Positions 1 through 64,000 of a DNA stretch of 64,000 bases are shown in pieces (position 1 is the stretch's first letter; every line of letters begins with the position of its first letter). The notes under the pieces were generated by a model. It was not told the origin of the DNA. It worked only from the letters and a program-made list of their open reading frames with translations, and searched no databases. Both the position numbers and the translations under genes were made by a program. This stretch comes from Actinomycetota bacterium. Lineage in GTDB: Bacteria > Actinomycetota > Nitriliruptoria > Nitriliruptorales > Nitriliruptoraceae. The stretch lies in contig JAHWKY010000024.1 in assembly GCA_019347575.1 (NCBI GenBank), positions 1 through 64,000 of the forward strand. Reading direction: 5' to 3'.

Positions 1-1
1 T

Positions 2-553
2 CGGTCGCGGGGTGCCGAGCGCCAGCAGCTCAAGGTCTTCCTCTTCGCGATCGCGCTGCTACCGATCGTGCCCTTAGGCGACATCGTCCCACTGCTCGAC
101 GGCGGGATCCTCCTCGCCGTCGCCAGCGGGGCGGTGCCGGTCGGGGTGGCGGTCGCCATCTTGCGCTACCGGCTGTACGACATCGATCGGGTCATCTCGC
201 GCACCCTGTCGTACGCACTGCTCACTACCGTCCTCGTCGGCGTCTACGCCGCCGGCGTCCTCGGCGTCGGGGCGCTGCTGCCGGGTGGGTCGAGCGATCT
301 GCTCGTGGCTGGCGCCACGTTGGCCGTTGCGGCCCTTTTCCGGCCGCTTCGGGCGCGCATCCAGGGCCTCGTCGACCGCCGCTTCAACCGCTCGCGCTAC
401 GACGCGGGGCGGCTGGTCGAGGACTTCGGCCGCCGGCTGCGTGACCGGGTGGACCTCGACGAGGTCGCCGGCGAGCTGCGCGGCGCGGCTGGCCGGGCGC
501 TGCAGCCACGCAGCGTGTCGCTCTGCGTCGTTGCGCCGAGGGTGCCGTCGTGA
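2..553 (+). CDS. Array membrane protein, copy 1 (5' end outside window)
   Basis: This is the C-terminal part of a multi-pass membrane protein; the open frame runs off the left edge, so the start is missing. Visible are an ERQQLK linker, two or three hydrophobic segments, then the block shared by all seven copies here: RYRLYDIDRVISRT, a glycine-rich hydrophobic helix (VGVYAAGVLGVGALLPG), SDLLVAGATLAVAALFRPL, VDRRFNRSRYDA and a C-terminal alpha/beta tail ending near LQPRSVSL. Proteins with this block are common in actinobacteria, sometimes ahead of histidine-kinase domains, but I know of no proven function. The stop overlaps the next start as GTGA, implying translational coupling in an operon. 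Confidence 0.85.
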   Translation, partial: RSRGAERQQLKVFLFAIALLPIVPLGDIVPLLDGGILLAVASGAVPVGVAVAILRYRLYDIDRVISRTLSYALLTTVLVGVYAAGVLGVGALLPGGSSDLLVAGATLAVAALFRPLRARIQGLVDRRFNRSRYDAGRLVEDFGRRLRDRVDLDEVAGELRGAAGRALQPRSVSLCVVAPRVPS

Positions 554-1767
554 GTCGCCGCCTCGCCGCGATGCTCGCCTGGGTCCTCGCCGTCGCGGCG
601 GTCGGGGCGGTGGCGCTGACGATCGTGATCGGCTCCACGCTGCCGACCTCCGCTCGGACGACCGCTGGCTTCACCGACTGGTGGCAGGCGTTGTGGCTGT
701 TGAGCTGGGTCGGCTTCCCCCTGGTCGGCGGGTTCGTGGCGTCACGACGTCCTGAGAGCAGGTTGGCGTGGCTGATGCTGCTGGTGGGGACGAGCATCGC
801 TGTGGGCGTGTTAGGCGGTACCTGGCTCCTCCACGAGGTGCGGGTCGCCGGCCGTACCCCCCCAGGCCTGGTGATCTGGTTGGAGGCGTGGATCGTCGTA
901 CCCGGCTTCGCCCTCGCCCCGTTCGTGATCGACCGCTTCCCATCAGACCGCCCGGCGGAGGGCCGGTGGCGCTGGGTCGTCCGGACGGCAGCCGCGGCCG
1001 TGGCCGTCCTCGTCGGCGCGTCGATGCTGCGACCCACCGTGGTCGAGGGCGACCTCGAGCCGCCGCTCGTCCTCGACAACCCCCTAGCTGCGTTCGGCGG
1101 TCTGCCCGAGACCCTGATAACTGCCGCGGCGCTCACCCTGGTGGGGTTCTTCGTCCTCGTGGTGGGTCGGCTGATCCTGCGGTACCGCCGGGCGATCGGC
1201 GCGGAGCGAGCCCAGCTCAAGTGGTTCGTGGCCGCGACCGCGGTGTTCCCGCTGCTGTTCGCCGTCGTCCTGCCGACGACGGGGCTCGTGCCGGGCGCGG
1301 TCACGGACGGGCTGGTGGCACTCGCGTTCTTCCTGACGCTCAACGGCATCGCGGTCGCCATCGGCATCGCCGTGACCCGCTACCGGCTCTACGACATCGA
1401 CCGCGTGATCAGCCGCACGCTCGCCTACGCGCTGCTGACCGGGGTGCTCGTCGGGGTGTACGCGTTGGGCGTGCTCGGGGTCGGGGCGCTGCTGCCGGGT
1501 GAGCCCAGCGATCTCCTCGTCGCCGGGTCCACGTTGGTCGTCGCGGCGCTGTTCCGGCCGCTGCAGTCGCGCATCCAGGCGCTCGTTGACCGCCGCTTCA
1601 ACCGCTCGCGCTACGACGCGGCGCGGACGATCGAGGCGTTCGGGGCGCGCCTGCGCGACGAGGTCGACCTCGACGAGGTCGCTGCCGATCTGGGGCGTGC
1701 GACCTCGGCCGCCCTCCAGCCGCGGAGCGTGGCCGTGTGGCTGGCGACCGCCGAGGTCAGCTCGTGA
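550..1767 (+). CDS. Array membrane protein, copy 2
   Basis: The protein has 405 residues and roughly eight to ten hydrophobic segments. The N-terminal half (about residues 1-265) has variable membrane helices; an ERAQLKWF linker precedes the last membrane pair. From about residue 275 comes the conserved block RYRLYDIDRVISRT, a VGVYALGVLGVGALLPG helix, SDLLVAGSTLVVAALFRPL, VDRRFNRSRYDA and a soluble tail ending near LQPRSVAVWL. No kinase, phosphatase or transporter motif is present. The GTG start overlaps the previous stop by four bases and the next gene overlaps in the same way, so the copies are co-translated. A sensory or scaffold role in the membrane is inference. Confidence 0.9.
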   Translation: MSRRLAAMLAWVLAVAAVGAVALTIVIGSTLPTSARTTAGFTDWWQALWLLSWVGFPLVGGFVASRRPESRLAWLMLLVGTSIAVGVLGGTWLLHEVRVAGRTPPGLVIWLEAWIVVPGFALAPFVIDRFPSDRPAEGRWRWVVRTAAAAVAVLVGASMLRPTVVEGDLEPPLVLDNPLAAFGGLPETLITAAALTLVGFFVLVVGRLILRYRRAIGAERAQLKWFVAATAVFPLLFAVVLPTTGLVPGAVTDGLVALAFFLTLNGIAVAIGIAVTRYRLYDIDRVISRTLAYALLTGVLVGVYALGVLGVGALLPGEPSDLLVAGSTLVVAALFRPLQSRIQALVDRRFNRSRYDAARTIEAFGARLRDEVDLDEVAADLGRATSAALQPRSVAVWLATAEVSS

Positions 1768-2981
1768 CACGCCGGCGTGGAGCGTTCTCGGCGGGTCTCC
1801 TCGTGGCACTGGCACTGGGTGCCGAGGTGGCGTTCATCCTGGACTCGGGCCTGGCGGCGGGCGAGAACGGTGGCCCGCCGGCCTTCGTGGAGAGCATCCC
1901 CGGCGTGCTCGGGTTCGGCCTTGTCGGCGCGTACCTCGTGTGGCGCCGCCCCGACCACCGCGTGTCGTGGCTGGTGGCGGGAGTCGGTCTGTTCGAGTCG
2001 ATGGCGGCCTACCTCATCGTGGGAGCGAACTGGTGGCAGGCGCGAGGTGGGTCCGGCGCCGGCGCGTACCTCCTCAACGTCTCCGGCGACATCGCGGTCG
2101 AGATCGGGCTCGTGCTGGGGCTGGTGCTGCTGCCCGTGCTGTTCCCGACTGGCGAGGTGCCCTCGCGGCGGTGGCGTTGGCTGCCGCCGACCGCCCTCAC
2201 GCTGGTCGCGGTCAGTGAGGCCATCATGGTCGTGCTACCGGACGTCCGCGAGATCGCGGGTGTCGAGGTCGCCAACCCGCTCGGCATCGCGGCCCTCCGG
2301 GCACCGCTCGAGTTGGCGGGCGGGCTGACGTTCGGCCTCACGCTGCTCCTCGTCGTCCCGGCTGCGGCCTCCCTGGTGGTGCGCTTCCGTCGCGCTCGCG
2401 GAACCGAGCGGCTCCAGCTGCGCTGGTTCGTCGCGGCGGTGTTGGTCCTGGTCACGGTCGCGGTCACCCTGCTGGTGTGGGCGCTCGCCGCGAACGCCGG
2501 GCTCATCGCCGAGGCGAGCGAGCTCACTTTCGATCTGATAGTGCTGGTCCCGGTCACGGCGATGCCGGTGGCGATCGGCGCCGCGGTGTTGCGGTACCGC
2601 CTGTACGAGGTGGACCGCGTCATCAGCCGCACGGTCTCCTACGGCCTCCTGACCGGAGTGCTCGTGGGCGTGTACGCGCTCGGGGTGCTCGGGGTTGGGG
2701 CGTTCTTGCCCGGCGAGCCCAGCGACCTGCTCGTGGCCGGCTCGACCCTGGTGGTGGCGGCGCTGTTCCGGCCGTTGCGGTCACGCATCCAGACCATCGT
2801 GGACCGGCGCTTCAACCGCTCGCGCTACGACGCCAGGCGGACGATCGAGGCGTTCGGGGCGCGGCTGCGTCACGAGGTCGACCTCGACGAGGTCGCGAAC
2901 GACCTGCGCTCGGCTGCGGCGGAGTCCCTGCAACCGCGCGCGGTGTCGTTGTGGCTCCCTCCCGCGGAGGTGAGGCCCTGA
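1764..2981 (+). CDS. Array membrane protein, copy 3
   Basis: The protein has 405 residues. I chose the GTG at 1764 because it makes the same GTGA overlap with the upstream stop as the other junctions and leaves a short polar tip (VTRRRGAF) before the first membrane helix; a longer frame opens at 1737 inside copy 2. The architecture matches copy 2: variable membrane half, ERLQLRWF linker, then RYRLYEVDRVISRT, the glycine-rich helix, SDLLVAGSTLVVAALFRPL and VDRRFNRSRYDA with a soluble tail ending in LQPRAVSLWL. The C-terminal half is much closer to its neighbours than the N-terminal half. Confidence 0.9.
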   Translation: MTRRRGAFSAGLLVALALGAEVAFILDSGLAAGENGGPPAFVESIPGVLGFGLVGAYLVWRRPDHRVSWLVAGVGLFESMAAYLIVGANWWQARGGSGAGAYLLNVSGDIAVEIGLVLGLVLLPVLFPTGEVPSRRWRWLPPTALTLVAVSEAIMVVLPDVREIAGVEVANPLGIAALRAPLELAGGLTFGLTLLLVVPAAASLVVRFRRARGTERLQLRWFVAAVLVLVTVAVTLLVWALAANAGLIAEASELTFDLIVLVPVTAMPVAIGAAVLRYRLYEVDRVISRTVSYGLLTGVLVGVYALGVLGVGAFLPGEPSDLLVAGSTLVVAALFRPLRSRIQTIVDRRFNRSRYDARRTIEAFGARLRHEVDLDEVANDLRSAAAESLQPRAVSLWLPPAEVRP

Positions 2982-3049
2982 GGTGGAGACCGGTCCCCGC
3001 GTCGCCCGGGCTCCCCGCCCGGATCGCCGGCGCCGGCGCAGTGCCAGAC

Positions 3050-4234
3050 GTGACGGCCGGCAGCGGACGAGGTCGCTGGCTGGGGCTCGGTTCTGCCGTG
3101 CTGGCCCTGGCGATGCTCGCGACAGGGGCGTTCCTTCAACTGACCGCGCCCGCCCACGCGACCGCGGAGCTGACCGTCGGGGATCGTGTCGCGCCGTTGA
3201 CGATGCTGATGTTCGCGGCCGTCGGGGGCGTGCTGGTGTGGCGACGCCCCGAGCACCCCTTCGGGTGGGTGATGGTCGTCTTCGCCGCGCTCCAGGGTCT
3301 CAACGGCACCACCAGCGCTCTGGTCCAGCGTCACACGCCTCCTGCCTCGATCGTTGTCGATGTGGCCAGCTGGGTCCAGTCGTGGATCTGGATCCCGGCC
3401 CTCTCGCTGCTGGCGCTGGGGATCCTGCTGTTCCCCGACGGCCGCCTCCCGTCGCGCCGGTGGCGGCACGTGTTGCGGGTCGAGCTCGTGGGGCTCGTCG
3501 GAGTGGTCGTCCTGGCGGTCGCGCTCTGGCCTCACCGCGGCCCCGACCTCGTGGAGCTCGGGGACGCGTGGCCGGGGTTCGCGGGGCGCGTCGGCAAGAC
3601 CGCCGTGCTGCCGCTCGTCTTCAGCGGTTTCGTGGCCTCCCTCGTCTCGCTCTTCATCCGCTACCGCAACGCGGCGGTGATCGTCCGGCTCCAGCTCAAG
3701 TGGTTGATGCTCGCGGTCACGCTGCTCGGTGTCGCCCTGATCTCCGCCGCCCTCGCGGATGTTCTCGGTTTCGGCGGCCAGTGGTGGCAGGACCTGTTCG
3801 GTGTCGCCGGGCTGTTCTTCCTGCCCGTGGCCATCGGGATCGCGGTGCTGCGCTACCGGCTGCTCGAGATCGAACGGATCCTCAGTCGCACGGTGTCGTA
3901 CCTGCTCCTTACCGGCGTGTTGCTGGGTGTCTACGCCTCGGGAGTGCTCGGGGTCGGGACGTTGCTGCCAGGCGAGTCCAGCGACCTGCTGGTGGCGGGC
4001 TCGACCTTGGCGGTCGCGGCGCTGTTCCGGCCGCTGCGATCGCGCATCCAGTCGATCGTGGACCGGCGTTTCAACCGGGCGCGCTACGACGCATCCCGCA
4101 CGGTCGACGCGTTCGGGGCGCGGCTGCGTGATGAGATCGACCTCTCGACGCTCGCTCGAGATCTCCGCGATGTCGCCGCATCCGCGCTCGAGCCGCGCGC
4201 GATCTCGGTGTGGCTGCGTGAGGTGCCGCGGTGA
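3050..4234 (+). CDS. Array membrane protein, copy 4
   Basis: The protein has about 394 residues. The frame is open much further upstream, but that stretch overlaps copy 3 and reads as arginine- and proline-rich shadow sequence. The start is placed at GTG 3050 (VTAGSGRGRW before the first helix); GTG 3041 is an alternative, and neither has a strong ribosome site. The protein carries the family layout, with a VRLQLKWL linker, RYRLLEIERILSRT in place of the usual RYRLYDID motif, then the shared helix, VDRRFNRARYDA and a tail ending LEPRAISVWL. This is the only junction in the run of six without a GTGA overlap. Confidence 0.85.
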   Translation: MTAGSGRGRWLGLGSAVLALAMLATGAFLQLTAPAHATAELTVGDRVAPLTMLMFAAVGGVLVWRRPEHPFGWVMVVFAALQGLNGTTSALVQRHTPPASIVVDVASWVQSWIWIPALSLLALGILLFPDGRLPSRRWRHVLRVELVGLVGVVVLAVALWPHRGPDLVELGDAWPGFAGRVGKTAVLPLVFSGFVASLVSLFIRYRNAAVIVRLQLKWLMLAVTLLGVALISAALADVLGFGGQWWQDLFGVAGLFFLPVAIGIAVLRYRLLEIERILSRTVSYLLLTGVLLGVYASGVLGVGTLLPGESSDLLVAGSTLAVAALFRPLRSRIQSIVDRRFNRARYDASRTVDAFGARLRDEIDLSTLARDLRDVAASALEPRAISVWLREVPR

Positions 4235-5403
4235 CGACGTCGCACTCGCCGGAGCATCGGAGTCGCTACTGGCCGTGGGTGGTGGCGTTGTCGTTGACCG
4301 CGGTGGCGCTCGGCGGGATCGTCGTCACGGCACGCGACCCGGCGCCTGGGGGGCCGCATCCCGCGAGCACGGTGGTCTCGGTGCTCCTCGTCGTCACGTT
4401 CCTCGGCACCGGTGCGGTCATGCTGTCGCGCCGCCCCGATCACGCCGTCAGCTGGCTGCTGCCACTCCCTGGCGTGTACGTGGCGCTGGATGCGGGGCTC
4501 GATGTCCTCGAGCTGTTCGTCGGTCCGTCCACGGAGCTGTGGCTCGACTGGGTGACGCAGGCGTCCTGGGCGTGGACGTTCCCGACCCTCGCGATCTTCC
4601 TCCCGTTGCTGTTCCCGACCGGGGCACCGCCCACGCCGAGGTGGAGGTGGGTGCTGTGGACCGGGGCGGCGGCCGTCCTCCTCCTGACCACGGGGAACGC
4701 GCTCAACCCTGACCTACTCAAGCCGGCCGCCAACCCCGCGGCGATCGGTGAGGGTGCGGCCGAGGCACTCACCGCCACGGGCGGGGGCCTGCTGTTGCTC
4801 TCGTTCGTGGCCGCAGCGGTGTCCGCGGTCGTGAGGTACCGCCGCTCGAGGGGCGTCGAGCGCCAGCAGCTGCGGTGGTTCGTGCGAGGTGCCGCGATCG
4901 TGCCCTTCGCTTGGATCAACGCCATCGTGCTCGAGCACGGTCCCTACCAGCAGTTCGGAGGCCTCGTCCTGGCGGGCAGCTTGGCCGTGTTGCCGGTCGC
5001 CGTGACCGTCGCCGTCCTGCGGTACCGCCTCTACGACATCGACCGCCTCGTCAGCCGCACGCTGTCGTACGCGTTGCTGTCCGGCGTGCTTGTGGGCGTG
5101 TACGCGCTCGGCGTGCTCGGGGTCGGGGCGCTGCTGCCCGGTGAATCCAGCGACCTGCTGGTGGCGGGCTCGACCTTGGCGGTGGCGGCGTTGTTCCGGC
5201 CACTGCGGTCGCGCATCCAGTCGGTGGTGGACCGGCGCTTCAACCGGTCGCGCTACGACGCGGCGCGGACGATCGAGGCGTTCGGGGCGCGGCTGCGCGA
5301 CGAGGTCGATCTCGGATCGCTGTCGCAGGAACTGCGAGCTGCGGTCGACGTGACGCTCCAGCCGCGGGTCACGTCGCTGTGGCTCCGGGAAGGTGGAGCG
5401 TGA
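4231..5403 (+). CDS. Array membrane protein, copy 5
   Basis: The protein has 390 residues, with a GTG start overlapping the previous stop (GTGA). The N-terminal half holds about six hydrophobic helices, then an ERQQLRWF linker and one more membrane pair. The conserved block follows: RYRLYDIDRLVSRT, VGVYALGVLGVGALLPG, SDLLVAGSTLAVAALFRPL, VDRRFNRSRYDA, IEAFGARLRDEVDL and LQPRVTSLWL. The 3' end is nearly identical at DNA level to copies 2, 3 and 6. Function unknown; the context suggests membrane signalling. Confidence 0.9.
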   Translation: MTTSHSPEHRSRYWPWVVALSLTAVALGGIVVTARDPAPGGPHPASTVVSVLLVVTFLGTGAVMLSRRPDHAVSWLLPLPGVYVALDAGLDVLELFVGPSTELWLDWVTQASWAWTFPTLAIFLPLLFPTGAPPTPRWRWVLWTGAAAVLLLTTGNALNPDLLKPAANPAAIGEGAAEALTATGGGLLLLSFVAAAVSAVVRYRRSRGVERQQLRWFVRGAAIVPFAWINAIVLEHGPYQQFGGLVLAGSLAVLPVAVTVAVLRYRLYDIDRLVSRTLSYALLSGVLVGVYALGVLGVGALLPGESSDLLVAGSTLAVAALFRPLRSRIQSVVDRRFNRSRYDAARTIEAFGARLRDEVDLGSLSQELRAAVDVTLQPRVTSLWLREGGA

Positions 5404-6584
5404 GCAGCACGACGTGGCCGCGAGCTCTCGCGATCGCTGCCCTCATCGCCGGTGCGTTGGTGGCGGTCGCCACGCTCGTGGTGCTGGTCGGCGATGGCGG
5501 GTCTGCCCGTGAGATCGGTGGGCGCCTCGCACCGCTGGGCCCAGCGTTGGCGTTCGTCGTCACCGGCGCGCTGATCGGGGCGCGGCAGCCGCACAACCTC
5601 ATCGGTTGGGGTCTGGTCCTCTTCGGGCTGAACCTGGAAGCGACCGTGCTCGCCGAGGAGTACGCGCGTGTCGCGCTCGCGTCCGGTTCCACGCATGCCA
5701 GCGTCGGATGGGCGCTGTGGTTCCAGACCTGGAACTGGGCGCCCGGCCAGGGGATCCTCGCCCTCATCCTCATGCACTTCCCCAGCGGACGCCTGCCCGG
5801 TCGCCGCTGGCGGCTGCTCCGCATCGTGACGCTGGCGATGATGGCGATGGTCGTCTTCGACTGGCTACTGGTGTGGCCGGTGCGATCGGATCCGAGCCTG
5901 CTGGTCGACACTTCGGCGTTCCCGGAGCTCGCCGGGCGCATCCAAGATCTGGTCGAGCCGTTCGTGTTCGTGCCCCTGCTAGGCAGCATCGCGTCGCTCG
6001 TCGCCCGCTGGCGGCGGGCCACCGCGATCGAGCGCCTGCAGCTCAAGTGGCTGTTCCTCGCCGTCGCCGGCGTCGCCGGAGGTCTCGGCACCATGGTCGG
6101 GCTGAGCGCTGGACCGGGACGTGGGGCCCCGCTGGTCGCCGAGCTCGCGCTGTTGCTCGGTCTCAGCGCCGTCCCGACTGCCGTCGCGCTCGCGATCCTC
6201 CGCTACCGCCTGTTCGACATCGATCACCTGCTCAACCGCACGCTGTCGTACGTCGTGCTCACCGGCGCGCTCGCAGGCGTCTACGCGTTCGGGGTGCTCG
6301 GGGTCGGAGCGCTGCTACCCGGTGAGCCCAGCGACGTGCTCGTGGCGGGCTCGACACTGGCGGTCGCGGCGCTGTTCCGGCCGCTGCGGTCGCGCATCCA
6401 GTCGATCGTAGACCGGCGCTTCAACCGCTCGCGCTACGACGCCGCGCGGACGATCGAGGCGTTCGGGGCACGGTTGCGGGACGAGATCGACCTGCGATCG
6501 CTCCGCGTCGAGCTGCGCGACACCGTCGCCACGACCGTGCAGCCGCGCTCGATCAGCGTGTGGCTGAGGCAGGCCGGGGGCTGA
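5400..6584 (+). CDS. Array membrane protein, copy 6
   Basis: The protein has 394 residues from GTG 5400, chosen for its GTGA overlap with copy 5; the frame also opens at 5379. It has the same two-part architecture, with an ERLQLKWLF linker and RYRLFDIDHLLNRT as a slightly divergent form of the motif, followed by the shared glycine-rich helix, FRPLRSRIQSIVDRRFNRSRYDA and a tail ending VQPRSISVWL. The last 32 bases overlap the convergent SRPBCC gene on the other strand. It ends the uninterrupted part of the array; a further copy follows beyond the SRPBCC gene. Confidence 0.9.
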   Translation: MSSTTWPRALAIAALIAGALVAVATLVVLVGDGGSAREIGGRLAPLGPALAFVVTGALIGARQPHNLIGWGLVLFGLNLEATVLAEEYARVALASGSTHASVGWALWFQTWNWAPGQGILALILMHFPSGRLPGRRWRLLRIVTLAMMAMVVFDWLLVWPVRSDPSLLVDTSAFPELAGRIQDLVEPFVFVPLLGSIASLVARWRRATAIERLQLKWLFLAVAGVAGGLGTMVGLSAGPGRGAPLVAELALLLGLSAVPTAVALAILRYRLFDIDHLLNRTLSYVVLTGALAGVYAFGVLGVGALLPGEPSDVLVAGSTLAVAALFRPLRSRIQSIVDRRFNRSRYDAARTIEAFGARLRDEIDLRSLRVELRDTVATTVQPRSISVWLRQAGG

Positions 6585-7071
6585 CCGCGCCCCGGCGCAG
6601 CGTCCTCACGCGGCGTGCCGAGGTCCCGAGGTGAGCCGCGAGAGCGTCGATGCCGTGCCGCATCGTGCGGTCGTGCTCCGCCTCCGCGAGACGGCGGATC
6701 GCGGGACCGGCGAGGTTCAGCAGCGCCTTGGTCGTGCGGACGTGCCAGGTCACCTTGCCGAAGGTGACGCCGTCGAGGTCGTCGAGCTCCCAGATGGCTC
6801 GTCCCTCCAGGTCGCCGCGGACGGACCACTCGACGACCTCTGGGGTCCGCGCCCGGACCGTGTGGGCCTCGAAGCCCAGAGGGAAGCGCACCAGGTCGAA
6901 GCGGAAGCGGTGGAGCGCATCCGTCCCGTCCGCCAGCGGTCTGTGGACGCGCGCAACCTCGCGCACCTCTGGCCACGTGGTGGCCCAGGTGGCCGGCTCC
7001 GTGAGCGCCGCCCAGACCCGCTCCGCGCTGGTCCGGATCTCGAACACCGTGCTGAGGTTGTAGCTGGCCAT
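6553..7071 (-). CDS. SRPBCC (START-like) family protein
   Basis: The protein has 172 residues. The N-terminus (MASYNLSTVFEI, then SAERVWAALTEPATWATTWPEV) is the typical opening of polyketide-cyclase/dehydrase SRPBCC proteins, followed by alternating strands and a C-terminal helix (AEHDRTMRHGIDALAAHL). The fold forms a hydrophobic ligand cavity; the ligand cannot be told from sequence. The gene lies alone on the minus strand inside the membrane-protein array, and its 3' end overlaps copy 6 tail to tail by 32 bases. A GGGGGAAC sequence precedes the ATG as ribosome site. Confidence 0.8.
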   Translation of the reverse strand: MASYNLSTVFEIRTSAERVWAALTEPATWATTWPEVREVARVHRPLADGTDALHRFRFDLVRFPLGFEAHTVRARTPEVVEWSVRGDLEGRAIWELDDLDGVTFGKVTWHVRTTKALLNLAGPAIRRLAEAEHDRTMRHGIDALAAHLGTSARRVRTLRRGAVSPRPASATR

Positions 7072-7130
7072 CCGCGTTCCCCCGCGTCGTCGACCGTGTC
7101 CCTCGTTCCGCTCTGCAGCATCCCCAGGCA

Positions 7131-7198
7131 GCGTTCCGGCGCTGTTACGGCTGGTGCGCGCGTCTCCTCACGAGCCAGCCGTAACGGCCCCGGAACGC
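7131..7198. repeat. 24-bp imperfect inverted repeat between divergent genes
   Basis: The arms at 7131-7154 and 7175-7198 match at 22 of 24 positions around a 20-base spacer. Each arm reads GCGTTCCGG, two variable positions, then GTTACGGCTGG. It sits upstream of both the SRPBCC gene (minus) and array copy 7 (plus), so it is not an ordinary terminator. It could be an operator for a dimeric or tetrameric repressor, or a strong RNA hairpin in the copy 7 leader if transcription starts further upstream. Confidence 0.75.
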
Positions 7199-7255
7199 CC
7201 GCGCATGATGATGCCAGCCGGGTTCGACTGGCGCCGGCAGTTGGGAACATCCATC

Positions 7256-8467
7256 GTGACGCACGATCCTCGCGTCACCGCCGCCATCGTGGCGGCCACG
7301 GTCGTTGTCGCTCTCGCGGCGGCGGCCTCGCTGAACGTCTTCGGGGTCGCGTCAGGAGCGGCGGCGTGGCCACAGGTGCTCGCGGAGACGTCGTGGTGGC
7401 TCGCGTGGGTGCCGCTCGTGCTCGCGGGAGCCATGGTCGCCGTGCGGCGACGTGAACTGACCATCGGGTGGCTGATGCTGGCCGCCGGGACCAGCATCCT
7501 CCTGGCGGCAGCCGCGGGGCAGTTCGGCAACGCGGCGATCATCGGTGACCCGTGGCGCCCCGATCGGATCGCCTTCGTCGAGTGGCTGGCCGTGGCGCTC
7601 GACCTCGGCGTCCCCCTCCTGCCCCTCATCGTCGCTCACTTCCCAGAGGGACCGGGTTCCGACCGGCGCTGGCGTCTCCTGTTGCGCATCGGGTGGGGTG
7701 CCTTCGTGGTCGGAGCCGTGAGCACAGCCGTCACGCCTTCGGATACCTCGAAGGGCATCGGTGAGGTCGCCCACTTCGACAACCCGTGGGCCTTGGACGG
7801 ACTCGCTTCAGCCTTCGGAGCGCTCGAGGGTCTGTCGTTCGCCATCCTCGGCCTGCTGGCCTTCGGGGCCATCGGCCGCTTGGCGGTGAGGTTCCGTCGC
7901 GCCCCGCTCGTGGAGCGGCAGCAGATCAAGCTGTTCCTGTTCGTCGTGTCGCTCGCCGTGCTGATGCTGTTCGGTGGCAACTGGGTCGGGGAGTCCGTCG
8001 CGTTCGCCGACGACTACGTCGCTGACCTGGGCTTCCCCGTGCTCGTGACCGGGATCGCCGTCGCCATCGGTATGGCGGTCACCCGCCACCGCCTCTACGA
8101 CATCGATCGCCTCGTCAGCCGGACGGTCGCCTACACCATCGTCACCGGGGTGCTCGTCGTCGTCTACGCAGGCGGGGTGCTCGGTGTCGGGGCGCTGGTT
8201 CCCGGAGACCGCAGCGACCTGCTCGTTGCCGCGTCGACACTGGTCGTGGCCGCGCTGTTCCGACCGGTCCGGACCCGGGTGCAGCGGTTCGTGGACCGTC
8301 GCTTCAACCGTGCGCGCTACGACGCCGCGAGGACCGTCGAGGCGTTCGGGGCGCGGCTGCGCGAGGAGGTCGACCTCGGGGCACTCCGAAGCGAGCTCGG
8401 GACGGTCGTGGCCACAACCCTGCAGCCCGCCTACGTCTCGGTCTGGCTGGGCGGGCGGGGCGCGTGA
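7256..8467 (+). CDS. Array membrane protein, copy 7
   Basis: The protein has 403 residues from GTG 7256. That start leaves a short tip (VTHDPRV) before the first helix and a length matching the other copies; ATG codons at 7205-7211 would add about 15 residues. The layout is the same: variable membrane half, ERQQIKLFLF linker, then RHRLYDIDRLVSRT, VVVYAGGVLGVGALVPG, SDLLVAASTLVVAALFRPV, VDRRFNRARYDA and a tail ending LQPAYVSVWL. It is the most divergent copy in the C-terminal block and is separated from copy 6 by the reverse-strand SRPBCC gene and the inverted repeat. The partner-switching genes follow immediately. Confidence 0.88.
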   Translation: MTHDPRVTAAIVAATVVVALAAAASLNVFGVASGAAAWPQVLAETSWWLAWVPLVLAGAMVAVRRRELTIGWLMLAAGTSILLAAAAGQFGNAAIIGDPWRPDRIAFVEWLAVALDLGVPLLPLIVAHFPEGPGSDRRWRLLLRIGWGAFVVGAVSTAVTPSDTSKGIGEVAHFDNPWALDGLASAFGALEGLSFAILGLLAFGAIGRLAVRFRRAPLVERQQIKLFLFVVSLAVLMLFGGNWVGESVAFADDYVADLGFPVLVTGIAVAIGMAVTRHRLYDIDRLVSRTVAYTIVTGVLVVVYAGGVLGVGALVPGDRSDLLVAASTLVVAALFRPVRTRVQRFVDRRFNRARYDAARTVEAFGARLREEVDLGALRSELGTVVATTLQPAYVSVWLGGRGA

Positions 8468-8477
8468 TGAGGAGCGG

Positions 8478-8672
8478 TCAGGTGATGAGACCGACGGGCA
8501 CGAGGATCGCGGCGAGGGTCAGCAACATGCCCGCGTTGGCGAGCACGAGGTTGCGGGTCTGCTGCAGCCCGTGGTGGAACGAGTCGAGCTTGTCCTCGAA
8601 GCGGTCCATCTGCCGTTCGAGGCGTCCGAGACGCTCCGCGACAGGCTCCATCCGGAACTCGAGTACCTCCAT
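8478..8672 (-). CDS. Small coiled-coil, C-tail membrane protein
   Basis: This is a 64-residue protein from ATG 8672. Residues 1-42 have a heptad pattern (MEVLEFRMEPVAERLGRLE, then QMDRFEDKLDSFHHGLQQT), predicting a coiled coil. Residues 43-64 (NLVLANAGMLLTLAAILVPVG) form one membrane helix near the C-terminus. The frame is open further upstream, but that part overlaps the phosphatase gene antisense and is low complexity. The ribosome site is weak. It lies between array copy 7 and the PP2C fusion on the opposite strand. Function unknown; membrane tethering or dimerisation is a guess. Confidence 0.55.
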   Translation of the reverse strand: MEVLEFRMEPVAERLGRLERQMDRFEDKLDSFHHGLQQTRNLVLANAGMLLTLAAILVPVGLIT

Positions 8673-8784
8673 GCGGTGCTCGAGCGTGTCACGGTTCTCC
8701 GACGGTGTCGTCGGTCGGGACCGGTGCGCCTGTGGACGGTCCGCTCTGCCGTAACGCTTCGGTGACGCTCGAGGAGGAAGCTGG

Positions 8785-10461
8785 GTGGGTGATGAGGAGG
8801 TCGAGGTGACGGCAACGCTCCCACGGGAACGGCGGCTACCGACGCTGCGGGTGCCGCGGCGCCGCAAGCGCCAGGAGGCGGTCCAGGAACTGGAGTTGTC
8901 GGTCCCGGAACTCGTTGCCCCGGAGGTCGACATCGCCCCGAACGACCCGGTCCTCGCCTACTTCCAGGCCCATCCCGAGCCGGTCGACGTCGACAGCCTC
9001 AAGCTCGAGTCGCCCGGGGTGGAGGCGCTGCGCCAGGCCGGGGTCAAGCTCGTCGTGCCGCTGGTGACGCAGGGCGAGCTCATCGGCCTGCTCAACCTCG
9101 GCGAGCGGCTCAGCGAGCAGGAGTACTCGGCCGACGATCGCAAGTTGCTCGAGAACCTCGCCGGGCAGGCCGCGCCGGCGCTCCGCGTGGCGCAACTGGT
9201 CCGCGAGCAGGAGGCCGAGGTCCGACGCCGTGAGCGCTACGAGCAGGAGATGCGGGTCGCCACGCTGATCCAGCAGAACTTCCTGCCGAGGGAGCTGCCC
9301 GAGCCGAGGGGTTGGCGCCTCAACGCCTTCTACCGGCCGGCGCGGGAGGTCGGCGGCGACTTCTACGACGTCGTCGACCTGCCGGGGGACAAGCTCGGGA
9401 TCGTCATCGGCGACGTGACCGACAAGGGCGTCCCGGCGGCACTCGTCATGGCGTCGACCCGCAGCGTCCTGCGCGCTTCCGCACAACGGCTGCTCGACCC
9501 GGGCAAGGTCCTCGAGCGGGTCAACGAGCAGCTCGTCGGCGACATGCCTCCCAAGATGTTCGTCACGTGCCTGTACGGGGTGCTGGAACCGGCGACCGGC
9601 CGGTTCGTGTTCGCCAACGCCGGTCACAACCTCCCCACGATCAAGTCGGCGACCGGTGCGGCCGAGGTCCGCGCCACCGGGATGCCACTGGGCCTCCTGC
9701 CCGGGATGGAGTACGAGGAGGCCGAGATCACGATCGGCCCCGGCGAGACCGTCGTCGTGTACAGCGACGCGCTCCCCGAGGCCCACGCTCCCTCCGGAGA
9801 GATGTACGGCTTCCCCCGACTCGTCGACGCAGTGGCACGCTGGACCAAGGGTGAGCTCATCGACGGGCTCATGAACGACCTGCACGCCTTCACCGGCGAC
9901 GAGTGGGAGCAAGAGGACGACATCACGATCGTGACCCTGCGACGCACCGACATCGTCGGTTACGCGGCAGGTGAGGAGGATGTCACGGAAGCGACCGGGA
10001 ACGCCGAAGGCCTGCTCGACGACCCTGGCGAGCCCATCGCCACGTTCACCGTCCCGAGCCAACCGGGCAACGAGCGCCAGGTGATGGAGCGCATCGCCGA
10101 CGCCATCGCCCACCTCGTTCCGAGCGACCGACTCGAACGGATCAAGACCGCGGTCGCCGAGGCGACGATGAACGCGATCGAGCACGGCAACCACAACGAC
10201 GCCAGCCTGCTCGTCGAGATCCGGGTGTTCGCCAGCCAGCACGCGCTGGTGGTGCGGGTCACCGACCAGGGTGGTGGCGAGCCGCCGGCACTCACGGGCG
10301 AGCTACCCGACCTCGAGGCGAAGCTGCGGGGCGAGCAGACGCCCCGCGGCTGGGGCCTCTTCCTGATCAAGAACATGGTCGACGACCTGCACGTGTGGGC
10401 CGACGACGCGCACCACACGATCGAACTGGTCGTTCGACTGGATGGAGAGCAGGATGGCTGA
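8785..10461 (+). CDS. PP2C phosphatase fused to anti-sigma HATPase (RsbU-RsbW type)
   Basis: The protein has 558 residues. A basic, probably disordered N-terminus (1-40) is followed by a short GAF-like region (about 50-138), a helical linker, a SpoIIE/PP2C phosphatase domain (about 155-387) and a GHKL ATPase domain (about 415-552). The PP2C metal aspartates appear as D192 (GGDFYD), D210 (GDVTDKG), D328 and D378/D379. The HATPase has its N-box (AEATMNAIEHGNH), a DQGGG G1 motif and a RGWGLFLIK G2 motif. In partner switching, the phosphatase dephosphorylates a STAS antagonist and the kinase phosphorylates it or holds a sigma factor; both activities sit here in one chain. The GTG start follows a strong GAGGAGGAAG site. 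Two STAS genes follow directly. Confidence 0.9.
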   Translation: MGDEEVEVTATLPRERRLPTLRVPRRRKRQEAVQELELSVPELVAPEVDIAPNDPVLAYFQAHPEPVDVDSLKLESPGVEALRQAGVKLVVPLVTQGELIGLLNLGERLSEQEYSADDRKLLENLAGQAAPALRVAQLVREQEAEVRRRERYEQEMRVATLIQQNFLPRELPEPRGWRLNAFYRPAREVGGDFYDVVDLPGDKLGIVIGDVTDKGVPAALVMASTRSVLRASAQRLLDPGKVLERVNEQLVGDMPPKMFVTCLYGVLEPATGRFVFANAGHNLPTIKSATGAAEVRATGMPLGLLPGMEYEEAEITIGPGETVVVYSDALPEAHAPSGEMYGFPRLVDAVARWTKGELIDGLMNDLHAFTGDEWEQEDDITIVTLRRTDIVGYAAGEEDVTEATGNAEGLLDDPGEPIATFTVPSQPGNERQVMERIADAIAHLVPSDRLERIKTAVAEATMNAIEHGNHNDASLLVEIRVFASQHALVVRVTDQGGGEPPALTGELPDLEAKLRGEQTPRGWGLFLIKNMVDDLHVWADDAHHTIELVVRLDGEQDG

Positions 10462-10810
10462 CTTCCACGCTGGCGTCCGTCACCACGGCACGACCGCGAT
10501 CGTCGAGCTCCACGGCGACATCAACGGCGCAGCCGACCAGGTGCTCAACGACGCCTACGCCCAGGCCACCACGTCGGAGCCGCGGGCGGTGCTCCTCGAC
10601 TTCAGCGACGTCGAGTACCTCAACTCGACCGGCATCGCGCTGATCGTCGGCCTCCTCGCGGAGGCGCGGAAGACCAGCCGGGCGGTGCTCGTGTGTGGCC
10701 TGTCCGACCACTTCCGCCACATCTTCGAGATCACCCGACTGGCGGACTTCATGAGCTTCTTCCCCGACCAGGCGAGCGCTGTCAGCGGCGACCTTCCCGC
10801 TCCGGCGTGA
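10454..10810 (+). CDS. STAS-domain anti-sigma factor antagonist (1)
   Basis: This is a 118-residue single STAS domain from ATG 10454; ATG 10442 is possible but sits too close to the GGAG site. The conserved loop reads EYLNSTGIALI, with the serine that RsbW-type kinases phosphorylate in SpoIIAA/RsbV relatives. The gene overlaps the phosphatase-kinase fusion by eight bases, so they are translationally coupled and probably partners. The sigma factor they act on is not in this window. Confidence 0.85.
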   Translation: MADFHAGVRHHGTTAIVELHGDINGAADQVLNDAYAQATTSEPRAVLLDFSDVEYLNSTGIALIVGLLAEARKTSRAVLVCGLSDHFRHIFEITRLADFMSFFPDQASAVSGDLPAPA

Positions 10811-10833
10811 CCCGTGACCCGAGGAGAGACACC

Positions 10834-11187
10834 GTGACGGAACAGAACGCCTCGTTCGACGTCCGCTCCGCAGGAGGGACGAGCAGCATCATCGACGTCC
10901 ACGGCGATGTCACGCCCGCGTGCGAGGACGCGCTCATGGAGGCTTGGACCAAGGCCAGCGAGTCCAGCGCCGACGACGTGATCATCAACTTCACCGACCT
11001 CGAGTACATGAACAGTGGTGGTATCGGGCTGCTGGTCACCTTGCTCGTCCGTGCCCAGCGCCAGAAGCAGCGTCTGGTCGCGTACGGCTTGAGCGACCAC
11101 TACCGCCAGATCTTCGAGCTCACACGTCTCGACGATGCCATCACGATCTGCGACGACGAGGATGCGGCGCTCGCCGCAGCGAGTTAG
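10834..11187 (+). CDS. STAS-domain anti-sigma factor antagonist (2)
   Basis: This is a 117-residue STAS protein, paralogous to the preceding gene (shared GLSDHYRQIFELTRLDD pattern). The loop reads EYMNSGGIGLL, again with a serine at the phospho-acceptor position. GTG 10834 has a clear GAGGAGAG site at 10821. It lies 23 bases downstream of the first STAS gene. Two antagonists for one kinase suggests graded or dual-input control, or two different sigma partners. The last base of its TAG stop starts the palindromic repeat at 11187-11244. Confidence 0.85.
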   Translation: MTEQNASFDVRSAGGTSSIIDVHGDVTPACEDALMEAWTKASESSADDVIINFTDLEYMNSGGIGLLVTLLVRAQRQKQRLVAYGLSDHYRQIFELTRLDDAITICDDEDAALAAAS

Positions 11188-11244
11188 TGCTCAAGCAGCG
11201 AAGCGGTAGCACAGCCGAGTGCTCAAGTAGCGAAGCGGTAGCAC
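11187..11244. repeat. Two tandem 26-bp imperfect palindromes
   Basis: Units lie at 11187-11212 and 11219-11244 (period 32) and differ at one base. Each starts GTGCTCAAG and ends GCGGTAGCAC, so GTGCT/AGCAC pair as a stem. They fall between the STAS gene and the next gene and abut its ribosome site. The spacing suggests a tandem operator or a REP-like duplicated hairpin acting as a terminator or mRNA stabiliser. Confidence 0.7.
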
Positions 11245-11263
11245 GATCATGAGGAGGACGACC

Positions 11264-11983
11264 ATGGAGACCCCCACCCCTCCGCAGCCGCGGGGCAGCG
11301 AGAACTGGGCGAAACCGGTCACGCACCTCGACGTGACCGCGGCTGAGGACGGTGCCGACGCGGGCTCGGTCACGGGGCGCCGGTTGGCCGGCCCGGTCCA
11401 GGGCTTCGGCAAGATGTGGCAGAAGACCTACCGCGTTGCACTTGGGCCCAGCCTCACACCAGAGCACGTGATCGCCGAGTGGAGAGCGCACTACGGCGAG
11501 TTCTGGCCGGCGGGCAACCGCTTCTACGCACCCTTCGCGGGCGTGAAGCCAGGCGAGGTCGCACTCATCAGCGGCAAGGCCGGAGGCCTGAAGCTGTCGA
11601 CGGGCGTCCTGGTGCTCTACGCCGACGACGTGTCCTTCTCGTTCCTGACTCCGGAGGGTCACCCCTTCGCCGGGCTCATCACCTTCTCGGCGGACGCGGA
11701 GGGAGGCGCTACGACCGCGCAGGTACAGCTCCTGATCCGTGCCCAGGATCCTCTGGTCGAGTTGGGGATGGCGTTCGGCGGGCACCGCAAGGAGGACCGC
11801 ATCTGGATGCACACCCTCAGCGCACTGGCGGCGCACCTCGGGGTCGCCGACGCGGAGGTCGAGAAGAAGCTCGTGTGCGTCGACAGGAAGCGGCAGTGGA
11901 ACCGCGCCGGCAACGTCAAGCACGACGCCGTCTTCTACACGCTGCGCAAGCCCTTCCGGCGCCGTCGCAAGCCCGCCGCCTGA
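11264..11983 (+). CDS. Conserved hypothetical protein, possible acyl or lipid binding
   Basis: The protein has 239 residues from ATG 11264, with a GAGGAGG site at 11250-11256 seven bases upstream; ATG 11249 would overlap that site. It is soluble, with no signal peptide. Recognisable stretches include HYGEFWPAGNRFYAPF, TPEGHPFAGLITFSA and ELGMAFGGHRKEDRIWMH, followed by a basic tail (RKPFRRRRKPAA). This looks like an actinobacterial family of unknown function. A DUF1990- or START-like fold is possible, but I could not confirm one. It follows the STAS genes but is separated from them by the palindromic repeats, so it is probably not in the same regulatory unit. Confidence 0.7.
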   Translation: METPTPPQPRGSENWAKPVTHLDVTAAEDGADAGSVTGRRLAGPVQGFGKMWQKTYRVALGPSLTPEHVIAEWRAHYGEFWPAGNRFYAPFAGVKPGEVALISGKAGGLKLSTGVLVLYADDVSFSFLTPEGHPFAGLITFSADAEGGATTAQVQLLIRAQDPLVELGMAFGGHRKEDRIWMHTLSALAAHLGVADAEVEKKLVCVDRKRQWNRAGNVKHDAVFYTLRKPFRRRRKPAA

Positions 11984-12067
11984 GCACCGGCTCCAGCGAT
12001 GTGTGGTTGACGCGGGATGCCGCGGCACCCACGCGTCCATGACGTCGGGGCGGGGGGGATCGGCGCG

Positions 12068-12073
12068 TACCCT
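12068..12073 (+). promoter_or_regulatory. -10 element (TACCCT) of the thiolase gene
   Basis: The TACCCT hexamer lies 26 bases before the GTG start of the thiolase gene. It fits the TANNNT pattern that recurs at this distance before many genes in this window. Confidence 0.5.
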
Positions 12074-12099
12074 CGGACCGTCGTCCCCGGAGGCTCCCC

Positions 12100-13311
12100 G
12101 TGCAGGTCCGGTCCGCGTTCCTCGTCGCTGGCGTGCGCACCCCCATCGGCCGCTACGGCGGGGCGCTGGCGTCGGTTCGTCCCGATGACCTGCTAGCGCT
12201 CGCGTTCCGTGCGCTGGTCGAGCGCACCGGGCTCGACCCAGCCAACGTCGACGAGGTCGTCGCCGGGTGCGCGAACCAGGCCGGCGAGGACAACCGCGAC
12301 GTCGCGCGGATGTCGGCGCTGCTCGCCGGGTTCCCGATCGAGGTGCCCGGCATCACCGTCAATCGGTTGTGCGCGTCGGGGCTCGCCGCCATCGTCCACG
12401 CCTACCGGGCCATCGCGGTGGGCGAGGGAGACCTGTTCGTCGCCGGGGGTGTCGAGTCGATGTCCCGCGCCCCGTACGTGATGGCCAAACCCGACGCGCC
12501 CTTCAAGAGCGGGGCGCCGGAGGTCGTCGACTCCGCGCTGGGATGGCGCTTCGTCAACCCCGCGATGGCGGCGATGCACCCGCCCATCGCGATGGGCGAG
12601 ACCGCCGAGAACCTCGTCGAGCGCTACGGCGTCGGTCGCGACGAGCAGGACGAGTTCGCACTGCGCTCCCACCGCGCCGCGCTGGCCGCGTGGGACCGCG
12701 GCTTCTACGAGCCCGACGTCGTGCCCGTCGAGATCGCCCAGCGCAAGGGCGACCCGATCGTCGTTGAGCGCGACGAGGGCCCGCGCCCCGACACGTCGCT
12801 CGAGAAGCTGGCGCGGCTGCGTCCAGCCTTCCGTGAGGGCGGCACGGTCACGGCAGGGAACGCGAGCTCGCTCAACGACGGGGCGGGGGCCGTCCTGGTG
12901 GCGTCCGAGGACGCGCTCGCACGTCACGGTCTGACTCCCGTCGCGCGCATCGTCGCCACCGGCCAAGCTGGTGTGGACCCCTCGTGTATGGGCATCGGCC
13001 CGGTGCCGGCTACGCACATCGCGCTCGAGCGCGCCGGGTGGAAGGTCGACGACGTCGACACCGTCGAGCTCAACGAGGCCTTCGCCGGCCAGTGCCTCGC
13101 GGTCCTCCGCGAGCTGCCCTTCGATCTCGAGCAGGTCAACCCGGACGGGGGCGCCATCGCGCTGGGCCACCCACTCGGGATGAGCGGTACACGCCTCGTC
13201 CTGACCCTGATGCGTCGGATGCAGCAGGACCCCGGCATGCGACGCGGCCTCGCGACCCTGTGCGTCGGTGTCGGTCAGGGCGAGTCGATGCTCGTCGAGT
13301 CGGTGCTGTGA
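12100..13311 (+). CDS. Acetyl-CoA acyltransferase (thiolase), 3-oxoadipyl-CoA thiolase-like
   Basis: This 403-residue degradative-type thiolase cleaves 3-oxoacyl-CoA with CoA to acetyl-CoA and a shortened acyl-CoA. The nucleophilic Cys91 lies in NRLCASG; the C-terminal active-site motifs ELNEAFAGQ, GGAIALGHPLGMSG and TLCVGVGQG are complete. The stretches GCANQAGEDNRDVARM and GWRFVNPAM resemble PcaF/PaaJ (beta-ketoadipyl-CoA thiolase) more than FadA, so aromatic-ring catabolism is possible, but no other such gene is nearby. The GTG start has a GGAGG site and a TACCCT -10 upstream. The stop overlaps the lipoprotein-like gene by four bases. Confidence 0.92.
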   Translation: MQVRSAFLVAGVRTPIGRYGGALASVRPDDLLALAFRALVERTGLDPANVDEVVAGCANQAGEDNRDVARMSALLAGFPIEVPGITVNRLCASGLAAIVHAYRAIAVGEGDLFVAGGVESMSRAPYVMAKPDAPFKSGAPEVVDSALGWRFVNPAMAAMHPPIAMGETAENLVERYGVGRDEQDEFALRSHRAALAAWDRGFYEPDVVPVEIAQRKGDPIVVERDEGPRPDTSLEKLARLRPAFREGGTVTAGNASSLNDGAGAVLVASEDALARHGLTPVARIVATGQAGVDPSCMGIGPVPATHIALERAGWKVDDVDTVELNEAFAGQCLAVLRELPFDLEQVNPDGGAIALGHPLGMSGTRLVLTLMRRMQQDPGMRRGLATLCVGVGQGESMLVESVL

Positions 13312-13823
13312 GGCGCAGCCTCGCGGCACTCTCGCTCGTCCTCGCGTTCGTCGGGGCGTCGTGCGCCGAGGAGGAGGCACAGCGCGATCCCGTCGGGCCC
13401 GACGACGGACTGCAGCTCACCGGCCAGCTCGCGGGCAAGCGCTACGCCGTCTCCGACGGCGAGCCCGAGGTCGTCCACGGGGACTGCGACCCCAACGACG
13501 GCCTCGACGTCGACCTGTGCGTGATCGCACGGACCGTCGACGGTCAGAACTTCGGAGTCGTCTTCGAGAACCCGGACGCGCTGATCCCGGGAGAGACCGT
13601 GCCCGTGTCGCACGTCGGATGCGTGGCCGAGCAGTGCGATGCGCACCGCGACAGCGTGCTGCTGGAGGTCCGCGTCGATGGCTCACCGCTACCGGCCACC
13701 GGCGGCAACGTCACCGTGACAGCTGCCGGCCCACCACGCTGGACAGGGGAGCTGAGCGTCCGCTTCGCGGACGGCGGTGGCCTCTCGGGCTCCTTCAACG
13801 TCCAGCCCGGCCTCATCGACTGA
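13308..13823 (+). CDS. Putative secreted lipoprotein
   Basis: The protein has 171 residues. It begins VRRSLAALSLVLAFVGASC: a positive tip, a hydrophobic stretch and a cysteine, as in lipoprotein signals, although glycine at the -3 position is not ideal. The mature part is acidic and contains four further cysteines (GDCDPNDG, DLCVIAR, HVGCVAEQCDAH), suggesting two disulphides, and a beta-rich C-terminus. No family recognised. Its GTG start overlaps the thiolase stop (GTGA), an odd pairing of an extracytoplasmic protein with a cytosolic enzyme. Confidence 0.75.
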   Translation: MRRSLAALSLVLAFVGASCAEEEAQRDPVGPDDGLQLTGQLAGKRYAVSDGEPEVVHGDCDPNDGLDVDLCVIARTVDGQNFGVVFENPDALIPGETVPVSHVGCVAEQCDAHRDSVLLEVRVDGSPLPATGGNVTVTAAGPPRWTGELSVRFADGGGLSGSFNVQPGLID

Positions 13824-13837
13824 CACTCGATCGCGGT

Positions 13838-13869
13838 GTCACTTCGTCCGCTCGAGCCGACGAAGTGAC
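13838..13869. terminator. Bidirectional hairpin between convergent genes
   Basis: Perfect 11-base arms (GTCACTTCGTC and GACGAAGTGAC) flank a 10-base loop that itself contains CTCGAG. It lies 14 bases after the plus-strand stop at 13823 and 13 bases beyond the minus-strand stop at 13883. It has no T-run, as is common in high-GC actinobacteria. Confidence 0.75.
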
Positions 13870-13882
13870 TTCACGCTCTCGC

Positions 13883-14284
13883 TCACACGGCTGCGGACCG
13901 GGCCTCGATGCCCAGGCGGAAGCGCTCGAGGTCGACGACGCGCTGCTCGAACGATCCCCGAGCGACGAGACGCGTCCCCCACCGCACGATGACCTCGCAC
14001 ACCAGCTTCTGAGCTCCGACGTTGGCAACGGTCGCGGTCAGCGTGACCGTCGCGCCCACGGGCACCGGCTCGCGGTGGGTCACCTCCAGGTGGTAGCCGA
14101 CGCCCTCCTCGCCCGGTTCGAGGTGGGGGACGAGCAACTGGCGGCAGACCTGCTCGACGTGCACCACGAGCGCCGCTGTCCCGTAGACGGGGTGGACCTG
14201 GTCGTCGCCGATCGTGGCGGCCATCGACTCATCCACGGTGACGTCGAGGGACGCGGTCTCGCCGCGGGCGGGTCCTGGGCGCAT
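13883..14284 (-). CDS. FlK-like hot-dog acyl-CoA thioesterase (1)
   Basis: This is a 133-residue hot-dog-fold protein from ATG 14284. The Thr-Glu-His triad known from fluoroacetyl-CoA thioesterase FlK (T42, E50, H76) is matched at exactly the same spacing by T36 (VYGTAAL), E44 (VHVEQVC) and H70 (LEVTHREPVPVG). It should hydrolyse an acyl-CoA thioester; the substrate cannot be inferred, and most FlK relatives do not act on fluoroacetyl-CoA. It is probably transcribed with the cupin gene upstream (44 bases apart). A second protein with the same triad lies at 20186-20620. Confidence 0.82.
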   Translation of the reverse strand: MRPGPARGETASLDVTVDESMAATIGDDQVHPVYGTAALVVHVEQVCRQLLVPHLEPGEEGVGYHLEVTHREPVPVGATVTLTATVANVGAQKLVCEVIVRWGTRLVARGSFEQRVVDLERFRLGIEARSAAV

Positions 14285-14328
14285 GGTGGCGGAGTATCGA
14301 CGCTGGTCGGGCTCCGGCACAACCCCGT

Positions 14329-14766
14329 TCAGGAACCGTCCTGGAACACGGCCTCGCCGGCATCCGACACGGGCGTGTCCTCGACGAGCGCGTCCAGCGT
14401 CACGTCCGGGGGAGCTGCACTCGCCAGGACGACGAGGGGATCGGCGTGGCGGTTGTCGATCGCGTGTGGACTCCCGGCGGGCACGAGGATCGACCCGAGC
14501 GCCGCCAGGCCGATCTCGCCCTCGTCGGTCACGAACCAGCCGTGCCCCCCGATGACTGTGTAGGCGACGTCCACGTCCTCGTAGCTGAGGACGGTGGTCT
14601 CCTGCTGCGGTTCGAGGCACCACAGGTCGATGGTGAGGACCTCGGTGGCGAACACGCGGACGCGGGTGGCGGAGGCCTGCGAGAACCGCACGTAGTCGCG
14701 CAGGTCGACCGGACGGACCACGGATGGCGTCGTCGATCCCGTCCGGTGCTCACGCGCGTCCTCCAC
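14329..14766 (-). CDS. Cupin-domain protein
   Basis: This is a 145-residue single cupin. The barrel is seen in DLWCLEPQQETTVLSYEDVD, GGHGWFVTDEGEIGLAALGS and LVPAGSPHAIDNRHADPLVVL. The first cupin motif lacks the usual HxH pair, while H101 is kept in the second, so metal binding is uncertain. The GTG start at 14766 lies six bases after a TACGCT hexamer on the minus strand, which predicts a leaderless mRNA. It is divergent from the CocE-like gene. Confidence 0.78.
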   Translation of the reverse strand: MEDAREHRTGSTTPSVVRPVDLRDYVRFSQASATRVRVFATEVLTIDLWCLEPQQETTVLSYEDVDVAYTVIGGHGWFVTDEGEIGLAALGSILVPAGSPHAIDNRHADPLVVLASAAPPDVTLDALVEDTPVSDAGEAVFQDGS

Positions 14767-14772
14767 GGCCCC

Positions 14773-14798
14773 AGCGTAACCGTCGCCCCAGCTAGTCT
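14773..14798. promoter_or_regulatory. Overlapping divergent leaderless promoters
   Basis: On the minus strand TACGCT occupies 14778-14773, six bases before the cupin GTG. On the plus strand TAGTCT occupies 14793-14798, seven bases before the CocE-like GTG. The two -10 hexamers are 14 bp apart, so each polymerase footprint would cover the other's -10. Transcription would start at the start codons, and occupancy should be mutually exclusive. Confidence 0.65.
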
Positions 14799-14805
14799 CC
14801 GCGGC

Positions 14806-16944
14806 GTGACCACCTCCGCGCCGCGCGCGCTCGTGTCTCTCCTCGCCGCGCTGGTCGCCACCGCTGTGGTGAGCCTGCTTCCAGCGGCCATCGCGAGGGC
14901 TCAGCAGGGCTGCACACCCGGTGCGACGCCCTACGAGGGGCTCCCCGGCGCCTCGCTGACACCCGAGGTGCACGTCAGCCAGGACGTCGACCCGGTCGTC
15001 TACGTCCGGTGGCGGGGAACGGTCCCCAGCTTCGACGGCCTCCCGCTGTCGGTCGACGTGACCGTCCCCTGCGGCGCCAGCGGGCCCCAACCGACGGTGC
15101 TCATGGCGCACGGGTTCACCGACGACAAGACCATCTGGCAGGAGACCGGCAAGAGCGACCGGGTCGTGTCCGAGGAACGCCCCGCGACCAACACCCACTG
15201 GAACAACATCTGGTTCGCCTCCCGGGGCTACACGGTCGTCAACTACACCGCGCGCGGCTGGCGCGACTCGTGCGGTCCCGACGTCCTCGGCGCGACGCCG
15301 GTCACACCCGCTCCCGCCTGCCTCGACTACGAGTACTGGATCCACCTCGATGACAAGAGATGGGAGGTCCGTGACGCCCAGTGGTTGCTCGGCGCGCTCG
15401 TCCAGAGCGGCCACGCACGCCCCGACCGCCTCGCGATGATTGGGGGCTCCTACGGCGGTGCCCCGACGCTGATGGCGGCCCTACTCGCCGATCGCATCGT
15501 GTGCGGGGGGGCGCCGGTCCCCGACGAGCTGGGGGTCGATCCGTGCGACGGCATCGCCAGCGGCGAGCTCGCGGCGTGGACCACGCCGGACGGCTCACGG
15601 ACGCTCCAGCTCGCGGTCGCCGTCCCGCTCATCACCTTCGGCGATCTGGTGCAGGTGCTGGCGCCCAACGGTCGCACGTCGGACGGCTGGCAGCACGCCC
15701 CACCGCACGGCGACGTCACCGCTCCCATCGGGGTGCCGATCGAGTCAACCCTCGCAGGTCTGCTCGCAGCCGGTAACGCCTCGGGACACTTCGCGCCACC
15801 CGGTGTCGATCCGACCTCGGACATCCTCGTCGACGCGACCCGTGTGCTCGCCGGCAACCCCTTCCCGCCGGAGGACCCCATCATCGCCCGCGCCGTGCAG
15901 GTCTACCGCGACCTCAAGTCCCCCATCACGATCGCTCCGCAGGGCCGCGTCCCCGTGTTCTGGGTGCACGGGCTGACCGATCCGCTGTTCCCGGCGTTCG
16001 AGCCGTTGACGGTGATGAACGCGGTCCAGGCTGTGGACCAGGCCTACCCGTTCAAGCTCTTCCTCGGCGACGTCGGTCACGACTACACCGGCCAGCGCGA
16101 GGACGAGTGGGCCGCGGCGATCGAGCGCATGAACGACTTCGTCGACCACCACCTGCGCCCCGACCGGACCCCGCTGCCGCCGACGTACGACGTCACCGCC
16201 ACGGTCACGCGCTGTCTCGACCACGACGCCCCGATGCGGATCGCCGTGGCGGACACGTGGCACGACCTACACCTCCACCACGTCACGTTCACGAGCGCTG
16301 AGGGAGGCGCGACCTCGACCTCCGCCCCCGGACCCGCCGCACTCGCGACGGACCCCATCTCGACGGCGACCCTGCCGCTCCCTGGCAGCTACAAGGGCTG
16401 CCGGATCATGCGACCGTCGGAGCCCGACCCGGCCGCGGTGACCTACCTGTTCGAGGTCGAGCAGGACGTGACCCTGATGGGCGGTCCCGTGGTCGAGATC
16501 GCCTACTCGACGACGGGGCCCGAGGTGCCGTTGAGCGTCCGCCTGTGGGACGTCGCGGCGGACGGCAGCGAGCAGGGCCTGGTCACCCGGGGGACCTACC
16601 GCATCGCGGAGGGGCCCGCGTCCGGTGGTGCACGGTTCCAGCTCGCGCCGCAGGGCTACCGGTTCCCCGCGGGGCACCGGATCAAGGTCGAGGTCGTCGC
16701 CAACGACGCCCCCTACTACCAGGCGAGCAACATCCCCGCGGTCGTGAGCGTGGACGGGCTCGAGCTCACCCTCCCGCTCCTGGAACCTCCCTCGGCTCGC
16801 GACGACGGCGTGTCGCCGTCTCAGCCTCCCGGCACCGGGACGGGCCGCCCGGCACCGTTGCCCGCCACCGGCGGCCTGCCGGCGCTCGCGGCGCTTGCGG
16901 TCCTCGTCATCCTCGGGACGGGCACCCTCGCTCGCCGGCGTTAG
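14806..16944 (+). CDS. CocE/NonD-type (X-Pro peptidase-like) hydrolase, sortase-anchored
   Basis: The protein has 712 residues. The signal peptide is residues 1-32 (two hydrophobic runs, then AAIARAQ). The alpha/beta-hydrolase has nucleophile S215 in GGSYGG, an aspartate in VHGLTDPLFPAF and a histidine in GDVGHDYTG. A C-terminal beta-sandwich (about 560-660) of the X-Pro dipeptidyl-peptidase type follows. The end is a sorting signal: LPATGG at 685, a hydrophobic helix, then ARRR. It therefore appears to be a cell-wall-linked esterase or peptidase acting outside the cell. GTG 14806 lies seven bases after TAGTCT, indicating a leaderless mRNA; the frame upstream of it is antisense to the cupin gene. 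Confidence 0.88.
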   Translation: MTTSAPRALVSLLAALVATAVVSLLPAAIARAQQGCTPGATPYEGLPGASLTPEVHVSQDVDPVVYVRWRGTVPSFDGLPLSVDVTVPCGASGPQPTVLMAHGFTDDKTIWQETGKSDRVVSEERPATNTHWNNIWFASRGYTVVNYTARGWRDSCGPDVLGATPVTPAPACLDYEYWIHLDDKRWEVRDAQWLLGALVQSGHARPDRLAMIGGSYGGAPTLMAALLADRIVCGGAPVPDELGVDPCDGIASGELAAWTTPDGSRTLQLAVAVPLITFGDLVQVLAPNGRTSDGWQHAPPHGDVTAPIGVPIESTLAGLLAAGNASGHFAPPGVDPTSDILVDATRVLAGNPFPPEDPIIARAVQVYRDLKSPITIAPQGRVPVFWVHGLTDPLFPAFEPLTVMNAVQAVDQAYPFKLFLGDVGHDYTGQREDEWAAAIERMNDFVDHHLRPDRTPLPPTYDVTATVTRCLDHDAPMRIAVADTWHDLHLHHVTFTSAEGGATSTSAPGPAALATDPISTATLPLPGSYKGCRIMRPSEPDPAAVTYLFEVEQDVTLMGGPVVEIAYSTTGPEVPLSVRLWDVAADGSEQGLVTRGTYRIAEGPASGGARFQLAPQGYRFPAGHRIKVEVVANDAPYYQASNIPAVVSVDGLELTLPLLEPPSARDDGVSPSQPPGTGTGRPAPLPATGGLPALAALAVLVILGTGTLARRR

Positions 16945-16947
16945 GCT
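16942..16947 (+). promoter_or_regulatory. -10 element (TAGGCT) of the aminopeptidase gene
   Basis: The TAGGCT hexamer overlaps the TAG stop of the CocE-like gene and lies 29 bases before the aminopeptidase GTG, with the GAGGAGAG ribosome site between them. Confidence 0.45.
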
Positions 16948-16976
16948 CGCCGACGAGCTGCCGAGGAGAGTCCGTC

Positions 16977-18479
16977 GTGCCGACGTTCGACGTGTCCAGC
17001 GCCGCCCTCCACAAGGCCGAGGTCGACGCACTGGTCGTGCCGGTGTTCGCGGTCGAAGGCGACGGCGGGCTGGCACTGGGTCCTGGAGCGGCCGAACTCG
17101 CCGCGACGCTCGACATCGACCTCGCTGCGGAGCTCGAGGCGGTCGGGTTCGATCCCGCAGCGGGGAACACGACGCGGATGCCGATCCGCGCCGACATCCC
17201 GGCCTCCACCCTCATCGCCGTGGGTCTGGGAGAAGCGCCCGACGTCGATGCCGAGGCGGTTCGCCGTGCCGGGGCAGTGGTCGCTGCCGCCACGATGCGC
17301 CTGACGTCGATCGCCACGACCGTCGCCGGGGCGGTCATGGAGGCGACCGATCCCCGGCTGGCCGCGCAGGCGTTCGTCGAGGGGGTGCTCCTCGGCACGT
17401 ACCAGTTCGACACCTACAAGGCCGAGTCGGAGACCTCCAGCCTCACCAACGTCCGTCTCCACGCCGCCGGTCCGGTCAAGGCCGGTGCGCTCAAGCGCGC
17501 CATCGCCTCCGGCGAGCCCATCACGGATGCGGTCGTGCTGGCTCGCGATCTCGTGAACGAGCCCTCCGGCGCGAAGCGCCCACCGGCGCTGGCCGACCGG
17601 CTCAAGGACGTGTTCAAAGGGACCGGTGTCAAGGTCAGGGTCCTCGACGAGGAGGCGCTCCAGAAGGGGGGCTACGGCGGTCTCCTCGGCGTGGGCGCCG
17701 GCTCGGACGCGCCGCCTCGGCTCGTCGAACTGACGTGGAAGCACGACAGGGCCAGGAAGCACATCGCGCTGGTCGGGAAGGGCATCACGTTCGACTCCGG
17801 GGGCCTGTCGCTGAAGACCTCCAACGGCATGCAGACCATGAAGATGGACATGGCGGGGGCGGCCAGCGTCGCCGCGGCGATCAAGGCGGCCGCGGACCTC
17901 GACCTGCGCGTGAACATCACCGGGGTGTGTGCGCTCGCGGAGAACATGCCGTCGGGGAGCGCCATCCGGCCGGGCGACGTGCTGACGATCCGGGGCGGCA
18001 AGACCGTCGAGGTGCTCAACACCGACGCCGAGGGTCGGCTCGTCCTGGCGGACGCGTTGCAGCACGCGAGCGAGAAGGCCCCCGACGCCATCGTGGACCT
18101 CGCGACATTGACCGGCGCGATCATCATGGCGCTGGGTCCCAAGATCGGCGGCCTGTACTCCACCGATGACGACCTCGCGGCGTCACTGCTGGATGCCTCC
18201 GAGCGCACCGGTGAGCCGCTGTGGCGCATGCCACTGGGACTCGAGGAGTACGGCGAGGAGCTCAAGGGCGATATCGCCGACGTCAAGAATCATGGCTGGA
18301 GCGGCGCTGGACCGACTCGGGCAGCGCTGTTCCTCCACGCGTTCGTCGGGGAGGGCATCCCGTGGGCGCACCTCGACATCGCCGGCATCGCTTGGCGCGA
18401 CACCGAGGACGGCTACATCAAGAAGGGGGCGACGGGCGCCCCGGTGCGCACGCTCGTGGAGTGGTTGCGCAGTCTCTGA
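16977..18479 (+). CDS. pepA: Leucyl aminopeptidase (M17)
   Basis: The protein has 500 residues and removes N-terminal residues from cytosolic peptides using two metals. The N-terminal macro-like domain (about 1-160) and C-terminal catalytic domain are both complete. The family motifs are present: VGKGITFDSGGLSLK (about 265-279), MKMDMAGAA and the signature NTDAEGRLVLADAL (about 347-360). GTG 16977 is preceded by GAGGAGAG. The frame is open further upstream only as shadow sequence over the CocE-like gene. The length is normal for PepA. Confidence 0.95.
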   Translation: MPTFDVSSAALHKAEVDALVVPVFAVEGDGGLALGPGAAELAATLDIDLAAELEAVGFDPAAGNTTRMPIRADIPASTLIAVGLGEAPDVDAEAVRRAGAVVAAATMRLTSIATTVAGAVMEATDPRLAAQAFVEGVLLGTYQFDTYKAESETSSLTNVRLHAAGPVKAGALKRAIASGEPITDAVVLARDLVNEPSGAKRPPALADRLKDVFKGTGVKVRVLDEEALQKGGYGGLLGVGAGSDAPPRLVELTWKHDRARKHIALVGKGITFDSGGLSLKTSNGMQTMKMDMAGAASVAAAIKAAADLDLRVNITGVCALAENMPSGSAIRPGDVLTIRGGKTVEVLNTDAEGRLVLADALQHASEKAPDAIVDLATLTGAIIMALGPKIGGLYSTDDDLAASLLDASERTGEPLWRMPLGLEEYGEELKGDIADVKNHGWSGAGPTRAALFLHAFVGEGIPWAHLDIAGIAWRDTEDGYIKKGATGAPVRTLVEWLRSL

Positions 18480-18524
18480 GCGCTCGACACGGGGCGCGTC
18501 TCGAGCCTTGATGAGGAGGGCGAG

Positions 18525-20189
18525 GTGGGCGAGCACGTACACGGCGGCCGGATCATCGCCCGTGTACTCCGGGCCGAGGGCATCGACGCCCTCTTCACGC
18601 TGACCGGCGGCCACATCTCGGCGATCTACGACGGCTGTGTCGCCGAAGGCATCCGCGTCGTCGACGTGCGCCACGAGCAGGCCGCGACCCACGCCGCCGA
18701 CGCGTACGCACGCCTGACCCACCGCCCGGGGGTGGCCGCGGTGACCGCCGGCCCTGGGCTCACCGACGCCATCACCGGCGTGGCCAACGCCTACTACGCG
18801 GACAGCCCGGTGCTGCTGCTCGCGGGACGCAACCCGCTGTCGCTCGAGGGCATGGGGGCGCTGCAGGACGCCCCACAGATCGAGCTCCTACGGCCGGTCA
18901 CCAAGCGCGCCGAGGTGGCGTTGCAGACCGACCGACTCGCCGAGATCGTCGGCTACGCCCTGCGGTCGTCGCTGTCGCCCCGCATGGGACCGACCTTCGT
19001 GGACCTACCCATGGACGTGCTCATGGTGGCCGTCGACGAGGACACGGTCGTCGCGCACGAGGGGCAGCGCTTCACCGCCCCGGCCGGCCCCGATCCCGAT
19101 GCCGTCGTGCGTGCGGTTGAGCTGCTGGCCGGTGCATCGAACCCCGTCGTGCTGTCCGGATCGGGGACCTACTGGGCACGAGCCTGGAACGACTTGCGTG
19201 GCGTGGTCGAGGTCGGCGCGTTCCCGCTGTACGTGAACTCGATGAGCCGGGGCATCCTGCCCGCCGACCACCCCAACCTCCTGGCACTGACAAGACGGCA
19301 CGCGCTGCGGAACGCCGACGTGATCCTCGCGCTCGGGATCGACTTCGACTTCCGCCTCGGCTACGGGCGGGGCGAGGGCTACGCGGACGACGTCGCGGTC
19401 ATCCACGTGGACCCGCAGGCGGACAAGGTCGGACACAACCGCAGGGTCGAGCTCGGCGTGGTCTCCGATGTCGGGGCCTTCCTCCGGGCGCTGCTGGAAC
19501 ACGAGGGCAAGTTCGGCGTGACCAGCGAGCGCTCTTGGCTCGCCGAGCTGCGTGACGAGGAGGCGAGCCGACGCTCGGCACGGGCCGAGGAGGCCAGCAG
19601 CGACCAGACGCCCATCCATCCGCTGCGCTTCGCTGCCGAGGTCGCCGAGTTCGTCGACCGCGACGCGGTGCTGATCGGTGATGGTGGCGACATCGTCGCC
19701 GTCACCGCGGGCTTCACCGAGGTGAACCTGCCCGGGCACTGGATGGACCCAGGACCGTTCGGCTGCCTCGGCGTCGGCGCGCCGTTCGCGCTCACGGCAC
19801 GGCTGGTCCGCCCCGATCACCAGGTCGTCGTGATCCACGGCGACGGGTCGTTCGGCTTCAACGGCTTCGAGTACGAGTCCGCCGCACGGCAGGGACTGCC
19901 GTTCCTCGGGGTCATCGGCAACGACGGGGCGTGGGGCGAGATGAAGGCGTTCCACGAGCGCGTCTACGGGCCCGAGGCCATGGTCGCACAGGATCTGTCC
20001 CAGGAGACGAGGTACGAACTCGTGGTCGAGGGGCTCGGCGGCCACGGCGAACGCGTCGAACGGCCCGACCAGCTACGGCCCGCCCTCGAACGTGCGGACA
20101 CGGCGGTGCGGGACGGTGTCCCGGCCGTCGTGAACGTGATCCTCGACCGGTCGTTCCGACGCGTCTCGGCGACGGCGTACGGCGCCTAG
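18525..20189 (+). CDS. Thiamine-diphosphate-dependent enzyme, 2-hydroxyacyl-CoA lyase / acetolactate synthase-like
   Basis: The 554-residue protein has the three-domain ThDP layout. The N-terminal Pyr domain has [13 protein letters not shown] and the catalytic glutamate in [16 protein letters not shown] middle domain (about 195-330) follows. The C-terminal PP domain has a [19 protein letters not shown] motif that binds the Mg-diphosphate. The opening motif resembles oxalyl-CoA decarboxylase/2-hydroxyacyl-CoA lyase relatives rather than biosynthetic IlvB, and no regulatory subunit gene is adjacent. The substrate is not determinable. GTG 18525 follows a strong GAGGAGGG site. The stop overlaps the convergent thioesterase by four bases. 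Confidence 0.85.
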
Positions 20190-20620
20190 CTCGCCTGGGC
20201 GGTGTCGGCGGACATCTCAGCCTCGGGCTCGCCCCCAGCTTGCGCGAGCTTGTCGAGGAACCGCTGGCGGTCGATGATGACGCGCCGGTGACGGATCCTG
20301 GCGACGATCGCATCGCCATCGCGCACCATGACCTGGAACTCGAGCCTGCGCCCGTGGTGACCGATCAACGTGGCCTCCGCGGTCACGCGTGCCCCGACAG
20401 GGGTCGGCCGCTCGTGCTCGATCTCGGCGAACGCCCCAACCGATGTCTGGCCCTCGGGCAGCTCGCCCGCGATCGCGTGCACGCAGGCACGCTCGGCGAG
20501 CACGAGGACGATCGGCGTCGCCAGCACCGGCACGTCGCCGGAGCCGACCACGGCCGCCGTGTGTTCGTCGAGGACCTCGAGCTCCTCGACGTCCTTCAGA
20601 CCTGGATCGCACTCACCCAT
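20186..20620 (-). CDS. FlK-like hot-dog acyl-CoA thioesterase (2)
   Basis: This is a 144-residue hot-dog protein. The FlK triad spacing recurs exactly: T35 (VLATPIV), E43 (LAERACV) and H69 (EIEHERPTPVG), +8 and +26 residues as in T42/E50/H76 of FlK. It is only moderately similar to the copy at 13883-14284, so the two are old paralogues with probably different substrates. It is convergent with the ThDP enzyme and divergent from the membrane protein at 20787. A TACCCT hexamer lies 31 bases upstream. Confidence 0.82.
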   Translation of the reverse strand: MGECDPGLKDVEELEVLDEHTAAVVGSGDVPVLATPIVLVLAERACVHAIAGELPEGQTSVGAFAEIEHERPTPVGARVTAEATLIGHHGRRLEFQVMVRDGDAIVARIRHRRVIIDRQRFLDKLAQAGGEPEAEMSADTAQAS

Positions 20621-20651
20621 GACACGTTCCTCATCCCACGGGAACCGACCG

Positions 20652-20657
20652 AGGGTA
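20652..20657 (-). promoter_or_regulatory. -10 element (TACCCT) of thioesterase 2
   Basis: On the minus strand TACCCT ends 31 bases before the thioesterase ATG at 20620, fitting the window-wide TANNNT pattern. Confidence 0.4.
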
Positions 20658-20786
20658 ACGCGGTTCGTGCCCGCCGTCTGCTCGTCGCCGAAACCGGTCC
20701 CGGAGGTTGGTCACCGTCGACGGAGGCTGGCACCATCCGCCTCCCGGCCGCTGTCCGCCCGGGTCACCCCCTGACCGGAGGGACCG

Positions 20787-21632
20787 TTGAACGTTCCCGC
20801 TGCCGTGCTCGCCGTCGTGCTCGCCGAGGCGGCCGTCGGCGGTCTCGCCATCCTCTGGGCGTCGCCGACCTGGCGTGCCGTCCGTCACGGCTACGAGATC
20901 CTGCTCGGCTCGACGCTCGCGCTGATGGCGCTGGGCGCGTGGGCGTCCCTGCGCACCCCTCTCGACAGCGTCATCGAGTCGGCCACGACCGACACCCCCG
21001 TGCAGGCCGCGACGTGGACGGGGCGTGGGTTGGCGGCGGTTGCGATCCTCGCCGGACTGTCGGCCGTGCTCCTGCTGACCCGGCAGGCGATGGCTGGCCG
21101 GATCGTGGGGATCGTGTCCGCGGTTGTCGGTGTCGTCACCCTCGTCCCCCTGGCGCTGCTGCGCACCGCCACCGACTCGCCCGGCGGGTTCCCCCAGGGA
21201 CTCATCGAGCTGCTGCTCGGGGCGTTCTTCCTCGGTGCCGTGTGGGACGGACTGATCCTCGGCCACTGGTACCTGGTCGAGCGGCGTCTGTCGAAGAGCT
21301 ACATGGAGTGGATGGCGCGCGTGAACATCGCCGCCGTCATCGCCGGTGCCCTGGCGGTCCTCCTCAGCGCACGCAACCCGGTGCCCTGCGCCGGCCTCAC
21401 CGGCAGGGATCTGGAGCTGTGTGCGCTCACGTTCTCGCCGCTGCTGTCGATCGGGAGCACGACACTGCTGCTGGGCTTCGGTGTGGTCGCGCTCGTCGCG
21501 ATCATCGCGGGGTTCAACTACAAGCTCGCCCAGGAGGGCGGTCGCTCCATCCAGGCCGCCACGGGCATGTTCTACCTCGCCGTCATCCTCGCCCCCGCCG
21601 CCGAGTTCGCCGCCAAGGTGAGGTTCTTCTAG
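20787..21632 (+). CDS. Multi-pass membrane protein of unknown function
   Basis: The protein has 281 residues from TTG 20787, preceded by GGAGGG. About eight hydrophobic helices span the whole length; soluble parts are limited to a loop near residues 55-70 and one near 200 with two cysteines (VPCAGLTGRDLELCAL). A GHWYLVERRLSKSYMEWM stretch sits between helices. Charged residues inside helices are few, and no transporter signature is evident. I do not recognise the family. It is followed by a double hairpin and a convergent methyltransferase. Confidence 0.75.
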   Translation: MNVPAAVLAVVLAEAAVGGLAILWASPTWRAVRHGYEILLGSTLALMALGAWASLRTPLDSVIESATTDTPVQAATWTGRGLAAVAILAGLSAVLLLTRQAMAGRIVGIVSAVVGVVTLVPLALLRTATDSPGGFPQGLIELLLGAFFLGAVWDGLILGHWYLVERRLSKSYMEWMARVNIAAVIAGALAVLLSARNPVPCAGLTGRDLELCALTFSPLLSIGSTTLLLGFGVVALVAIIAGFNYKLAQEGGRSIQAATGMFYLAVILAPAAEFAAKVRFF

Positions 21633-21644
21633 CGAGCAGTTCCA

Positions 21645-21738
21645 AGCCGCGGAAGCGAAGCGACGCGGCTATCCAGAAACCCGCGCGCGGGCGGTGGTTT
21701 CCGAAGCAGCGGAAACCACCGCGTCGCGCGGGTTTCTG
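21645..21738. repeat. Two consecutive hairpins between convergent genes
   Basis: Hairpin A (21645-21670) has arms AGCCGCG/CGCGGCT and a 12-base loop. Hairpin B has arms 21674-21702 and 21711-21738, a stem of about 28 bp with one mismatch and one bulge and an 8-base loop (GAAGCAGC). The inner stem contains GGTGGTTTCC/GGAAACCACC, also found in the repeat at 32630-32684. It probably terminates both converging genes, but its length and shared core suggest a dispersed REP-like element. Confidence 0.75.
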
Positions 21739-21775
21739 AGAAGCGGCCAGTGCCACCGCCGAGGCCGGGACGGTT

Positions 21776-22354
21776 CTACCCCAGCGTGGCGACGCCGACG
21801 CCGCCGCCGAAGGGGAGGGCCGCCCCGACGACGTCGTCGTTTTCGTCGACGAGGTCCACGAAGGCGTGGAGGCTGTCGTCGTCGAGGCCGAGGACCACCA
21901 GCAGGCCACCGGCCTTGAGCAGGCGGCGGGCGTGCTGGAGCAAGGCCGGGGTGGTCCCGTGGTAGGTGTGCAGGACGCACAGTTCGTAGCCGGCGTCGGA
22001 CAGGCGCGGCAGCACCTCGAGCGGGTCGCCGGCGATCGAACGGACCTGATCGGCGACCCGAGCGTGCTCGAACGACTCGGTGGTGACCCCGTGGATCGCG
22101 TTGTCCGACTCGATGCTGGTCAGCACGCCCCGCTCCGCCATGCCTCGGAGCAACCACAAGCCGGTGACTCCGCCCGCGGTCCCGACCTCGACCACGTGTC
22201 GTGCTCCGGCGGTCGCCGCGAGCCAGGCCAGGAACGCGCCGACCTCCGGTGGCGGGGGCGAGGTCACCTCTCTCGCTCGGCTCCGCGCCGCCGCCTGCGC
22301 GTCGTTCTCCGCCGCGGCCAGGCCGCGCAGCGTCTTGAGCGCCGCGGTGTCCAC
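21776..22354 (-). CDS. O-methyltransferase, family 3
   Basis: This 192-residue class I SAM methyltransferase has motif I VVEVGTAGGVTGLWLL, an acidic SIESD at the end of strand 2, and GLLVVLGLDDDSLH near the C-terminus. It is of the caffeoyl-CoA/catechol family; the substrate is unknown. The start is placed at GTG 22354 because GGGAGG then has normal spacing; GTG 22360 overlaps that site. Mycobacteria have an O-methyltransferase (Rv1220c) in the same divergent position next to sigE, so the neighbourhood is old. Confidence 0.85.
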   Translation of the reverse strand: MDTAALKTLRGLAAAENDAQAAARSRAREVTSPPPPEVGAFLAWLAATAGARHVVEVGTAGGVTGLWLLRGMAERGVLTSIESDNAIHGVTTESFEHARVADQVRSIAGDPLEVLPRLSDAGYELCVLHTYHGTTPALLQHARRLLKAGGLLVVLGLDDDSLHAFVDLVDENDDVVGAALPFGGGVGVATLG

Positions 22355-22421
22355 CGCCACCTCCCTGCTCCGCGCTAGACGCCGTCATGCTTCCGCCGGA
22401 CATGTTCAGCACACTCCAGGA

Positions 22422-22427
22422 ACGGTA
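22422..22427 (-). promoter_or_regulatory. Possible -10 (TACCGT) of the O-methyltransferase
   Basis: The minus-strand TACCGT hexamer lies about 67 bases before the methyltransferase start, with no other TANNNT closer. Confidence 0.3.
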
Positions 22428-22465
22428 GCGGCGCGGGAGCGCCGTGCGCACGCCTCTCCGCAGGC

Positions 22466-22491
22466 GGAACCCACCGGACCGCCTGACCGTT
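22466..22491 (+). promoter_or_regulatory. ECF sigma-E type promoter (GGAAC-N17-CGTT)
   Basis: GGAAC at 22466-22470 and CGTT at 22488-22491 are separated by 17 bases, matching the -35/-10 of actinobacterial sigma-E promoters. It points at the sigma factor gene and implies autoregulation, with a leader of about 130 bases. Confidence 0.6.
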
Positions 22492-22571
22492 CGGAGGTGA
22501 GCGGGGCGTCGGGACACGTCCGCGACCCCGTCCGTCCCGGAGCGGGCGGGGCCCGGAACGCATCCCATCGT

Positions 22572-22577
22572 TACGCT
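22572..22577 (+). promoter_or_regulatory. Housekeeping-type -10 (TACGCT) before sigE
   Basis: The TACGCT hexamer lies 52 bases before the sigma factor GTG and could provide basal expression alongside the sigma-E promoter upstream. Confidence 0.4.
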
Positions 22578-22629
22578 GGGTGGTGAGCGTGCCGCAACGC
22601 ACCCCGCGACCGACCGAGGAGCAGAGCCC

Positions 22630-23256
22630 GTGCACCAGCCACCGTCCCACGGCCCCGCCGAGGGCGTGCTGTGGACGCTGGGCGACGGCGGACCTTCCGG
22701 CGAACGCGCGCGCGGCTCGTTGCCGTCGTGGGATCCCGATCCGGTCCCGACCTGGGACGAGATCGCGACCAAGTACGGCCCCAAGGTCTACAACATCGCG
22801 TACCGGTTGACGGGCGATCCCGACGAGGCCAAGGATCTGGCACAGGACGTCTTCGTCCGCGTGTACCGCAACCTCGACAAGTACCAGCCCGGCACCTTCG
22901 ACGGCTGGCTCTACCGGATCACCAAGAACCTGTTCCTCGACAAGGTCCGCCGCCGGCGCCGCCTCCGCTTCGAGTCGCTGCCCGACGAGGAGTGGCGCCA
23001 GCCCGAGGACGAGGGGCCGGGACCCGAGGACGAGGTGCAGCGCGGAGTGCTGCGTGTCGACATCGAACACGCTCTCGCCACCCTCCCACCCGACTTCCGC
23101 ACCGCGGTCGTGCTGTGCGACATCCAGGGGCTGCACTACGAGGAGATCGCCGACGCCACCGGCTGGCCGCTCGGGACCGTGCGCTCCCGCATCCACCGTG
23201 GTCGCCGGATGCTGCGCGAAGCCCTCAGCGAGGACGGAGCTCGTCGGGATGCGTGA
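22630..23256 (+). CDS. sigE: ECF RNA polymerase sigma factor, SigE family
   Basis: The protein has 208 residues. After a flexible N-terminus of about 40 residues, region 2 reads VYNIAYRLTGDPDEAKDLAQDVF and YQPGTFDGWLYRITKNLF, and region 4 (about 150-200) reads LPPDFRTAVVLCDIQGLHYEEI and GTVRSRIHRGRRMLREAL. This is the extracytoplasmic-function type that responds to envelope stress. Downstream genes encode its likely anti-sigma, an RseB-like protein and an HtrA protease, as in the mycobacterial sigE-rseA-htrA-tatB order. GTG 22630 has a GAGGAGCAGAG site. The anti-sigma start overlaps its end by eight bases. Confidence 0.92.
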   Translation: MHQPPSHGPAEGVLWTLGDGGPSGERARGSLPSWDPDPVPTWDEIATKYGPKVYNIAYRLTGDPDEAKDLAQDVFVRVYRNLDKYQPGTFDGWLYRITKNLFLDKVRRRRRLRFESLPDEEWRQPEDEGPGPEDEVQRGVLRVDIEHALATLPPDFRTAVVLCDIQGLHYEEIADATGWPLGTVRSRIHRGRRMLREALSEDGARRDA

Positions 23257-23686
23257 TCCCCGCCCTGGCGAGCACGAGGACGAACGGCTCTCGGCGTTCC
23301 TCGACGACGAGTTGCCCGAGGACGAGGCGCTCGACGTGACCCGCCACCTGTCCGCCTGCGGCACCTGCCTTGACGAACTGGAGGGCCTGCGTGCGGCACG
23401 TGCGGCACTCCGCGGCTTGCCACCCGTGCCGGCACCGCCCGTGCTCCTCAGCGACGTGGAAGCCGCAGCCGCGATGGCCATGCCGCGCGCGCAGGGCCGC
23501 ATCCGCATCGGCCTCCTCGCGCTCGCGATGGCCGGGCTGGTCGGCGGGGCGGCGTACGTCGCCGGCGGGCAGAGCGAGGGACGGCAGGTCGTGCCACCTA
23601 TCGACCTCTTCGTGGTCGATCACTCGGTCCGGGTCGGCAACGGCCCCATGGTGACGACGGTGAACCTGGGCACCACCGCCCCGTGA
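23249..23686 (+). CDS. rseA: Anti-sigma factor with zinc-finger (ZAS) domain
   Basis: This 145-residue membrane protein begins at ATG 23249 and overlaps sigE by eight bases, which fixes stoichiometry. The ZAS motif HxxxCxxC is H33, C37, C40 (HLSACGTC), after DERLSAFLDDELPEDE. One membrane helix covers about 86-106 and leaves a 40-residue extracytoplasmic tail. It should hold SigE at the membrane until signal-induced release; the cysteines could also sense thiol oxidation, as in other ZAS proteins. Confidence 0.88.
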   Translation: MRDPRPGEHEDERLSAFLDDELPEDEALDVTRHLSACGTCLDELEGLRAARAALRGLPPVPAPPVLLSDVEAAAAMAMPRAQGRIRIGLLALAMAGLVGGAAYVAGGQSEGRQVVPPIDLFVVDHSVRVGNGPMVTTVNLGTTAP

Positions 23687-24738
23687 AGCCGGCAGGGCTC
23701 GGGCTGGTCGTCTTCGCCTCCCTCTGGGTCGGCGCGCTACCGGCAACCGCCGTCCAGGCCGACCCGGAGACGGCGGGCTGGATGCAGATCCTCGACCGAG
23801 CGCTCGAGGCAACCCACACGGTCTCGTTCGAGGGTCGCGTCGTCATCGTCTCGTTCGACGAGCACGGTCCCAGCATCGCTGAACTCGACGTCGCTCAGGA
23901 CCCGGGCGGCGAGCTGCGGGTCGGCAGCGGCGAGACCTGGATGGTGGCACGGCTCGACACCGAGGCGGTGCTCCTCCGAGCTGGTTCGCTCCTGCGCCTG
24001 AGCCGCTCCGACGAGACCGGCTTCGATCCCGAACGGGTGGTCGACAAGTACGCCGTCGAGGTGGGTGAGCTCACCGGCCTGGACACCGGCCCAGCGACCG
24101 TGCTGCAGCTGCGTGAGCGGCGAGGCGATCTCGTGCGGGAGCGGCTGTACGTCGACGAGAACACCGGGCTGGTCGTCCGGCGTGAGACCCTGCACGCCGA
24201 CGGGACACCACAGCGCCTGGTCGCCTTCACCGACCTGCGTACCCGCATCCGCCGCTTCGAGACGATGCCGGGCGAGGAGGAGCAGGTCCGGGGCGTCTCA
24301 CAGCGCATCAGTGGTGAGGGCATCGACATCCTCGGCGATGTGGGTTGGGTCGCACCTCACGTGCTGCCGGGCGACTACCGCCTCCAGGCCGCCTACGCGC
24401 TGCCCGAGTCGGAGGGCAGTTCACTCCACCTCGTCTACGGCGACGGCCTGTACACGATCAGCATCTACCAGCAACACGGCACGCTCCAGGCTGATGCGCT
24501 CGATGGCGCCGTCGCGGATGCCAGCGAGGGTATGCACCACTACACGTGGCCCGGCGCCGAGCCGACGCGGTTGGTCTGGTCGGGTGACGAGCGGACGTTC
24601 ACGGCGGTGACCGATGCTCCCACTGAGCACGTCGCCGCCGCCGTCGAGGTGTTCCCTCACGAGTCACCTCCGTCGCTGCCGCGGCGTATGGTGCGCGGGC
24701 TGCGGCGAGTCGCCGACATGCTGTGGCCGTTCGCGTGA
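23683..24738 (+). CDS. RseB/MucB-like envelope sensor, exported
   Basis: The protein has 351 residues, with a GTG start overlapping the anti-sigma stop (GTGA). Signal peptide 1-26 is (KPAGLGLVVFASLWVGALPA, then TAVQA). The N-terminal domain (about 30-200) has the MucB/RseB-like pattern (HTVSFEGRVVIVSF, LRERRGDLVRERLYVDENTGLVVRRE), a lipoprotein-carrier-like fold. The C-terminal domain (about 215-325) includes a WVAPHVLPGDYRL stretch. In E. coli RseB shields the anti-sigma factor from proteolysis and senses lipopolysaccharide or lipoproteins; here the trigger is unknown. Its place between anti-sigma and HtrA supports the assignment. Confidence 0.8.
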   Translation: MKPAGLGLVVFASLWVGALPATAVQADPETAGWMQILDRALEATHTVSFEGRVVIVSFDEHGPSIAELDVAQDPGGELRVGSGETWMVARLDTEAVLLRAGSLLRLSRSDETGFDPERVVDKYAVEVGELTGLDTGPATVLQLRERRGDLVRERLYVDENTGLVVRRETLHADGTPQRLVAFTDLRTRIRRFETMPGEEEQVRGVSQRISGEGIDILGDVGWVAPHVLPGDYRLQAAYALPESEGSSLHLVYGDGLYTISIYQQHGTLQADALDGAVADASEGMHHYTWPGAEPTRLVWSGDERTFTAVTDAPTEHVAAAVEVFPHESPPSLPRRMVRGLRRVADMLWPFA

Positions 24739-24766
24739 CCCCGAGCAGCGGCCATCCGAGGTGGTG

Positions 24767-26107
24767 ATGGAACCGGACGAACGCCCCGATGGGGCCACCG
24801 TGACCTCCGCACCGTCCGTCGACGTGGAGACGTCCGGCGGTTCGCAGCCAGGACAGGTCCTGCCGCCGACGCCCTCGTGGCCGCAGCCGCCACCATCGAC
24901 GTGGGGTGCTCACCTCGGTGGCCCTGGCTCGCCCGTGGGGTCCGTGCGTCCCCCGGACACGATCGGGACGCACGAGACACCCACCGTGGACCGCGGACCG
25001 GTCCGGCGTGCAGTCTCGCCGGCGCTCGTCGGTGCGCTCGTCGGAGCGGTGCTCGGCACCGCCGGCACCCTGGCCGTCGTGCGTACGACGCCGGCGTACC
25101 AGGGCGGACCGACGGTCACGTCCCCGGTCGTCGAGGCGGTGGGCGAGGGAGGACTGAACGTCGTGCAGGCGGTCGCTCGTGCGGTCGCCCCGAGCGTCGT
25201 TCGCGTCGACATCGTCGAGCGTCGTCGCGACCCCGCTGACCCAGCGAGCACCCTCGAGGCCGAGGTCGGCAACGGCTCGGGGGTCATCTACCGCTCGGAC
25301 GGCTTCATCATCACGAACAACCACGTCGTCATCGGGGGTGACCGGCTGCGGGTCCGGCTGTCGTCCGGCGAACGCCTCGATGCCCGGGTCGTCGGCACCG
25401 ACCCGGTCAACGACCTCGCCGTCCTCAAGGTCGACCGGACCGGCCTGCCCGCGATCACCGTGCGCCAGGAGCTACCCGTCGAGGTCGGGGAGGTGGCCGT
25501 GGCGATCGGCAGCCCGTTCGGTCTGGACACCACGGTCACGGCGGGTGTCGTCAGCGCGACCAACCGCACCATCGACGTTCCCGATCCGGCGAGCGGACGA
25601 CCGCTCGTCATCCCCAACGTGCTGCAGACCGACGCGGCGATCAACCCGGGGAACTCCGGCGGGGCGCTGGTCGACGCGTCCGGACGTCTCATCGGGATCA
25701 ACACCGCCATCTTCTCGGCGACCGGCGGCAACGAAGGGGTCGGGTTCGCCATCGCGGCAGCCGAGGCGATCGCCGTCGCCGATGAGCTGATCGAGCACGG
25801 GTTCGTGGAGCACGCGCTCCTCGGCGTCACCGGCGTCGACCTGACCCCCTCGGTGGCGGAGGAACTCGGCCTCGAGGTGGACGGCGGGGCGGTGGTGGAC
25901 GCGGTCGAGCCCGGGAGCGGGGCGGCGGAGGCGGGACTGCAACCGGATGACATCATCATCGCCGTGGACGGCGAACCACTACGGTCGATGACCCAGCTCG
26001 TGGTGGTGATCCGCCAACACCGCGTGGGGGACGTGCTGGAGCTGACGATCGTCCGCGACGGTCGTCGGGAGCGGGTGGAGGTCGAGCTCGGGGAGCGGCC
26101 GCGCTGA
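24767..26107 (+). CDS. htrA: HtrA/DegP-like trypsin protease with PDZ domain
   Basis: The protein has 446 residues. A proline-rich cytoplasmic N-terminus (1-80) is followed by one membrane helix (about 84-106), a trypsin-like domain with catalytic H186 (TNNHVV), D216 (DPVNDLAVL) and S297 (NPGNSGGAL), and a C-terminal PDZ domain (about 350-435). It acts outside the membrane in protein quality control and probably in sigma-E signalling. ATG 24767 has a GAGG site. The order sigE, anti-sigma, RseB-like, HtrA matches the envelope stress locus of mycobacteria, apart from the extra RseB-like gene. Confidence 0.92.
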   Translation: MEPDERPDGATVTSAPSVDVETSGGSQPGQVLPPTPSWPQPPPSTWGAHLGGPGSPVGSVRPPDTIGTHETPTVDRGPVRRAVSPALVGALVGAVLGTAGTLAVVRTTPAYQGGPTVTSPVVEAVGEGGLNVVQAVARAVAPSVVRVDIVERRRDPADPASTLEAEVGNGSGVIYRSDGFIITNNHVVIGGDRLRVRLSSGERLDARVVGTDPVNDLAVLKVDRTGLPAITVRQELPVEVGEVAVAIGSPFGLDTTVTAGVVSATNRTIDVPDPASGRPLVIPNVLQTDAAINPGNSGGALVDASGRLIGINTAIFSATGGNEGVGFAIAAAEAIAVADELIEHGFVEHALLGVTGVDLTPSVAEELGLEVDGGAVVDAVEPGSGAAEAGLQPDDIIIAVDGEPLRSMTQLVVVIRQHRVGDVLELTIVRDGRRERVEVELGERPR

Positions 26108-26117
26108 CCCACGCCGC

Positions 26118-26123
26118 TACCCT
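26118..26123 (+). promoter_or_regulatory. -10 element (TACCCT) before tatB
   Basis: The TACCCT hexamer lies 27 bases before the tatB GTG, allowing tatB and the PAP2 gene to be expressed apart from the sigE operon. Confidence 0.45.
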
Positions 26124-26150
26124 CGCGGTCCGTCGATCGCAGGTGCGGGC

Positions 26151-26462
26151 GTGGGCAACCTGGGTTTCCAGGAGCTGTTGATCATCGCCTTCATCGCCTT
26201 GCTCGTCTTCGGTCCGGACAAGCTGCCCGAGCTAGCGCGCAACGCCGGGAAGGCGGTCGCGCGGTTCCGCAAGGAGACCGCGCGCAGCGTCGAGGAGCTG
26301 AAGAAGGCGGCCGACCTCGAGGACCTCGACCGTGAGCTCAAGTCACTGAAACGAGACCTGCGCGAGGTGCGCTCGTCCGTCGGGCGCGCGGTCACGGCCG
26401 ACCCAACGGCGAAGCCGCGCCCCGCCGACGCCCCGCCCCCGACCGACCCCGAGGCGACGTAG
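26151..26462 (+). CDS. tatB: Sec-independent translocase TatB
   Basis: The protein has 103 residues. The N-terminal helix LGFQELLIIAFIALLVFGP followed by DKLPELARNAGKAVARFR is the TatA/TatB hallmark; the early glutamate and the hinge FGP are present. A long charged amphipathic helix (about 20-80) and a proline-rich tail (ADAPPPTDPEAT) fit TatB rather than TatA, as does its place after htrA, the same as in mycobacteria. The GTG start has only a weak AGGTG site. The stop overlaps the next start by one base. Confidence 0.9.
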   Translation: MGNLGFQELLIIAFIALLVFGPDKLPELARNAGKAVARFRKETARSVEELKKAADLEDLDRELKSLKRDLREVRSSVGRAVTADPTAKPRPADAPPPTDPEAT

Positions 26463-27079
26463 TGGCGCGGATACCACGGTCCGGTGTCGCACTCGCGCTC
26501 ACCACGATCGCGGCCTCGGCATCGGCGCTGTGGAGCAAGCGCGCCCACGACCTGGACCGTGAGGTGAGCCGCCGGCTCGCCGCCCCTCGTGGTCACCGCG
26601 CCGACCTCGCGGCCGGCGCCATCACCGACATCGGGTCCGTCTTCGCCGTCACCGGGTCCGCCGCCGTCCTCGCCGCTTCGGGACGGCGCGAAGCCGCGCT
26701 CGAGGTGTTCGGGGCGGGCATGACGGGTTGGACGCTCGCGCAGGCGCTCAAGCCGCTCGCGCGACGCCCACGCCCCTACACGGCCGACGGGATCCACCGG
26801 CTGGTCGCCGAGCCCGCTGGCCTGTCGTGGCCCAGCGGTCACCCCGCCGTGGCCGCCGCCGTCGCGACCGCGCTGGCGTCGCACCTGACACCCGCTGGCC
26901 GGGCCGTGGGAGCAGCGGTGAGCACGACCGTCGCGTACAGCCGCGTGTACGTCGGCGTGCACTACGTCGGCGACGTGCTCGCGGGGCTGGGACTGGGTGT
27001 CCTCAGCGGGATCGTGTGGGGCTGGACCGGACCGGTGCGTCGCCGCTACCTGCGGTGGCCCGGCGCCCGCAGCGCCTGA
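26462..27079 (+). CDS. PAP2 superfamily membrane phosphatase
   Basis: The protein has 205 residues and all three motifs of the acid-phosphatase/lipid phosphatase superfamily: KPLARRPRPY, PSGHP and SRVYVGVHYVGDV, which supply the catalytic histidines. Several membrane helices place the active site at the outer face. It probably removes phosphate from an isoprenoid or glycerolipid phosphate, for example recycling undecaprenyl diphosphate after cell-wall synthesis, but this is inference. The GTG start overlaps the tatB stop by one base. Confidence 0.88.
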   Translation: MARIPRSGVALALTTIAASASALWSKRAHDLDREVSRRLAAPRGHRADLAAGAITDIGSVFAVTGSAAVLAASGRREAALEVFGAGMTGWTLAQALKPLARRPRPYTADGIHRLVAEPAGLSWPSGHPAVAAAVATALASHLTPAGRAVGAAVSTTVAYSRVYVGVHYVGDVLAGLGLGVLSGIVWGWTGPVRRRYLRWPGARSA

Positions 27080-27095
27080 ACCGGCAGGCCGGCGT

Positions 27096-28235
27096 TCAGG
27101 ACACCGCCAGAGGCAGCTTCTTGCCCACCACGGATCGCGCCTTGGCCGCCAACTGCTCGGCGACGCGTCGTAGTGCTTGCGCCGCCGGGACGTCGGGATC
27201 GGACGCCACGAGCGGGATCCCGCTGTCGCTCGCCTCGCGCAGGCGTGGATCGATGGGGATCCGTCCGAGCAGATCGGTGCCGAGCTCCTCGGCCAACGCG
27301 GCCCCACCGCCGGACCCGAACAACTCGTGGGTGCTGCCGCAGTCGGGGCAGGTGAACCCCGCCATGTTCTCGATGACCCCCGTCACGCTCATCCCCGTCT
27401 GCTCGGTGGCGCGCCCCGCTCGCAGCGCCACCTTCTGGGCCGCCTCCTGCGGGGTGGTCACGACCACCATGTCGGCGTCCGGCAGCATCTGTGCCAGCGA
27501 GATCGCGATGTCGCCGGTCCCGGGTGGCAGGTCGCACACGAGGAAGTCGAGGTCGCCCCAGTAGACGTCGCCGAGGAACTGCTGCAGGGCGCGGTGCAGC
27601 ATCGGGCCGCGCCACAGGATCGACCGATCCGGGTCGGTGAAGAACCCGATCGAGATGACCTTGCAGCCATGCGCGTCGTGGGGGAGGACCCGCTTGACGG
27701 GGTTGCCCTGCTCGTCCATGCCGTCGAACACGCGCGGCGAACCGGCGGCACCCATCATGCGAGGGATCGAGTAGCCCCAGATGTCGGCGTCGAGGACCCC
27801 GACCGCGAAGCCCTGCTGCGCCAGGGCGACGGCGAGGTTCACCGTCACCGACGACTTGCCCACGCCGCCCTTGCCGGACGCGACGGCGATGATGCGGGTG
27901 TCGCTGTCAGCACGAGCGAAGGGGTTGTCGGGGGCAGCCGGGGCGCCGGCATCTCGACGCAGTGACTGCGACAGGTCCTGACGCTCCTGCTCGGTCATCG
28001 AGCCGAAGCTGATGCGCACCCCCTCGACGCCCTCGATCGTCGAGACGGCCGCGGTCACGTCGCTCTGGATGCGATCCTTGAGGGGGCAGCCCGGAACGGT
28101 GAGCTTGACCGCGACCGCGACGATGCCATCGGAGATGACGATGTCGTCGACCATGCCGAGGTCCGTGATGGGCTTGCCGATCTCGGGATCGTCGACGGTC
28201 GCCAGAGCTTCGAGGACCTGATCCTTGGTGGGCAC
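27096..28235 (-). CDS. mrp: Mrp/NBP35-type Fe-S cluster carrier ATPase
   Basis: The protein has 379 residues from GTG 28235, which has a GGAG site six bases upstream; the frame continues to 28265. It has an N-terminal DUF59/MIP18 domain (about 1-85) and a P-loop domain with deviant Walker A GKGGVGKSSV, plus CPDC in FTCPDCGSTH for bridging an Fe-S cluster in a dimer. It carries and delivers Fe-S clusters in the cytosol. Mrp lies near sigE/htrA/tatB in mycobacteria too. It is convergent with the PAP2 gene, 16 bases apart. Confidence 0.93.
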   Translation of the reverse strand: MPTKDQVLEALATVDDPEIGKPITDLGMVDDIVISDGIVAVAVKLTVPGCPLKDRIQSDVTAAVSTIEGVEGVRISFGSMTEQERQDLSQSLRRDAGAPAAPDNPFARADSDTRIIAVASGKGGVGKSSVTVNLAVALAQQGFAVGVLDADIWGYSIPRMMGAAGSPRVFDGMDEQGNPVKRVLPHDAHGCKVISIGFFTDPDRSILWRGPMLHRALQQFLGDVYWGDLDFLVCDLPPGTGDIAISLAQMLPDADMVVVTTPQEAAQKVALRAGRATEQTGMSVTGVIENMAGFTCPDCGSTHELFGSGGGAALAEELGTDLLGRIPIDPRLREASDSGIPLVASDPDVPAAQALRRVAEQLAAKARSVVGKKLPLAVS

Positions 28236-28294
28236 GGTGGGCTCCGGAGACAACGGGGGACGCATGGACGGTCGGTTCAGTACCCGACGTGCCG

Positions 28295-28300
28295 AGGGTA
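28295..28300 (-). promoter_or_regulatory. -10 element (TACCCT) of mrp
   Basis: The minus-strand TACCCT hexamer lies about 59 bases before the mrp GTG. Confidence 0.4.
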
Positions 28301-28330
28301 CAGGGGCCGTCCCAACCGTCGCGAAACGCG

Positions 28331-30631
28331 TCAGCGGAGCCGTGAGGCGCGGTGCATAGCCGCCTGTAGACGCGCCCGCAGGACCTCCTCATCGAACGGC
28401 TTCGTGAGGTAGTCATCGACGCCGGCGAGCAGTCCCTCGACCTCGACCTCGGGATCGACGACGCCGGTCAGCATCAGCACCGCGATACCGGAGGTGACCT
28501 CGTCCGCGCGGAGCAACCGGGTCACCTCGATGCCGTCGATGTCCGGGAGCCGGTAGTCGAGGATTATGGCGTCGGGGTTCTCGGACCTGGCGAGCGTCAC
28601 GGCCGACTCGCCGTCCTCGGCCTGGAGCACGACGTGGTCGTCCATCAGCAGCGTCGTGACCAGCTCGCGGAGGGAGGGGTCGTCGTCCACGACGAGGACC
28701 GTCCACTTCGTCCCAGCCGGGGGTCGCTTGCGGGGTGCTGGTGAGGACTCGCCCGTCCGTGCCGACGCGGCCGTGTCGCTGGTCTCGGAACCCGGTGTGC
28801 TACCGGGCTCGACCTTCGGCCCGAAGTCACGTGCCACGGTCACGGTCAGCTCGCCCGGGAGCTGGCCCGGTGCCGGCTGGTCGCCGCTGCCGTCGCCGAC
28901 CTGCTGATCCTCGGGCGTGATCCGCAGGACCTCCTCGAGGGTGGTCAGCCCGTTGTAGGCCTTCAGCAGCGCGTCCTGACGCAGCGTCCGCTGTCCCCGG
29001 TCACGGGCGTACTGGCCGACGGCGGTCTCGGTCCCGTCCTCGACGATCAGGTCGCGGAGGCGGGTGTCGACGGGCAGCATCTCGTACACCCCGAGACGGC
29101 CGCGGTACCCCGATCCGTCGCACAGCTGACAGCCGGCGCCGCGCATGAGCGTGCGTCCGCTGAGCTCGGCACGGTCGAGTCCCAGGTGGCGCAGCGTGCG
29201 CTCGTCGGGCTCGTACGGCTCCTTGCAGTGATCGCACACCACCCGCACGAGGCGCTGGGCGATGACCAGGATGACCGAGGACGCGATCATGAACCGCTCC
29301 ACGCCGAGGTCGTGCAGGCGCACGATGGTCGAGGGAGCGTTGTTCGTGTGGAGCGTGGACAGGACGAGGTGGCCGGTGAACGACGCCTCCATGGCCAGCT
29401 CGGCCGTCTCCTGGTCGCGGATCTCGCCGACCATCACCACGTCGGGATCCTGGCGTAGCACGGTCCGCAACCCGCGCGCGAACGTCAGGCCGATCTTGGG
29501 GTTCACCTGCGTCTGGTTGACGCCCTGGAGCTGGTACTCGATCGGGTCCTCGAGGGTGATGACGTTGCGGACGGGATCGGTCAGCTCGGTCAGCCCGGCG
29601 TAGAGCGTCGTGGTCTTGCCGGAGCCCGTCGGTCCGGTGAGCAGGACCAACCCCTGGGGACGGGCGAGCGCCGACTCGAACAGTTCGCGCGAGTCCGATG
29701 CCAGGCCGAGGTCATCGATGGAGAGGCGCTCCTCGCCCTTGCGCAGCAGCCGCAACACGATGGTCTCGCCGTGCAGCGTCGGCATCGTCGAGACACGCAG
29801 GTCGACCTCGGTGTCCTCGACCCGGATGGCCGAGCGCCCGTCCTGGGGCAACCGACGCTCGGCGATGTCGAGGTTGGCGGTGATCTTGATGCGCGACAGC
29901 AGCGCGGGCCCGAGGCCGCGTGGGATGTCCATCTTCTCGCGCAGCAGCCCGTCGATCCGGTAGCGGACCCGGACGCCGTCACGTTCGGGTTCGATGTGGA
30001 CGTCGCTGGCGCGGGTGCGAACCGCGTCGGCGAGGATGGCGTTGGCCAGGCGCACGATCGGCTGGGCTCCTGCCGTGGCGGAGACGGCGGACAGGTCCTC
30101 GAGGTTGGTCTCCTCGATGGCCGCGACGTCCTCGTGTCCGCCGAGCGAGTCGACGATGTCCAGCGCCGCCTGGTCGGTCCCGAACGCGCGGCGGATGGCG
30201 TCGATCAACTCGCTCTCGGGCGCGACGACCGGGCGGACCGCACGCATCGCGGAGGTCAAGCGGATGTCATCGAGCGCGACCACGTTGGTGGGATCGCTCA
30301 TCGCCACCACGAGGACGTCGAGATCCTCGATGCGCAGAGGCAGAACCTGATGGCGTTCCGCGAGCTTGCGCGGGACCCGCTGGAGGGCGGCGGGCTCCGG
30401 TCCCTGCGCCGTCAGGTCGACCGTGTCGTAGCCGAGCTGGGTCGCCAGCGCGTGAGCGATGTCATCCTCGGTCGCCAGCGCCAGCGAGACGATGACCGTG
30501 CCCAGCCTGGCCCGTCGGCCGTCCCCTCGCTGGGCCTCGAGCGCCTCGATGAGCTGGGACTTGGAGATGACCCCGGCCTCCACGAGGATCTCGCCGATGC
30601 GGCGGCGGGCCTGGTCGTCGGTACGCGCCAC
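28331..30631 (-). CDS. PilB/GspE-type assembly ATPase fused to a response-regulator receiver domain
   Basis: The protein has 766 residues. An MshEN-like N-terminus (about 8-150: RIGEILVEAGVISKSQLIEA, EAQ, then RLGTVIVSLALATEDDIA) precedes the secretion ATPase. Walker A is at 333-341 (GPTGSGKTT), Walker B carries E403 (VVMVGEIRD), and the zinc cysteines are C466/C469/C501/C504. A disordered linker (about 575-640) leads to a complete receiver domain (643-766) with D649/D650, phospho-acceptor D692 (LDYRLPD), T722 and K744. It should power type IV pilus or type II-like assembly, with phosphorylation control added in cis. GTG 30631 is chosen for its spacing to GGAGGAG. No other pilus gene is in the window. 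Confidence 0.92.
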   Translation of the reverse strand: MARTDDQARRRIGEILVEAGVISKSQLIEALEAQRGDGRRARLGTVIVSLALATEDDIAHALATQLGYDTVDLTAQGPEPAALQRVPRKLAERHQVLPLRIEDLDVLVVAMSDPTNVVALDDIRLTSAMRAVRPVVAPESELIDAIRRAFGTDQAALDIVDSLGGHEDVAAIEETNLEDLSAVSATAGAQPIVRLANAILADAVRTRASDVHIEPERDGVRVRYRIDGLLREKMDIPRGLGPALLSRIKITANLDIAERRLPQDGRSAIRVEDTEVDLRVSTMPTLHGETIVLRLLRKGEERLSIDDLGLASDSRELFESALARPQGLVLLTGPTGSGKTTTLYAGLTELTDPVRNVITLEDPIEYQLQGVNQTQVNPKIGLTFARGLRTVLRQDPDVVMVGEIRDQETAELAMEASFTGHLVLSTLHTNNAPSTIVRLHDLGVERFMIASSVILVIAQRLVRVVCDHCKEPYEPDERTLRHLGLDRAELSGRTLMRGAGCQLCDGSGYRGRLGVYEMLPVDTRLRDLIVEDGTETAVGQYARDRGQRTLRQDALLKAYNGLTTLEEVLRITPEDQQVGDGSGDQPAPGQLPGELTVTVARDFGPKVEPGSTPGSETSDTAASARTGESSPAPRKRPPAGTKWTVLVVDDDPSLRELVTTLLMDDHVVLQAEDGESAVTLARSENPDAIILDYRLPDIDGIEVTRLLRADEVTSGIAVLMLTGVVDPEVEVEGLLAGVDDYLTKPFDEEVLRARLQAAMHRASRLR

Positions 30632-30657
30632 GCTGTACACGCTCCTCCGTTGCACCG

Positions 30658-30724
30658 AGTCTAATGGGAGGCCAGTCCTCCTACTCCGGGACCTCCTCAG
30701 GGGCCCTGGCGGGTCCGTTACGCT
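30658..30724. promoter_or_regulatory. Divergent -10 pair (pilB-like / LppM-like)
   Basis: Minus-strand TAGACT at 30663-30658 lies 26 bases before the ATPase GTG. Plus-strand TACGCT at 30719-30724 lies 27 bases before the lipoprotein TTG. The hexamers are 55 bp apart. Confidence 0.5.
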
Positions 30725-30751
30725 CACGCGCCTCCCCGGCCGGAGATCACG

Positions 30752-31498
30752 TTGCGCCACCCTCTCCTGTTCGTCGGCCTGCTCGTAGTGGGCTTGAGCG
30801 CCTGTCAGCTGCGCGTGGCCGTGGACGTGGCCGTCGAGGCGGATGGCTCGGGCGCGTTCGAACTCGCCGTCGCACTCGACGAGGAACTCAGCCGGCTGCT
30901 GGAGGACGCCGATGTCGACGTGCTGACCGATCTGGACCAGGTGCGTGCAGCAGTGCCGGAGTGGTCGGTGACGGTGGACGAAGCGACCGACGGACTCGCC
31001 GTGGCGTTCAGCACCACGTTCGAGGATCCCGAGGGTCTGGCCACACGCACCGATGGCCTCCACGACGCGCTCGACGAGGTCGACGGCCGCATCTTCCGCG
31101 ATCTCGCGCTCGTGCTCGAGGGCGACCGGTTGCGCTTCACGGGACAGGTCGGCGTGCTGCCTCCGGAGGTTCCGGGTGCGACCGGCACGGGCGTCTCGTT
31201 CGACGCTGACGACCTGCGCCGGCTCCTCGAGGAACGAGGCGAGGAGTTCGTCCGCTACGACGTGCGCCTCGATCTACCCCACGAACCCGAACGTCACGAC
31301 GGGGACGAGGTCGAGGACACCAGCGTGGTCTGGCACGCCCCGATCGGCGAACTGCGCGCGATCAACGCCGAGACCTCGGTGGGGAGCGCTCGCCAACGGT
31401 GGCGCGCGATCGGTGTCGCCACGCTCGCGGCGGTCGTTGCCGCCGTGGTCGTCGTCGTGATCCGGCTGCGCGGTCGGCGAGGCCGACGTCGCACGTAG
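30752..31498 (+). CDS. LppM-like lipoprotein with C-terminal membrane anchor
   Basis: The protein has 248 residues from TTG 30752, with a GGAG site six bases upstream. The lipoprotein signal is RHPLLFVGLLVVGLSAC with a good lipobox (LSAC). The body starts QLRVAVDVAVEADGSGAFEL, the opening typical of LppM/DUF3153 proteins, and has a long alpha/beta domain. A membrane helix (about 216-238) and a basic tail end the chain, so it may be anchored twice. Mycobacterial LppM influences phagosome maturation, but the general role of the family is unclear. It is divergent from the PilB-like gene. Confidence 0.82.
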   Translation: MRHPLLFVGLLVVGLSACQLRVAVDVAVEADGSGAFELAVALDEELSRLLEDADVDVLTDLDQVRAAVPEWSVTVDEATDGLAVAFSTTFEDPEGLATRTDGLHDALDEVDGRIFRDLALVLEGDRLRFTGQVGVLPPEVPGATGTGVSFDADDLRRLLEERGEEFVRYDVRLDLPHEPERHDGDEVEDTSVVWHAPIGELRAINAETSVGSARQRWRAIGVATLAAVVAAVVVVVIRLRGRRGRRRT

Positions 31499-31501
31499 CC
31501 C

Positions 31502-32281
31502 TCAGCGGGCTAGCGGGGACAGAGCGACCAGCACGCAGCTGTTGCGCCAGCGCTCGAGGGCACCGTCGCCGTCGGGGAGGTTCAGGCGGGTACCCATCCC
31601 CAGCGTCGCGATGCGGTCGAACTCGTCGCTGTGGTTGTCGATCACCTCGACGTCGGCGTCGGCGACGGCGACGGTGGCCTGGAGATCCTTCGACTTCACG
31701 TGGACCTCGACCTGGTCGGCGTGCTCGATGTCGTCGAGGATCTGCTCGCTGGGGCCGCTCAGCACGTAGATGCGGCCGCCGTCGAGGACGTACCACGCAG
31801 GCTTGCCGACGACGCGCCCGTCCGGCTGGGGGATCCGGAGCCAGATGATGGCGCCCCTCTTCAGCGCATCCTGCATCGCCTCGTCGAGGACCCCGAGAGC
31901 GGACGCCGACTCGGGCGCGTCCACGAAGACGGGGATGCGCCCCGCCTCGGCGCCGTCGATCAGGAACACGAGGGTGTGTTCGTCAGCCGAACCGAGCTTG
32001 ATGTCCTCGCGGATCAGACCGTCGAACCGGTCCTCGAACATCTCCCCCCGGAGCTCGATGAAGCGGTAGGGGCGCTCCCAGATCACCACGTCATCGGGAT
32101 CCAGGAGCAGCAGCGCCTCCTCGTACGTGCCCTGCGCCCCCTGGTAGACGCGCTGGACCCGGAAGGGCCGGGCGGTCGCCGGGAGTTCGCCGTACACGCG
32201 AAGCGCCGGATCCGCGATGCCCGACTCGGCGAAGCTCGCCTCGTCGAAGGCCATCGCGGAGAGCAGCTTGACGCGCGCCAT
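31502..32281 (-). CDS. Conserved hypothetical protein, possible FMN split-barrel fold
   Basis: The protein has 259 residues from ATG 32281, with a GGAG site six bases upstream. The N-terminal half is unassigned (VYQGAQGTYEEALLLLDPDD, YRFIELRG). The C-terminal half (WLRIPQPDGRVVGKPAWYVL, GGRIYVLSGPSEQIL, then HVKSKDLQATVAVADADVEV) resembles the pyridoxamine-phosphate-oxidase-like split barrel. No cofactor residues can be assigned with confidence. It converges on the lipoprotein gene with a three-base gap, and a near-consensus TATACT lies upstream. Confidence 0.7.
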   Translation of the reverse strand: MARVKLLSAMAFDEASFAESGIADPALRVYGELPATARPFRVQRVYQGAQGTYEEALLLLDPDDVVIWERPYRFIELRGEMFEDRFDGLIREDIKLGSADEHTLVFLIDGAEAGRIPVFVDAPESASALGVLDEAMQDALKRGAIIWLRIPQPDGRVVGKPAWYVLDGGRIYVLSGPSEQILDDIEHADQVEVHVKSKDLQATVAVADADVEVIDNHSDEFDRIATLGMGTRLNLPDGDGALERWRNSCVLVALSPLAR

Positions 32282-32314
32282 CGGCAGCTCCGGAGATGTG
32301 GTGACGGAGCCGGG

Positions 32315-32320
32315 AGTATA
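32315..32320 (-). promoter_or_regulatory. -10 element (TATACT)
   Basis: The minus-strand TATACT hexamer, unusually close to the sigma-70 consensus, lies 33 bases before the ATG at 32281. The 32321-32519 stretch beyond it holds no gene I can support; TTGACA-like words occur at 32394 and about 32432 but lack a matching -10. Confidence 0.5.
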
Positions 32321-32591
32321 GGGAACCGTGCACCCCCGGCCCGGTTCCGGTGGGTCGGGGGTGCGGCTGTTCCGCCGGCTCACGAAGTGTGAATGTCAAG
32401 GATCGCGAGCGCAGCGGGCCGTCCCCCTCTGTCAAGGAAAGGTCCGTATCGCTCGTGGTGAAGTCGTTGTGGTCGGGGGTGCGGACTCTCGATCCCTCAC
32501 CGGCGCTGAGGTGGTCGGGTCAGGGGGGTGGTCGTTCGAAGTGGGTTCCGTCGGGCCTTCGGAAGGTGGTGGATCCGTCGGCGTTGCCGTT

Positions 32592-32714
32592 GGCGTGTGC
32601 TGACGCTGCTGGTCGCGGACGGGCTTTGCGACTTCCACCGGATCCGGTGGTTTCGGTCTGAAACCACCGGTTCCGGTGGAAGTCAGGAAGACGCGTCGCT
32701 ATCGCGAAGGTGGG
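32592..32714. repeat. Palindromic repeat, long copy, with a 25-bp hairpin
   Basis: This copy is homologous to 33189-33274 (shared core GGTCGCGGACGGGCTTTGCG followed by ACTTCC), but with a 37-base insertion at its centre. The hairpin arms at 32630-32654 and 32660-32684 match at 24 of 25 positions around the loop GGTCT. It sits exactly where the HNH catalytic core should be. Confidence 0.8.
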
Positions 32715-33188
32715 GCCGTGGGCGGCCGCAGCGGCGGCAGCGGCCGCCGTCGCGGGCGTAGACGGCGCGGCGGATGGGGTCGGGCCAGACCTTGGTGGCT
32801 CGGCCGATGTCGAGGACCTGGCTGCGGCCTTTGGTGATCACGCGGCAGATGCGGGCGTCGCACAGGATGCGGCGGGCGGTCTCGGCGGGGAGGGGTTCGC
32901 CTTGGAAGGTGACCGCGCCGGCGTGCTCGCGCATGGTCAGGTCGTCGATGTCGTGGCCTTGGGTGATCCAGTCGAGGTCGACGATGAGCATCGCCAGGGT
33001 GTCCAGGCCTCGGGACTGGGGCAGCCCCGCGCCGCCGAGGGCGGCGTCGAGGAGCTGGCCCAGCGCGTCGTGCATGCGCTGGGGGAAGCTGCGCCGCAGC
33101 TCCTCGGGTACGTCGGGGCCGTCGGGGGCGAGGAAGGGTTCGGCCCCGGCCAGCAGCTTGTTGGCCAGCTCGGGGGTGAGCAGCCCTT

Positions 33189-33274
33189 GGCACGTGCTGG
33201 CGTTGGTGGTCGCGGACGGGCTTTGCGACTTCCGGTGGAAGTCTGAGAAGCCCGTCGCCACTGCGAAGGTTGGG
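33189..33274. repeat. Palindromic repeat, short copy
   Basis: This 86-bp copy centres on GACTTCC-GGT-GGAAGTC (33227-33243) with outer arms ACGGGCTT/AAGCCCGT. It is flanked by degenerate pairs and homologous over its length to 32592-32714. Its insertion shifts the frame of the DUF222 gene. Confidence 0.75.
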
Positions 33275-33804
33275 ACGATGAGCGTGGGCGGTCTGCTCGG
33301 GGGTGTGCTCGCGCGCGTAGGCGACCAGCTCGTCGACCAGCGCGGCTTCCTGCTCGTCTTCGACGGTGCCCGCGGCGCGGCCGATGACGCGGACGTGGTC
33401 GGGGGAGATCTCGCCCGCCTCGGCCGCCTCGGCGACCGGCTCGTGAGCCTCGACCGTCTTGGCGACGGCGGCGTCCTTGGCGGCGACGTCACCGTCGACC
33501 CCCAGCTGGCCCGACAGCCACTTGCTGTGCCGCTCCGCCCCGCTGGAGTTGCGGGTCTCGGTCGCGGCGATCCAGCGTGCCCGGACGGTGGCGAGCTTGT
33601 TGGACAGGGCTTGGATCTGCTTCAGGCCGGCCGGCAGCTCGTCGGGGTGGACCAGCGACGGGTCGGTGGCGGCGAGCGCGTCGATGGCGTCGTGGGCGCG
33701 GGGGAAGTCGGGCGCCGGTGTGGCGGTGTCGGAGGCGGGTCCGTAGGCCCGCATCGTGTCGGTGGTTGCCATCCCGGTCGCAGTCTCCCAGCCGCGAGGG
33801 AACT

Positions 33805-33833
33805 AATGTACCGAACATCTATTTGCTTGTCAA
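33805..33833 (-). promoter_or_regulatory. Consensus -35/-10 promoter of the HNH pseudogene
   Basis: The minus strand reads TTGACA (33833-33828), a 17-base spacer, then TACATT (33810-33805), 32 bases before the ATG. It is notably AT-rich for this window, which fits a recently acquired gene. The rest of 33773-33955 shows nothing else I can support. Confidence 0.7.
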
Positions 33834-33955
33834 GCGGATCGGGCGAAGAAGTTGTGGGAACCCGCGCGGTGTGACGCGCCTGGTCTCCGCCACGACGCCC
33901 CGCGATGCCGAGGCGGGACGCACCGGCATGCACCCCTAGGCGGTCAACCGTCAGG

Positions 33956-34357
33956 TCAGGGCGTGACGTGGATCCCGTGCTCGACGAGGAAGTCGAGCAG
34001 CCCCTCGGTCGTGCCGGCGGTCACCAGCTCCGCCCGACTCATCCACGCAACGTCTTCCGCATCGTCGCCAGCGTGCAGTTCGCCACCGCGCACGTCGACG
34101 AGGTAATCGTGGATCAGGTACTCACCCTCTCCGAACGGACGTCGCAGCGTCCCGACCAGCCGGACCACCTCCACGACGAGGCCGGTCTCCTCTCGGACCT
34201 CGCGCACGACGCACGTGGGCGGATCCTCGCCCGGCTGGACCCGACCACCGGGGAGTGACCAACGGCCCCGTGCTGGCGGGTTCCCGCGCCGCACCACCAG
34301 CAGCCGAGCGTGCTGGTCCAGCGCGATCGCGCCCGCAGCTTCGACGAGGTCGCTCAT
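33956..34357 (-). CDS. NUDIX hydrolase
   Basis: This 133-residue single NUDIX domain is complete. The Nudix box GX5EX7REVXEEXGU is intact (GGRVQPGE, then [10 protein letters not shown]), giving the catalytic glutamates. It hydrolyses a nucleoside diphosphate linked to some moiety; the substrate (oxidised dNTP, ADP-ribose or other) is not deducible. It is divergent from the acyl-CoA dehydrogenase. TAGCCT on the minus strand ends nine bases before the ATG, so the mRNA is nearly or fully leaderless. Confidence 0.88.
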
Positions 34358-34366
34358 TTGGGCGAC

Positions 34367-34376
34367 AGGCTACGGT
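34367..34376. promoter_or_regulatory. Two divergent -10 elements sharing one TA step
   Basis: The ten bases AGGCTACGGT contain TAGCCT on the minus strand (34372-34367, for the NUDIX gene) and TACGGT on the plus strand (34371-34376, for the acyl-CoA dehydrogenase). The hexamers overlap by the central TA, so polymerase can bind in only one direction at a time. Confidence 0.6.
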
Positions 34377-34403
34377 CGATGCGAGCCTCACCGGGAGTGT
34401 CAC

Positions 34404-35540
34404 GTGAGCGTCGAACTCGATCAGCTGCGCGCGACCGCTCGGGACTTCTGCGACCGCGAGATCCGACCCACCGCGCGCGACCGTGATCGGGACGAGTCCT
34501 TCCCGGCGGAGCTCGTCCAGAAGATGGCTGAGGTCGGCTTCCTCGGGGCGGCACTCCCCGAAGAGTTCGGAGGGATGGGCCTCGATGCGCACGGCTACGC
34601 CGTCATCATCGAGGAACTCGGAGCGGCGGATTCGTCGATCCGCTCGATGGTCTCGGTCAACCTCGGCCTGGTCGGCATGAGCATCCTGCGGTGGGGCACC
34701 GACGAGCAGAAGCAGCGGTGGCTGCCCGGGCTGTGCGAGGGCCGGCTCGGGGCGTTCGCCCTGACCGAGCCGGCGGCAGGGAGCAACCCCAGCCAGATGG
34801 TCACCCGCGCCGCGCGCGAGAGCGAAGGTTGGCTGTTGAACGGATCGAAGATCTTCATCACCAACGGGTCCCTGGGCGCCGTCACCAAGGTGTTCGCGCG
34901 AGCCTTCGACAGCGACACCGACCTCGGCATCACCTGCTTCCTGGTCCCCCAGGACAGCGACGGGTACTCGGGGAGTCAGATCCACGGCAAGCTCGGACTG
35001 CGCGCCGGCGACACCGCCGAGATCGTGCTCCAAGACGTACGCGTCGGTGACGACGCGGTCCTGGGCGAGGTCGGCGGGGGGATGAAGGTGGCGCTCTCCG
35101 CGCTCGACAACGGCCGCTTCTCGCTCGCCGCCGGCTGCGTGGGGCTGGCGCGAGAGGCGCTCGAGGTGAGCCTGCGGTACGCGGGGGAGCGCGAGCAGTT
35201 CGGCAAGCCGATCGCTGGACATCAGCTCGTCCAGGAGCTGCTCGCCGCGATGCACGTCGATCTGCAGGCAGCGCGCGCGCTGGTCGAGAAGGTCGCCGTG
35301 AAGAAGGCGGCGGGCGAGCGCTTCACGCTCGAGGTCTCGACCGCGAAGCTGTTCGCGACGGAGGCCGCCGTCCGCTGCGCCGACCGAGCCGTGCAGGTGC
35401 ACGGCGGCTACGGCTACATCGACGAGTACCCCGTCCAGCGACTGCTGCGCGACGCACGCGTGACGACGTTGTACGAGGGCACGTCACAGATCCAGCACCT
35501 CATCATCGGCCGTCACCTCACCGGCCTATCGGCCTTCTGA
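34404..35540 (+). CDS. Acyl-CoA dehydrogenase (1)
   Basis: This 378-residue FAD enzyme introduces a 2,3 double bond into acyl-CoA. It has the N-terminal helical domain, the middle FAD-binding signature (FALTEPAAGSNPSQM and WLLNGSKIFITNG) and the C-terminal VHGGYGYIDEYPVQRLLRDA with the catalytic glutamate in TTLYEGTSQIQ. The length is standard for short/branched-chain members; chain preference is unknown. GTG 34404 has a GGGAG site and a TACGGT -10 28 bases upstream. The open frame upstream of it is antisense to the NUDIX gene. Confidence 0.93.
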   Translation: MSVELDQLRATARDFCDREIRPTARDRDRDESFPAELVQKMAEVGFLGAALPEEFGGMGLDAHGYAVIIEELGAADSSIRSMVSVNLGLVGMSILRWGTDEQKQRWLPGLCEGRLGAFALTEPAAGSNPSQMVTRAARESEGWLLNGSKIFITNGSLGAVTKVFARAFDSDTDLGITCFLVPQDSDGYSGSQIHGKLGLRAGDTAEIVLQDVRVGDDAVLGEVGGGMKVALSALDNGRFSLAAGCVGLAREALEVSLRYAGEREQFGKPIAGHQLVQELLAAMHVDLQAARALVEKVAVKKAAGERFTLEVSTAKLFATEAAVRCADRAVQVHGGYGYIDEYPVQRLLRDARVTTLYEGTSQIQHLIIGRHLTGLSAF

Positions 35541-35613
35541 GGGCCGCGACTGCGGGTGCGGTGCGATCGCGGCGCGCCAGCCTCGATGTGAGCCCTCGTC
35601 GGGGGACGGTGGG

Positions 35614-35619
35614 TAACGT
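35614..35619 (+). promoter_or_regulatory. -10 element (TAACGT) of the PHP gene
   Basis: The TAACGT hexamer lies 29 bases before the PHP-domain GTG. Confidence 0.4.
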
Positions 35620-35648
35620 TCCCGCCCCGCCGACCCTGCGGAGCGAGC

Positions 35649-36479
35649 GTGCCGGGCTACGACCTGCACAGTCACACGACGTACAGCGACGGGACGACGA
35701 CGCCCGAGCACAACCTGGACCTGGCCGTCGAGCTCGGCCTCGAGGGGTTGGGTGTGACCGATCACGACACCGCGGCGCACATCGCCCCGTTCGAGGAGCT
35801 CGCCCGGGACCGCGACATCGAGATCGTGCCGGGGACGGAGTTCTCCGCCGAACTGGGTGAACGCTCGGTCCACGTCCTCGGCTACTGGTTCGACCCGGAG
35901 AACGAGGCGCTCGCCCGGGAGATGGACCGCGTCCGCAACGAGCGCGAGCGCCGGGCCGAGGAGATCGTCGCCAGGTTCAACGCGCTCGGGATCGGCATCA
36001 CGTACGAGCGCGTGTCCGAGCTCGCGGGCAACGCGCCGATGGGGCGCCCGCACATCGCTCGCGCCGTGGTCGAGCTGGGCGCAGCCGAGGACACCACCGA
36101 CGTGTTCGACCGCTGGCTCGCCGACGGCGGACCCGCGTACGTGCCCAAGTACGCCGTTGATCCGGTGCGAGCGGTGAAGCTGGTGACCGGGGCGGGAGGC
36201 GTCGCGGTCGTGGCCCATCCGGGACTCTACGGCGGCCAGGAGGGCGGCCTCGACGCCGACACGATCGAAGCGATGGCCGGTGCCGGCATGGCCGGGATCG
36301 AAGCCGACCACCCCGATCACCCCCCGGAGGTGGCGGCCCGCTACCGCGACCTGGCACGTGCCCTTCGACTCGTGGTGACCGCGGGATCGGACTTCCACGG
36401 AGCCAACAAGGACCTGCCACTGGGAGCGGCGACCACGGCGCGCGAGGACGTCGAGCGGCTCCGAGCATGTCGTTCCTGA
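35649..36479 (+). CDS. PHP-domain phosphoesterase, TrpH/RNase AM-like
   Basis: The protein has 276 residues. The PHP metal motifs are in place: DLHSHTTYSDG at the N-terminus, VTDHD, PGTEFSAE, RPHIARA, VVAHPGLY and AGSDFHG near the C-terminus, giving a trinuclear metal site. It is similar to nucleoside 3',5'-bisphosphate phosphatase/RNase AM (YciV family), acting on 5' ends of short RNA or on pAp; the exact substrate is inference. The GTG start follows a weak GAGCGAGC stretch. It stands alone between the acyl-CoA dehydrogenase and the FHA gene. Confidence 0.87.
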   Translation: MPGYDLHSHTTYSDGTTTPEHNLDLAVELGLEGLGVTDHDTAAHIAPFEELARDRDIEIVPGTEFSAELGERSVHVLGYWFDPENEALAREMDRVRNERERRAEEIVARFNALGIGITYERVSELAGNAPMGRPHIARAVVELGAAEDTTDVFDRWLADGGPAYVPKYAVDPVRAVKLVTGAGGVAVVAHPGLYGGQEGGLDADTIEAMAGAGMAGIEADHPDHPPEVAARYRDLARALRLVVTAGSDFHGANKDLPLGAATTAREDVERLRACRS

Positions 36480-36549
36480 CGCCAGCAGTGGGCTGTGGCT
36501 GCTCGTACCGACGGTAACGGTGGCCCTTCGAACAGGGTCCACAAGTAGG

Positions 36550-36555
36550 TACGCT
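36550..36555 (+). promoter_or_regulatory. Possible -10 (TACGCT) of the FHA-LuxR gene
   Basis: The TACGCT hexamer lies 108 bases before the GTG, which would give a leader of about 100 bases. No other motif is evident in this 184-base gap. Confidence 0.35.
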
Positions 36556-36663
36556 GGCGGACGGGTACGCAGGCGGCATCGCGCGGCAGCTGCCGACAGG
36601 ATGCCACCAGTCCCGCGCGCCCGGCAGACGGAGTCGGGTCCAACCCCCCAGGAGGCGAGGCAC

Positions 36664-37257
36664 GTGAGCCAGCCGGTCCAGAAGGCCCAGAAGATCGTCC
36701 CGGTCCCCGCTCTGCACTTCACGAGCGGCCCACTCGCAGGGCAGGTGATCCGCCTCGACCAGGACGAAGCGACGCTCGGCCGCCGCGAGGACAACCCCTA
36801 CATCGTCCCCGACCCGCGCGTCTCCCGCGTCCACGCCAAGATCACCAAGGAAGCCGGCTCGATCATCGTGACCGACCTCGGTTCCAGCGGGGGCACGAAG
36901 GTCAACGGCGAGGAGACCACCGGCCCGCACGTCGTCAACCACGGCGACAAGGTCTCGTTCGGCCCCGTCGAGTGCGTCTTCGAGGATCCCGCGGCCGCGT
37001 CCGTGCCCGAGGACGAGACCCAGGTGCTCGAGATCCCCAAGATCGAGACCGGCCCGCACCTGTCGCCTCGCCAGCAGCAGGTCCTCGAGCTCATGGCCGA
37101 GGGGATGACCAACAGCGAGATCGGCGACCAGCTCGGTGTGACGGAGCGGACCGTCAAGGCCTACGCGCAGGAGCTGTACGACAAGCTCGGAGTCCGCAAC
37201 CGCGCCGGTGCCGTCGCCGAGGCTGCCAAGCACGGGATGCTGCCCAACATCGGGTGA
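36664..37257 (+). CDS. FHA domain fused to LuxR-type HTH
   Basis: The protein has 197 residues from GTG 36664, with strong GGAGG and GAGG sites; the frame upstream is low-complexity. The FHA domain covers about 19-107 (LGRREDNPYIVPDPRVSRVHAKI, read as LGRRED plus SRVHAKI, and DLGSSGGTKVNG), which binds phosphothreonine peptides. The LuxR HTH covers 132-190 (LSPRQQQVLELMAEGMTNSE and LGVTERTVKAYAQELYDKLG). This suggests a transcription factor activated by a Ser/Thr kinase rather than by a receiver domain. No kinase gene is in the window. Confidence 0.9.
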   Translation: MSQPVQKAQKIVPVPALHFTSGPLAGQVIRLDQDEATLGRREDNPYIVPDPRVSRVHAKITKEAGSIIVTDLGSSGGTKVNGEETTGPHVVNHGDKVSFGPVECVFEDPAAASVPEDETQVLEIPKIETGPHLSPRQQQVLELMAEGMTNSEIGDQLGVTERTVKAYAQELYDKLGVRNRAGAVAEAAKHGMLPNIG

Positions 37258-37326
37258 GGATCTCCTGCTTCCCCGACACGAGGAAGTTCGCTGGATCTGG
37301 ATGGGGGGCTGCTCGCCCGCGCGTTC

Positions 37327-37908
37327 GTGACCCTCGTGGTCATCATGGACCCGCTCGGCAACGTTCCCGTGTTCCTCGCGCTCACGAGAGGTGAGGAGCG
37401 CCGACGCCGACGCCGCACCGCGCTGAACGCGGTCGTCGCTGCCACCGTCATCGTCTACCTGTTCGCGTTCTTCGGTACCGAGATCCTCCGCCTGCTGTCC
37501 ATCGGGCTCCCCGCGTTGCAGGCGGCCGGCGGGATCATGCTGTTCCTCGTGGCCGTGGAGATGCTGCGGGGCGACATCCTCGTGCCCGACAAAGCTGAGG
37601 GCGTCAACGTCGCGATCGTGCCGCTCGGGACCCCGATGGTGGCCGGTCCCGGGGCGATCGCGGCGGCGATGGTCTTCATGACGGGCGAGGGTGGCGGGGC
37701 GCTGGCGTCGCGTCAGCTGACGGTGGCGCTGGCGATCGCCGCGGCACTGGCGGTGGTCTACGTCGCCCTCCGGTACTCGGTGTTCCTCGAGAACCTGCTG
37801 AAGGACAACGGCATCCACCTGATCACCCGGGTCATGGGGATGCTGCTGACCGCGATCTCGATCGAACTCGTCGCGCAGGCGATCATCGCGTACGTGCGGA
37901 CGGCCTGA
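37327..37908 (+). CDS. MarC-family membrane protein
   Basis: The protein has 193 residues and about six membrane helices, with the MarC motifs VVIMDPLGNVPVFLAL, LPALQAAGGIMLFLVAVEML, VPLGTPMVAGPGAI and ITRVMGMLLTAIS. The family is widespread; drug efflux was once proposed but not upheld, and the function is unknown. GTG 37327 leaves the first helix shortened. The frame stays open to 37258, and a CTG at 37291 with AGGA six bases upstream would restore the usual N-terminus, so the true start may be there. Confidence 0.85.
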   Translation: MTLVVIMDPLGNVPVFLALTRGEERRRRRRTALNAVVAATVIVYLFAFFGTEILRLLSIGLPALQAAGGIMLFLVAVEMLRGDILVPDKAEGVNVAIVPLGTPMVAGPGAIAAAMVFMTGEGGGALASRQLTVALAIAAALAVVYVALRYSVFLENLLKDNGIHLITRVMGMLLTAISIELVAQAIIAYVRTA

Positions 37909-37946
37909 GCCGTCCGTCCGATCCCGGCGGTGTCCGGGGCGCTGGG

Positions 37947-37952
37947 TACGCT
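37947..37952 (+). promoter_or_regulatory. -10 element (TACGCT) of the HerA-like gene
   Basis: The TACGCT hexamer lies 25 bases before the GTG start at 37978. Confidence 0.45.
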
Positions 37953-37977
37953 GCCGGACCGACCGGGAAGGGCTGTG

Positions 37978-39537
37978 GTGTCCGAGCTGAACGAGGTCCT
38001 CGCCGAGGGCTACGGCTTCGACGACGACGCGGTCATCCTGGGCCGACCCCTCGCACCGGACCTGGAGGGGACCCTCAACGACCACTACGTCCAGGCCCCC
38101 CTCCGGCACCTCAACAAGCACGGCCTGATCGCGGGTGCCACCGGGACCGGCAAGACCAAGACCCTGCAGGTGTTCGCCGAACAGCTCTCACGCGCGGGTG
38201 TGCCGGTCTTCCTCGCCGACCTCAAAGGCGACCTGACCGGCCTCGCCACGCCCAGCCCAGGTGCCGGCCCCATCGACGAGCGCATGGACGGCATGGACCT
38301 GCCGTGGCAGCCGGAGGCGTTCCCGGTCGAGCTGCTGTCGCTGTCGGGCGAGCTCGGCACCCCGTTGCGGGTCCCGGTCAGCTCGTTCGGCCCGCTCCTG
38401 TTGTCGAAGATCATGGACTGCAACGCCACCCAGGAGTCCGTCCTGCAGGTGCTGTTCCGCTTCGCCGACGAAGCCGGTCTGGCCCTGCTCGACCTCGAGG
38501 ATCTCATCGCTCTGCTCCGCCACGCGCTCTCGGATGAGGGCGCCGAGATCGAGGAGCAGTACGGGGCGATGGCGACCTCGACCCTCAACGTGCTGCTGCG
38601 GCGTTCACTCGAACTCGACGACCAGGGCGCCGAGGCCTTCTTCGGCGAGCCCGAGTTCGACGTCGAGGACCTGCTCCGGTCGCGGGACGGCAAGGGCGCC
38701 ATCTCGGTGATGAACCTCACCGACATGCAGAGCCAGCCACGGGTCTTCTCGACCTTCATGATGTGGTTACTCGCCGAGATCTACGAGACCTTCCCCGAGG
38801 TCGGTGATCAGGACCGCCCGCGCCTCGTCTTCTTCTTCGACGAGGCGCACCTGCTCTTCGAGGGCGCGAGCAAGGCCCTCCAGGAGGCGATCGAGCTCAC
38901 CGTGCGGATGATCCGCTCGAAGGGGGTCGGCGTCTTCTTCGTGACCCAGAACCCCACGGACCTCCCTGATGAGGTGCTGGCGCAGCTCGGGAACCGCGTC
39001 CAGCACGCGCTGCGAGCGTTCACGCCACAGGACCAGAAGGCGCTCAAGGCGACCGCGGCCACGTTCCCGGTCTCGGAGCACTACGACGTGCGCGAGACAC
39101 TCACGGCGCTCGGGACGGGTGAGGCGCTCGTGACCGTCCTGGGGCCCAGCGGTGCCCCGACGCCGACGGTGCCGACACGCGTGGTCGCTCCCGTCTCGCA
39201 GATGGAACCGGCGACCGAGACGCTCGTAGGGACCTTGATCGCCGCCTCCGATCTCAAGGGCAGGTACAGCGAGGAGGTCGACCGCGAGTCCGCGCACGAG
39301 CTGCTCGCCGCCCGAGCCGAGGCACGCGCGAAGGCGGCGGAGGAGGCCAGCAGGACCGACGAGGAGCAGGATGTGGTCGAACGGCGGCGAGAGGACGCCG
39401 AACGGAGCGCTGGTGGCGGTGCTGGACGTGGCCGGGAGTCGGCCGGCGAGCGGTTCGTGAAGAGCGCCGCCAGCTCGATCGGCCGGGAGGTCGGCCGTTC
39501 GCTCATCCGCGGCCTACTCGGCAACCTGAGACGTTGA
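37978..39537 (+). CDS. HerA/YjgR-like (DUF853) ATPase
   Basis: The protein has 519 residues from GTG 37978, with a GGGAAGGG site; the frame is open 48 bases further upstream. Walker A is GATGTGKTKT and Walker B is RLVFFFDEAHLLF, with an arginine-finger region near RSKGVGVFFVTQNPTDLPD. It belongs to the HerA/FtsK-related DNA-translocase fold but has no proven role; YjgR is likewise uncharacterised. The C-terminal 90 residues are charged and alanine/glutamate rich, ending with a short amphipathic segment. Its TGA overlaps a TTG that could open the ParA gene. Confidence 0.88.
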   Translation: MSELNEVLAEGYGFDDDAVILGRPLAPDLEGTLNDHYVQAPLRHLNKHGLIAGATGTGKTKTLQVFAEQLSRAGVPVFLADLKGDLTGLATPSPGAGPIDERMDGMDLPWQPEAFPVELLSLSGELGTPLRVPVSSFGPLLLSKIMDCNATQESVLQVLFRFADEAGLALLDLEDLIALLRHALSDEGAEIEEQYGAMATSTLNVLLRRSLELDDQGAEAFFGEPEFDVEDLLRSRDGKGAISVMNLTDMQSQPRVFSTFMMWLLAEIYETFPEVGDQDRPRLVFFFDEAHLLFEGASKALQEAIELTVRMIRSKGVGVFFVTQNPTDLPDEVLAQLGNRVQHALRAFTPQDQKALKATAATFPVSEHYDVRETLTALGTGEALVTVLGPSGAPTPTVPTRVVAPVSQMEPATETLVGTLIAASDLKGRYSEEVDRESAHELLAARAEARAKAAEEASRTDEEQDVVERRREDAERSAGGGAGRGRESAGERFVKSAASSIGREVGRSLIRGLLGNLRR

Positions 39538-39557
39538 CGACCCGATCGGGGAACCGT

Positions 39558-40484
39558 GTGACCGCCAGAGTGATCGCCTTCGCCAACCAGAAGGGTGGTG
39601 TCGGCAAGACGACCTCGGCGCTGACCGTCGCCGCCGCGATGGCCGAGCTCGACCGCGCCGTGCTCGTGATCGACCTCGATCCGCAGGCGTGCCTGACGTT
39701 CTCGCTGGGCTACGACCCCGATTCCGTGCAGCCATCGCTGCACGACACCGTCGTCGGGCGCGCCCCGCTGGTCGAGACCATCGTGCAGCACCGCGAGGTC
39801 GACCTCGCCCCGTCGAACATCGACCTCGCCGGGGCGGAGGTGACGCTGCTCAGCCGGACGGGGCGGGAGTACCTGATGCGTGGCGAGCTGGCCGAGCTCC
39901 TCGACAGCTACGACCGCATCATCATCGACTGTCCGCCGTCGTTGGGTGTGTTGACGATCAACGGGCTGACGGCCGCGGACGAGGTCGTGATCCCGGTGCA
40001 GTGCGAGACGCTGTCTCACCGCGGGGTGGCGCAGCTGCTCGAGACGATCCAGGACGTCAAGCGGCTCACCAACCGCACCCTCGAGACACGGGGCATCATC
40101 GCGACCCTCTTCGATCCGCGTACGAACCACAGCCGTGACGTGCTCCGCGACCTGCTGGCGCGCTACGGCCTGCCGCTCATCGGTCCGCCGGTGCGCAAGT
40201 CGATCCGCTTCGCCGAGGCGCCGACCGAGGGGGCCAGCGTGCTGCGGCTCTCGGGTTCGATCCCCGGAGCGGCTGCCTACCGAGCGATCGCGCGCGAGCT
40301 GCTGGGTCTGCCCGTCCCGCCCGGGCTGTACGAGGACGCCGGATGGGACGACGAGCGCCGCGACGACGTGCTCGGAACCGAGGAGGAGGTCTCGGGGGGA
40401 TCGACGACCGATACGCAGGGTTCCGACGAGGAGGAGCTCGTCGTGCGCGATCTCGACGTGGAGGCCGAGCGTGCCCGCACGTGA
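39558..40484 (+). CDS. ParA/Soj-family ATPase
   Basis: The 308-residue protein has a deviant Walker A motif QKGGVGKTT, VIDLDPQACLTFSLG and DCPPSLGVLTINGL, all intact. GTG 39558 has GGGGA five bases upstream; TTG 39534 overlapping the preceding stop is an alternative. About 55 extra acidic residues follow the ATPase domain (SGGSTTDTQGSDEEELVV). No ParB gene or parS-like site is adjacent, so this is likely an orphan ParA that positions another cargo rather than the chromosomal segregation gene. Confidence 0.9.
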   Translation: MTARVIAFANQKGGVGKTTSALTVAAAMAELDRAVLVIDLDPQACLTFSLGYDPDSVQPSLHDTVVGRAPLVETIVQHREVDLAPSNIDLAGAEVTLLSRTGREYLMRGELAELLDSYDRIIIDCPPSLGVLTINGLTAADEVVIPVQCETLSHRGVAQLLETIQDVKRLTNRTLETRGIIATLFDPRTNHSRDVLRDLLARYGLPLIGPPVRKSIRFAEAPTEGASVLRLSGSIPGAAAYRAIARELLGLPVPPGLYEDAGWDDERRDDVLGTEEEVSGGSTTDTQGSDEEELVVRDLDVEAERART

Positions 40485-40806
40485 CCCGCGGTTCGATCGG
40501 GTCTCTCGCCCCGACCCCAAGAGCCTCCCTGAGCGCGACGGCGCGGGGAAGGAAGCCCTCTACACGACCTCGCCCGAGGCGCCCCCGACCGCACCCGTCA
40601 CGATCCACTGCGAGCGCTGCGGTACTCAGCGGGCGCTCAAGGTCGGCGACCTGCTCAGCCTCGTGCGGCCGCCGATGTTCGTGAACCCGATGCGCGATGG
40701 TGGCCGCGTCTGGGCCCGCTGTCCCGCCTGCGAGAAGCGCTCGTGGCTGCGCTTCCGCGTCGCTGGGACCCTCGGCGCGTACCTCAACCGTCCCGACCCG
40801 GACTGA
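40471..40806 (+). CDS. Small zinc-ribbon protein
   Basis: The protein has 111 residues from GTG 40471, overlapping the ParA gene by 14 bases with a GAGG site. Two CxxC pairs (HCERCGTQRA and RCPACEKRSW), 43 residues apart, form a likely treble-clef or zinc ribbon. The N-terminal 40 residues are probably disordered. The overlap suggests co-translation with ParA and a shared process. Family unknown to me. Confidence 0.75.
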   Translation: MPARDPRFDRVSRPDPKSLPERDGAGKEALYTTSPEAPPTAPVTIHCERCGTQRALKVGDLLSLVRPPMFVNPMRDGGRVWARCPACEKRSWLRFRVAGTLGAYLNRPDPD

Positions 40807-40852
40807 TCCCTGCAGATCGAAGGACCGAGCCGAGTCCTCCGAGCACGGTCGG

Positions 40853-42706
40853 TCAGGGGATGTGCTCGACCTTCAGTGGCCGCGACAGGCGCGGCTGGCC
40901 GTTCCCCCGGGGCTGAGGGACCGGCTCGGGGCGCTCGTGCTGACCTGCGCGCGAGCTGTCGTCATCCCGGCGTCCCGACCGGCGTGAGCCCCCCTCGGAA
41001 CCCGCCTTCGCCCCGGCCGTCGCCCTCGACCCAGAACCAGACCGCGATCGGGAACCGGACTTCGACCCCGAACGGGACGAGGACCGCTGGCCAGAGGAGT
41101 CGCCGCTCGTGGATCGGGCGCGCGACCGGCTGCGGCCGCTGGACCGTCCACCGGTGTCCGCTGTCGACTCGCGGCCCGCATCCGCGTCCATCTCCGGGGT
41201 GATCCGCGAGCGGGTCCGGGTCCGCACGACCTCGCTGTCGTCACCGAGATCGAACGACGGCTCGGCGTTCACGGTTGTCGGCTCCTGGAGCTGAGGATCC
41301 GCTCGCTCGGGTTCGCGGCCACGGCTACGCGAGCGCTCCGCCTCGTCGGTCTTGCTGGGCTTCTGCTCGCTCCTACCGGATCGCTGGTCGCGCTTGCTGG
41401 GCTTCTGCTCGCTCCTGCCGGGCCGCGGGTCGTTCTTGCTGGGCTTGCGCCCGCTCCTGGCGGATCCGCGGCTCTTCGCCCCGCGACCCTCGCCCGACCC
41501 GGCGCTCCTCCCGAACTGGTCCCACGGCGTCGCCGCGGGCAGATCGAAGCGCTCGGTGAGTTCCTTCGACGTGGAGAAGACCTCCTCGAAGGTGTGCTCG
41601 CGCAGCTCGAGGGCCTTGCGGATGACGTTGAGCCGATCGACTTCGGCGTGGGTGGCGAAGGTGATGGCCACGCCGTGCTCGCCTGCGCGGGCGGTCCGCC
41701 CGACGCGGTGCAGGTACATCTTCTCGTCGTCGGGGCAGTCGTAGTTGACGACGTGGGTCATCCCGCCGATGTCGAGGCCGCGGGCGGCGACCTCGGTGGC
41801 GACGAGGACGTCCACCTTGTTGTCGCGGAAGCGACCGAGGTTGCGTTCGCGTGTCTGCTGGCGCAGGTCGCCGTGGATCGCGATGGAATCGACCCCGAGA
41901 TCGTTGAGCTCCTGCACGAGCCGGTCCGCCATGTACTTGGTACGGGTGAAGACGAGGGCGAGACCGCGCGCCGGCTGCTGGAGGACGCGTGCGAGTACGC
42001 GCGGCTTGTCGAGCTTGTGCGTGATGAAGAAGTGATGCTCGATGCCCGATGGCATCGACAGCTCCTGGTCCTGCGCGCGCAGGAACGTCGGCTTGCGCAG
42101 GTACCGGCGAGCCAACTCGACGATCTCGGAGCGCATCGTCGCGCTGAAGAGCAGCGTCTGGCGGTCGTCGGGACACGCGCGGATGAGACGTTCGACGTCC
42201 GGCAGGAAGCCCATGTCGAGCATCTCGTCGGCCTCGTCGAGCACGAGGGTGCGGATCGTGGACAGGTCGAGGTTGCCGCGTCCGAGGTGGTCGAGCAGCC
42301 GTCCCGGCGTCCCCACGACGATGTGCGCCCCGCCCGTCAGAGCCTTGGCCTGGGGTTCGATCGGCACACCGCCGTAGACGGCGGCCACGGTGACGTCCGA
42401 CTCGCGGCCAGCCTTGGTCAGGTCCTCGACGATCTGCAGGCACAGCTCACGCGTGGGCGTGACGATGAGGCCCTGGGCCTTCTTGAAGGTCGGGTCGACG
42501 TGCTGCAGGATGGGCAGTCCGAACGCGAGCGTCTTGCCCGACCCGGTGCGGGCCTGCCCGATCAGGTCGTGTCGGTCGAGCGCGAGCGGGATCGCCAGGC
42601 TCTGGATCTCGAAGGGTTCGGAGATGCCGTCGTCGGCGAGGGGGAGGGTGAAGGTCTCGGCGAGACCGAGGTCGGAGAAGGTCGGCTTCGTGGGAACGTT
42701 CGTCAA
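40853..42706 (-). CDS. DEAD-box RNA helicase with RS/K-rich tail
   Basis: The protein has 617 residues from TTG 42706. The helicase core (about 8-380) has Q35, Walker A ARTGSGKT (52-59), PTRELCLQIV, DEAD, SAT, ARGLDIGG and HRVGRTARAG. The 230-residue tail is disordered and basic: about three copies of a 14-residue unit (RSEQKPSKRDQRSG type), then arginine/serine-rich sequence. Such tails bind RNA in cold-shock or ribosome-assembly helicases (CsdA/RhlE type). A minus-strand TACGCT far upstream predicts a leader of about 115 bases, typical of self-regulated helicase mRNAs. Confidence 0.92.
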   Translation of the reverse strand: MTNVPTKPTFSDLGLAETFTLPLADDGISEPFEIQSLAIPLALDRHDLIGQARTGSGKTLAFGLPILQHVDPTFKKAQGLIVTPTRELCLQIVEDLTKAGRESDVTVAAVYGGVPIEPQAKALTGGAHIVVGTPGRLLDHLGRGNLDLSTIRTLVLDEADEMLDMGFLPDVERLIRACPDDRQTLLFSATMRSEIVELARRYLRKPTFLRAQDQELSMPSGIEHHFFITHKLDKPRVLARVLQQPARGLALVFTRTKYMADRLVQELNDLGVDSIAIHGDLRQQTRERNLGRFRDNKVDVLVATEVAARGLDIGGMTHVVNYDCPDDEKMYLHRVGRTARAGEHGVAITFATHAEVDRLNVIRKALELREHTFEEVFSTSKELTERFDLPAATPWDQFGRSAGSGEGRGAKSRGSARSGRKPSKNDPRPGRSEQKPSKRDQRSGRSEQKPSKTDEAERSRSRGREPERADPQLQEPTTVNAEPSFDLGDDSEVVRTRTRSRITPEMDADAGRESTADTGGRSSGRSRSRARSTSGDSSGQRSSSRSGSKSGSRSRSGSGSRATAGAKAGSEGGSRRSGRRDDDSSRAGQHERPEPVPQPRGNGQPRLSRPLKVEHIP

Positions 42707-42827
42707 GTGGAGGTCTCTCGTCGTGCTCGTCCGGCCGCGGTTGCGGGTCGGTGAGCGATGTGGATGTCCGTGCGCGAGGATCCGTGCGGTGTCCGCCGGG
42801 ACCGAAGGAGGCGCGTGGACAAGGTCC

Positions 42828-42833
42828 AGCGTA
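42828..42833 (-). promoter_or_regulatory. -10 element (TACGCT) of the helicase, long leader
   Basis: Minus-strand TACGCT lies 121 bases before the TTG at 42706, so the mRNA would have a leader of about 115 bases. Confidence 0.4.
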
Positions 42834-42893
42834 CCAGGTGGGGGCCTCGCTCGACGGTCTGGGCGCGATTGGAGCGCTCTCGGCTACCGCCGG

Positions 42894-42899
42894 TAGTGT
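42894..42899 (+). promoter_or_regulatory. -10 element (TAGTGT) of acyl-CoA dehydrogenase 2
   Basis: The TAGTGT hexamer lies 57 bases before the GTG, divergent from the helicase promoter. Confidence 0.4.
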
Positions 42900-42956
42900 G
42901 GCGGACGCGGACCCGGGCCGGGTGCCACACGTGCCACCTCCCACGAGGAGCTCGAC

Positions 42957-44198
42957 GTGACCTTCAACCTCCAGCTCACCGAGGAGCAGATCCAGGCCCA
43001 GAAGTGGGCGCACGAGTTCGCCCAGAAGGAGATGCGTGAGGCGGAGGTCGACGGTCTCGCGGCCCACCGCTACTACGACGAGCACGAGGAGTTCCCCTGG
43101 CCCATCGTCGAGAAGGCGGCCCAGATCGGGCTGTACGGCATGGACTACTACCAGATGGCCGGGCAGGACCCCAGCGGCCTGACCTCGGGCCTCATCCTCG
43201 AGGAGACCTTCTGGGGTTGCGCGGGCATCGGGCTGGCGATCTTCGGTTCCGGGCTCTGCCTCGCGGGCCTCGCCTCGTCGGGAACGCCGGAACAGATCGG
43301 CGAGTGGGCTCCGCGCATCTTCGGGACCCCCGACGACGTCAAGGTCGGCGCCTACGCGGTCACCGAGCCAGGTGCCGGTTCGGACGTGTCGCGCATCCGG
43401 ACCCGCGTCGAGAGGGTCGATGGGGGCTGGGTCCTCAACGGCGAGAAGATCTGGATCACCAACGGCGGCATTGCGGACGTCCACGTCGTCGTCGCGACCG
43501 TCGATCCCAAGCTCGGCCACCGCGGTCAGGCGTCGTTCATCGTCACCCAGGACATGGACGGCTTCTCGATGTCCAAGAAGCAGAAGAAGCTGGGCATCCG
43601 TGCCTCGCACACCGCCGAGCTGACCTTCCAGGACGTCTTCGTGCCCGACGAGAACCTGCTCGGTGGCGAGGACAAGCTGAACGCCAAGATCGAGGGCGCC
43701 CGCAACCCCGATCGGGCGCGGAAGGCCAAGTCCGGGGCGCTGTCCACCTTCGAGGCGACCCGCCCGCTGGTGGGGATCCAGGCGGTCGGCATCGCCCGCG
43801 CCGCGTTCGAGTTCGCGCGTGACTACGCGATGGAGCGCGAGACCTTCGGTGTACCGATCATCCGCCACCAGGCGATCGCTTTCAAGCTCGCCGACATGGC
43901 GACCGAGATCGACGCCGCTCGCCTGCTGTGCTGGCGCGGCATCAACATGGGGACGACCCAGACGCCCTACGTGCAGGGTGAGGGGTCCATGGCGAAGCTG
44001 AAGGCCGGCAAGGTCGCCGTGTGGGCCACCGACGAGGCGATCCAGATCCTCGGCGGCTTCGGCTACAGCCGCGAGTTCCCGGTCGAGAAGTGGCACCGCG
44101 ATGCCAAGATCTACGAGATCTTCGAGGGCACCAAGGAGATCCAGCAGCTGGTCATCTCGCGTCAGATCGCCCGGGCCGCCGGCGGGGACGGTGCCTAG
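42957..44198 (+). CDS. Acyl-CoA dehydrogenase (2)
   Basis: This 413-residue FAD-dependent acyl-CoA dehydrogenase begins at GTG 42957 after a CGAGGAG site. It has YAVTEPGAGSDVSRIRT and WVLNGEKIWITNGG for FAD binding, GFGYSREFPVEKWHRDAKIY, and the catalytic glutamate in EIFEGTKEIQQL. Compared with gene 1 it has an extra loop (about 235-262, KIEGARNPDRARKAKSGALS), so it belongs to a different subfamily. Substrate unknown. It converges on the proline/glutamate-rich gene. Confidence 0.93.
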   Translation: MTFNLQLTEEQIQAQKWAHEFAQKEMREAEVDGLAAHRYYDEHEEFPWPIVEKAAQIGLYGMDYYQMAGQDPSGLTSGLILEETFWGCAGIGLAIFGSGLCLAGLASSGTPEQIGEWAPRIFGTPDDVKVGAYAVTEPGAGSDVSRIRTRVERVDGGWVLNGEKIWITNGGIADVHVVVATVDPKLGHRGQASFIVTQDMDGFSMSKKQKKLGIRASHTAELTFQDVFVPDENLLGGEDKLNAKIEGARNPDRARKAKSGALSTFEATRPLVGIQAVGIARAAFEFARDYAMERETFGVPIIRHQAIAFKLADMATEIDAARLLCWRGINMGTTQTPYVQGEGSMAKLKAGKVAVWATDEAIQILGGFGYSREFPVEKWHRDAKIYEIFEGTKEIQQLVISRQIARAAGGDGA

Positions 44199-44227
44199 GA
44201 GGGCACAGGCGTCCTAGCGCGCTCTCC

Positions 44228-44755
44228 TCAGTCGCGGGTGCCCTCGTCGCCACCCACCTTCCGGCGTAGGCCGTGCCGGCCATCGCGCGCGAGCACGATC
44301 GCCTCGGAGGGGGTCAGGTCGAGGGGCGTCGATCGGCCCTGGAGTCGCTCGTCGTGCACCGTCACCTCCAGCGACGTCTCGACCGGAGCCGCGGTGCGTG
44401 GGGGTCGCGGCCGCGGGGGTGCGGGCGGAGGTGGTGCCGGCTCCGGCTCGCGTGCCGCGGGTTCGGGCTCGGGCGGGGCGGGTTCGGGCTCGGGCGGGGT
44501 GGGTTCGGGCTCGGGCTCTGGTTCCGGTTCGTACACGGGTAGCGGTTCAGGCTCGGGTGCGGGCTCCGGCTCGGGCTCAGGTTCCTCGTCCTGCGGTCGG
44601 GTCGGGCCCGGCGGCGTGGGCAGGGGGAACAGATGCGTCTCGACCCGCGGCGCGACTGGTGTCCGCTCGGGCGGCTTGGTCGCGGTGAAGCTCTCGAAGG
44701 TCTCGACCTCGGCCTGTGCGTCCTCTGCCCTCTTCCGGCGACGCCAGAAGGCCAC
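44228..44755 (-). CDS. Proline/glutamate-repeat protein
   Basis: The protein has 175 residues from GTG 44755, preceded by GGGAGG. The N-terminus is basic (MAFWRRRKRAEDAQ). A central segment (about 55-125) is almost wholly PE/EP dipeptides, which would form a stiff, acidic, disordered rod. The last 50 residues are ordinary (VHDERLQGRSTPLDLTPSEA and a basic end). No signal peptide is seen. It may act as a spacer or cytoplasmic scaffold; function unknown. The repetitive GGCTCG/GGTTCG DNA could vary in length by slippage. Confidence 0.65.
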   Translation of the reverse strand: MAFWRRRKRAEDAQAEVETFESFTATKPPERTPVAPRVETHLFPLPTPPGPTRPQDEEPEPEPEPAPEPEPLPVYEPEPEPEPEPTPPEPEPAPPEPEPAAREPEPAPPPPAPPRPRPPRTAAPVETSLEVTVHDERLQGRSTPLDLTPSEAIVLARDGRHGLRRKVGGDEGTRD

Positions 44756-44896
44756 AGCCGTCCTCCCTGTGCGGTTACCGGGTGCGGTTACGGGTTCTGG
44801 TCACGGGGGGCGTGAAGCGGCGCTTGAGTTGACGCGTTACCGCGCCGAAGCTCACCTTACCGGGGGGCGTGCGCCCCGCGACGGAACGAGGACCCG

Positions 44897-45682
44897 ATGC
44901 CGCTCGATCACCGCGAGGTGGAGACGGCCGTGGCCGCGGTCGACGGCGTGGCCACCGCCAGCGTGCGCCCCTCCGAGTCCGGTCGTGCCCGTCTGCGGAT
45001 CACGTTGGCCCCGGGCGGTGACGCCGATGTGGTCGCCCAGAACGTCTCCGACCTGCTGAGGACCCGCTTCGGCCTCGCTATCGACCCGTCCGCGATCCGT
45101 CCGCGCCCCGCCGGTTCGGACGAGGCCGAGCCCGAGGCGGAGCCGACCGTCGCTCCCGGGACGCCGCGCGCCCCCTCGACGCCTCCACAACCCGAGGCCG
45201 CCGCCGCGGAAGGGCCGGAGCCAGACGTCCGTGGGCCATCGCGCGAGATCAGCCGGACGCGAGCCCAGCCCTCGGCGGATGATGACGGGCGCAACGGCCG
45301 GCCCGTCATCCGTGATCTGCTCGTCACCGAGGAGGGACTGGGCGTGCGTGCGCGCGTCGTGCTCCACAGCGAGGGCCGCGACCTCACCGGCGAGGCGACC
45401 GCAGCGAAGACCCACAAGGCGACCCTGCGTGCCATCGCGCGGGCCGGGCTCGCCGCGATCGAGGCCATGCTGGGCGATCGCGCGCGGCTCGAGCTCGAGT
45501 CGCTGCAGCTGACCGACGACGGGGAGGATCAGCAGGTCGTGGTCAGCGTGGCGTTCGTCACGCGTGCGGGGACCGAGAAGCTCGTGGGAGGCGCGGTCGT
45601 GCGGGGCGACGATCAGACCGCTGCGCTGCGGGCGGCCCTCGATGCCATCAACCGGCGCGTGACCAACGTACCGGTGGTGTGA
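44897..45682 (+). CDS. Conserved hypothetical protein, two-domain, with Pro-rich linker
   Basis: The protein has 261 residues from ATG 44897 with an ACGAGG site. Two small alpha/beta domains (about 1-65 and 135-261) flank a proline/alanine/glutamate-rich linker. The second domain (RDLLVTEEGLGVRARVVLHS, GEATAAKTHKATLRAIARAG, GTEKLVGGAVVRGDDQTAAL) has the look of a LeuA-allosteric-like or dsRBD-like dimerisation fold. The assignment is tentative. It is divergent from the proline/glutamate-repeat gene; both have extended low-complexity segments. Confidence 0.7.
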   Translation: MPLDHREVETAVAAVDGVATASVRPSESGRARLRITLAPGGDADVVAQNVSDLLRTRFGLAIDPSAIRPRPAGSDEAEPEAEPTVAPGTPRAPSTPPQPEAAAAEGPEPDVRGPSREISRTRAQPSADDDGRNGRPVIRDLLVTEEGLGVRARVVLHSEGRDLTGEATAAKTHKATLRAIARAGLAAIEAMLGDRARLELESLQLTDDGEDQQVVVSVAFVTRAGTEKLVGGAVVRGDDQTAALRAALDAINRRVTNVPVV

Positions 45683-45686
45683 CCGG

Positions 45687-47426
45687 TCACCCGGGCAGCG
45701 CCTCATCTCGAGCCAGCGCGGCGTCCCCGACCGGGTCAGCGTCGTCGACGATCAGGTCGAGCCCACGTGCCGCGTAGCGACGCGCCACCGCCAGCCCGCG
45801 GCCGTCGTGCAGCCGCTCGAGGTCGTGCTGCGCCTGTGCCGCCAGCAAGACGGCCGTGTGGGCGCGGCCCAGCGTCACCGCGAAGCGGCGGGCTCCGTGC
45901 TGGGCGGCGTCCAGCCCGCCCTCCTCGAGGGCGCGAGCGACCCACGCGGCTGCATGGTCGGCGGCCGCGATGGCCGCGCGGCCGATCGACGCCAGATCGG
46001 GGTGGGCGCTGCGCTCGGCCTGGTCAGCGATCTCGGCGCGGTAGGCGGGCAGGGCACCGTCACGGGCGAGGGCACGGAGGGTGTCGAGCGAGAGCACGTT
46101 GGTGGTGCCCTCCCAGATGGGCAGCACCTGCGCGTCCCGGAGCAGCACCGGAAGGTGGGTGTCCTCGATGTAGCCCGCCCCGCCGAACGCCTCGAGCGCC
46201 TCGGACGCCGCCGCGACGGCCTGCTTGCCGGTCACCAGCTTCGCGACTGGCAGCAGCATCCGTAGCACCTGCCGCTCCTCGTCGCTGGCTTCTCCGCGTT
46301 CGGCACGGCCGAACAGCTCGACCGCGCGGAACGTCAGCTGCAGCGCGGCCTCGTGCTCGACGCGTAGGTCGGCCAGGGTCACCTGGTGCAGCGGCTGGTC
46401 CGCGAGGGCGCGGCCGAACGCGACCCGGCGGCGTGCGAAGTCGCGCGCGAGGGCGAGACCTCGACGGATCCCGCTGGCGGCCGAGACGGCGTTCCACAGC
46501 CGCGTCACCTGCAGCATCGGCACGATGTTACGGGTGCCGTCCGAGGGCCCGCCGACGAGGAAGCCGATGGTGCCGTCGAGGGCCAGCTCGGCCGTCGGCA
46601 TCTGCCGCGTCCCGAGCTTGTCCTTGAGGCGCAGGACCCGCAGGTCGTTGAGCGGGCCGTCCGGCTCCGGCCAGTGCGTCTCGACGTAGTACATCGCCAG
46701 GCCGCGTCCGCCGCCGGGGTTGCCCTCGGGGCGCGCGAGCGTCAGGGCCATCTCGGACGTGATGGCGGAGGTGAACCACTTGGTGCCGTGGAGCCTCCAG
46801 ACGTCCAAGCCGCGGTCGTCGATCCAGCCGTCCTTCGTGGCGGTCGTCTCGGACAGGCCCACGTCCGACCCGCCGGTGCGCTCCGTCATCCACTGCCCCG
46901 ACGTCCACGCGGTCGCCGGGTCGCGGCTGGTCAGGTGAGGTACCGCGCGGTCGATCAGCGCCTGCTCCCCGTGGTCGAGCAGCGTCCGGGCGGCACCGTC
47001 GGTCATCGCCAGGGGGCAGGAGTAGAGCGCGCTGGAAGGGTTGAACAGGTACGCCAGCGCCATCTGGTGCAGCCGCGACCACGCCCCGTGCGCATCCTCG
47101 TAGGCCGTGGCGACGACACCGTGCCGCGCGGCGTACGCGCCGATCCGCCCCCACGCCGGAGCGGTCTCGATGCGGTCGACGCGGCGTCCCCACGCATCGA
47201 AGTGGACGAGGCGGGGCTCGTTGTCGCGCCGGTTCATCTCGACGGCGAGGTCCCGCAGCTCGTTGGCGGCGAGGTGGCCCATCTCGGTCAGGCTCGGGGT
47301 GATCTCCGCGAGGACGTCCGCAGGCACGACCCGCTCGAGGTACGCCCGCAGGGCGTGATCGTCCTCCCACTCGTCGCGCAGCCGCGGCGCGTCCTGGAAG
47401 AAGCCAGCCTGGTCCACGGTGGTCAC
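45687..47426 (-). CDS. AidB-like acyl-CoA dehydrogenase
   Basis: This 579-residue protein is longer than ordinary acyl-CoA dehydrogenases. It has an N-terminal extension of about 170 residues, then SGQWMTERTGGSDVG, LHGTKWFTSAITSEMALTLA and FGGAGYIEDTHLPVLLRDAQ with LPIWEGTTNVLSLD, followed by an extra C-terminal helical domain. This is the AidB/very-long-chain layout. E. coli AidB is linked to alkylation damage, but most actinobacterial members are uncharacterised. GTG 47426 has a GGAGCGGAG site. It runs behind the SpoU gene on the same strand. Confidence 0.88.
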   Translation of the reverse strand: MTTVDQAGFFQDAPRLRDEWEDDHALRAYLERVVPADVLAEITPSLTEMGHLAANELRDLAVEMNRRDNEPRLVHFDAWGRRVDRIETAPAWGRIGAYAARHGVVATAYEDAHGAWSRLHQMALAYLFNPSSALYSCPLAMTDGAARTLLDHGEQALIDRAVPHLTSRDPATAWTSGQWMTERTGGSDVGLSETTATKDGWIDDRGLDVWRLHGTKWFTSAITSEMALTLARPEGNPGGGRGLAMYYVETHWPEPDGPLNDLRVLRLKDKLGTRQMPTAELALDGTIGFLVGGPSDGTRNIVPMLQVTRLWNAVSAASGIRRGLALARDFARRRVAFGRALADQPLHQVTLADLRVEHEAALQLTFRAVELFGRAERGEASDEERQVLRMLLPVAKLVTGKQAVAAASEALEAFGGAGYIEDTHLPVLLRDAQVLPIWEGTTNVLSLDTLRALARDGALPAYRAEIADQAERSAHPDLASIGRAAIAAADHAAAWVARALEEGGLDAAQHGARRFAVTLGRAHTAVLLAAQAQHDLERLHDGRGLAVARRYAARGLDLIVDDADPVGDAALARDEALPG

Positions 47427-47454
47427 GACATGCTCCGCTCCGCCTCTTGGGTCG

Positions 47455-48213
47455 TCAGCGTACGCTCCAGCGGGGCCGTTGCTCCAGCCCTCGCAGCGCG
47501 TAGAGCACCACCGCTACGGCGGTGGCGAGGTTGAGGCTCGACACCTCCGGCTGCATCGGCAGACGCACCACGTGATCGGCACGGTCCCGGGTGGCGGGGC
47601 GGACGCCGTCGCGTTCGGTCCCGAAGACCAGCACGGCATCGAGGGGCAGCGATGTCGGGTCGAGGACCGCTCCACCGGGATCGACCGCCACCAGCGCCCG
47701 GGGAGTGGAGGGCACGGCGTCGGTGCGAGCCACCGGCAGGGCGAACTGCAGCCCCGCGCCCCCCCTGACCGCCACCGGGTGCCAGGGATCGCTCGTCCCG
47801 GTCACCAGGAGTCCCGATGCCCCTGCAGCCGCCGCGACGCGCACACACGCGCCGATGTTGCCGAGGTGTCGTGGTTCCTCGAGAACGATGACGGGACCAG
47901 CGCTCCCGCGAAGCACCTCCGACGCATCGACGGTGGGGCGCTCTGCGACGGCGACGATCCCGTCAGGCGGCGGACGGGTGGTCAGGGTCTCGAAGACCGC
48001 GGGCGCGACCTCGACGGGCTCGACGTCGAGCAGATCGGGCAGGTCGGGTGCCAGGACCGTGGTCGCCCGCCGGAGGTCGACGCCCTCGCGCAGCACCACC
48101 GCCATCACCGCGGCGCCGAAGCGCAGGGCGTGCTTCAACGGGTGCAGGCCCGCGAGTAGCACCCGGTCGTGGTCCGAGGCGGCGCCCCGGACGGCATCCA
48201 TCGCGCTCGGCAC
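47455..48213 (-). CDS. SpoU/TrmH-family RNA 2'-O-ribose methyltransferase
   Basis: The protein has 252 residues. An N-terminal substrate-binding region (about 1-95) is followed by the SPOUT knot with motif 1 EEPRHLGNIGACVRVAAAAG, motif 2 VLVFGTERDGV and motif 3 MQPEVSSLNLATAVAVVLY. It methylates a ribose in rRNA or tRNA; the site cannot be told. GTG 48213 has an AAGGA site; ATG 48201 is an alternative. It is divergent from the FxsA gene. Confidence 0.9.
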   Translation of the reverse strand: MPSAMDAVRGAASDHDRVLLAGLHPLKHALRFGAAVMAVVLREGVDLRRATTVLAPDLPDLLDVEPVEVAPAVFETLTTRPPPDGIVAVAERPTVDASEVLRGSAGPVIVLEEPRHLGNIGACVRVAAAAGASGLLVTGTSDPWHPVAVRGGAGLQFALPVARTDAVPSTPRALVAVDPGGAVLDPTSLPLDAVLVFGTERDGVRPATRDRADHVVRLPMQPEVSSLNLATAVAVVLYALRGLEQRPRWSVR

Positions 48214-48237
48214 CGTGATCCTTCCCCGCCTGCGGGG

Positions 48238-48255
48238 ACGCTAGCCACGTAGGCT
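48238..48255. promoter_or_regulatory. Back-to-back -10 elements (SpoU / FxsA)
   Basis: Minus-strand TAGCGT (48243-48238) lies 24 bases before the SpoU GTG. Plus-strand TAGGCT (48250-48255) lies six bases before the FxsA GTG. Only six bases separate the hexamers. Confidence 0.6.
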
Positions 48256-48261
48256 TGCGCT

Positions 48262-48759
48262 GTGCCGATCCTGCTGCTGTTCGTCGTCCTCCCGATCGTC
48301 GAGCTGGTCGTGATCGGGGAGGTGCAGGACGTCATCGGTTGGGGGTGGACGTTGTTGCTGCTCTTCGGGGACGGCCTGATCGGCGCCGTGCTGGTTCACA
48401 GCCAGAGTCGTAGGGCCTGGGATAACTTCCGGACCGCCCTGGCGGACCGTCGCTGGCCGGGGGACGAGGTCGCCCAGGGGGCGCTCGTCCTCGTGGGCGG
48501 GGCGCTGGTGGTCACCCCGGGGTTCGTCACCGACACGGTCGGGTTGCTGTGCCTGCTGCCGATCTCGCGTCGCGCCATCGCGGCGGGGATCCGTCGGAGG
48601 TTGATGCCCATCCAGGGCTTCGGTTCCGGCACTGACAGCCGACGTGAGAGGGGACGCGACTCCAGACGGGGCGAGACCTTGGGTGTCGAGGTCGTCTCCG
48701 TCGAGGTCGATGACGAGGATCGGGACTCAAGCTCCGATCCTGACGGACCGACCCCCTAA
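48262..48759 (+). CDS. fxsA: FxsA-family membrane protein
   Basis: The protein has 165 residues. The N-terminal FxsA domain has PILLLFVVLPIVELVVIGEV, GWGWTLLLLFGDGLIGAVLV and GALVLVGGALVVTPGFVTD with the conserved LLPISRR end. The C-terminal 55 residues are charged and probably cytoplasmic. E. coli FxsA modulates phage T7 exclusion by F; the normal role is unknown. The GTG start lies six bases after TAGGCT, so the mRNA is predicted to be leaderless. Confidence 0.87.
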   Translation: MPILLLFVVLPIVELVVIGEVQDVIGWGWTLLLLFGDGLIGAVLVHSQSRRAWDNFRTALADRRWPGDEVAQGALVLVGGALVVTPGFVTDTVGLLCLLPISRRAIAAGIRRRLMPIQGFGSGTDSRRERGRDSRRGETLGVEVVSVEVDDEDRDSSSDPDGPTP

Positions 48760-48776
48760 GCGGGGAAGGGAGGTTG

Positions 48777-51700
48777 GTGCTGGACGCCACGCCGGATCCG
48801 CGTGGCTCGCCGGTGTCTGTTGGACGAGGCGCCGGTAGAGCGGCACGGCTCGTCGCCGTGCTGTTCATCTGTGCCTTGAACGTGGCCCTGCTGGTCCCCA
48901 CTGCCACGGCCGCCCCGGTCACCTACTTCCGCACCGGTGCCTCGGCCGGGGTGGCCTCCTACTCGCGACTCGACACCGCGCCGGCGACGAGCTCCTTCGT
49001 GACCAGCATCGACCACGGGAGCGCCACCGGGTCGTTCCTGTTCCAGCCGGGCCGCAGCGGCACGGCCACGACCGGGTTCCCAGGACCGTCGGGAACGGGC
49101 TTCGGGTACGCGACCACGGGGAACCTCAACGGGACCGTTCCGGCAGGGACGTGGTCGGTCAACGCCACGGTGACCACCGACGTGCCCGCGACTGACGCGA
49201 CCGGCAACATCCTGGTCGCGTACTACGCCGTCCGGTCCGACGGCTCGTCGAGGCGCATCCACGTCCAGCAAGGCACGAGCAACGTCCTGAGCGGGCCGGG
49301 GACGAGGACCACAACCGTGAGCACCGCGCTGCCCGCGATCGCGTTCTCGAACGAGCGGCTCGCGGTCGAGCTCTACCTCGTGATCAGCCGCAACGAGGCG
49401 TCTGGCTCGACCGTGTGGCGGACGTCGCTGCGTCACGGCGATGCCGGCGACACCGTCATCGTCCCGGGACCTCCCACGGCTCCCGACCTAGCCCCCCCGG
49501 GGACGCTCCAGGTCACCTCCGTCGGCGACAACCGCATCGGACTCGCGTGGGGGGCCTCGAGCGATAGCCGCGTCGCCGGCTACGTCGTGCAACGGGCCAC
49601 GTCGTCCGCGGGGCCGTGGACGGACGTGACCGGGGTCATCGGTGGGACCTCCCACACCGACACCGGCCTGAACAACGGCACGCGCTACTACCATCGGGTC
49701 GTCGCGGTCGATGCGGCGGGGACGCGCTCACCCCCGTCGAACAGCACCAGTTCGGTTCCCGCGGATGTCGACGCCCCCGGTGCTCCGGGCAGCATCAGCG
49801 TCTCTCCTGCCGGCTCCTTCCGGCTCCAGGTGTCCTGGGCACCGTCCTCGGCGGGGGACATCGCGGGGTACGAGATCCAGCGGGCTGGGTCGGCGGCGGG
49901 TCCCTTCTCCCGCATCGCGGGCCCCGTCGGCGGCACCAGCTTCACCAACGACGGGCTACCGTCGGGCAGCACGTGGTACTACCGCGTCATCGCGATCGAT
50001 GACGACGGTCTGCGATCGGCTCCGACCGCCCCGGCCGCGGGGACGGTCGCTCCGTCGCCACCCAGTGGCCTGCGGGTCGTCGCGGTCGCCGACCGATCGG
50101 TCGCCCTGGCCTGGAACGGCACCGCCGAGGCCGTCACCCGCTACGTCGTGGAACGATCGACCTCGTCGGGTGGGCCCTTCGCCGTTGTCGGCGCCACCGG
50201 TGGTCTGTCGTTCACGGATGGAGGGCTGGTCAACGGCACGACCTACTACTACCGCGTCCGTGCCGAGGACGCCGCCGGTGCGAGTTCGTCACCGTCCGCG
50301 ACGGTGTCGGCGGTGCCGAAGGACACCGGCATCCCCGCCCCGCCGACCACGCTCGTCGCGGTGCCTCAGGCGGGATCGAAGGTCCGGCTCGACTGGGGTC
50401 CGAGCCCGTCGGCCTCCACGGTCGGCTACCGCGTGTACCGCTCCACCGGTGGCTCGTTCACCGACATCTCCGGACGCATCGGCGGTCGCTCCTTCATCGA
50501 TGGCCCACTGCCGGTCGGCGTTCCACACCGCTACCACGTGCGTGCCGAGGATGCCTCGGGCACGCAGTCGATCCCCTCGACCGAGGCCGCGTACACCGTG
50601 CCCCCCTCCGCACCCGGGAACCTGCGGGTCACGGCGGTCAGCGAGTCCACCGCCTCGCTGGAGTGGAACGCCAGCAACGACCCCCGCGCCGGTTACCGCG
50701 TCCTGCGCAGCACCAGTCCCGGAGGGCCTTACTCGCCGGTATCGGGGAAGGTCTCCGGGACCACGTTCACCGATGCCGGGTTGGTGCTGGGGACGTCGTA
50801 CTTCTACGTCGTGCAGGCGGAGTCGGTCGACGGCACCCGATCGGCCCCCTCCAACGAGGTCCGGGTGGTGCCGGTCAACGGTCCCCCGACGCCGCCCTCG
50901 GGTCTACGCGTCTCGGATACCACCTCGGGCGGGGAACTCCGCGTGACGTGGGCGGCGAACCCCGAGCCGGACATCGCCAGATACGTGGTGCAGCGCGCCA
51001 CCAGCGCGTCCGGTCCGTGGGGGGAGATATCGACCACGACGTCGACGACGATCCTCGATGGCGGTCTCCTCGACGGGACCCGCTACCACTACCGGGTGAT
51101 CGCCGTCGACACGGTCGGTCTGCGGTCGTCTCCATCCGCCGTCGCGTCCGGGGTCCCGTCGGACACCACCCCACCGAGTGCCCCCAGCCGTCCTGTCGTG
51201 AGCCAGTCGGGGCTCGACCTGCGGGTGCAGTGGGCGGCGTCCGAGGGAGCGGTCCGCTACCGCGTGCTGCGCACGACCAACAGCGGCGGCCCCTACGCGG
51301 TCCTGGGCGAGGTCAGCGGCGCGCGGACGTTCACCGATACCGGCGTGGCGCGAGGCGTGGCGTACTACTACACGGTCGTTGCCATCGACGCGTCCGGGAA
51401 CGAGTCGCCGCCGTCGGCCGAGAGCCTGGCTGCGGTCGTCCCGCTCGGCCTGCCCTCCCCGCCACCCAGTGGGGGGACGGGTGGCGGGACCACCGGCGGC
51501 ACCGGTGGAGGTACTGGCGGAACCGGTGGACCGTTCGGTGACGGCGGGCCCGTCGCAGGTGGCCCGACCACCCCTCCGTCGCCGTCGACCGGCCTGCCGC
51601 CTGGTGCACTGGGTGGGGGGGATACTCCCGGGGCCGCCACCGGCGACCAGGACGGTGATGGGGACGGCGACGGCGACGGCGACGACGAGGGGCGGACCCC

Positions 51701-51995
51701 CATCGCCGCTGGACAGATCCCCGGCGACGCTCTCGGTGACAGCGGACTCCCACCGCTGAGCGCAGCCGACGAGGCGCTGCGATCGGGCCGTTTCAGCGAC
51801 GCGCTGTCAGGCACGGCCGCCGAGGTCGCCGAGGACATCGGTACGGTGGCCCGGACCTTCCGTATCCCCCTCATCGTGCTCGCCGTTCTGCTCATCTACC
51901 TGATCGTCCAGGGGAGGTTGGACCGCACCACCCTGCCCATGACCGTCGAGACACCAACCGGAACCGCTGATGACGACGATGAGTACATCCTCTGA
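48777..51995 (+). CDS. Seven-repeat fibronectin type III surface protein, C-terminally membrane-anchored
   Basis: The protein has 1072 residues from GTG 48777, five bases after GGGAAGGGAGG. A signal peptide (RLVAVLFICALNVALLVPTA region, about 20-45) precedes a beta-sandwich domain (about 47-225). Seven FN3 domains follow (about 235-880), each with a W near strand B and an RYYHRVVAVDAAG-like strand. A glycine/threonine-rich spacer with an (DG)n acidic run leads to a membrane helix (about 1030-1050) and a short acidic cytoplasmic tail. There is no LPXTG motif. It is probably an adhesin or stalk. The cyclase gene overlaps its last 26 bases, linking surface display to c-di-GMP. Confidence 0.85.
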   Translation: MLDATPDPRGSPVSVGRGAGRAARLVAVLFICALNVALLVPTATAAPVTYFRTGASAGVASYSRLDTAPATSSFVTSIDHGSATGSFLFQPGRSGTATTGFPGPSGTGFGYATTGNLNGTVPAGTWSVNATVTTDVPATDATGNILVAYYAVRSDGSSRRIHVQQGTSNVLSGPGTRTTTVSTALPAIAFSNERLAVELYLVISRNEASGSTVWRTSLRHGDAGDTVIVPGPPTAPDLAPPGTLQVTSVGDNRIGLAWGASSDSRVAGYVVQRATSSAGPWTDVTGVIGGTSHTDTGLNNGTRYYHRVVAVDAAGTRSPPSNSTSSVPADVDAPGAPGSISVSPAGSFRLQVSWAPSSAGDIAGYEIQRAGSAAGPFSRIAGPVGGTSFTNDGLPSGSTWYYRVIAIDDDGLRSAPTAPAAGTVAPSPPSGLRVVAVADRSVALAWNGTAEAVTRYVVERSTSSGGPFAVVGATGGLSFTDGGLVNGTTYYYRVRAEDAAGASSSPSATVSAVPKDTGIPAPPTTLVAVPQAGSKVRLDWGPSPSASTVGYRVYRSTGGSFTDISGRIGGRSFIDGPLPVGVPHRYHVRAEDASGTQSIPSTEAAYTVPPSAPGNLRVTAVSESTASLEWNASNDPRAGYRVLRSTSPGGPYSPVSGKVSGTTFTDAGLVLGTSYFYVVQAESVDGTRSAPSNEVRVVPVNGPPTPPSGLRVSDTTSGGELRVTWAANPEPDIARYVVQRATSASGPWGEISTTTSTTILDGGLLDGTRYHYRVIAVDTVGLRSSPSAVASGVPSDTTPPSAPSRPVVSQSGLDLRVQWAASEGAVRYRVLRTTNSGGPYAVLGEVSGARTFTDTGVARGVAYYYTVVAIDASGNESPPSAESLAAVVPLGLPSPPPSGGTGGGTTGGTGGGTGGTGGPFGDGGPVAGGPTTPPSPSTGLPPGALGGGDTPGAATGDQDGDGDGDGDGDDEGRTPIAAGQIPGDALGDSGLPPLSAADEALRSGRFSDALSGTAAEVAEDIGTVARTFRIPLIVLAVLLIYLIVQGRLDRTTLPMTVETPTGTADDDDEYIL

Positions 51996-53721
51996 CGCCG
52001 ATCGGCTCCGGGGACCGCTGAACGAGCGGCTCCGGACCATGACGATCGCGCGGATCGTCATCGTCCTGGCGACGATCGTGGCTCTCGCGCCCATCACGGA
52101 CTACACCGACGACCGCTCCGGTCAGATCCTCGCCCTGGCCAGCGCCGGCTACCTGCTGCTCAACGGCGTGATCTTCGCGGCGCTCCGCGGCCTGCCGAGC
52201 GTCGGGCGTCCGGTCCTCAACGCGTCCCTGCTCGCCGACGCGGTCTGGGCGGCCGCGGTGCTGTGGTACACGGGCAGCACGGCCAGCCCGCTCATCTTCC
52301 TGATGTACGTCCAGAGCGTCACCGTCACCGTGCTCTTCGGGTGGCGGACCGGCGTGAAGCTGGCCATCCTGCACACCGCCGGGCTCCTCGCCAACGCCTA
52401 CGGTCAGTCCCAGGGGCTGGGGCCGGAGGCCGGCGAGGTCGGCTTCACGATCGGCTTCTTCAACCTCCAGATCGAGGACCCGACGCGGGGTGCGCAGTTC
52501 ATCCGCGTCCAGATCGTCGTCTCGATCGTGACCGTGTGGCTGATGGCCGGCGCCACGGCGTACTTCTCGGCCGTCCGCGAACGCGAGCTGCGCCGGACCA
52601 ACCAGGAGCTCTCCGTCCTGCGCGAGCTCAACACCCAGCTCGAACGCAGCCTCGACCTCTCCGATGTCTGCCAGGCGATCGCGACCGGTGTCGTCGATGA
52701 GCTGAGCTACGACCGCGCCGTCGTGTGGATGGCGCAGGGAGGCAGCGACCTCGGCCCCGCCGGAGCGGCCGGCTTCGCGCCCGACGAGGTCGAGCTGCTG
52801 TCCGCGCTGCGCCTCACCGTCGGGCCCGGCCCCGTCGGTCGTGCGGTCGAGTCACGGCGCCCCGTCCTGGTCGCGCGCGAGCATGCCCGACCCGCCGCTC
52901 TCGCGGACGCCTTCGAGATCGACAGTCCCCTCGTCCTCGTCCCGCTCACCACGGAGGGGCGCGTGCTGGGCCTGCTCGCGGTCGAGGTGGGCCAGCCGCT
53001 GGGCCGCGCCCCGCGCGTCAGCGGCCGCGACCTGCGCATCCTCGCCACGCTCGCCACCGAGGCATCGCTCGCCCTCGACAACGCCCGGCTCCACGCCGAG
53101 CTACGTGACCTGTCCGTGACCGACGCCCTCACCGGCGTCTACAACCACCGCTACTTCCAGCAGCGACTGCAAGAGGAGCTCGACCGCTCGGTCCGACGGG
53201 CGGGTGGCGGTGCACCGGAGCCGGTCAGCCTCATCCTGATGGACCTCGACCTGTTCAAGAAGGTCAACGACCGCTTCGGCCACCAGGCCGGCGACGAGCT
53301 GCTGAAGGGGCTCGCCCGGCTCATCGAGCGCGTGCTGCGCTCGTCCGACGTCGTGTGCCGCTACGGAGGGGAGGAGTTCGCGATCATCCTGCCCGAGACG
53401 ACGCCGGACCAGGCACGCCAGGTGGCCGAGCGCATGCGTGAGGCGATCGAACGCTCGAACTTCACCGCGTCCGACGGTCGCTACCTCGGCCAGGTGACGG
53501 GCTCGTTCGGCGTCGCGACCTACGAATCCGGCCTGCCGTCACGCGGCGACCTGATCCGCGAGGCCGACGAGGCGCTCTACCGCGGGAAGGCGGCGGGGCG
53601 CAACGCCGTCGTGGTCCGCGACGAGGTGGTCCCCGTCACCTTCGGGATCGGCCGCAGGCTCGATGCCGGGCGCGACGACGAGCCCCTCGCTGACATCGCC
53701 CGGGTGCCGCACCGCAGCTAG
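51970..53721 (+). CDS. Membrane GAF-GGDEF diguanylate cyclase
   Basis: The protein has 583 residues from ATG 51970 (ATG 51979 is possible). About five membrane helices lie within 20-205, then a coiled-coil linker (RELRRTNQELSVLRELNTQL), a GAF domain (about 225-375) and a GGDEF domain (about 385-560). The active site YGGEEF is intact at about 466-470, and RSSD five residues upstream is the product-inhibition I-site. It should make c-di-GMP from GTP. The gene overlaps the FN3 protein, so the two are coupled. Confidence 0.93.
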   Translation: MTTMSTSSDADRLRGPLNERLRTMTIARIVIVLATIVALAPITDYTDDRSGQILALASAGYLLLNGVIFAALRGLPSVGRPVLNASLLADAVWAAAVLWYTGSTASPLIFLMYVQSVTVTVLFGWRTGVKLAILHTAGLLANAYGQSQGLGPEAGEVGFTIGFFNLQIEDPTRGAQFIRVQIVVSIVTVWLMAGATAYFSAVRERELRRTNQELSVLRELNTQLERSLDLSDVCQAIATGVVDELSYDRAVVWMAQGGSDLGPAGAAGFAPDEVELLSALRLTVGPGPVGRAVESRRPVLVAREHARPAALADAFEIDSPLVLVPLTTEGRVLGLLAVEVGQPLGRAPRVSGRDLRILATLATEASLALDNARLHAELRDLSVTDALTGVYNHRYFQQRLQEELDRSVRRAGGGAPEPVSLILMDLDLFKKVNDRFGHQAGDELLKGLARLIERVLRSSDVVCRYGGEEFAIILPETTPDQARQVAERMREAIERSNFTASDGRYLGQVTGSFGVATYESGLPSRGDLIREADEALYRGKAAGRNAVVVRDEVVPVTFGIGRRLDAGRDDEPLADIARVPHRS

Positions 53722-53725
53722 TTCT

Positions 53726-53871
53726 TGGCGACGCCGCATCCGCGTCGTCGATCGGGGGAGCCCACGTCGCCCGCCGCCGAGAGCGCGGTCTCGGCGGCTC
53801 GGGGCGCAGGGGGACCCGCAGCGTGCACGTTCCTCCTGGCGACGCCGCATCCGCGTCGTCGATCGGGCGAG
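53726..53871. repeat. 35-bp direct repeats flanking a perfect hairpin
   Basis: The copies at 53726-53760 and 53837-53871 differ at one position (TGGCGACGCCGCATCCGCG, then TCGTCGATCGGG). Between them lies a perfect 10-base inverted repeat, GCCGCCGAGA/TCTCGGCGGC (53773-53798, loop 6). It fills the gap between two convergent genes, so the hairpin may serve as their terminator. Confidence 0.75.
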
Positions 53872-53875
53872 TCCC

Positions 53876-54856
53876 TCACGAGTGCCGCGCCCCGACCCGG
53901 TTCGACAGCGTCCCGATCGCGTCCGCGCGCAGCTCGATCAGCTCGCCTGGCTGTGGCAGCCGCCCGTGCTCGAGCCCGCATCCGCCTGCCACCGTCCCCG
54001 ATCCGTAGACGTCGCCCGGGAAGACGTCCTCCGCCTCGCTGACGTGGACGAGCATCTGCGCGAACGACCAGTGCATGTCATCGGTGCCCGTGTCGGTGAC
54101 CACCTCGCCGTCGATCGCCGCGGTGACGTGCAGCGCCTCGATGTCGATGGCGTCGGCGGTCACGATCACCGGCCCCAGGACGGTGGCGAAGTCCTTGCTC
54201 TTGGCGGGTCCGAGCCGCACCTGCATCTCCCGGCGCTGCAGGTCGCGCGCGCTGACGTCGTTCATCAGCGTGTAGCCGAAGATGTGTTCGGCAGCGGTCG
54301 ACGCGTCCAGCCCCCGACCGCGCCGCCCCACGATCATCGCGAGTTCGAGTTCGTAGTCGAGTTCCTCGGTGAACGTGGGCCAGGGGAGCTCCTCGTCGGG
54401 ACCCAGGATCGAGCGGTGGTTGCCCTTGTAGTACGCCGGCAGCTGGTACCAGGCCTCGGGGATCGACTCGCCGCGCTTCTCGAAGCCCCGTGCCACGTGC
54501 GTCTCGAAGGCGTAGAAGTCGCGCAGGCTGGGAGGGTTCGGCACCGGCGCGAGCAGCCGGACCAGATCGACGGGCAGCGCGCGGTCACCGCTGCCGATGG
54601 CGCGTCCGGCGAGTCGCCCCGAGGCCGCCGCGGAGGCGAGCTCCCGCGCCGCGTCCCACGCATCGGGACCCGCTTCGATGAGCTCGAGCATCGTCCGCGG
54701 CAGATCGGCGTGGACCTCGGCGCCGTTGCGCTGCAGGTCGAAGAGGGTGTCGCTGCCCGCGACGTGCACGACCACGGCTGCGCGGCCGAACTCGGCCAGT
54801 TCGAAGGAGGTGCCGTCTTGCGGGGCTTCTGGAGGCAGGTACGTGGCGAGCTTCAC
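53876..54856 (-). CDS. Fumarylacetoacetate hydrolase family protein
   Basis: This 326-residue protein is of the two-domain FAH type. The C-terminal catalytic domain has FYAFETHVARGFEKRG, DYELELAMIVGRRG and GYTLMNDVSARDLQRREMQV, supplying the Glu/Asp metal ligands; QVRLGPAKSKDFATVLGPVIV and DVFPGDVYGSGTVAGGCGLE follow. It cleaves a C-C bond in a 2,4-diketo acid, or decarboxylates an oxaloacetate-like substrate. The substrate is unknown, and no other tyrosine or homogentisate gene is present. It is divergent from ccr. Confidence 0.87.
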   Translation of the reverse strand: MKLATYLPPEAPQDGTSFELAEFGRAAVVVHVAGSDTLFDLQRNGAEVHADLPRTMLELIEAGPDAWDAARELASAAASGRLAGRAIGSGDRALPVDLVRLLAPVPNPPSLRDFYAFETHVARGFEKRGESIPEAWYQLPAYYKGNHRSILGPDEELPWPTFTEELDYELELAMIVGRRGRGLDASTAAEHIFGYTLMNDVSARDLQRREMQVRLGPAKSKDFATVLGPVIVTADAIDIEALHVTAAIDGEVVTDTGTDDMHWSFAQMLVHVSEAEDVFPGDVYGSGTVAGGCGLEHGRLPQPGELIELRADAIGTLSNRVGARHS

Positions 54857-54895
54857 CAGGCGTGCTCCGGCGGTGTCGCGGGACGGGAGGCGCGG

Positions 54896-54946
54896 ACGCT
54901 AGTACGTCTCCTCGGTTCCGAGCGCTCCACCCGCCGCTGGTAGCGT
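54896..54946. promoter_or_regulatory. Divergent TAGCGT -10 pair (FAH / ccr leader)
   Basis: Minus-strand TAGCGT (54901-54896) lies 39 bases before the FAH GTG. Plus-strand TAGCGT (54941-54946) lies six bases before a short leader frame that precedes ccr. The same hexamer serves both directions, 39 bp apart. Confidence 0.55.
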
Positions 54947-54952
54947 CTCTGG

Positions 54953-54997
54953 GTGGGAGTCCGGGGCCCGTTCACCGCCAGGGAGGTCGCGACGTGA
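54953..54997 (+). CDS. Putative 14-codon leaderless upstream frame before ccr
   Basis: GTG 54953 lies six bases after TAGCGT, the same geometry as the leaderless genes in this window. The frame encodes VGVRGPFTAREVAT and ends with TGA at 54995-54997, overlapping the ccr GTG (54994) as GTGA. It contains the ccr ribosome site GGGAGG, so ribosomes translating it would pass over and then reinitiate at ccr. No homology basis; the evidence is purely positional. Confidence 0.4.
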   Translation: MGVRGPFTAREVAT

Positions 54998-56331
54998 CCA
55001 TGGACCGGATCCGCCAGGCCATCCTCGAGGACGCACCAGGCGACGAGCTCGCTGCGCTCGAGCTGCCCGACTCGATGCGGGCGGCGGTCGTGCGCAAGGA
55101 CGAGCAGGAGATGTTCGAGGGCCTCGACAAGGACGACAAGGACCCCCGCAAGGCGCTCCACGTCGACGAGGTCGCGGTACCGCCGCTCGGTCCGAACGAG
55201 GTGCTCATCGCTCCGATGGCATCGGCGATCAACTACAACACCGTCTGGACCTCTATCTTCGAACCGCTGCCCACCTTCCTCTTCCTCGAGAAGTTCGGAC
55301 GCGAGAGCGAGCTCGGGGCGCGACACGACCTGCCCTACCACATCGTCGGGTCCGACGCCGCCGCCGTGGTCCTGCGCGTCGGCCCCGGTGTCACCCAGTG
55401 GAAGCCCGGCGACCGCGTGGTCGTGCACTGCAACTACGTCGACCTCGAGTCACCTCAGGGTCACATGGACTCCATGCTCGATCCCCAGCAGCGGATCTGG
55501 GGCTTCGAGACCAACTTCGGCAGCCTCGCCGAGATCGCGATGGTGAAGGCGAACCAGCTCATCCCGATGCCCACCCACCTCACCTGGGAGGAAGCCGCGT
55601 CGCTGGGGCTCGTGCTCGCCACGTCGTACCGCATGCTCGTCAGCCCCAACGGCGCCAACATGCAGCAGGGGGACGTCGTGCTGGTCTGGGGTGCGACCGG
55701 TGGGCTCGGAGGGTTCGCGGTCCAGCTCGTCAGGAACGGTGGGGGCATCCCCGTGGGTGTGGTCTCGAGCTCCGAGAAGGTCCAGCTCCTCCACGACGTC
55801 GGCATCGAGGCGGTGATCGACCGCAAGGCGGAGGGGTTCAGCTTCTGGGACGGCGACGATCCCGACTACGGCGAGTTCAAGCGCTTCGGCAAGCGCATCC
55901 GTGAGCTGGTCGGCGAGGATCCCGACATCGTGTTCGAGCACCCGGGGCGGGCGACGTTCGGGGCGTCCGTGTACGTCACGAAGCGCGGCGGCAAGGTCGT
56001 GACGTGCGCGTCGACAAGCGGGTACCGGCACGAGTACGACAACCGCTACCTGTGGATGCATCTCAAGTCGATCATCGGGTCCCACTTCGCCAACTACGAC
56101 GAGGCGTGGAAGGCCATCCGCCTGGTCGACAAGGGGATGATCCACCCCACCCTGTCCGCGACCTACCCGCTCGACGAGACCGCGGAGGCGGCGTACCAGG
56201 TGCATCGCAACCTGCACACCGGCAAGATCGGCATCCTCGTCAACGCGCCCGAGGAGGGGCTGGGTGTCGCGGACACGGAGAAGCGCGAGCACCACATCGA
56301 GGACATCGAGCGCTTCAAGCGGTTCAGCTAA
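54994..56331 (+). CDS. ccr: Crotonyl-CoA carboxylase/reductase
   Basis: This 445-residue medium-chain reductase converts crotonyl-CoA, CO2 and NADPH to ethylmalonyl-CoA. The NADPH motif GATGGLGGFAVQLV is at about 233-246. The CO2-pocket residues of characterised Ccr enzymes (N81, F170, E171, H365) align with N80 (SAINYN), F171 and E172 (WGFETNFGS) and H364 (IGSHFANYDE), so carboxylation and not only reduction is expected. GTG 54994 has GGGAGG seven bases upstream; ATG 55000 is an alternative. It is the key enzyme of the ethylmalonyl-CoA pathway for C2 assimilation or for polyketide extender units. Confidence 0.94.
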   Translation: MTMDRIRQAILEDAPGDELAALELPDSMRAAVVRKDEQEMFEGLDKDDKDPRKALHVDEVAVPPLGPNEVLIAPMASAINYNTVWTSIFEPLPTFLFLEKFGRESELGARHDLPYHIVGSDAAAVVLRVGPGVTQWKPGDRVVVHCNYVDLESPQGHMDSMLDPQQRIWGFETNFGSLAEIAMVKANQLIPMPTHLTWEEAASLGLVLATSYRMLVSPNGANMQQGDVVLVWGATGGLGGFAVQLVRNGGGIPVGVVSSSEKVQLLHDVGIEAVIDRKAEGFSFWDGDDPDYGEFKRFGKRIRELVGEDPDIVFEHPGRATFGASVYVTKRGGKVVTCASTSGYRHEYDNRYLWMHLKSIIGSHFANYDEAWKAIRLVDKGMIHPTLSATYPLDETAEAAYQVHRNLHTGKIGILVNAPEEGLGVADTEKREHHIEDIERFKRFS

Positions 56332-56356
56332 CGCCCCGGGCCGACCCCTCGACCGG

Positions 56357-56362
56357 TACGGT
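56357..56362 (+). promoter_or_regulatory. -10 element (TACGGT)
   Basis: The TACGGT hexamer lies 38 bases before the GTG of the NERD-like gene. Confidence 0.4.
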
Positions 56363-56400
56363 TGGAGCGTTCGGGGCAGCACGGATCACTGGGGGTCGAG

Positions 56401-57114
56401 GTGGCACGCAGCCGGGAATCCCGACTCGACATCATGCTGCGCACCTGGTGGGCTCGCCTGCTCGCGGCGATCCTCGTCGCGTCGGCCGCAACGCTGCTGT
56501 GGTTCGCCGGCTTCCGCTACTTCCGCGACGACCTCGGTCTCGATTTCCTCGCGTGGCCGGTCGGGATCGGCGTCGCGATCGGTGCGTACCTGCTCATCGG
56601 CTACATCTACCGGCAGTTCGGGCCCAAGGCCCACCCGATGCAGCTCTCGCGCGGCGTCCTGACCGATCGTGCTGACGCCCAGCTGCGACGGTTGCAGCCG
56701 ATCACTCACTTCATCCACCCGCTGGGGCGACCGTGGCCCAAGGCGGTGTGCGGACCCAACGGGGTCTACATCGTCGATGCGAAGCCCGCACCCGGATCCA
56801 TCGGGTTCGTGGATGGGCAGATCCGGGTCGAGGGAGAGGCACCGCCCACCGAGTGGATCGGCGAGGTCCGACGGCTGCTGCCGTTCGTCCGCGAGCTCCT
56901 CCACGACCGGCGCCGAATCGACATCGACGTCGCCGGGGTCATCGTCGTCGACGAGGCGACCATCGTCCCTGCCGGCCTCCGGGAAGGCAACGTCGACATC
57001 GCCGTAGTCCCCGTGAACGAACTGTCGGACCACGTCGAGTTCGGACGACCGGTGTCGATCGAGACCGCTCGCGCGGCCTACGACGCGTTGGCGGCGTGGC
57101 GACCCGCGACCTGA
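56401..57114 (+). CDS. Membrane protein with NERD-like domain
   Basis: The protein has 237 residues from GTG 56401 with a GGGGGTCGAG site. Two membrane helices (about 12-35 and 45-70) form a hairpin at the N-terminus. The soluble part has VCGPNGVYIVDAKPAPGSIG and EVRRLLPFVRELL, like the NERD (nuclease-related) domain, whose core is GxxGVFxIxxK. Catalytic residues cannot be confirmed, so nuclease activity is only a suggestion. It converges on the next gene with a four-base gap. Confidence 0.7.
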   Translation: MARSRESRLDIMLRTWWARLLAAILVASAATLLWFAGFRYFRDDLGLDFLAWPVGIGVAIGAYLLIGYIYRQFGPKAHPMQLSRGVLTDRADAQLRRLQPITHFIHPLGRPWPKAVCGPNGVYIVDAKPAPGSIGFVDGQIRVEGEAPPTEWIGEVRRLLPFVRELLHDRRRIDIDVAGVIVVDEATIVPAGLREGNVDIAVVPVNELSDHVEFGRPVSIETARAAYDALAAWRPAT

Positions 57115-57118
57115 CCGG

Positions 57119-58006
57119 TCACAGCGGGGAGAGCGACTCTCGCGCGTAGATCGCTAGTGCGAGCGCCACCGGCACGACCGCCCAGGCTCGGGCGCGTGTC
57201 TCGATGAGCGTCGCGATGATGACGGCGGTGCCGGCCGCCAGGCTCGCCTGGTACAGGCTCTGGAGCAGGTCGCGGTTGCCGAAGATCCCGCCGAACGCGA
57301 GGAACTGCGCCGCGGCGGCGATGATCATCGGGGCGACGATAGTCGCGCGGGTGGTCTCCATGCCCCCGACGACGGCGCGGTCGGTGAGCAGGACCGCGAC
57401 CGCGAGCCCGCCCACAGTCCACAGGACACCTCCAGGGCGGTACCCGGGCCGGATCGCGTTCAGCAGACCGAACACCAGGGAGGCAGCGGCGGCCCCCATC
57501 CCGAACGTGCGGAGCGCTTCGACCAACGGGAGCACGTTACGAGCGAAGCCGTCGCGGGCCCGGACGGTCAGGAACGGGTACAGCAGCAGCATCCCGAGGA
57601 AGGAGGCCACGATGAAGCCGATGCCGAGCACCAGCGTGGGGAGGTCAGCGGGGTCGAGCACGACGATGAGGTCGCCGAGGGCCGCGTCCGTCAGCGACGT
57701 GCCGTTCGTCCAGCGGGTGAGGATCCCGACGACCGCGACCGGCAGGGCGATGAGCACGCCGAACGACACCCCCGACCGGTCGCCCGACAGACCGAACGCC
57801 CCGATCCCGTGGGCGCGGTAGCGCGCCAGCAGCAGCGGCACCAGTCCGCTCAGCGCGAAGACCCAGCCGATCGCGAGTGCCAGGGCGAGCGTGCCGTCCG
57901 GGTAGCCGGGTAACCGCGCGACGAACTCGCTCACCAGCCCGCCGAGCAGGAAGACCGCAGCGGCCAGCACGAAGTCGCTGCGGGCATCCTCGGAGCTCAT
58001 CCACAT
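57119..58006 (-). CDS. Multi-pass membrane protein of unknown function
   Basis: The protein has 295 residues with about eight hydrophobic helices and few charged residues inside the membrane. It resembles neither CPBP proteases (no EExxxR motif) nor a known transporter. Minus-strand TAGCGT ends eight bases before ATG 58006 (ATG 58000 is an alternative), so the mRNA is nearly leaderless. It is divergent from the CinA-type gene. Confidence 0.72.
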   Translation of the reverse strand: MWMSSEDARSDFVLAAAVFLLGGLVSEFVARLPGYPDGTLALALAIGWVFALSGLVPLLLARYRAHGIGAFGLSGDRSGVSFGVLIALPVAVVGILTRWTNGTSLTDAALGDLIVVLDPADLPTLVLGIGFIVASFLGMLLLYPFLTVRARDGFARNVLPLVEALRTFGMGAAAASLVFGLLNAIRPGYRPGGVLWTVGGLAVAVLLTDRAVVGGMETTRATIVAPMIIAAAAQFLAFGGIFGNRDLLQSLYQASLAAGTAVIIATLIETRARAWAVVPVALALAIYARESLSPL

Positions 58007-58014
58007 GGCGCGGC

Positions 58015-58062
58015 ACGCTACCCGACGCTTCCCGGAGGGCTGTGGAGCGCCACGGCTATCCT
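58015..58062. promoter_or_regulatory. Divergent leaderless -10 pair
   Basis: Minus-strand TAGCGT (58020-58015) lies eight bases before ATG 58006. Plus-strand TATCCT (58057-58062) lies six bases before ATG 58069. Their upstream regions overlap in a 36-base spacer. Confidence 0.55.
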
Positions 58063-58068
58063 CGGTCC

Positions 58069-58908
58069 ATGTTGGAAGCCTCCATCCTCGTCATCGGTGA
58101 CGAGATCCTCGGCGGGTTCGTGCAGGACACGAACTCGCACTGGCTCGCGGAGCGACTGCGTGAACAGGGGGTCCCGCTGACGCGCATCCACACGGTCCCC
58201 GATGATCTTGCGGCGATCGACGAGTGCCTGCAGCTCGAGCTCGGTCGTTCTCGGCCGCGTCTGATCCTCACGACCGGAGGCATCGGACCGACCCCCGACG
58301 ACGTCACCTTCGAGGCGATCGCGACCAGCCTCGGTGTGCCGCTCGTGGAGGAGCCCTGGATCGCCCGCCGGGTCGAGATGGCGATCGGCTGGCAGGGCGA
58401 GCAGGGCATCGAGGTGACCGACGATTTCCGCACCCACATGATGCGGATGGCACGGATCCCCGAGGGTGGCGAGTTGGTCAACCGCGAGGGTGGCTGGGTG
58501 CCGGGGATCCGCTACGACGTAGACGGCGGGATCGACGCCGCGGATGGGGCCACGATCATGATCCTGCCGGGCTTGCCCTCCGAGCTCAGGGGGATCACCA
58601 AGGACGTCATCGAGCCCCTGGTCGAGGATCGCAACCCGCCGTTCGCCGTCCGCGAGCTCACCCACGGCTTCCCAGAATCCGCGCTGAACCTGTGCTTCGC
58701 ATCGCTGATGGATCGCTACCCGGCCGTCAAGGTCGGCTCCTACCCGGGGGTGCCGATGATCGTGCGCCTGATGGGTGAGCCGGAGGCAGTGGATGCCGCG
58801 ATGGCGGAGCTCCGCGCGTTCGTCTCGGAGCTCGAGGCGGGAGGTGCGGGGCGGCTCCGGGAGGCCTGGACCGCGCGCTTCGAGCAGATGGAGCGGCGCA
58901 CGCCGTGA
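58069..58908 (+). CDS. CinA N-terminal/molybdopterin-binding-like protein
   Basis: The protein has 279 residues. The MoaB/Mog-like fold has ASILVIGDEILGGFVQDTNS and LILTTGGIGPTPDDVTFEA, the signature shared by CinA N-terminal and molybdopterin-binding domains. The C-terminal PncC deamidase domain of full CinA is missing, so this is the short form. CinA N-terminal domains act as ADP-ribose pyrophosphatases; activity here is likely but unproven. The frame upstream of ATG 58069 is antisense to the membrane protein. TATCCT six bases upstream predicts a leaderless mRNA. The stop overlaps the next start (GTGA). Confidence 0.85.
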   Translation: MLEASILVIGDEILGGFVQDTNSHWLAERLREQGVPLTRIHTVPDDLAAIDECLQLELGRSRPRLILTTGGIGPTPDDVTFEAIATSLGVPLVEEPWIARRVEMAIGWQGEQGIEVTDDFRTHMMRMARIPEGGELVNREGGWVPGIRYDVDGGIDAADGATIMILPGLPSELRGITKDVIEPLVEDRNPPFAVRELTHGFPESALNLCFASLMDRYPAVKVGSYPGVPMIVRLMGEPEAVDAAMAELRAFVSELEAGGAGRLREAWTARFEQMERRTP

Positions 58909-59741
58909 CCCGCTGCCTGCTCTTCGTCCACGCCCACCCCGACGACGAGTCATCGAAGGGCGCCGCGACGGCCGCTCGCTACGCCGATGCCGGCACGCGC
59001 GTCGTGCTGGTCACGTGCACCGACGGTGGTGCCGGGGAGGTGCTCAACGACAAGCACCCTCCGGTCGCGCCTGAGGACATGGTCGACAAGCGCCGGCAGG
59101 AGCTGGCCGATGCGGTCGGGATCCTGGGCTTCAGCGCGACCTACCAGCTCGGCTTCCCCGATTCCGGCTACCACGAGGACCCCTCTGGCATCCCCGAGGA
59201 TGCGTTCGCTCGCACACCGGTGGACGAGGCCGCGACGCCGCTGGCCGACGTGCTGCGGCGGGAACGCCCCGATGTCGTCGTGACGTACCCCGACGACAGC
59301 GGCTACCCCCACCCTGACCACATCATGGTGCACACGGTCACGATGCGCGCCGTCGAACTTGCTCGCGACGACGACGGCGAGGTGCTCGGCCACGCCGTTC
59401 CGAAGCTCTACAGCAGCGGGGGGTTCTCGGCCGAGCGCGTGCACTCGCTGCACGAGGCCATGCTCGCTCGGGAGCTCGACAGCCCGTACGAGGGCTGGCT
59501 CGAACGCCGCGCCGATCGCCCTGCCCGCGACTGCGACGCACGCATCGAGGTGGGCGAGTACCTGGCCCTTCGTGACGAGGCTCTGCTGGCGCACGCCACC
59601 CAGATCGATCCCGACGGATGGTGGTTCGCCGTGCCGCGGGACCTGGAGCGCGAGGTGTTCCCTTACGAGTGCTTCACGCTGCTTCACAGCGAGGTACCCG
59701 TGTCGCTGCCCGAGCACGACCTGTTCGCCGGACTGGAGTGA
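58905..59741 (+). CDS. mca: PIG-L/LmbE deacetylase, mycothiol S-conjugate amidase-like
   Basis: This 278-residue zinc-dependent amidase/deacetylase has AHPDDES at the N-terminus (ligands H11, D14; base D13) and HPDH at about 136-139 for the third ligand. Stretches VHAHPDDESSKGAATAARY, VTCTDGG and YPHPDHIMVHTVTMRAV resemble Mca, which cleaves mycothiol S-conjugates for export as mercapturic acids, more than MshB. This supports mycothiol as the thiol of this organism. It overlaps the CinA-type gene by four bases, and the next gene starts five bases after its stop. Confidence 0.87.
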   Translation: MTRCLLFVHAHPDDESSKGAATAARYADAGTRVVLVTCTDGGAGEVLNDKHPPVAPEDMVDKRRQELADAVGILGFSATYQLGFPDSGYHEDPSGIPEDAFARTPVDEAATPLADVLRRERPDVVVTYPDDSGYPHPDHIMVHTVTMRAVELARDDDGEVLGHAVPKLYSSGGFSAERVHSLHEAMLARELDSPYEGWLERRADRPARDCDARIEVGEYLALRDEALLAHATQIDPDGWWFAVPRDLEREVFPYECFTLLHSEVPVSLPEHDLFAGLE

Positions 59742-59745
59742 GAGC

Positions 59746-60765
59746 GTGCACGATCTCTACGAACGCATCGTCGCGGCCGACGGACGCAGCGGGATCTACG
59801 AGTCGAACTACCTGAAGGCTAACGCCCCGGACGGGTCAGGAGCCTTCTGGTTGAAGCACAACGTGCTGATCCCGGCGATCGGGCTCGACTTCCCCTCTGT
59901 GGCCGAGTTCTGGGCCGTGCTGTGGCGCCGCGAGGGCCCACCGCAGGTGTGGAAACGGTCGGTGGACCTCGGTGCCGTCAGCCTGTCCTCCGACCGGGTC
60001 GAGATCACCTCGGAGTCGGTCCGGCTCGAGCCCGACCGCGCTCAGGGCTCGCTCGTCGGCGAAGCGGAGGTCAGCTGGGAGCTGTCGATGCGCCACGAGT
60101 TGCCGCCCCTGCGTCACTTCGACGCCGACTGGATGTACGAGGCCGGCTTCCCCCGCAAGAAGGTCGTGACCGGCTCCCCACGGACCGTCTTCGACGGACG
60201 CTTCGTCGTCGACGGTGAGCCGATCGAGGTGGACGGCTGGGTCGGCCACCGCAACCACAACTGGGGCACCGAGCACGCCTACCGCTACGCGTACGGCGGC
60301 TGCAACCTGTGGGAGGACGGCAGCGATCTCACCGTCGAGGGCTTCACGGTCCAGGTCCGGCTCGCCGGACCGGTGCGGTCGCCGTGGTTGACCATGCTGA
60401 ACGGACTCGAGCGGGGCGCGCGCTACGGCGCCGGGTCGGTCGCCGCGTCGCTGCGGTCGCTGGGCGACGTGTCGTGGCCGGAGTGGAAGGCGTCCGTGCC
60501 GTGCGCCGACGGTCGCCGTGCCCGTCTGCGGATGCGCCTGGACCCGACCCGCGCGGCCGGCTTGCGCTACCTGCACCCCGACGGGGCGGTCAGCTACTGC
60601 TACAACGTCAAGGATGCCGAGACCAGGCTCGTGCTCGGCACCCTCTCGTACCGTTCGAGGGCGGGTGAGCTCGAGTTCCTCTTCCCCGATCCCGTGCCGG
60701 GCATCCCCCTCCACGGCGAGTCGAGCGTCGACGAGCTCCGCGACAACCTCGTCTACGGCACCTGA
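59746..60765 (+). CDS. CrtC/tocopherol-cyclase-like lipocalin-fold protein
   Basis: The protein has 339 residues from GTG 59746. The N-terminus reads GIYESNYLKANAP and AFWLKHNVLIPA, followed by two beta-rich halves. WVGHRNHNWGTEHAYRYAYG is the feature typical of hydroxyneurosporene-synthase/tocopherol-cyclase-like proteins, where a histidine/tryptophan motif lies between the barrels. Enzymatic activity on a carotenoid or terpenoid is only a possibility; most actinobacterial members are uncharacterised. It probably forms an operon with the Mca-type gene. Its end overlaps the AstE-like gene by 13 bases. Confidence 0.65.
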   Translation: MHDLYERIVAADGRSGIYESNYLKANAPDGSGAFWLKHNVLIPAIGLDFPSVAEFWAVLWRREGPPQVWKRSVDLGAVSLSSDRVEITSESVRLEPDRAQGSLVGEAEVSWELSMRHELPPLRHFDADWMYEAGFPRKKVVTGSPRTVFDGRFVVDGEPIEVDGWVGHRNHNWGTEHAYRYAYGGCNLWEDGSDLTVEGFTVQVRLAGPVRSPWLTMLNGLERGARYGAGSVAASLRSLGDVSWPEWKASVPCADGRRARLRMRLDPTRAAGLRYLHPDGAVSYCYNVKDAETRLVLGTLSYRSRAGELEFLFPDPVPGIPLHGESSVDELRDNLVYGT

Positions 60766-61820
60766 TCGGGCGCGATCACCGGGGTCCGGAGCGGCGTTGT
60801 GAGGTAGAAGAGGCAGTCCTTGCGCGCCGCCTCGACCGTGCGCGTCATCATGACGGGCGTCGCCGCCGACGTGGTGACCACCGCTCCGTCCACCACGTGG
60901 AAGTGGGCCTCGGTGACGTCGTTGCCGGCAGCGTCCAGCGCAAGCAGCGGCACCGCCGCTCCGGCGTGGACCCGGCCGATCACGTGGCCGGCCTCCACCG
61001 CGCGGAAGTTGGTCACGTCCGAGTTCTCGGCGACCACGAAGTCGATCTCGTCGGACAGATCGCCCCCGAAGCGGAACAGGACCTCGGGGCGCACGAGGAC
61101 CTTCCGCATCGCTCCGAGCAGGTCGAAGTCGCGCTCGAGGACGTCGTCGCGCAGCGGTGGGGAGCCGAGGTAGCGCCGCAGCCCGTCGACCGCGAACGCC
61201 AGCGACTCGGGGCGGTCCGGGAGTCCGCACTCGACCGCGATGGCCGGGCAGTCGTCCTGCAGCGCCTCCATGAGGGTGCGCGCGTCGAGCTCCCAGTGCA
61301 GGATCGTCGAGGTGAACAGCGTGGCGAGGTTGATCGCGTCCTCGCGCAGCACGGTGACGATGGCGTAGAAGGGGTTGTTGCCGCTGTTGTTGTGCACGTC
61401 GACGAGGGACTCGAGCTTGGCTTCGCGCAGCTCGTGCAGCAGCGCGTCGGCGGCGCGGCGGATCTGGGTCGTCGGCTGGTCGAGTCCCCACACGCGGTTG
61501 AAGTCCTCCTGATCGTCGAGGTAACGGTGGGCGAAGCCCTCGTCAGCCAGGGCCGCCCGGACGTTGCCGATGAGCACGTAGAGGTCGAAGGGGTAGCTGC
61601 GCCGTCGCCGCATGATGCGCAGGACGGCCTGGTAGCCGGTCGTCTCGTCGCCGTGGAGGAGGGTGGCGATGGCGCGCGGCCGCTGCTCGCCCCGGCCGGG
61701 AACGCGGATGAGGGTGGGCTTGCCGAGGGCGCGCAGGAGCTCGTTCTCGTCGAGCTCGAGCAGCTCGTCCGCGAGCCCCTCCGGGAACCACCGGTACAGC
61801 TCGCTCGTCTCCGCCGCCAT
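60753..61820 (-). CDS. Succinylglutamate desuccinylase/aspartoacylase-like (M14) metallohydrolase
   Basis: The protein has 355 residues. Zinc ligands H56 and E59 (LLHGDETTGYQA) and H143 (DVHNNSGNNP) match the AstE/AspA family, with NVRAA and a late glutamate (AIAVECGLPDRPESLA) as the expected substrate and catalytic residues. A C-terminal beta-barrel-like part ends the chain. It removes an acyl group from an amino acid, or trims a carboxy-terminal residue; the substrate is unknown. It lies behind the GCS2-like ligase on the same strand, which suggests a joint role on a glutamate-type compound. TAGACT is 24 bases upstream. Confidence 0.85.
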   Translation of the reverse strand: MAAETSELYRWFPEGLADELLELDENELLRALGKPTLIRVPGRGEQRPRAIATLLHGDETTGYQAVLRIMRRRRSYPFDLYVLIGNVRAALADEGFAHRYLDDQEDFNRVWGLDQPTTQIRRAADALLHELREAKLESLVDVHNNSGNNPFYAIVTVLREDAINLATLFTSTILHWELDARTLMEALQDDCPAIAVECGLPDRPESLAFAVDGLRRYLGSPPLRDDVLERDFDLLGAMRKVLVRPEVLFRFGGDLSDEIDFVVAENSDVTNFRAVEAGHVIGRVHAGAAVPLLALDAAGNDVTEAHFHVVDGAVVTTSAATPVMMTRTVEAARKDCLFYLTTPLRTPVIAPDQVP

Positions 61821-61844
61821 CCACCCTCGTCATCCGGGGCGCGC

Positions 61845-61850
61845 AGTCTA
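61845..61850 (-). promoter_or_regulatory. -10 element (TAGACT) of the AstE-like gene
   Basis: Minus-strand TAGACT lies 24 bases before the ATG at 61820, giving this gene its own promoter behind the ligase gene. Confidence 0.45.
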
Positions 61851-61895
61851 CGGCGGGGTGACGTCGAGAAGGGCCGACGCAGGCGCCCACGCCGG

Positions 61896-63410
61896 CTACA
61901 GGGAGGGCCAGGTGTGGACGGGTTCGTTGGACGACATGTGCTCGATGTAGGCCTTGGTCATGTTGATCAGGGCGTCGTGGCGGTCCATGGCGTCGCCGTC
62001 GAAGAACTTGCGGAACGTGGCGGCTTGCCACGTCGCCCCGGTCTGGCGCTTGAGGCAGCGCTGTTCGATGACGCCCAGGTACAGGTCGCGGTCCCGGCGG
62101 TCCACGCCCCACGAGGTCAGTCCCTCGTGGGCCATGGGTAGCAGCTTGCGGAGCACGAGCTCGGTCGCCGGAACCTCACCCACGCCGGGCCAGAACAGCT
62201 CCGAGTCGATGCCCCGCTTCGCTGCCGTGAAGAAGTTCTCCGCAGCGGCGTAGAACGACAGCTGCCTGTGCGGCGGCTCGTCGGCTTCCGCCAGCGCGTG
62301 GACGGCGCCGTAGTAGAACGCCGCGTTGGCCATGGTGTCGACGATGGTCGGACCGGCGGGCAGGACGCGGTTCTCCACCCGGATGTGGGGCTTGCCTCGG
62401 GCGACGTCGTACACCGGGCGGTTCCAGCGGTAGATGGTCCCGTTGTGGAGCTTGAGCTCCTCGAGGTGGGGGATGTCGCCGCTCTCGACCACCTCCAAGG
62501 GGTCAGCGCTGGGTTCGGTGAGCGGCAGAAGCGCCGGGAAGTAGCGCACGTTCTCGTCGAACAGGTCGAGAACGTCGTCGATCCACTTCTCCCCGAACCA
62601 CACGCGCGGTCGGACCCCCTGGGCCGCGAGCTCCTCTGGGCGCGTGTCGATCGACTGCTCGAACAGCGCGATGCGGGTCTCGCGCCACAGCTCCTTGCCG
62701 AGGAAGAAGGGCGAGTTGCAGCCGATGGCGACCTGGACCGCCGACACCATCTGGGCCGCGTTCCAGTAGGCGGCGAAATCGCCGGGGTCGGTCTGCAGGT
62801 GCAGCTGCACCGAGGTGGCCGCGGCCTCGAAGGTGATCGACGAGGTCTGCGTCGCGAGCTTGTCGACACCCTCGATGTTGATCACCAGGTCCTCGCCCCG
62901 CGCCTGGAGGATCATCTCGTTGAGCAGGTGGTAGCGGGGGTTGGCGGACAGGTTCTGGATGGTGACGTGGAGGTCCTCGAGGGTCGGCAGGATGCCGATC
63001 ATGACGACGCGGGCATCCATCTCCTCGGCCCGACGCTGCGCGTGGTTCAGCGAGGTGAGCAGCTCCTCCTCGAGCTCACGGAAGACGGTCCCCACGATCT
63101 TGTGCGGGGCGAGGTTGAACTCGATGTTGAACTGGGCGAGTTCGGTCTGGAAGTCCTCCGACTCGATGCGGTCGAGCAGCTCCTGGTTGACCATCATGGG
63201 CACGCCGTCGGTGTCGACGACGTAGAACTCCATCTCGACACCGAGCAGCCGTCGGCCGGTCTCGAACTGCCCCCGGTCGAGCATGATCCGCATCGCTTCG
63301 AGGCAGCGCTTGACCTTCTCGCGGTACTGCTGGCGGTCCTCGCGTGTGAAGCGGACCTGCTCGATGTCCTGGCCCATCTCGGTGCCCGACTCCCGCTCGT
63401 CCCGCGCCAT
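61896..63410 (-). CDS. Glutamate-cysteine ligase (GCS2)-like carboxylate-amine ligase
   Basis: The protein has 504 residues. The GCS2 features are LLGVEMEFYVVD near residue 55, QFNIEFNLAPHKIVG, VQLHLQTDPGDFAAYWNAAQ and KPHIRVENRVLPAGPTIVDT. These ATP-grasp-independent ligases join an amine to a glutamate gamma-carboxyl or related acid. A mycothiol-using organism does not need glutathione, so the amine partner is uncertain. ATG 63410 has little ribosome site; ATG 63377 is an alternative. It lies between the partial heme-oxygenase-like gene and the AstE-like gene on the same strand. Confidence 0.88.
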   Translation of the reverse strand: MARDERESGTEMGQDIEQVRFTREDRQQYREKVKRCLEAMRIMLDRGQFETGRRLLGVEMEFYVVDTDGVPMMVNQELLDRIESEDFQTELAQFNIEFNLAPHKIVGTVFRELEEELLTSLNHAQRRAEEMDARVVMIGILPTLEDLHVTIQNLSANPRYHLLNEMILQARGEDLVINIEGVDKLATQTSSITFEAAATSVQLHLQTDPGDFAAYWNAAQMVSAVQVAIGCNSPFFLGKELWRETRIALFEQSIDTRPEELAAQGVRPRVWFGEKWIDDVLDLFDENVRYFPALLPLTEPSADPLEVVESGDIPHLEELKLHNGTIYRWNRPVYDVARGKPHIRVENRVLPAGPTIVDTMANAAFYYGAVHALAEADEPPHRQLSFYAAAENFFTAAKRGIDSELFWPGVGEVPATELVLRKLLPMAHEGLTSWGVDRRDRDLYLGVIEQRCLKRQTGATWQAATFRKFFDGDAMDRHDALINMTKAYIEHMSSNEPVHTWPSL

Positions 63411-63440
63411 CCTAGGGACGACGCTGGGACGCGTCCGGCA

Positions 63441-63446
63441 ACCCTA
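63441..63446 (-). promoter_or_regulatory. -10 element (TAGGGT) of the GCS2-like gene
   Basis: Minus-strand TAGGGT lies 30 bases before the ATG at 63410 and overlaps the stop region of the upstream gene. Confidence 0.35.
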
Positions 63447-64000
63447 CGCGACGTCCTCGCGCGGGTCGTCGGCTGGTCGTGGTGGCTCGCCGAGACCGGG
63501 AACGTGGGACGGTTCGGGCAGGGGGCGGCGCAGCGAGGTGTCTCCCCTGTCCCACGCGTCCGTCACGTGGCGGGTCAGACGCGACTCGACCGCTCCGAGC
63601 GCGAGCGCCCCGAACGCGATGTCTCCGACGAGCTGCGGGTCCTGATCGGCGAGCCCCGCGGCGAGCTGTTCGGCGGCGATGGTCTGGTGGTGAGCGTCCG
63701 CGACGACGTGGGTGTCGTAGAACAGCCGGGTCCACGCGTCGAGGCCGTGACGGCGCAGGACGAGGCTGAGATCCGCCATCACCCGCACCGAGGTCATCTC
63801 GAAGGCGGCGAGGTGGCCGATGGCGGCACCGCGGAGGCGCCGGTGCAGGCCGAACAGGCTCGCGAGGTTCACCGACGTGAGCGTCAGCCCCGGGATGTGG
63901 TCGAGGTAGGCGTGGTAGCGAGGATCGAGGCCGAGACGCTCGAGCGTCGTCGCGAACAGCTCCGCGTGGATGTCCTCCTCCCGCCCCTCGCCGTACTCCT
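63444..64000 (-). CDS. Heme-oxygenase-like, iron-containing redox enzyme (5' end outside window)
   Basis: 185 codons are visible; the start lies beyond the right edge. The all-helical pattern with likely metal residues fits heme-oxygenase-like di-metal oxidases: EEDIHAELFATTLERLG, HLAAFEMTSVRVMADL and LFYDTHVVADAHHQTI. Such enzymes use a non-heme iron pair, for example to cleave or oxidise amino- or fatty-acid groups. The C-terminal 30 residues are disordered. It is followed on the same strand by the GCS2-like ligase, 33 bases away. GTG 63872 could be misread as a start but lies in the middle of the fold. Confidence 0.8.
   Translation of the reverse strand, partial: EYGEGREEDIHAELFATTLERLGLDPRYHAYLDHIPGLTLTSVNLASLFGLHRRLRGAAIGHLAAFEMTSVRVMADLSLVLRRHGLDAWTRLFYDTHVVADAHHQTIAAEQLAAGLADQDPQLVGDIAFGALALGAVESRLTRHVTDAWDRGDTSLRRPLPEPSHVPGLGEPPRPADDPREDVA

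Follow-up and report, generated by a model that had tools for sequence, protein, structure and literature searches.

The window analysed here, a stretch of 64,000 nucleotides from a draft actinomycetotal genome (98.8% complete, 120 contigs), encodes a stand-alone PilB-type ATPase that ends in a receiver (REC) domain. Its open reading frame runs on the minus strand from 30631 to 28331 and specifies 766 amino acids. It opens with a GTG codon at 30631, with GGAGGAG upstream, and closes with a stop codon at 28333-28331. An earlier note on this DNA had placed the gene at the right coordinates but the strand has to be corrected: translation assigns it to the minus strand, and the plus strand of 28331-30631 is broken by stop codons. 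The features of the locus are as follows.

27096..28265, minus strand: Mrp/ApbC-type Fe-S carrier ATPase, the downstream neighbour across a 65-bp gap; conserved, also in L064 and L213
28331..30631, minus strand: stand-alone PilB-type ATPase with C-terminal receiver, 766 aa (translation, Pfam, residue check, orthologs)
28367..28699, minus strand: receiver (Response_reg, residues 645-755, E 2.6e-26; Pfam, residue check, AlphaFold model)
28733..28900, minus strand: disordered linker, residues 578-633 (pLDDT <50); most REC-bearing orthologs have a DZR there (ortholog comparison)
28922..30073, minus strand: T2SSE ATPase domain, residues 187-570 (Pfam, E 2.5e-136; model pLDDT mostly >85)
29120..29236, minus strand: tetracysteine zinc motif, CxxC at residues 466-469 and 501-504 (residue check; invariant in the ortholog alignment)
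29612..29635, minus strand: Walker A motif GPTGSGKT, residues 333-340 (exact residue check)
30170..30436, minus strand: MshEN Pfam match, residues 66-154 (E 4e-21)
30437..30508, minus strand: MshEN c-di-GMP motif II, residues 42-65, with Gly replaced by Ala and a 7-residue spacer instead of 5 (compared with the motif of PMC5013675)
30530..30601, minus strand: MshEN c-di-GMP motif I, residues 11-34, near-perfect (compared with the motif of PMC5013675)
31502..32383, minus strand: orf293, the conserved upstream neighbour, with a weak PPOX/F420 oxidoreductase (Rv3369-like) match (neighbourhood comparison)

The protein proved to be the complete fusion that the earlier note had described. The catalytic and zinc residues of the ATPase are all present, with Walker A and both CxxC pairs where they had been placed, and an exact residue check of the receiver recovered the acidic residues D649, D650 and D651, the phospho-acceptor aspartate D692, T722 and K744. 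The AlphaFold model of the 766-residue protein has a mean pLDDT of 85.1; the receiver is well folded (pLDDT ~95+), and residues 578-633, between it and the ATPase, are disordered. Pfam matches and orthologs together establish that the joining of a PilB/GspE-type ATPase to an intact receiver is real and conserved.

The description of this protein as a pilus or secretion ATPase holds for its PilB/GspE-type core, but it is distinct from the PilB of the genome's pil operon, which sits on contig C17. The window ATPase scores under the cut-offs of the PilB equivalog model TIGR02538 (614.3 versus 675.65 bits), the GspE model TIGR02533 (588.4 versus 630.25 bits) and the TfpB model NF053534 (454.6 versus 850 bits). 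The best solved-structure matches, to PilB/PilF, span residues ~8-575. With the solved PilB proteins (Thermus PilF, 6f8l; Geobacter PilB, 5tsg/5tsh), the window protein shares the MshEN/N1D and T2SSE core, the Walker A and catalytic motifs and the zinc tetracysteine. It differs from canonical PilB in belonging to a separate clade and in being encoded away from the pilC/pilT operon. In a quick tree search under LG+G4, the stand-alone ATPases came out as a single clade (37 rows, SH-aLRT 99) and were separated from the canonical PilBs of actinobacteria, the C17 copy among them. Members of this clade can bear a REC or DZR-REC tail, and they mostly keep the c-di-GMP-contacting arginines that have gone from nearly all canonical PilBs examined in the class.

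Clade members vary at the C terminus, where orthologs have no tail, a DZR (the Pfam double zinc ribbon), DZR-REC, linker-REC as in the window, or long tails. Of 66 class genomes, nine have REC-bearing copies (G000, which contains the window, and G017, G039, G041, G042, G045, G047, G032 and G052), those of G042 and G045 being partial or broken matches. These nine genomes span three families, and class orthologs with the ATPase-REC fusion are syntenic. Absence of the fusion from all close relatives, which the earlier note had named as a possible refutation, is thereby excluded. Beyond the class, a draw of 246 genomes from the phylum yielded two proteins (G108, G254) whose alignment reaches the DZR-REC model's end and one with the linker-REC form (G077). 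Among the matches listed, which provided a sample of at least 80 related loci, further families of the phylum have REC-bearing orthologs (L211, L212, L214 and L064). The last of these, from a MAG annotated as Frankiaceae, is a DZR-REC form at the base of the clade, with its DZR just under the Pfam cut-off. The kinship to L064, together with the gene content, agrees with an actinomycetotal origin of the window. Many sister orthologs lack a REC, so that, as judged from sequence comparison, the clade can do without the receiver. MshEN-T2SSE-DZR-REC is likely to have been the ancestral form of the clade, followed by repeated losses, with the window copy having lost the DZR.

In the REC tree, the window receiver and that of G017, its closest ATPase relative, group firmly (99/95), and the class receivers fall with that of L064 on one side of a weak branch (75/92), one long-branch row included. 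Where the site of a class receiver is intact, Asp, Thr/Ser and Lys are all present. Retention of these residues in a fusion this old suggests selection for phosphotransfer. Fusions of REC to an MshEN-T2SSE ATPase in a single frame were also found in L065 (a Deltaproteobacteria MAG), L088 (an Omnitrophota MAG) and L139. Their receivers lie outside the class side of the tree, again with weak support (75/92), and their positions suggest that the REC-ATPases of other phyla are separate fusions. The ATPase-REC fusion is thus found repeatedly within the clade and seems to have arisen independently in other phyla. The L139 protein (2914-5346, plus strand; Deltaproteobacteria MAG) has the reversed order, with an N-terminal REC followed by MshEN-T2SSE and then a DZR.

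Two further peculiarities were seen among the stand-alone motors. Tandem copies occur in G032 (L017/L146) and G052 (L147/L186), one with an intact REC and the other with a degenerate REC without Asp, Thr and Lys. Frame breaks near residue 250 affect L185 (near 10854; G040) and L189 (near 8079; G045). A programmed frameshift was considered for these breaks and rejected, as the two lesions differ at the base level; error or mutational decay is likelier.

The N terminus resembles the c-di-GMP-binding MshEN domain, as the earlier note had proposed, and most residues of the c-di-GMP motifs are kept; its view that the second half is degenerate was overstated. Motif I, RIGEILVEAGVISKSQLIEALEAQ, matches the published 24-residue motif except for Leu to Ile at position 2. 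Motif II, RLGTVIVSLALATEDDIAHALATQ, retains RLG, the second Leu and the Gln; it departs from the published motif at position 10 (Ala instead of Gly), position 12 (Ala) and position 17 (Ile instead of Leu). The contact positions read R11, I12, G13, L27, L31 and Q34 in the first motif and R42, L43, G44, I58, L62 and Q65 in the second, with conservative changes only. The window protein thus has the two-motif pattern of an MshEN receptor (R, L, G ... L, L, Q). Like MshE/MshEN (5htl, matched at E 4.4e-16), it has two 24-residue motifs, here nearly complete; unlike MshE, it has substitutions in motif II and seven residues between the motifs rather than five. We consider c-di-GMP binding by this domain plausible.

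Across the stand-alone clade, the two contact arginines are mostly kept, whereas in nearly all in-class canonical PilBs examined they are replaced by Gln, Ser or other residues. Most of the clade has lost the motif I Gln, which the window protein, G017 and L064 keep. The idea that presence of a REC tracks an intact MshEN motif is borne out by the window and G017 inside their own family but fails for the REC-bearers of other families, and was dropped. The genome has 13 GGDEF matches over the cut-off. One GAF-GGDEF diguanylate cyclase is encoded in the window itself (51970-53721, plus strand), ~21 kb from the ATPase gene, and is adjoined by a gene whose 1073-aa product contains five fibronectin type III stretches (48774-51995, plus strand).

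The surroundings of the ATPase gene are conserved in their own right. Most class neighbourhoods examined share the order orf293 - ATPase - mrp, which is partially preserved in L064 and L213 from other families of the phylum. A convergent PAP2/tatA/htrA run accompanies it across the class and, to some extent, outside it. The PPOX/F420 oxidoreductase match of orf293 is confined to its C-terminal half. Neither pilC nor a pilin gene stands beside the stand-alone ATPase in any of the 18 neighbourhoods examined. No kinase gene is adjacent to it or among the window proteins scanned; HisKA_3 kinases are encoded elsewhere in the genome, none of them linked to the REC-ATPase gene.

The canonical operon on C17 begins with roadblock-like, DUF4388-like and small GTPase-like genes and continues with pilB, pilT and pilC, then a pilin gene, pilD, pilM, pilN and pilO, some of these names having been assigned by reading the sequences. 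It contains the only two-domain PilC of the genome; the remaining T2SSF matches are weak. The C17 PilT (26960-28552; L038) has an N-terminal extension like MshEN motif I (GLGEILVQQGVIDEGQL). A second, stand-alone PilT is encoded on contig C11 (45420-46451; L173) in a conserved cluster near cca-like and Ser/Thr kinase-like genes, which also includes thioredoxin and thioredoxin reductase genes. Nearly every relative has a PilT that falls in the same score class.

We hold it somewhat more probable than an even chance that the window ATPase is a second extension motor of the type IV pilus, which we label PilB2, with its receiver acting as a phospho-switch. A natural replacement bears on the pilus part of this reading. 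In G026, alaS, yqgF, mltG, aroE, pilT and pilC are contiguous on a 610-kb contig that has no pilB, and the sole PilB-type match of that genome at E<=1e-60 is an intact stand-alone ATPase. This arrangement speaks for a pilus role of the clade, though it falls short of proof. The G026 motor lacks both the DZR and the REC, and the similar pil locus of G040, also without pilB, is accompanied by a frame-broken stand-alone copy, so the natural replacement is not directly informative about the REC form.

The strongest competing explanation is that the ATPase serves outside type IV pili, in another envelope process or in cytoplasmic signalling, and that the receiver controls that process. We regard this as unlikely, although the gene's constant location beside mrp and the F420/PPOX-like gene, away from pilC and pilins, does speak for it. 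So, at first sight, does the recovery of the ATPase from several fragmented genomes without pilus genes: at least seven genomes with a stand-alone ATPase gave no PilC, PilM or PilD match. When the flanks were followed, these apparently pilus-less genomes were largely explained by assembly gaps, with contigs that stop inside canonical pilB (G019, G021) or at aroE just upstream (G007, G008). The argument that the ATPase persists in pilus-less genomes, and hence is no pilus motor, was therefore withdrawn where the upstream flank could be traced, and for those genomes it is void in both directions because their contigs end in pilB or at aroE. In G018, ~3 kb beyond aroE contain no pil gene match. 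The intact pil locus of G026 without its own pilB argues further against a role outside pili.

A second alternative accepts the extension motor but treats the receiver as a module that serves constitutively for docking or localisation, or as a phosphate sink, with no phospho-switch. The REC of FimX, which lacks the Asp, still affects pilus localisation (PMC11656802), one tandem copy in G032 and G052 has lost its Asp, Thr and Lys, and the linker is disordered, all of which would suit such a module. We nevertheless judge it distinctly improbable, because the window receiver and those of the main lineage have kept their phosphorylation residues over long divergence. An assembly or frame artefact that joins separate ATPase and response regulator genes is a negligible prospect: the copies of G040 and G045 do break near residue 250, but nothing of the kind affects the window gene, whose single uninterrupted frame is repeated in orthologs of independent genomes and whose receiver has the same closest relative as its ATPase.

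For a second extension motor gated by phosphorylation, we envisage the following sequence of events. The ATPase hexamer would dock where canonical PilB otherwise does, on the one PilC platform of the cell, and drive pilin polymerisation. Two inputs would converge on this stand-alone motor, c-di-GMP through the N-terminal MshEN domain and phosphorylation through the C-terminal receiver. A histidine kinase encoded elsewhere would phosphorylate the receiver, which, in whichever direction the effect runs, may then alter the recruitment, pairing or activity of the hexamer. Recruitment or REC dimerisation is more likely than rigid allostery in the light of the predicted structure, because the ~56-residue linker is disordered and flexible.

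TfpB of Acinetobacter baylyi offers the closest functional parallel: its gene lies apart from the pilBC operon and specifies a second motor for extension, and tfpB without pilB is described for one Pseudomonas (PMC8213720). The stand-alone ATPase is likewise a second PilB homolog in a distinct clade, away from pilC and alongside pilB, with rare pilB-less cases. This is a resemblance in how the systems may work and not membership: the families differ, TfpB is gammaproteobacterial, and a REC tail on TfpB goes unmentioned in the available portion of that paper (PMC8213720). By this analogy, the window protein is best read as a second extension motor that functions like TfpB, is regulated, and receives an unusual input through its REC. 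Control by c-di-GMP has its own precedent in PilB2 of Clostridium perfringens, an extension ATPase whose MshEN binds c-di-GMP (as reviewed in PMC11656802). That protein is from a different phylum and, unlike the window ATPase, is accompanied by no mention of a receiver in the review text available (PMC11656802). The association of MshEN with REC and other domains was noted in 2016, the accessible part of that paper specifying no MshEN-T2SSE-REC protein (PMC5013675). What is known already is therefore MshEN with REC; a PilB-type motor with a REC tail is new with respect to the open-access literature, in which we found no paper on one (subscription journals and preprints lie outside this scope).

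The same fusion is common to relatives across the class and occurs elsewhere in the phylum, and it is therefore probably an old route by which phosphorylation, and perhaps c-di-GMP, may act directly on a pilus motor. A broader proposal, which we put forward as tentative and rather doubtful, is that part of the phylum has an ancient second motor that combines MshEN c-di-GMP sensing and REC phosphorelay in one polypeptide, that the pil-operon PilB has lost c-di-GMP sensing, and that a constitutive and a signal-gated motor share one PilC.

In most accounts, regulators distinct from the motor (FimX, PilZ, PilG/PilH) govern pilus extension, or else c-di-GMP acts on PilB. In the available text of a 2024 review of PilB control, REC is mentioned in FimX only (PMC11656802). 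With a receiver on the motor itself, a two-component signal would arrive straight at the hexamer. The idea of two motors, known for Acinetobacter, would also reach a distant phylum, with an ancient origin, and the arrangement would suggest that the motors divide the signal input between them.
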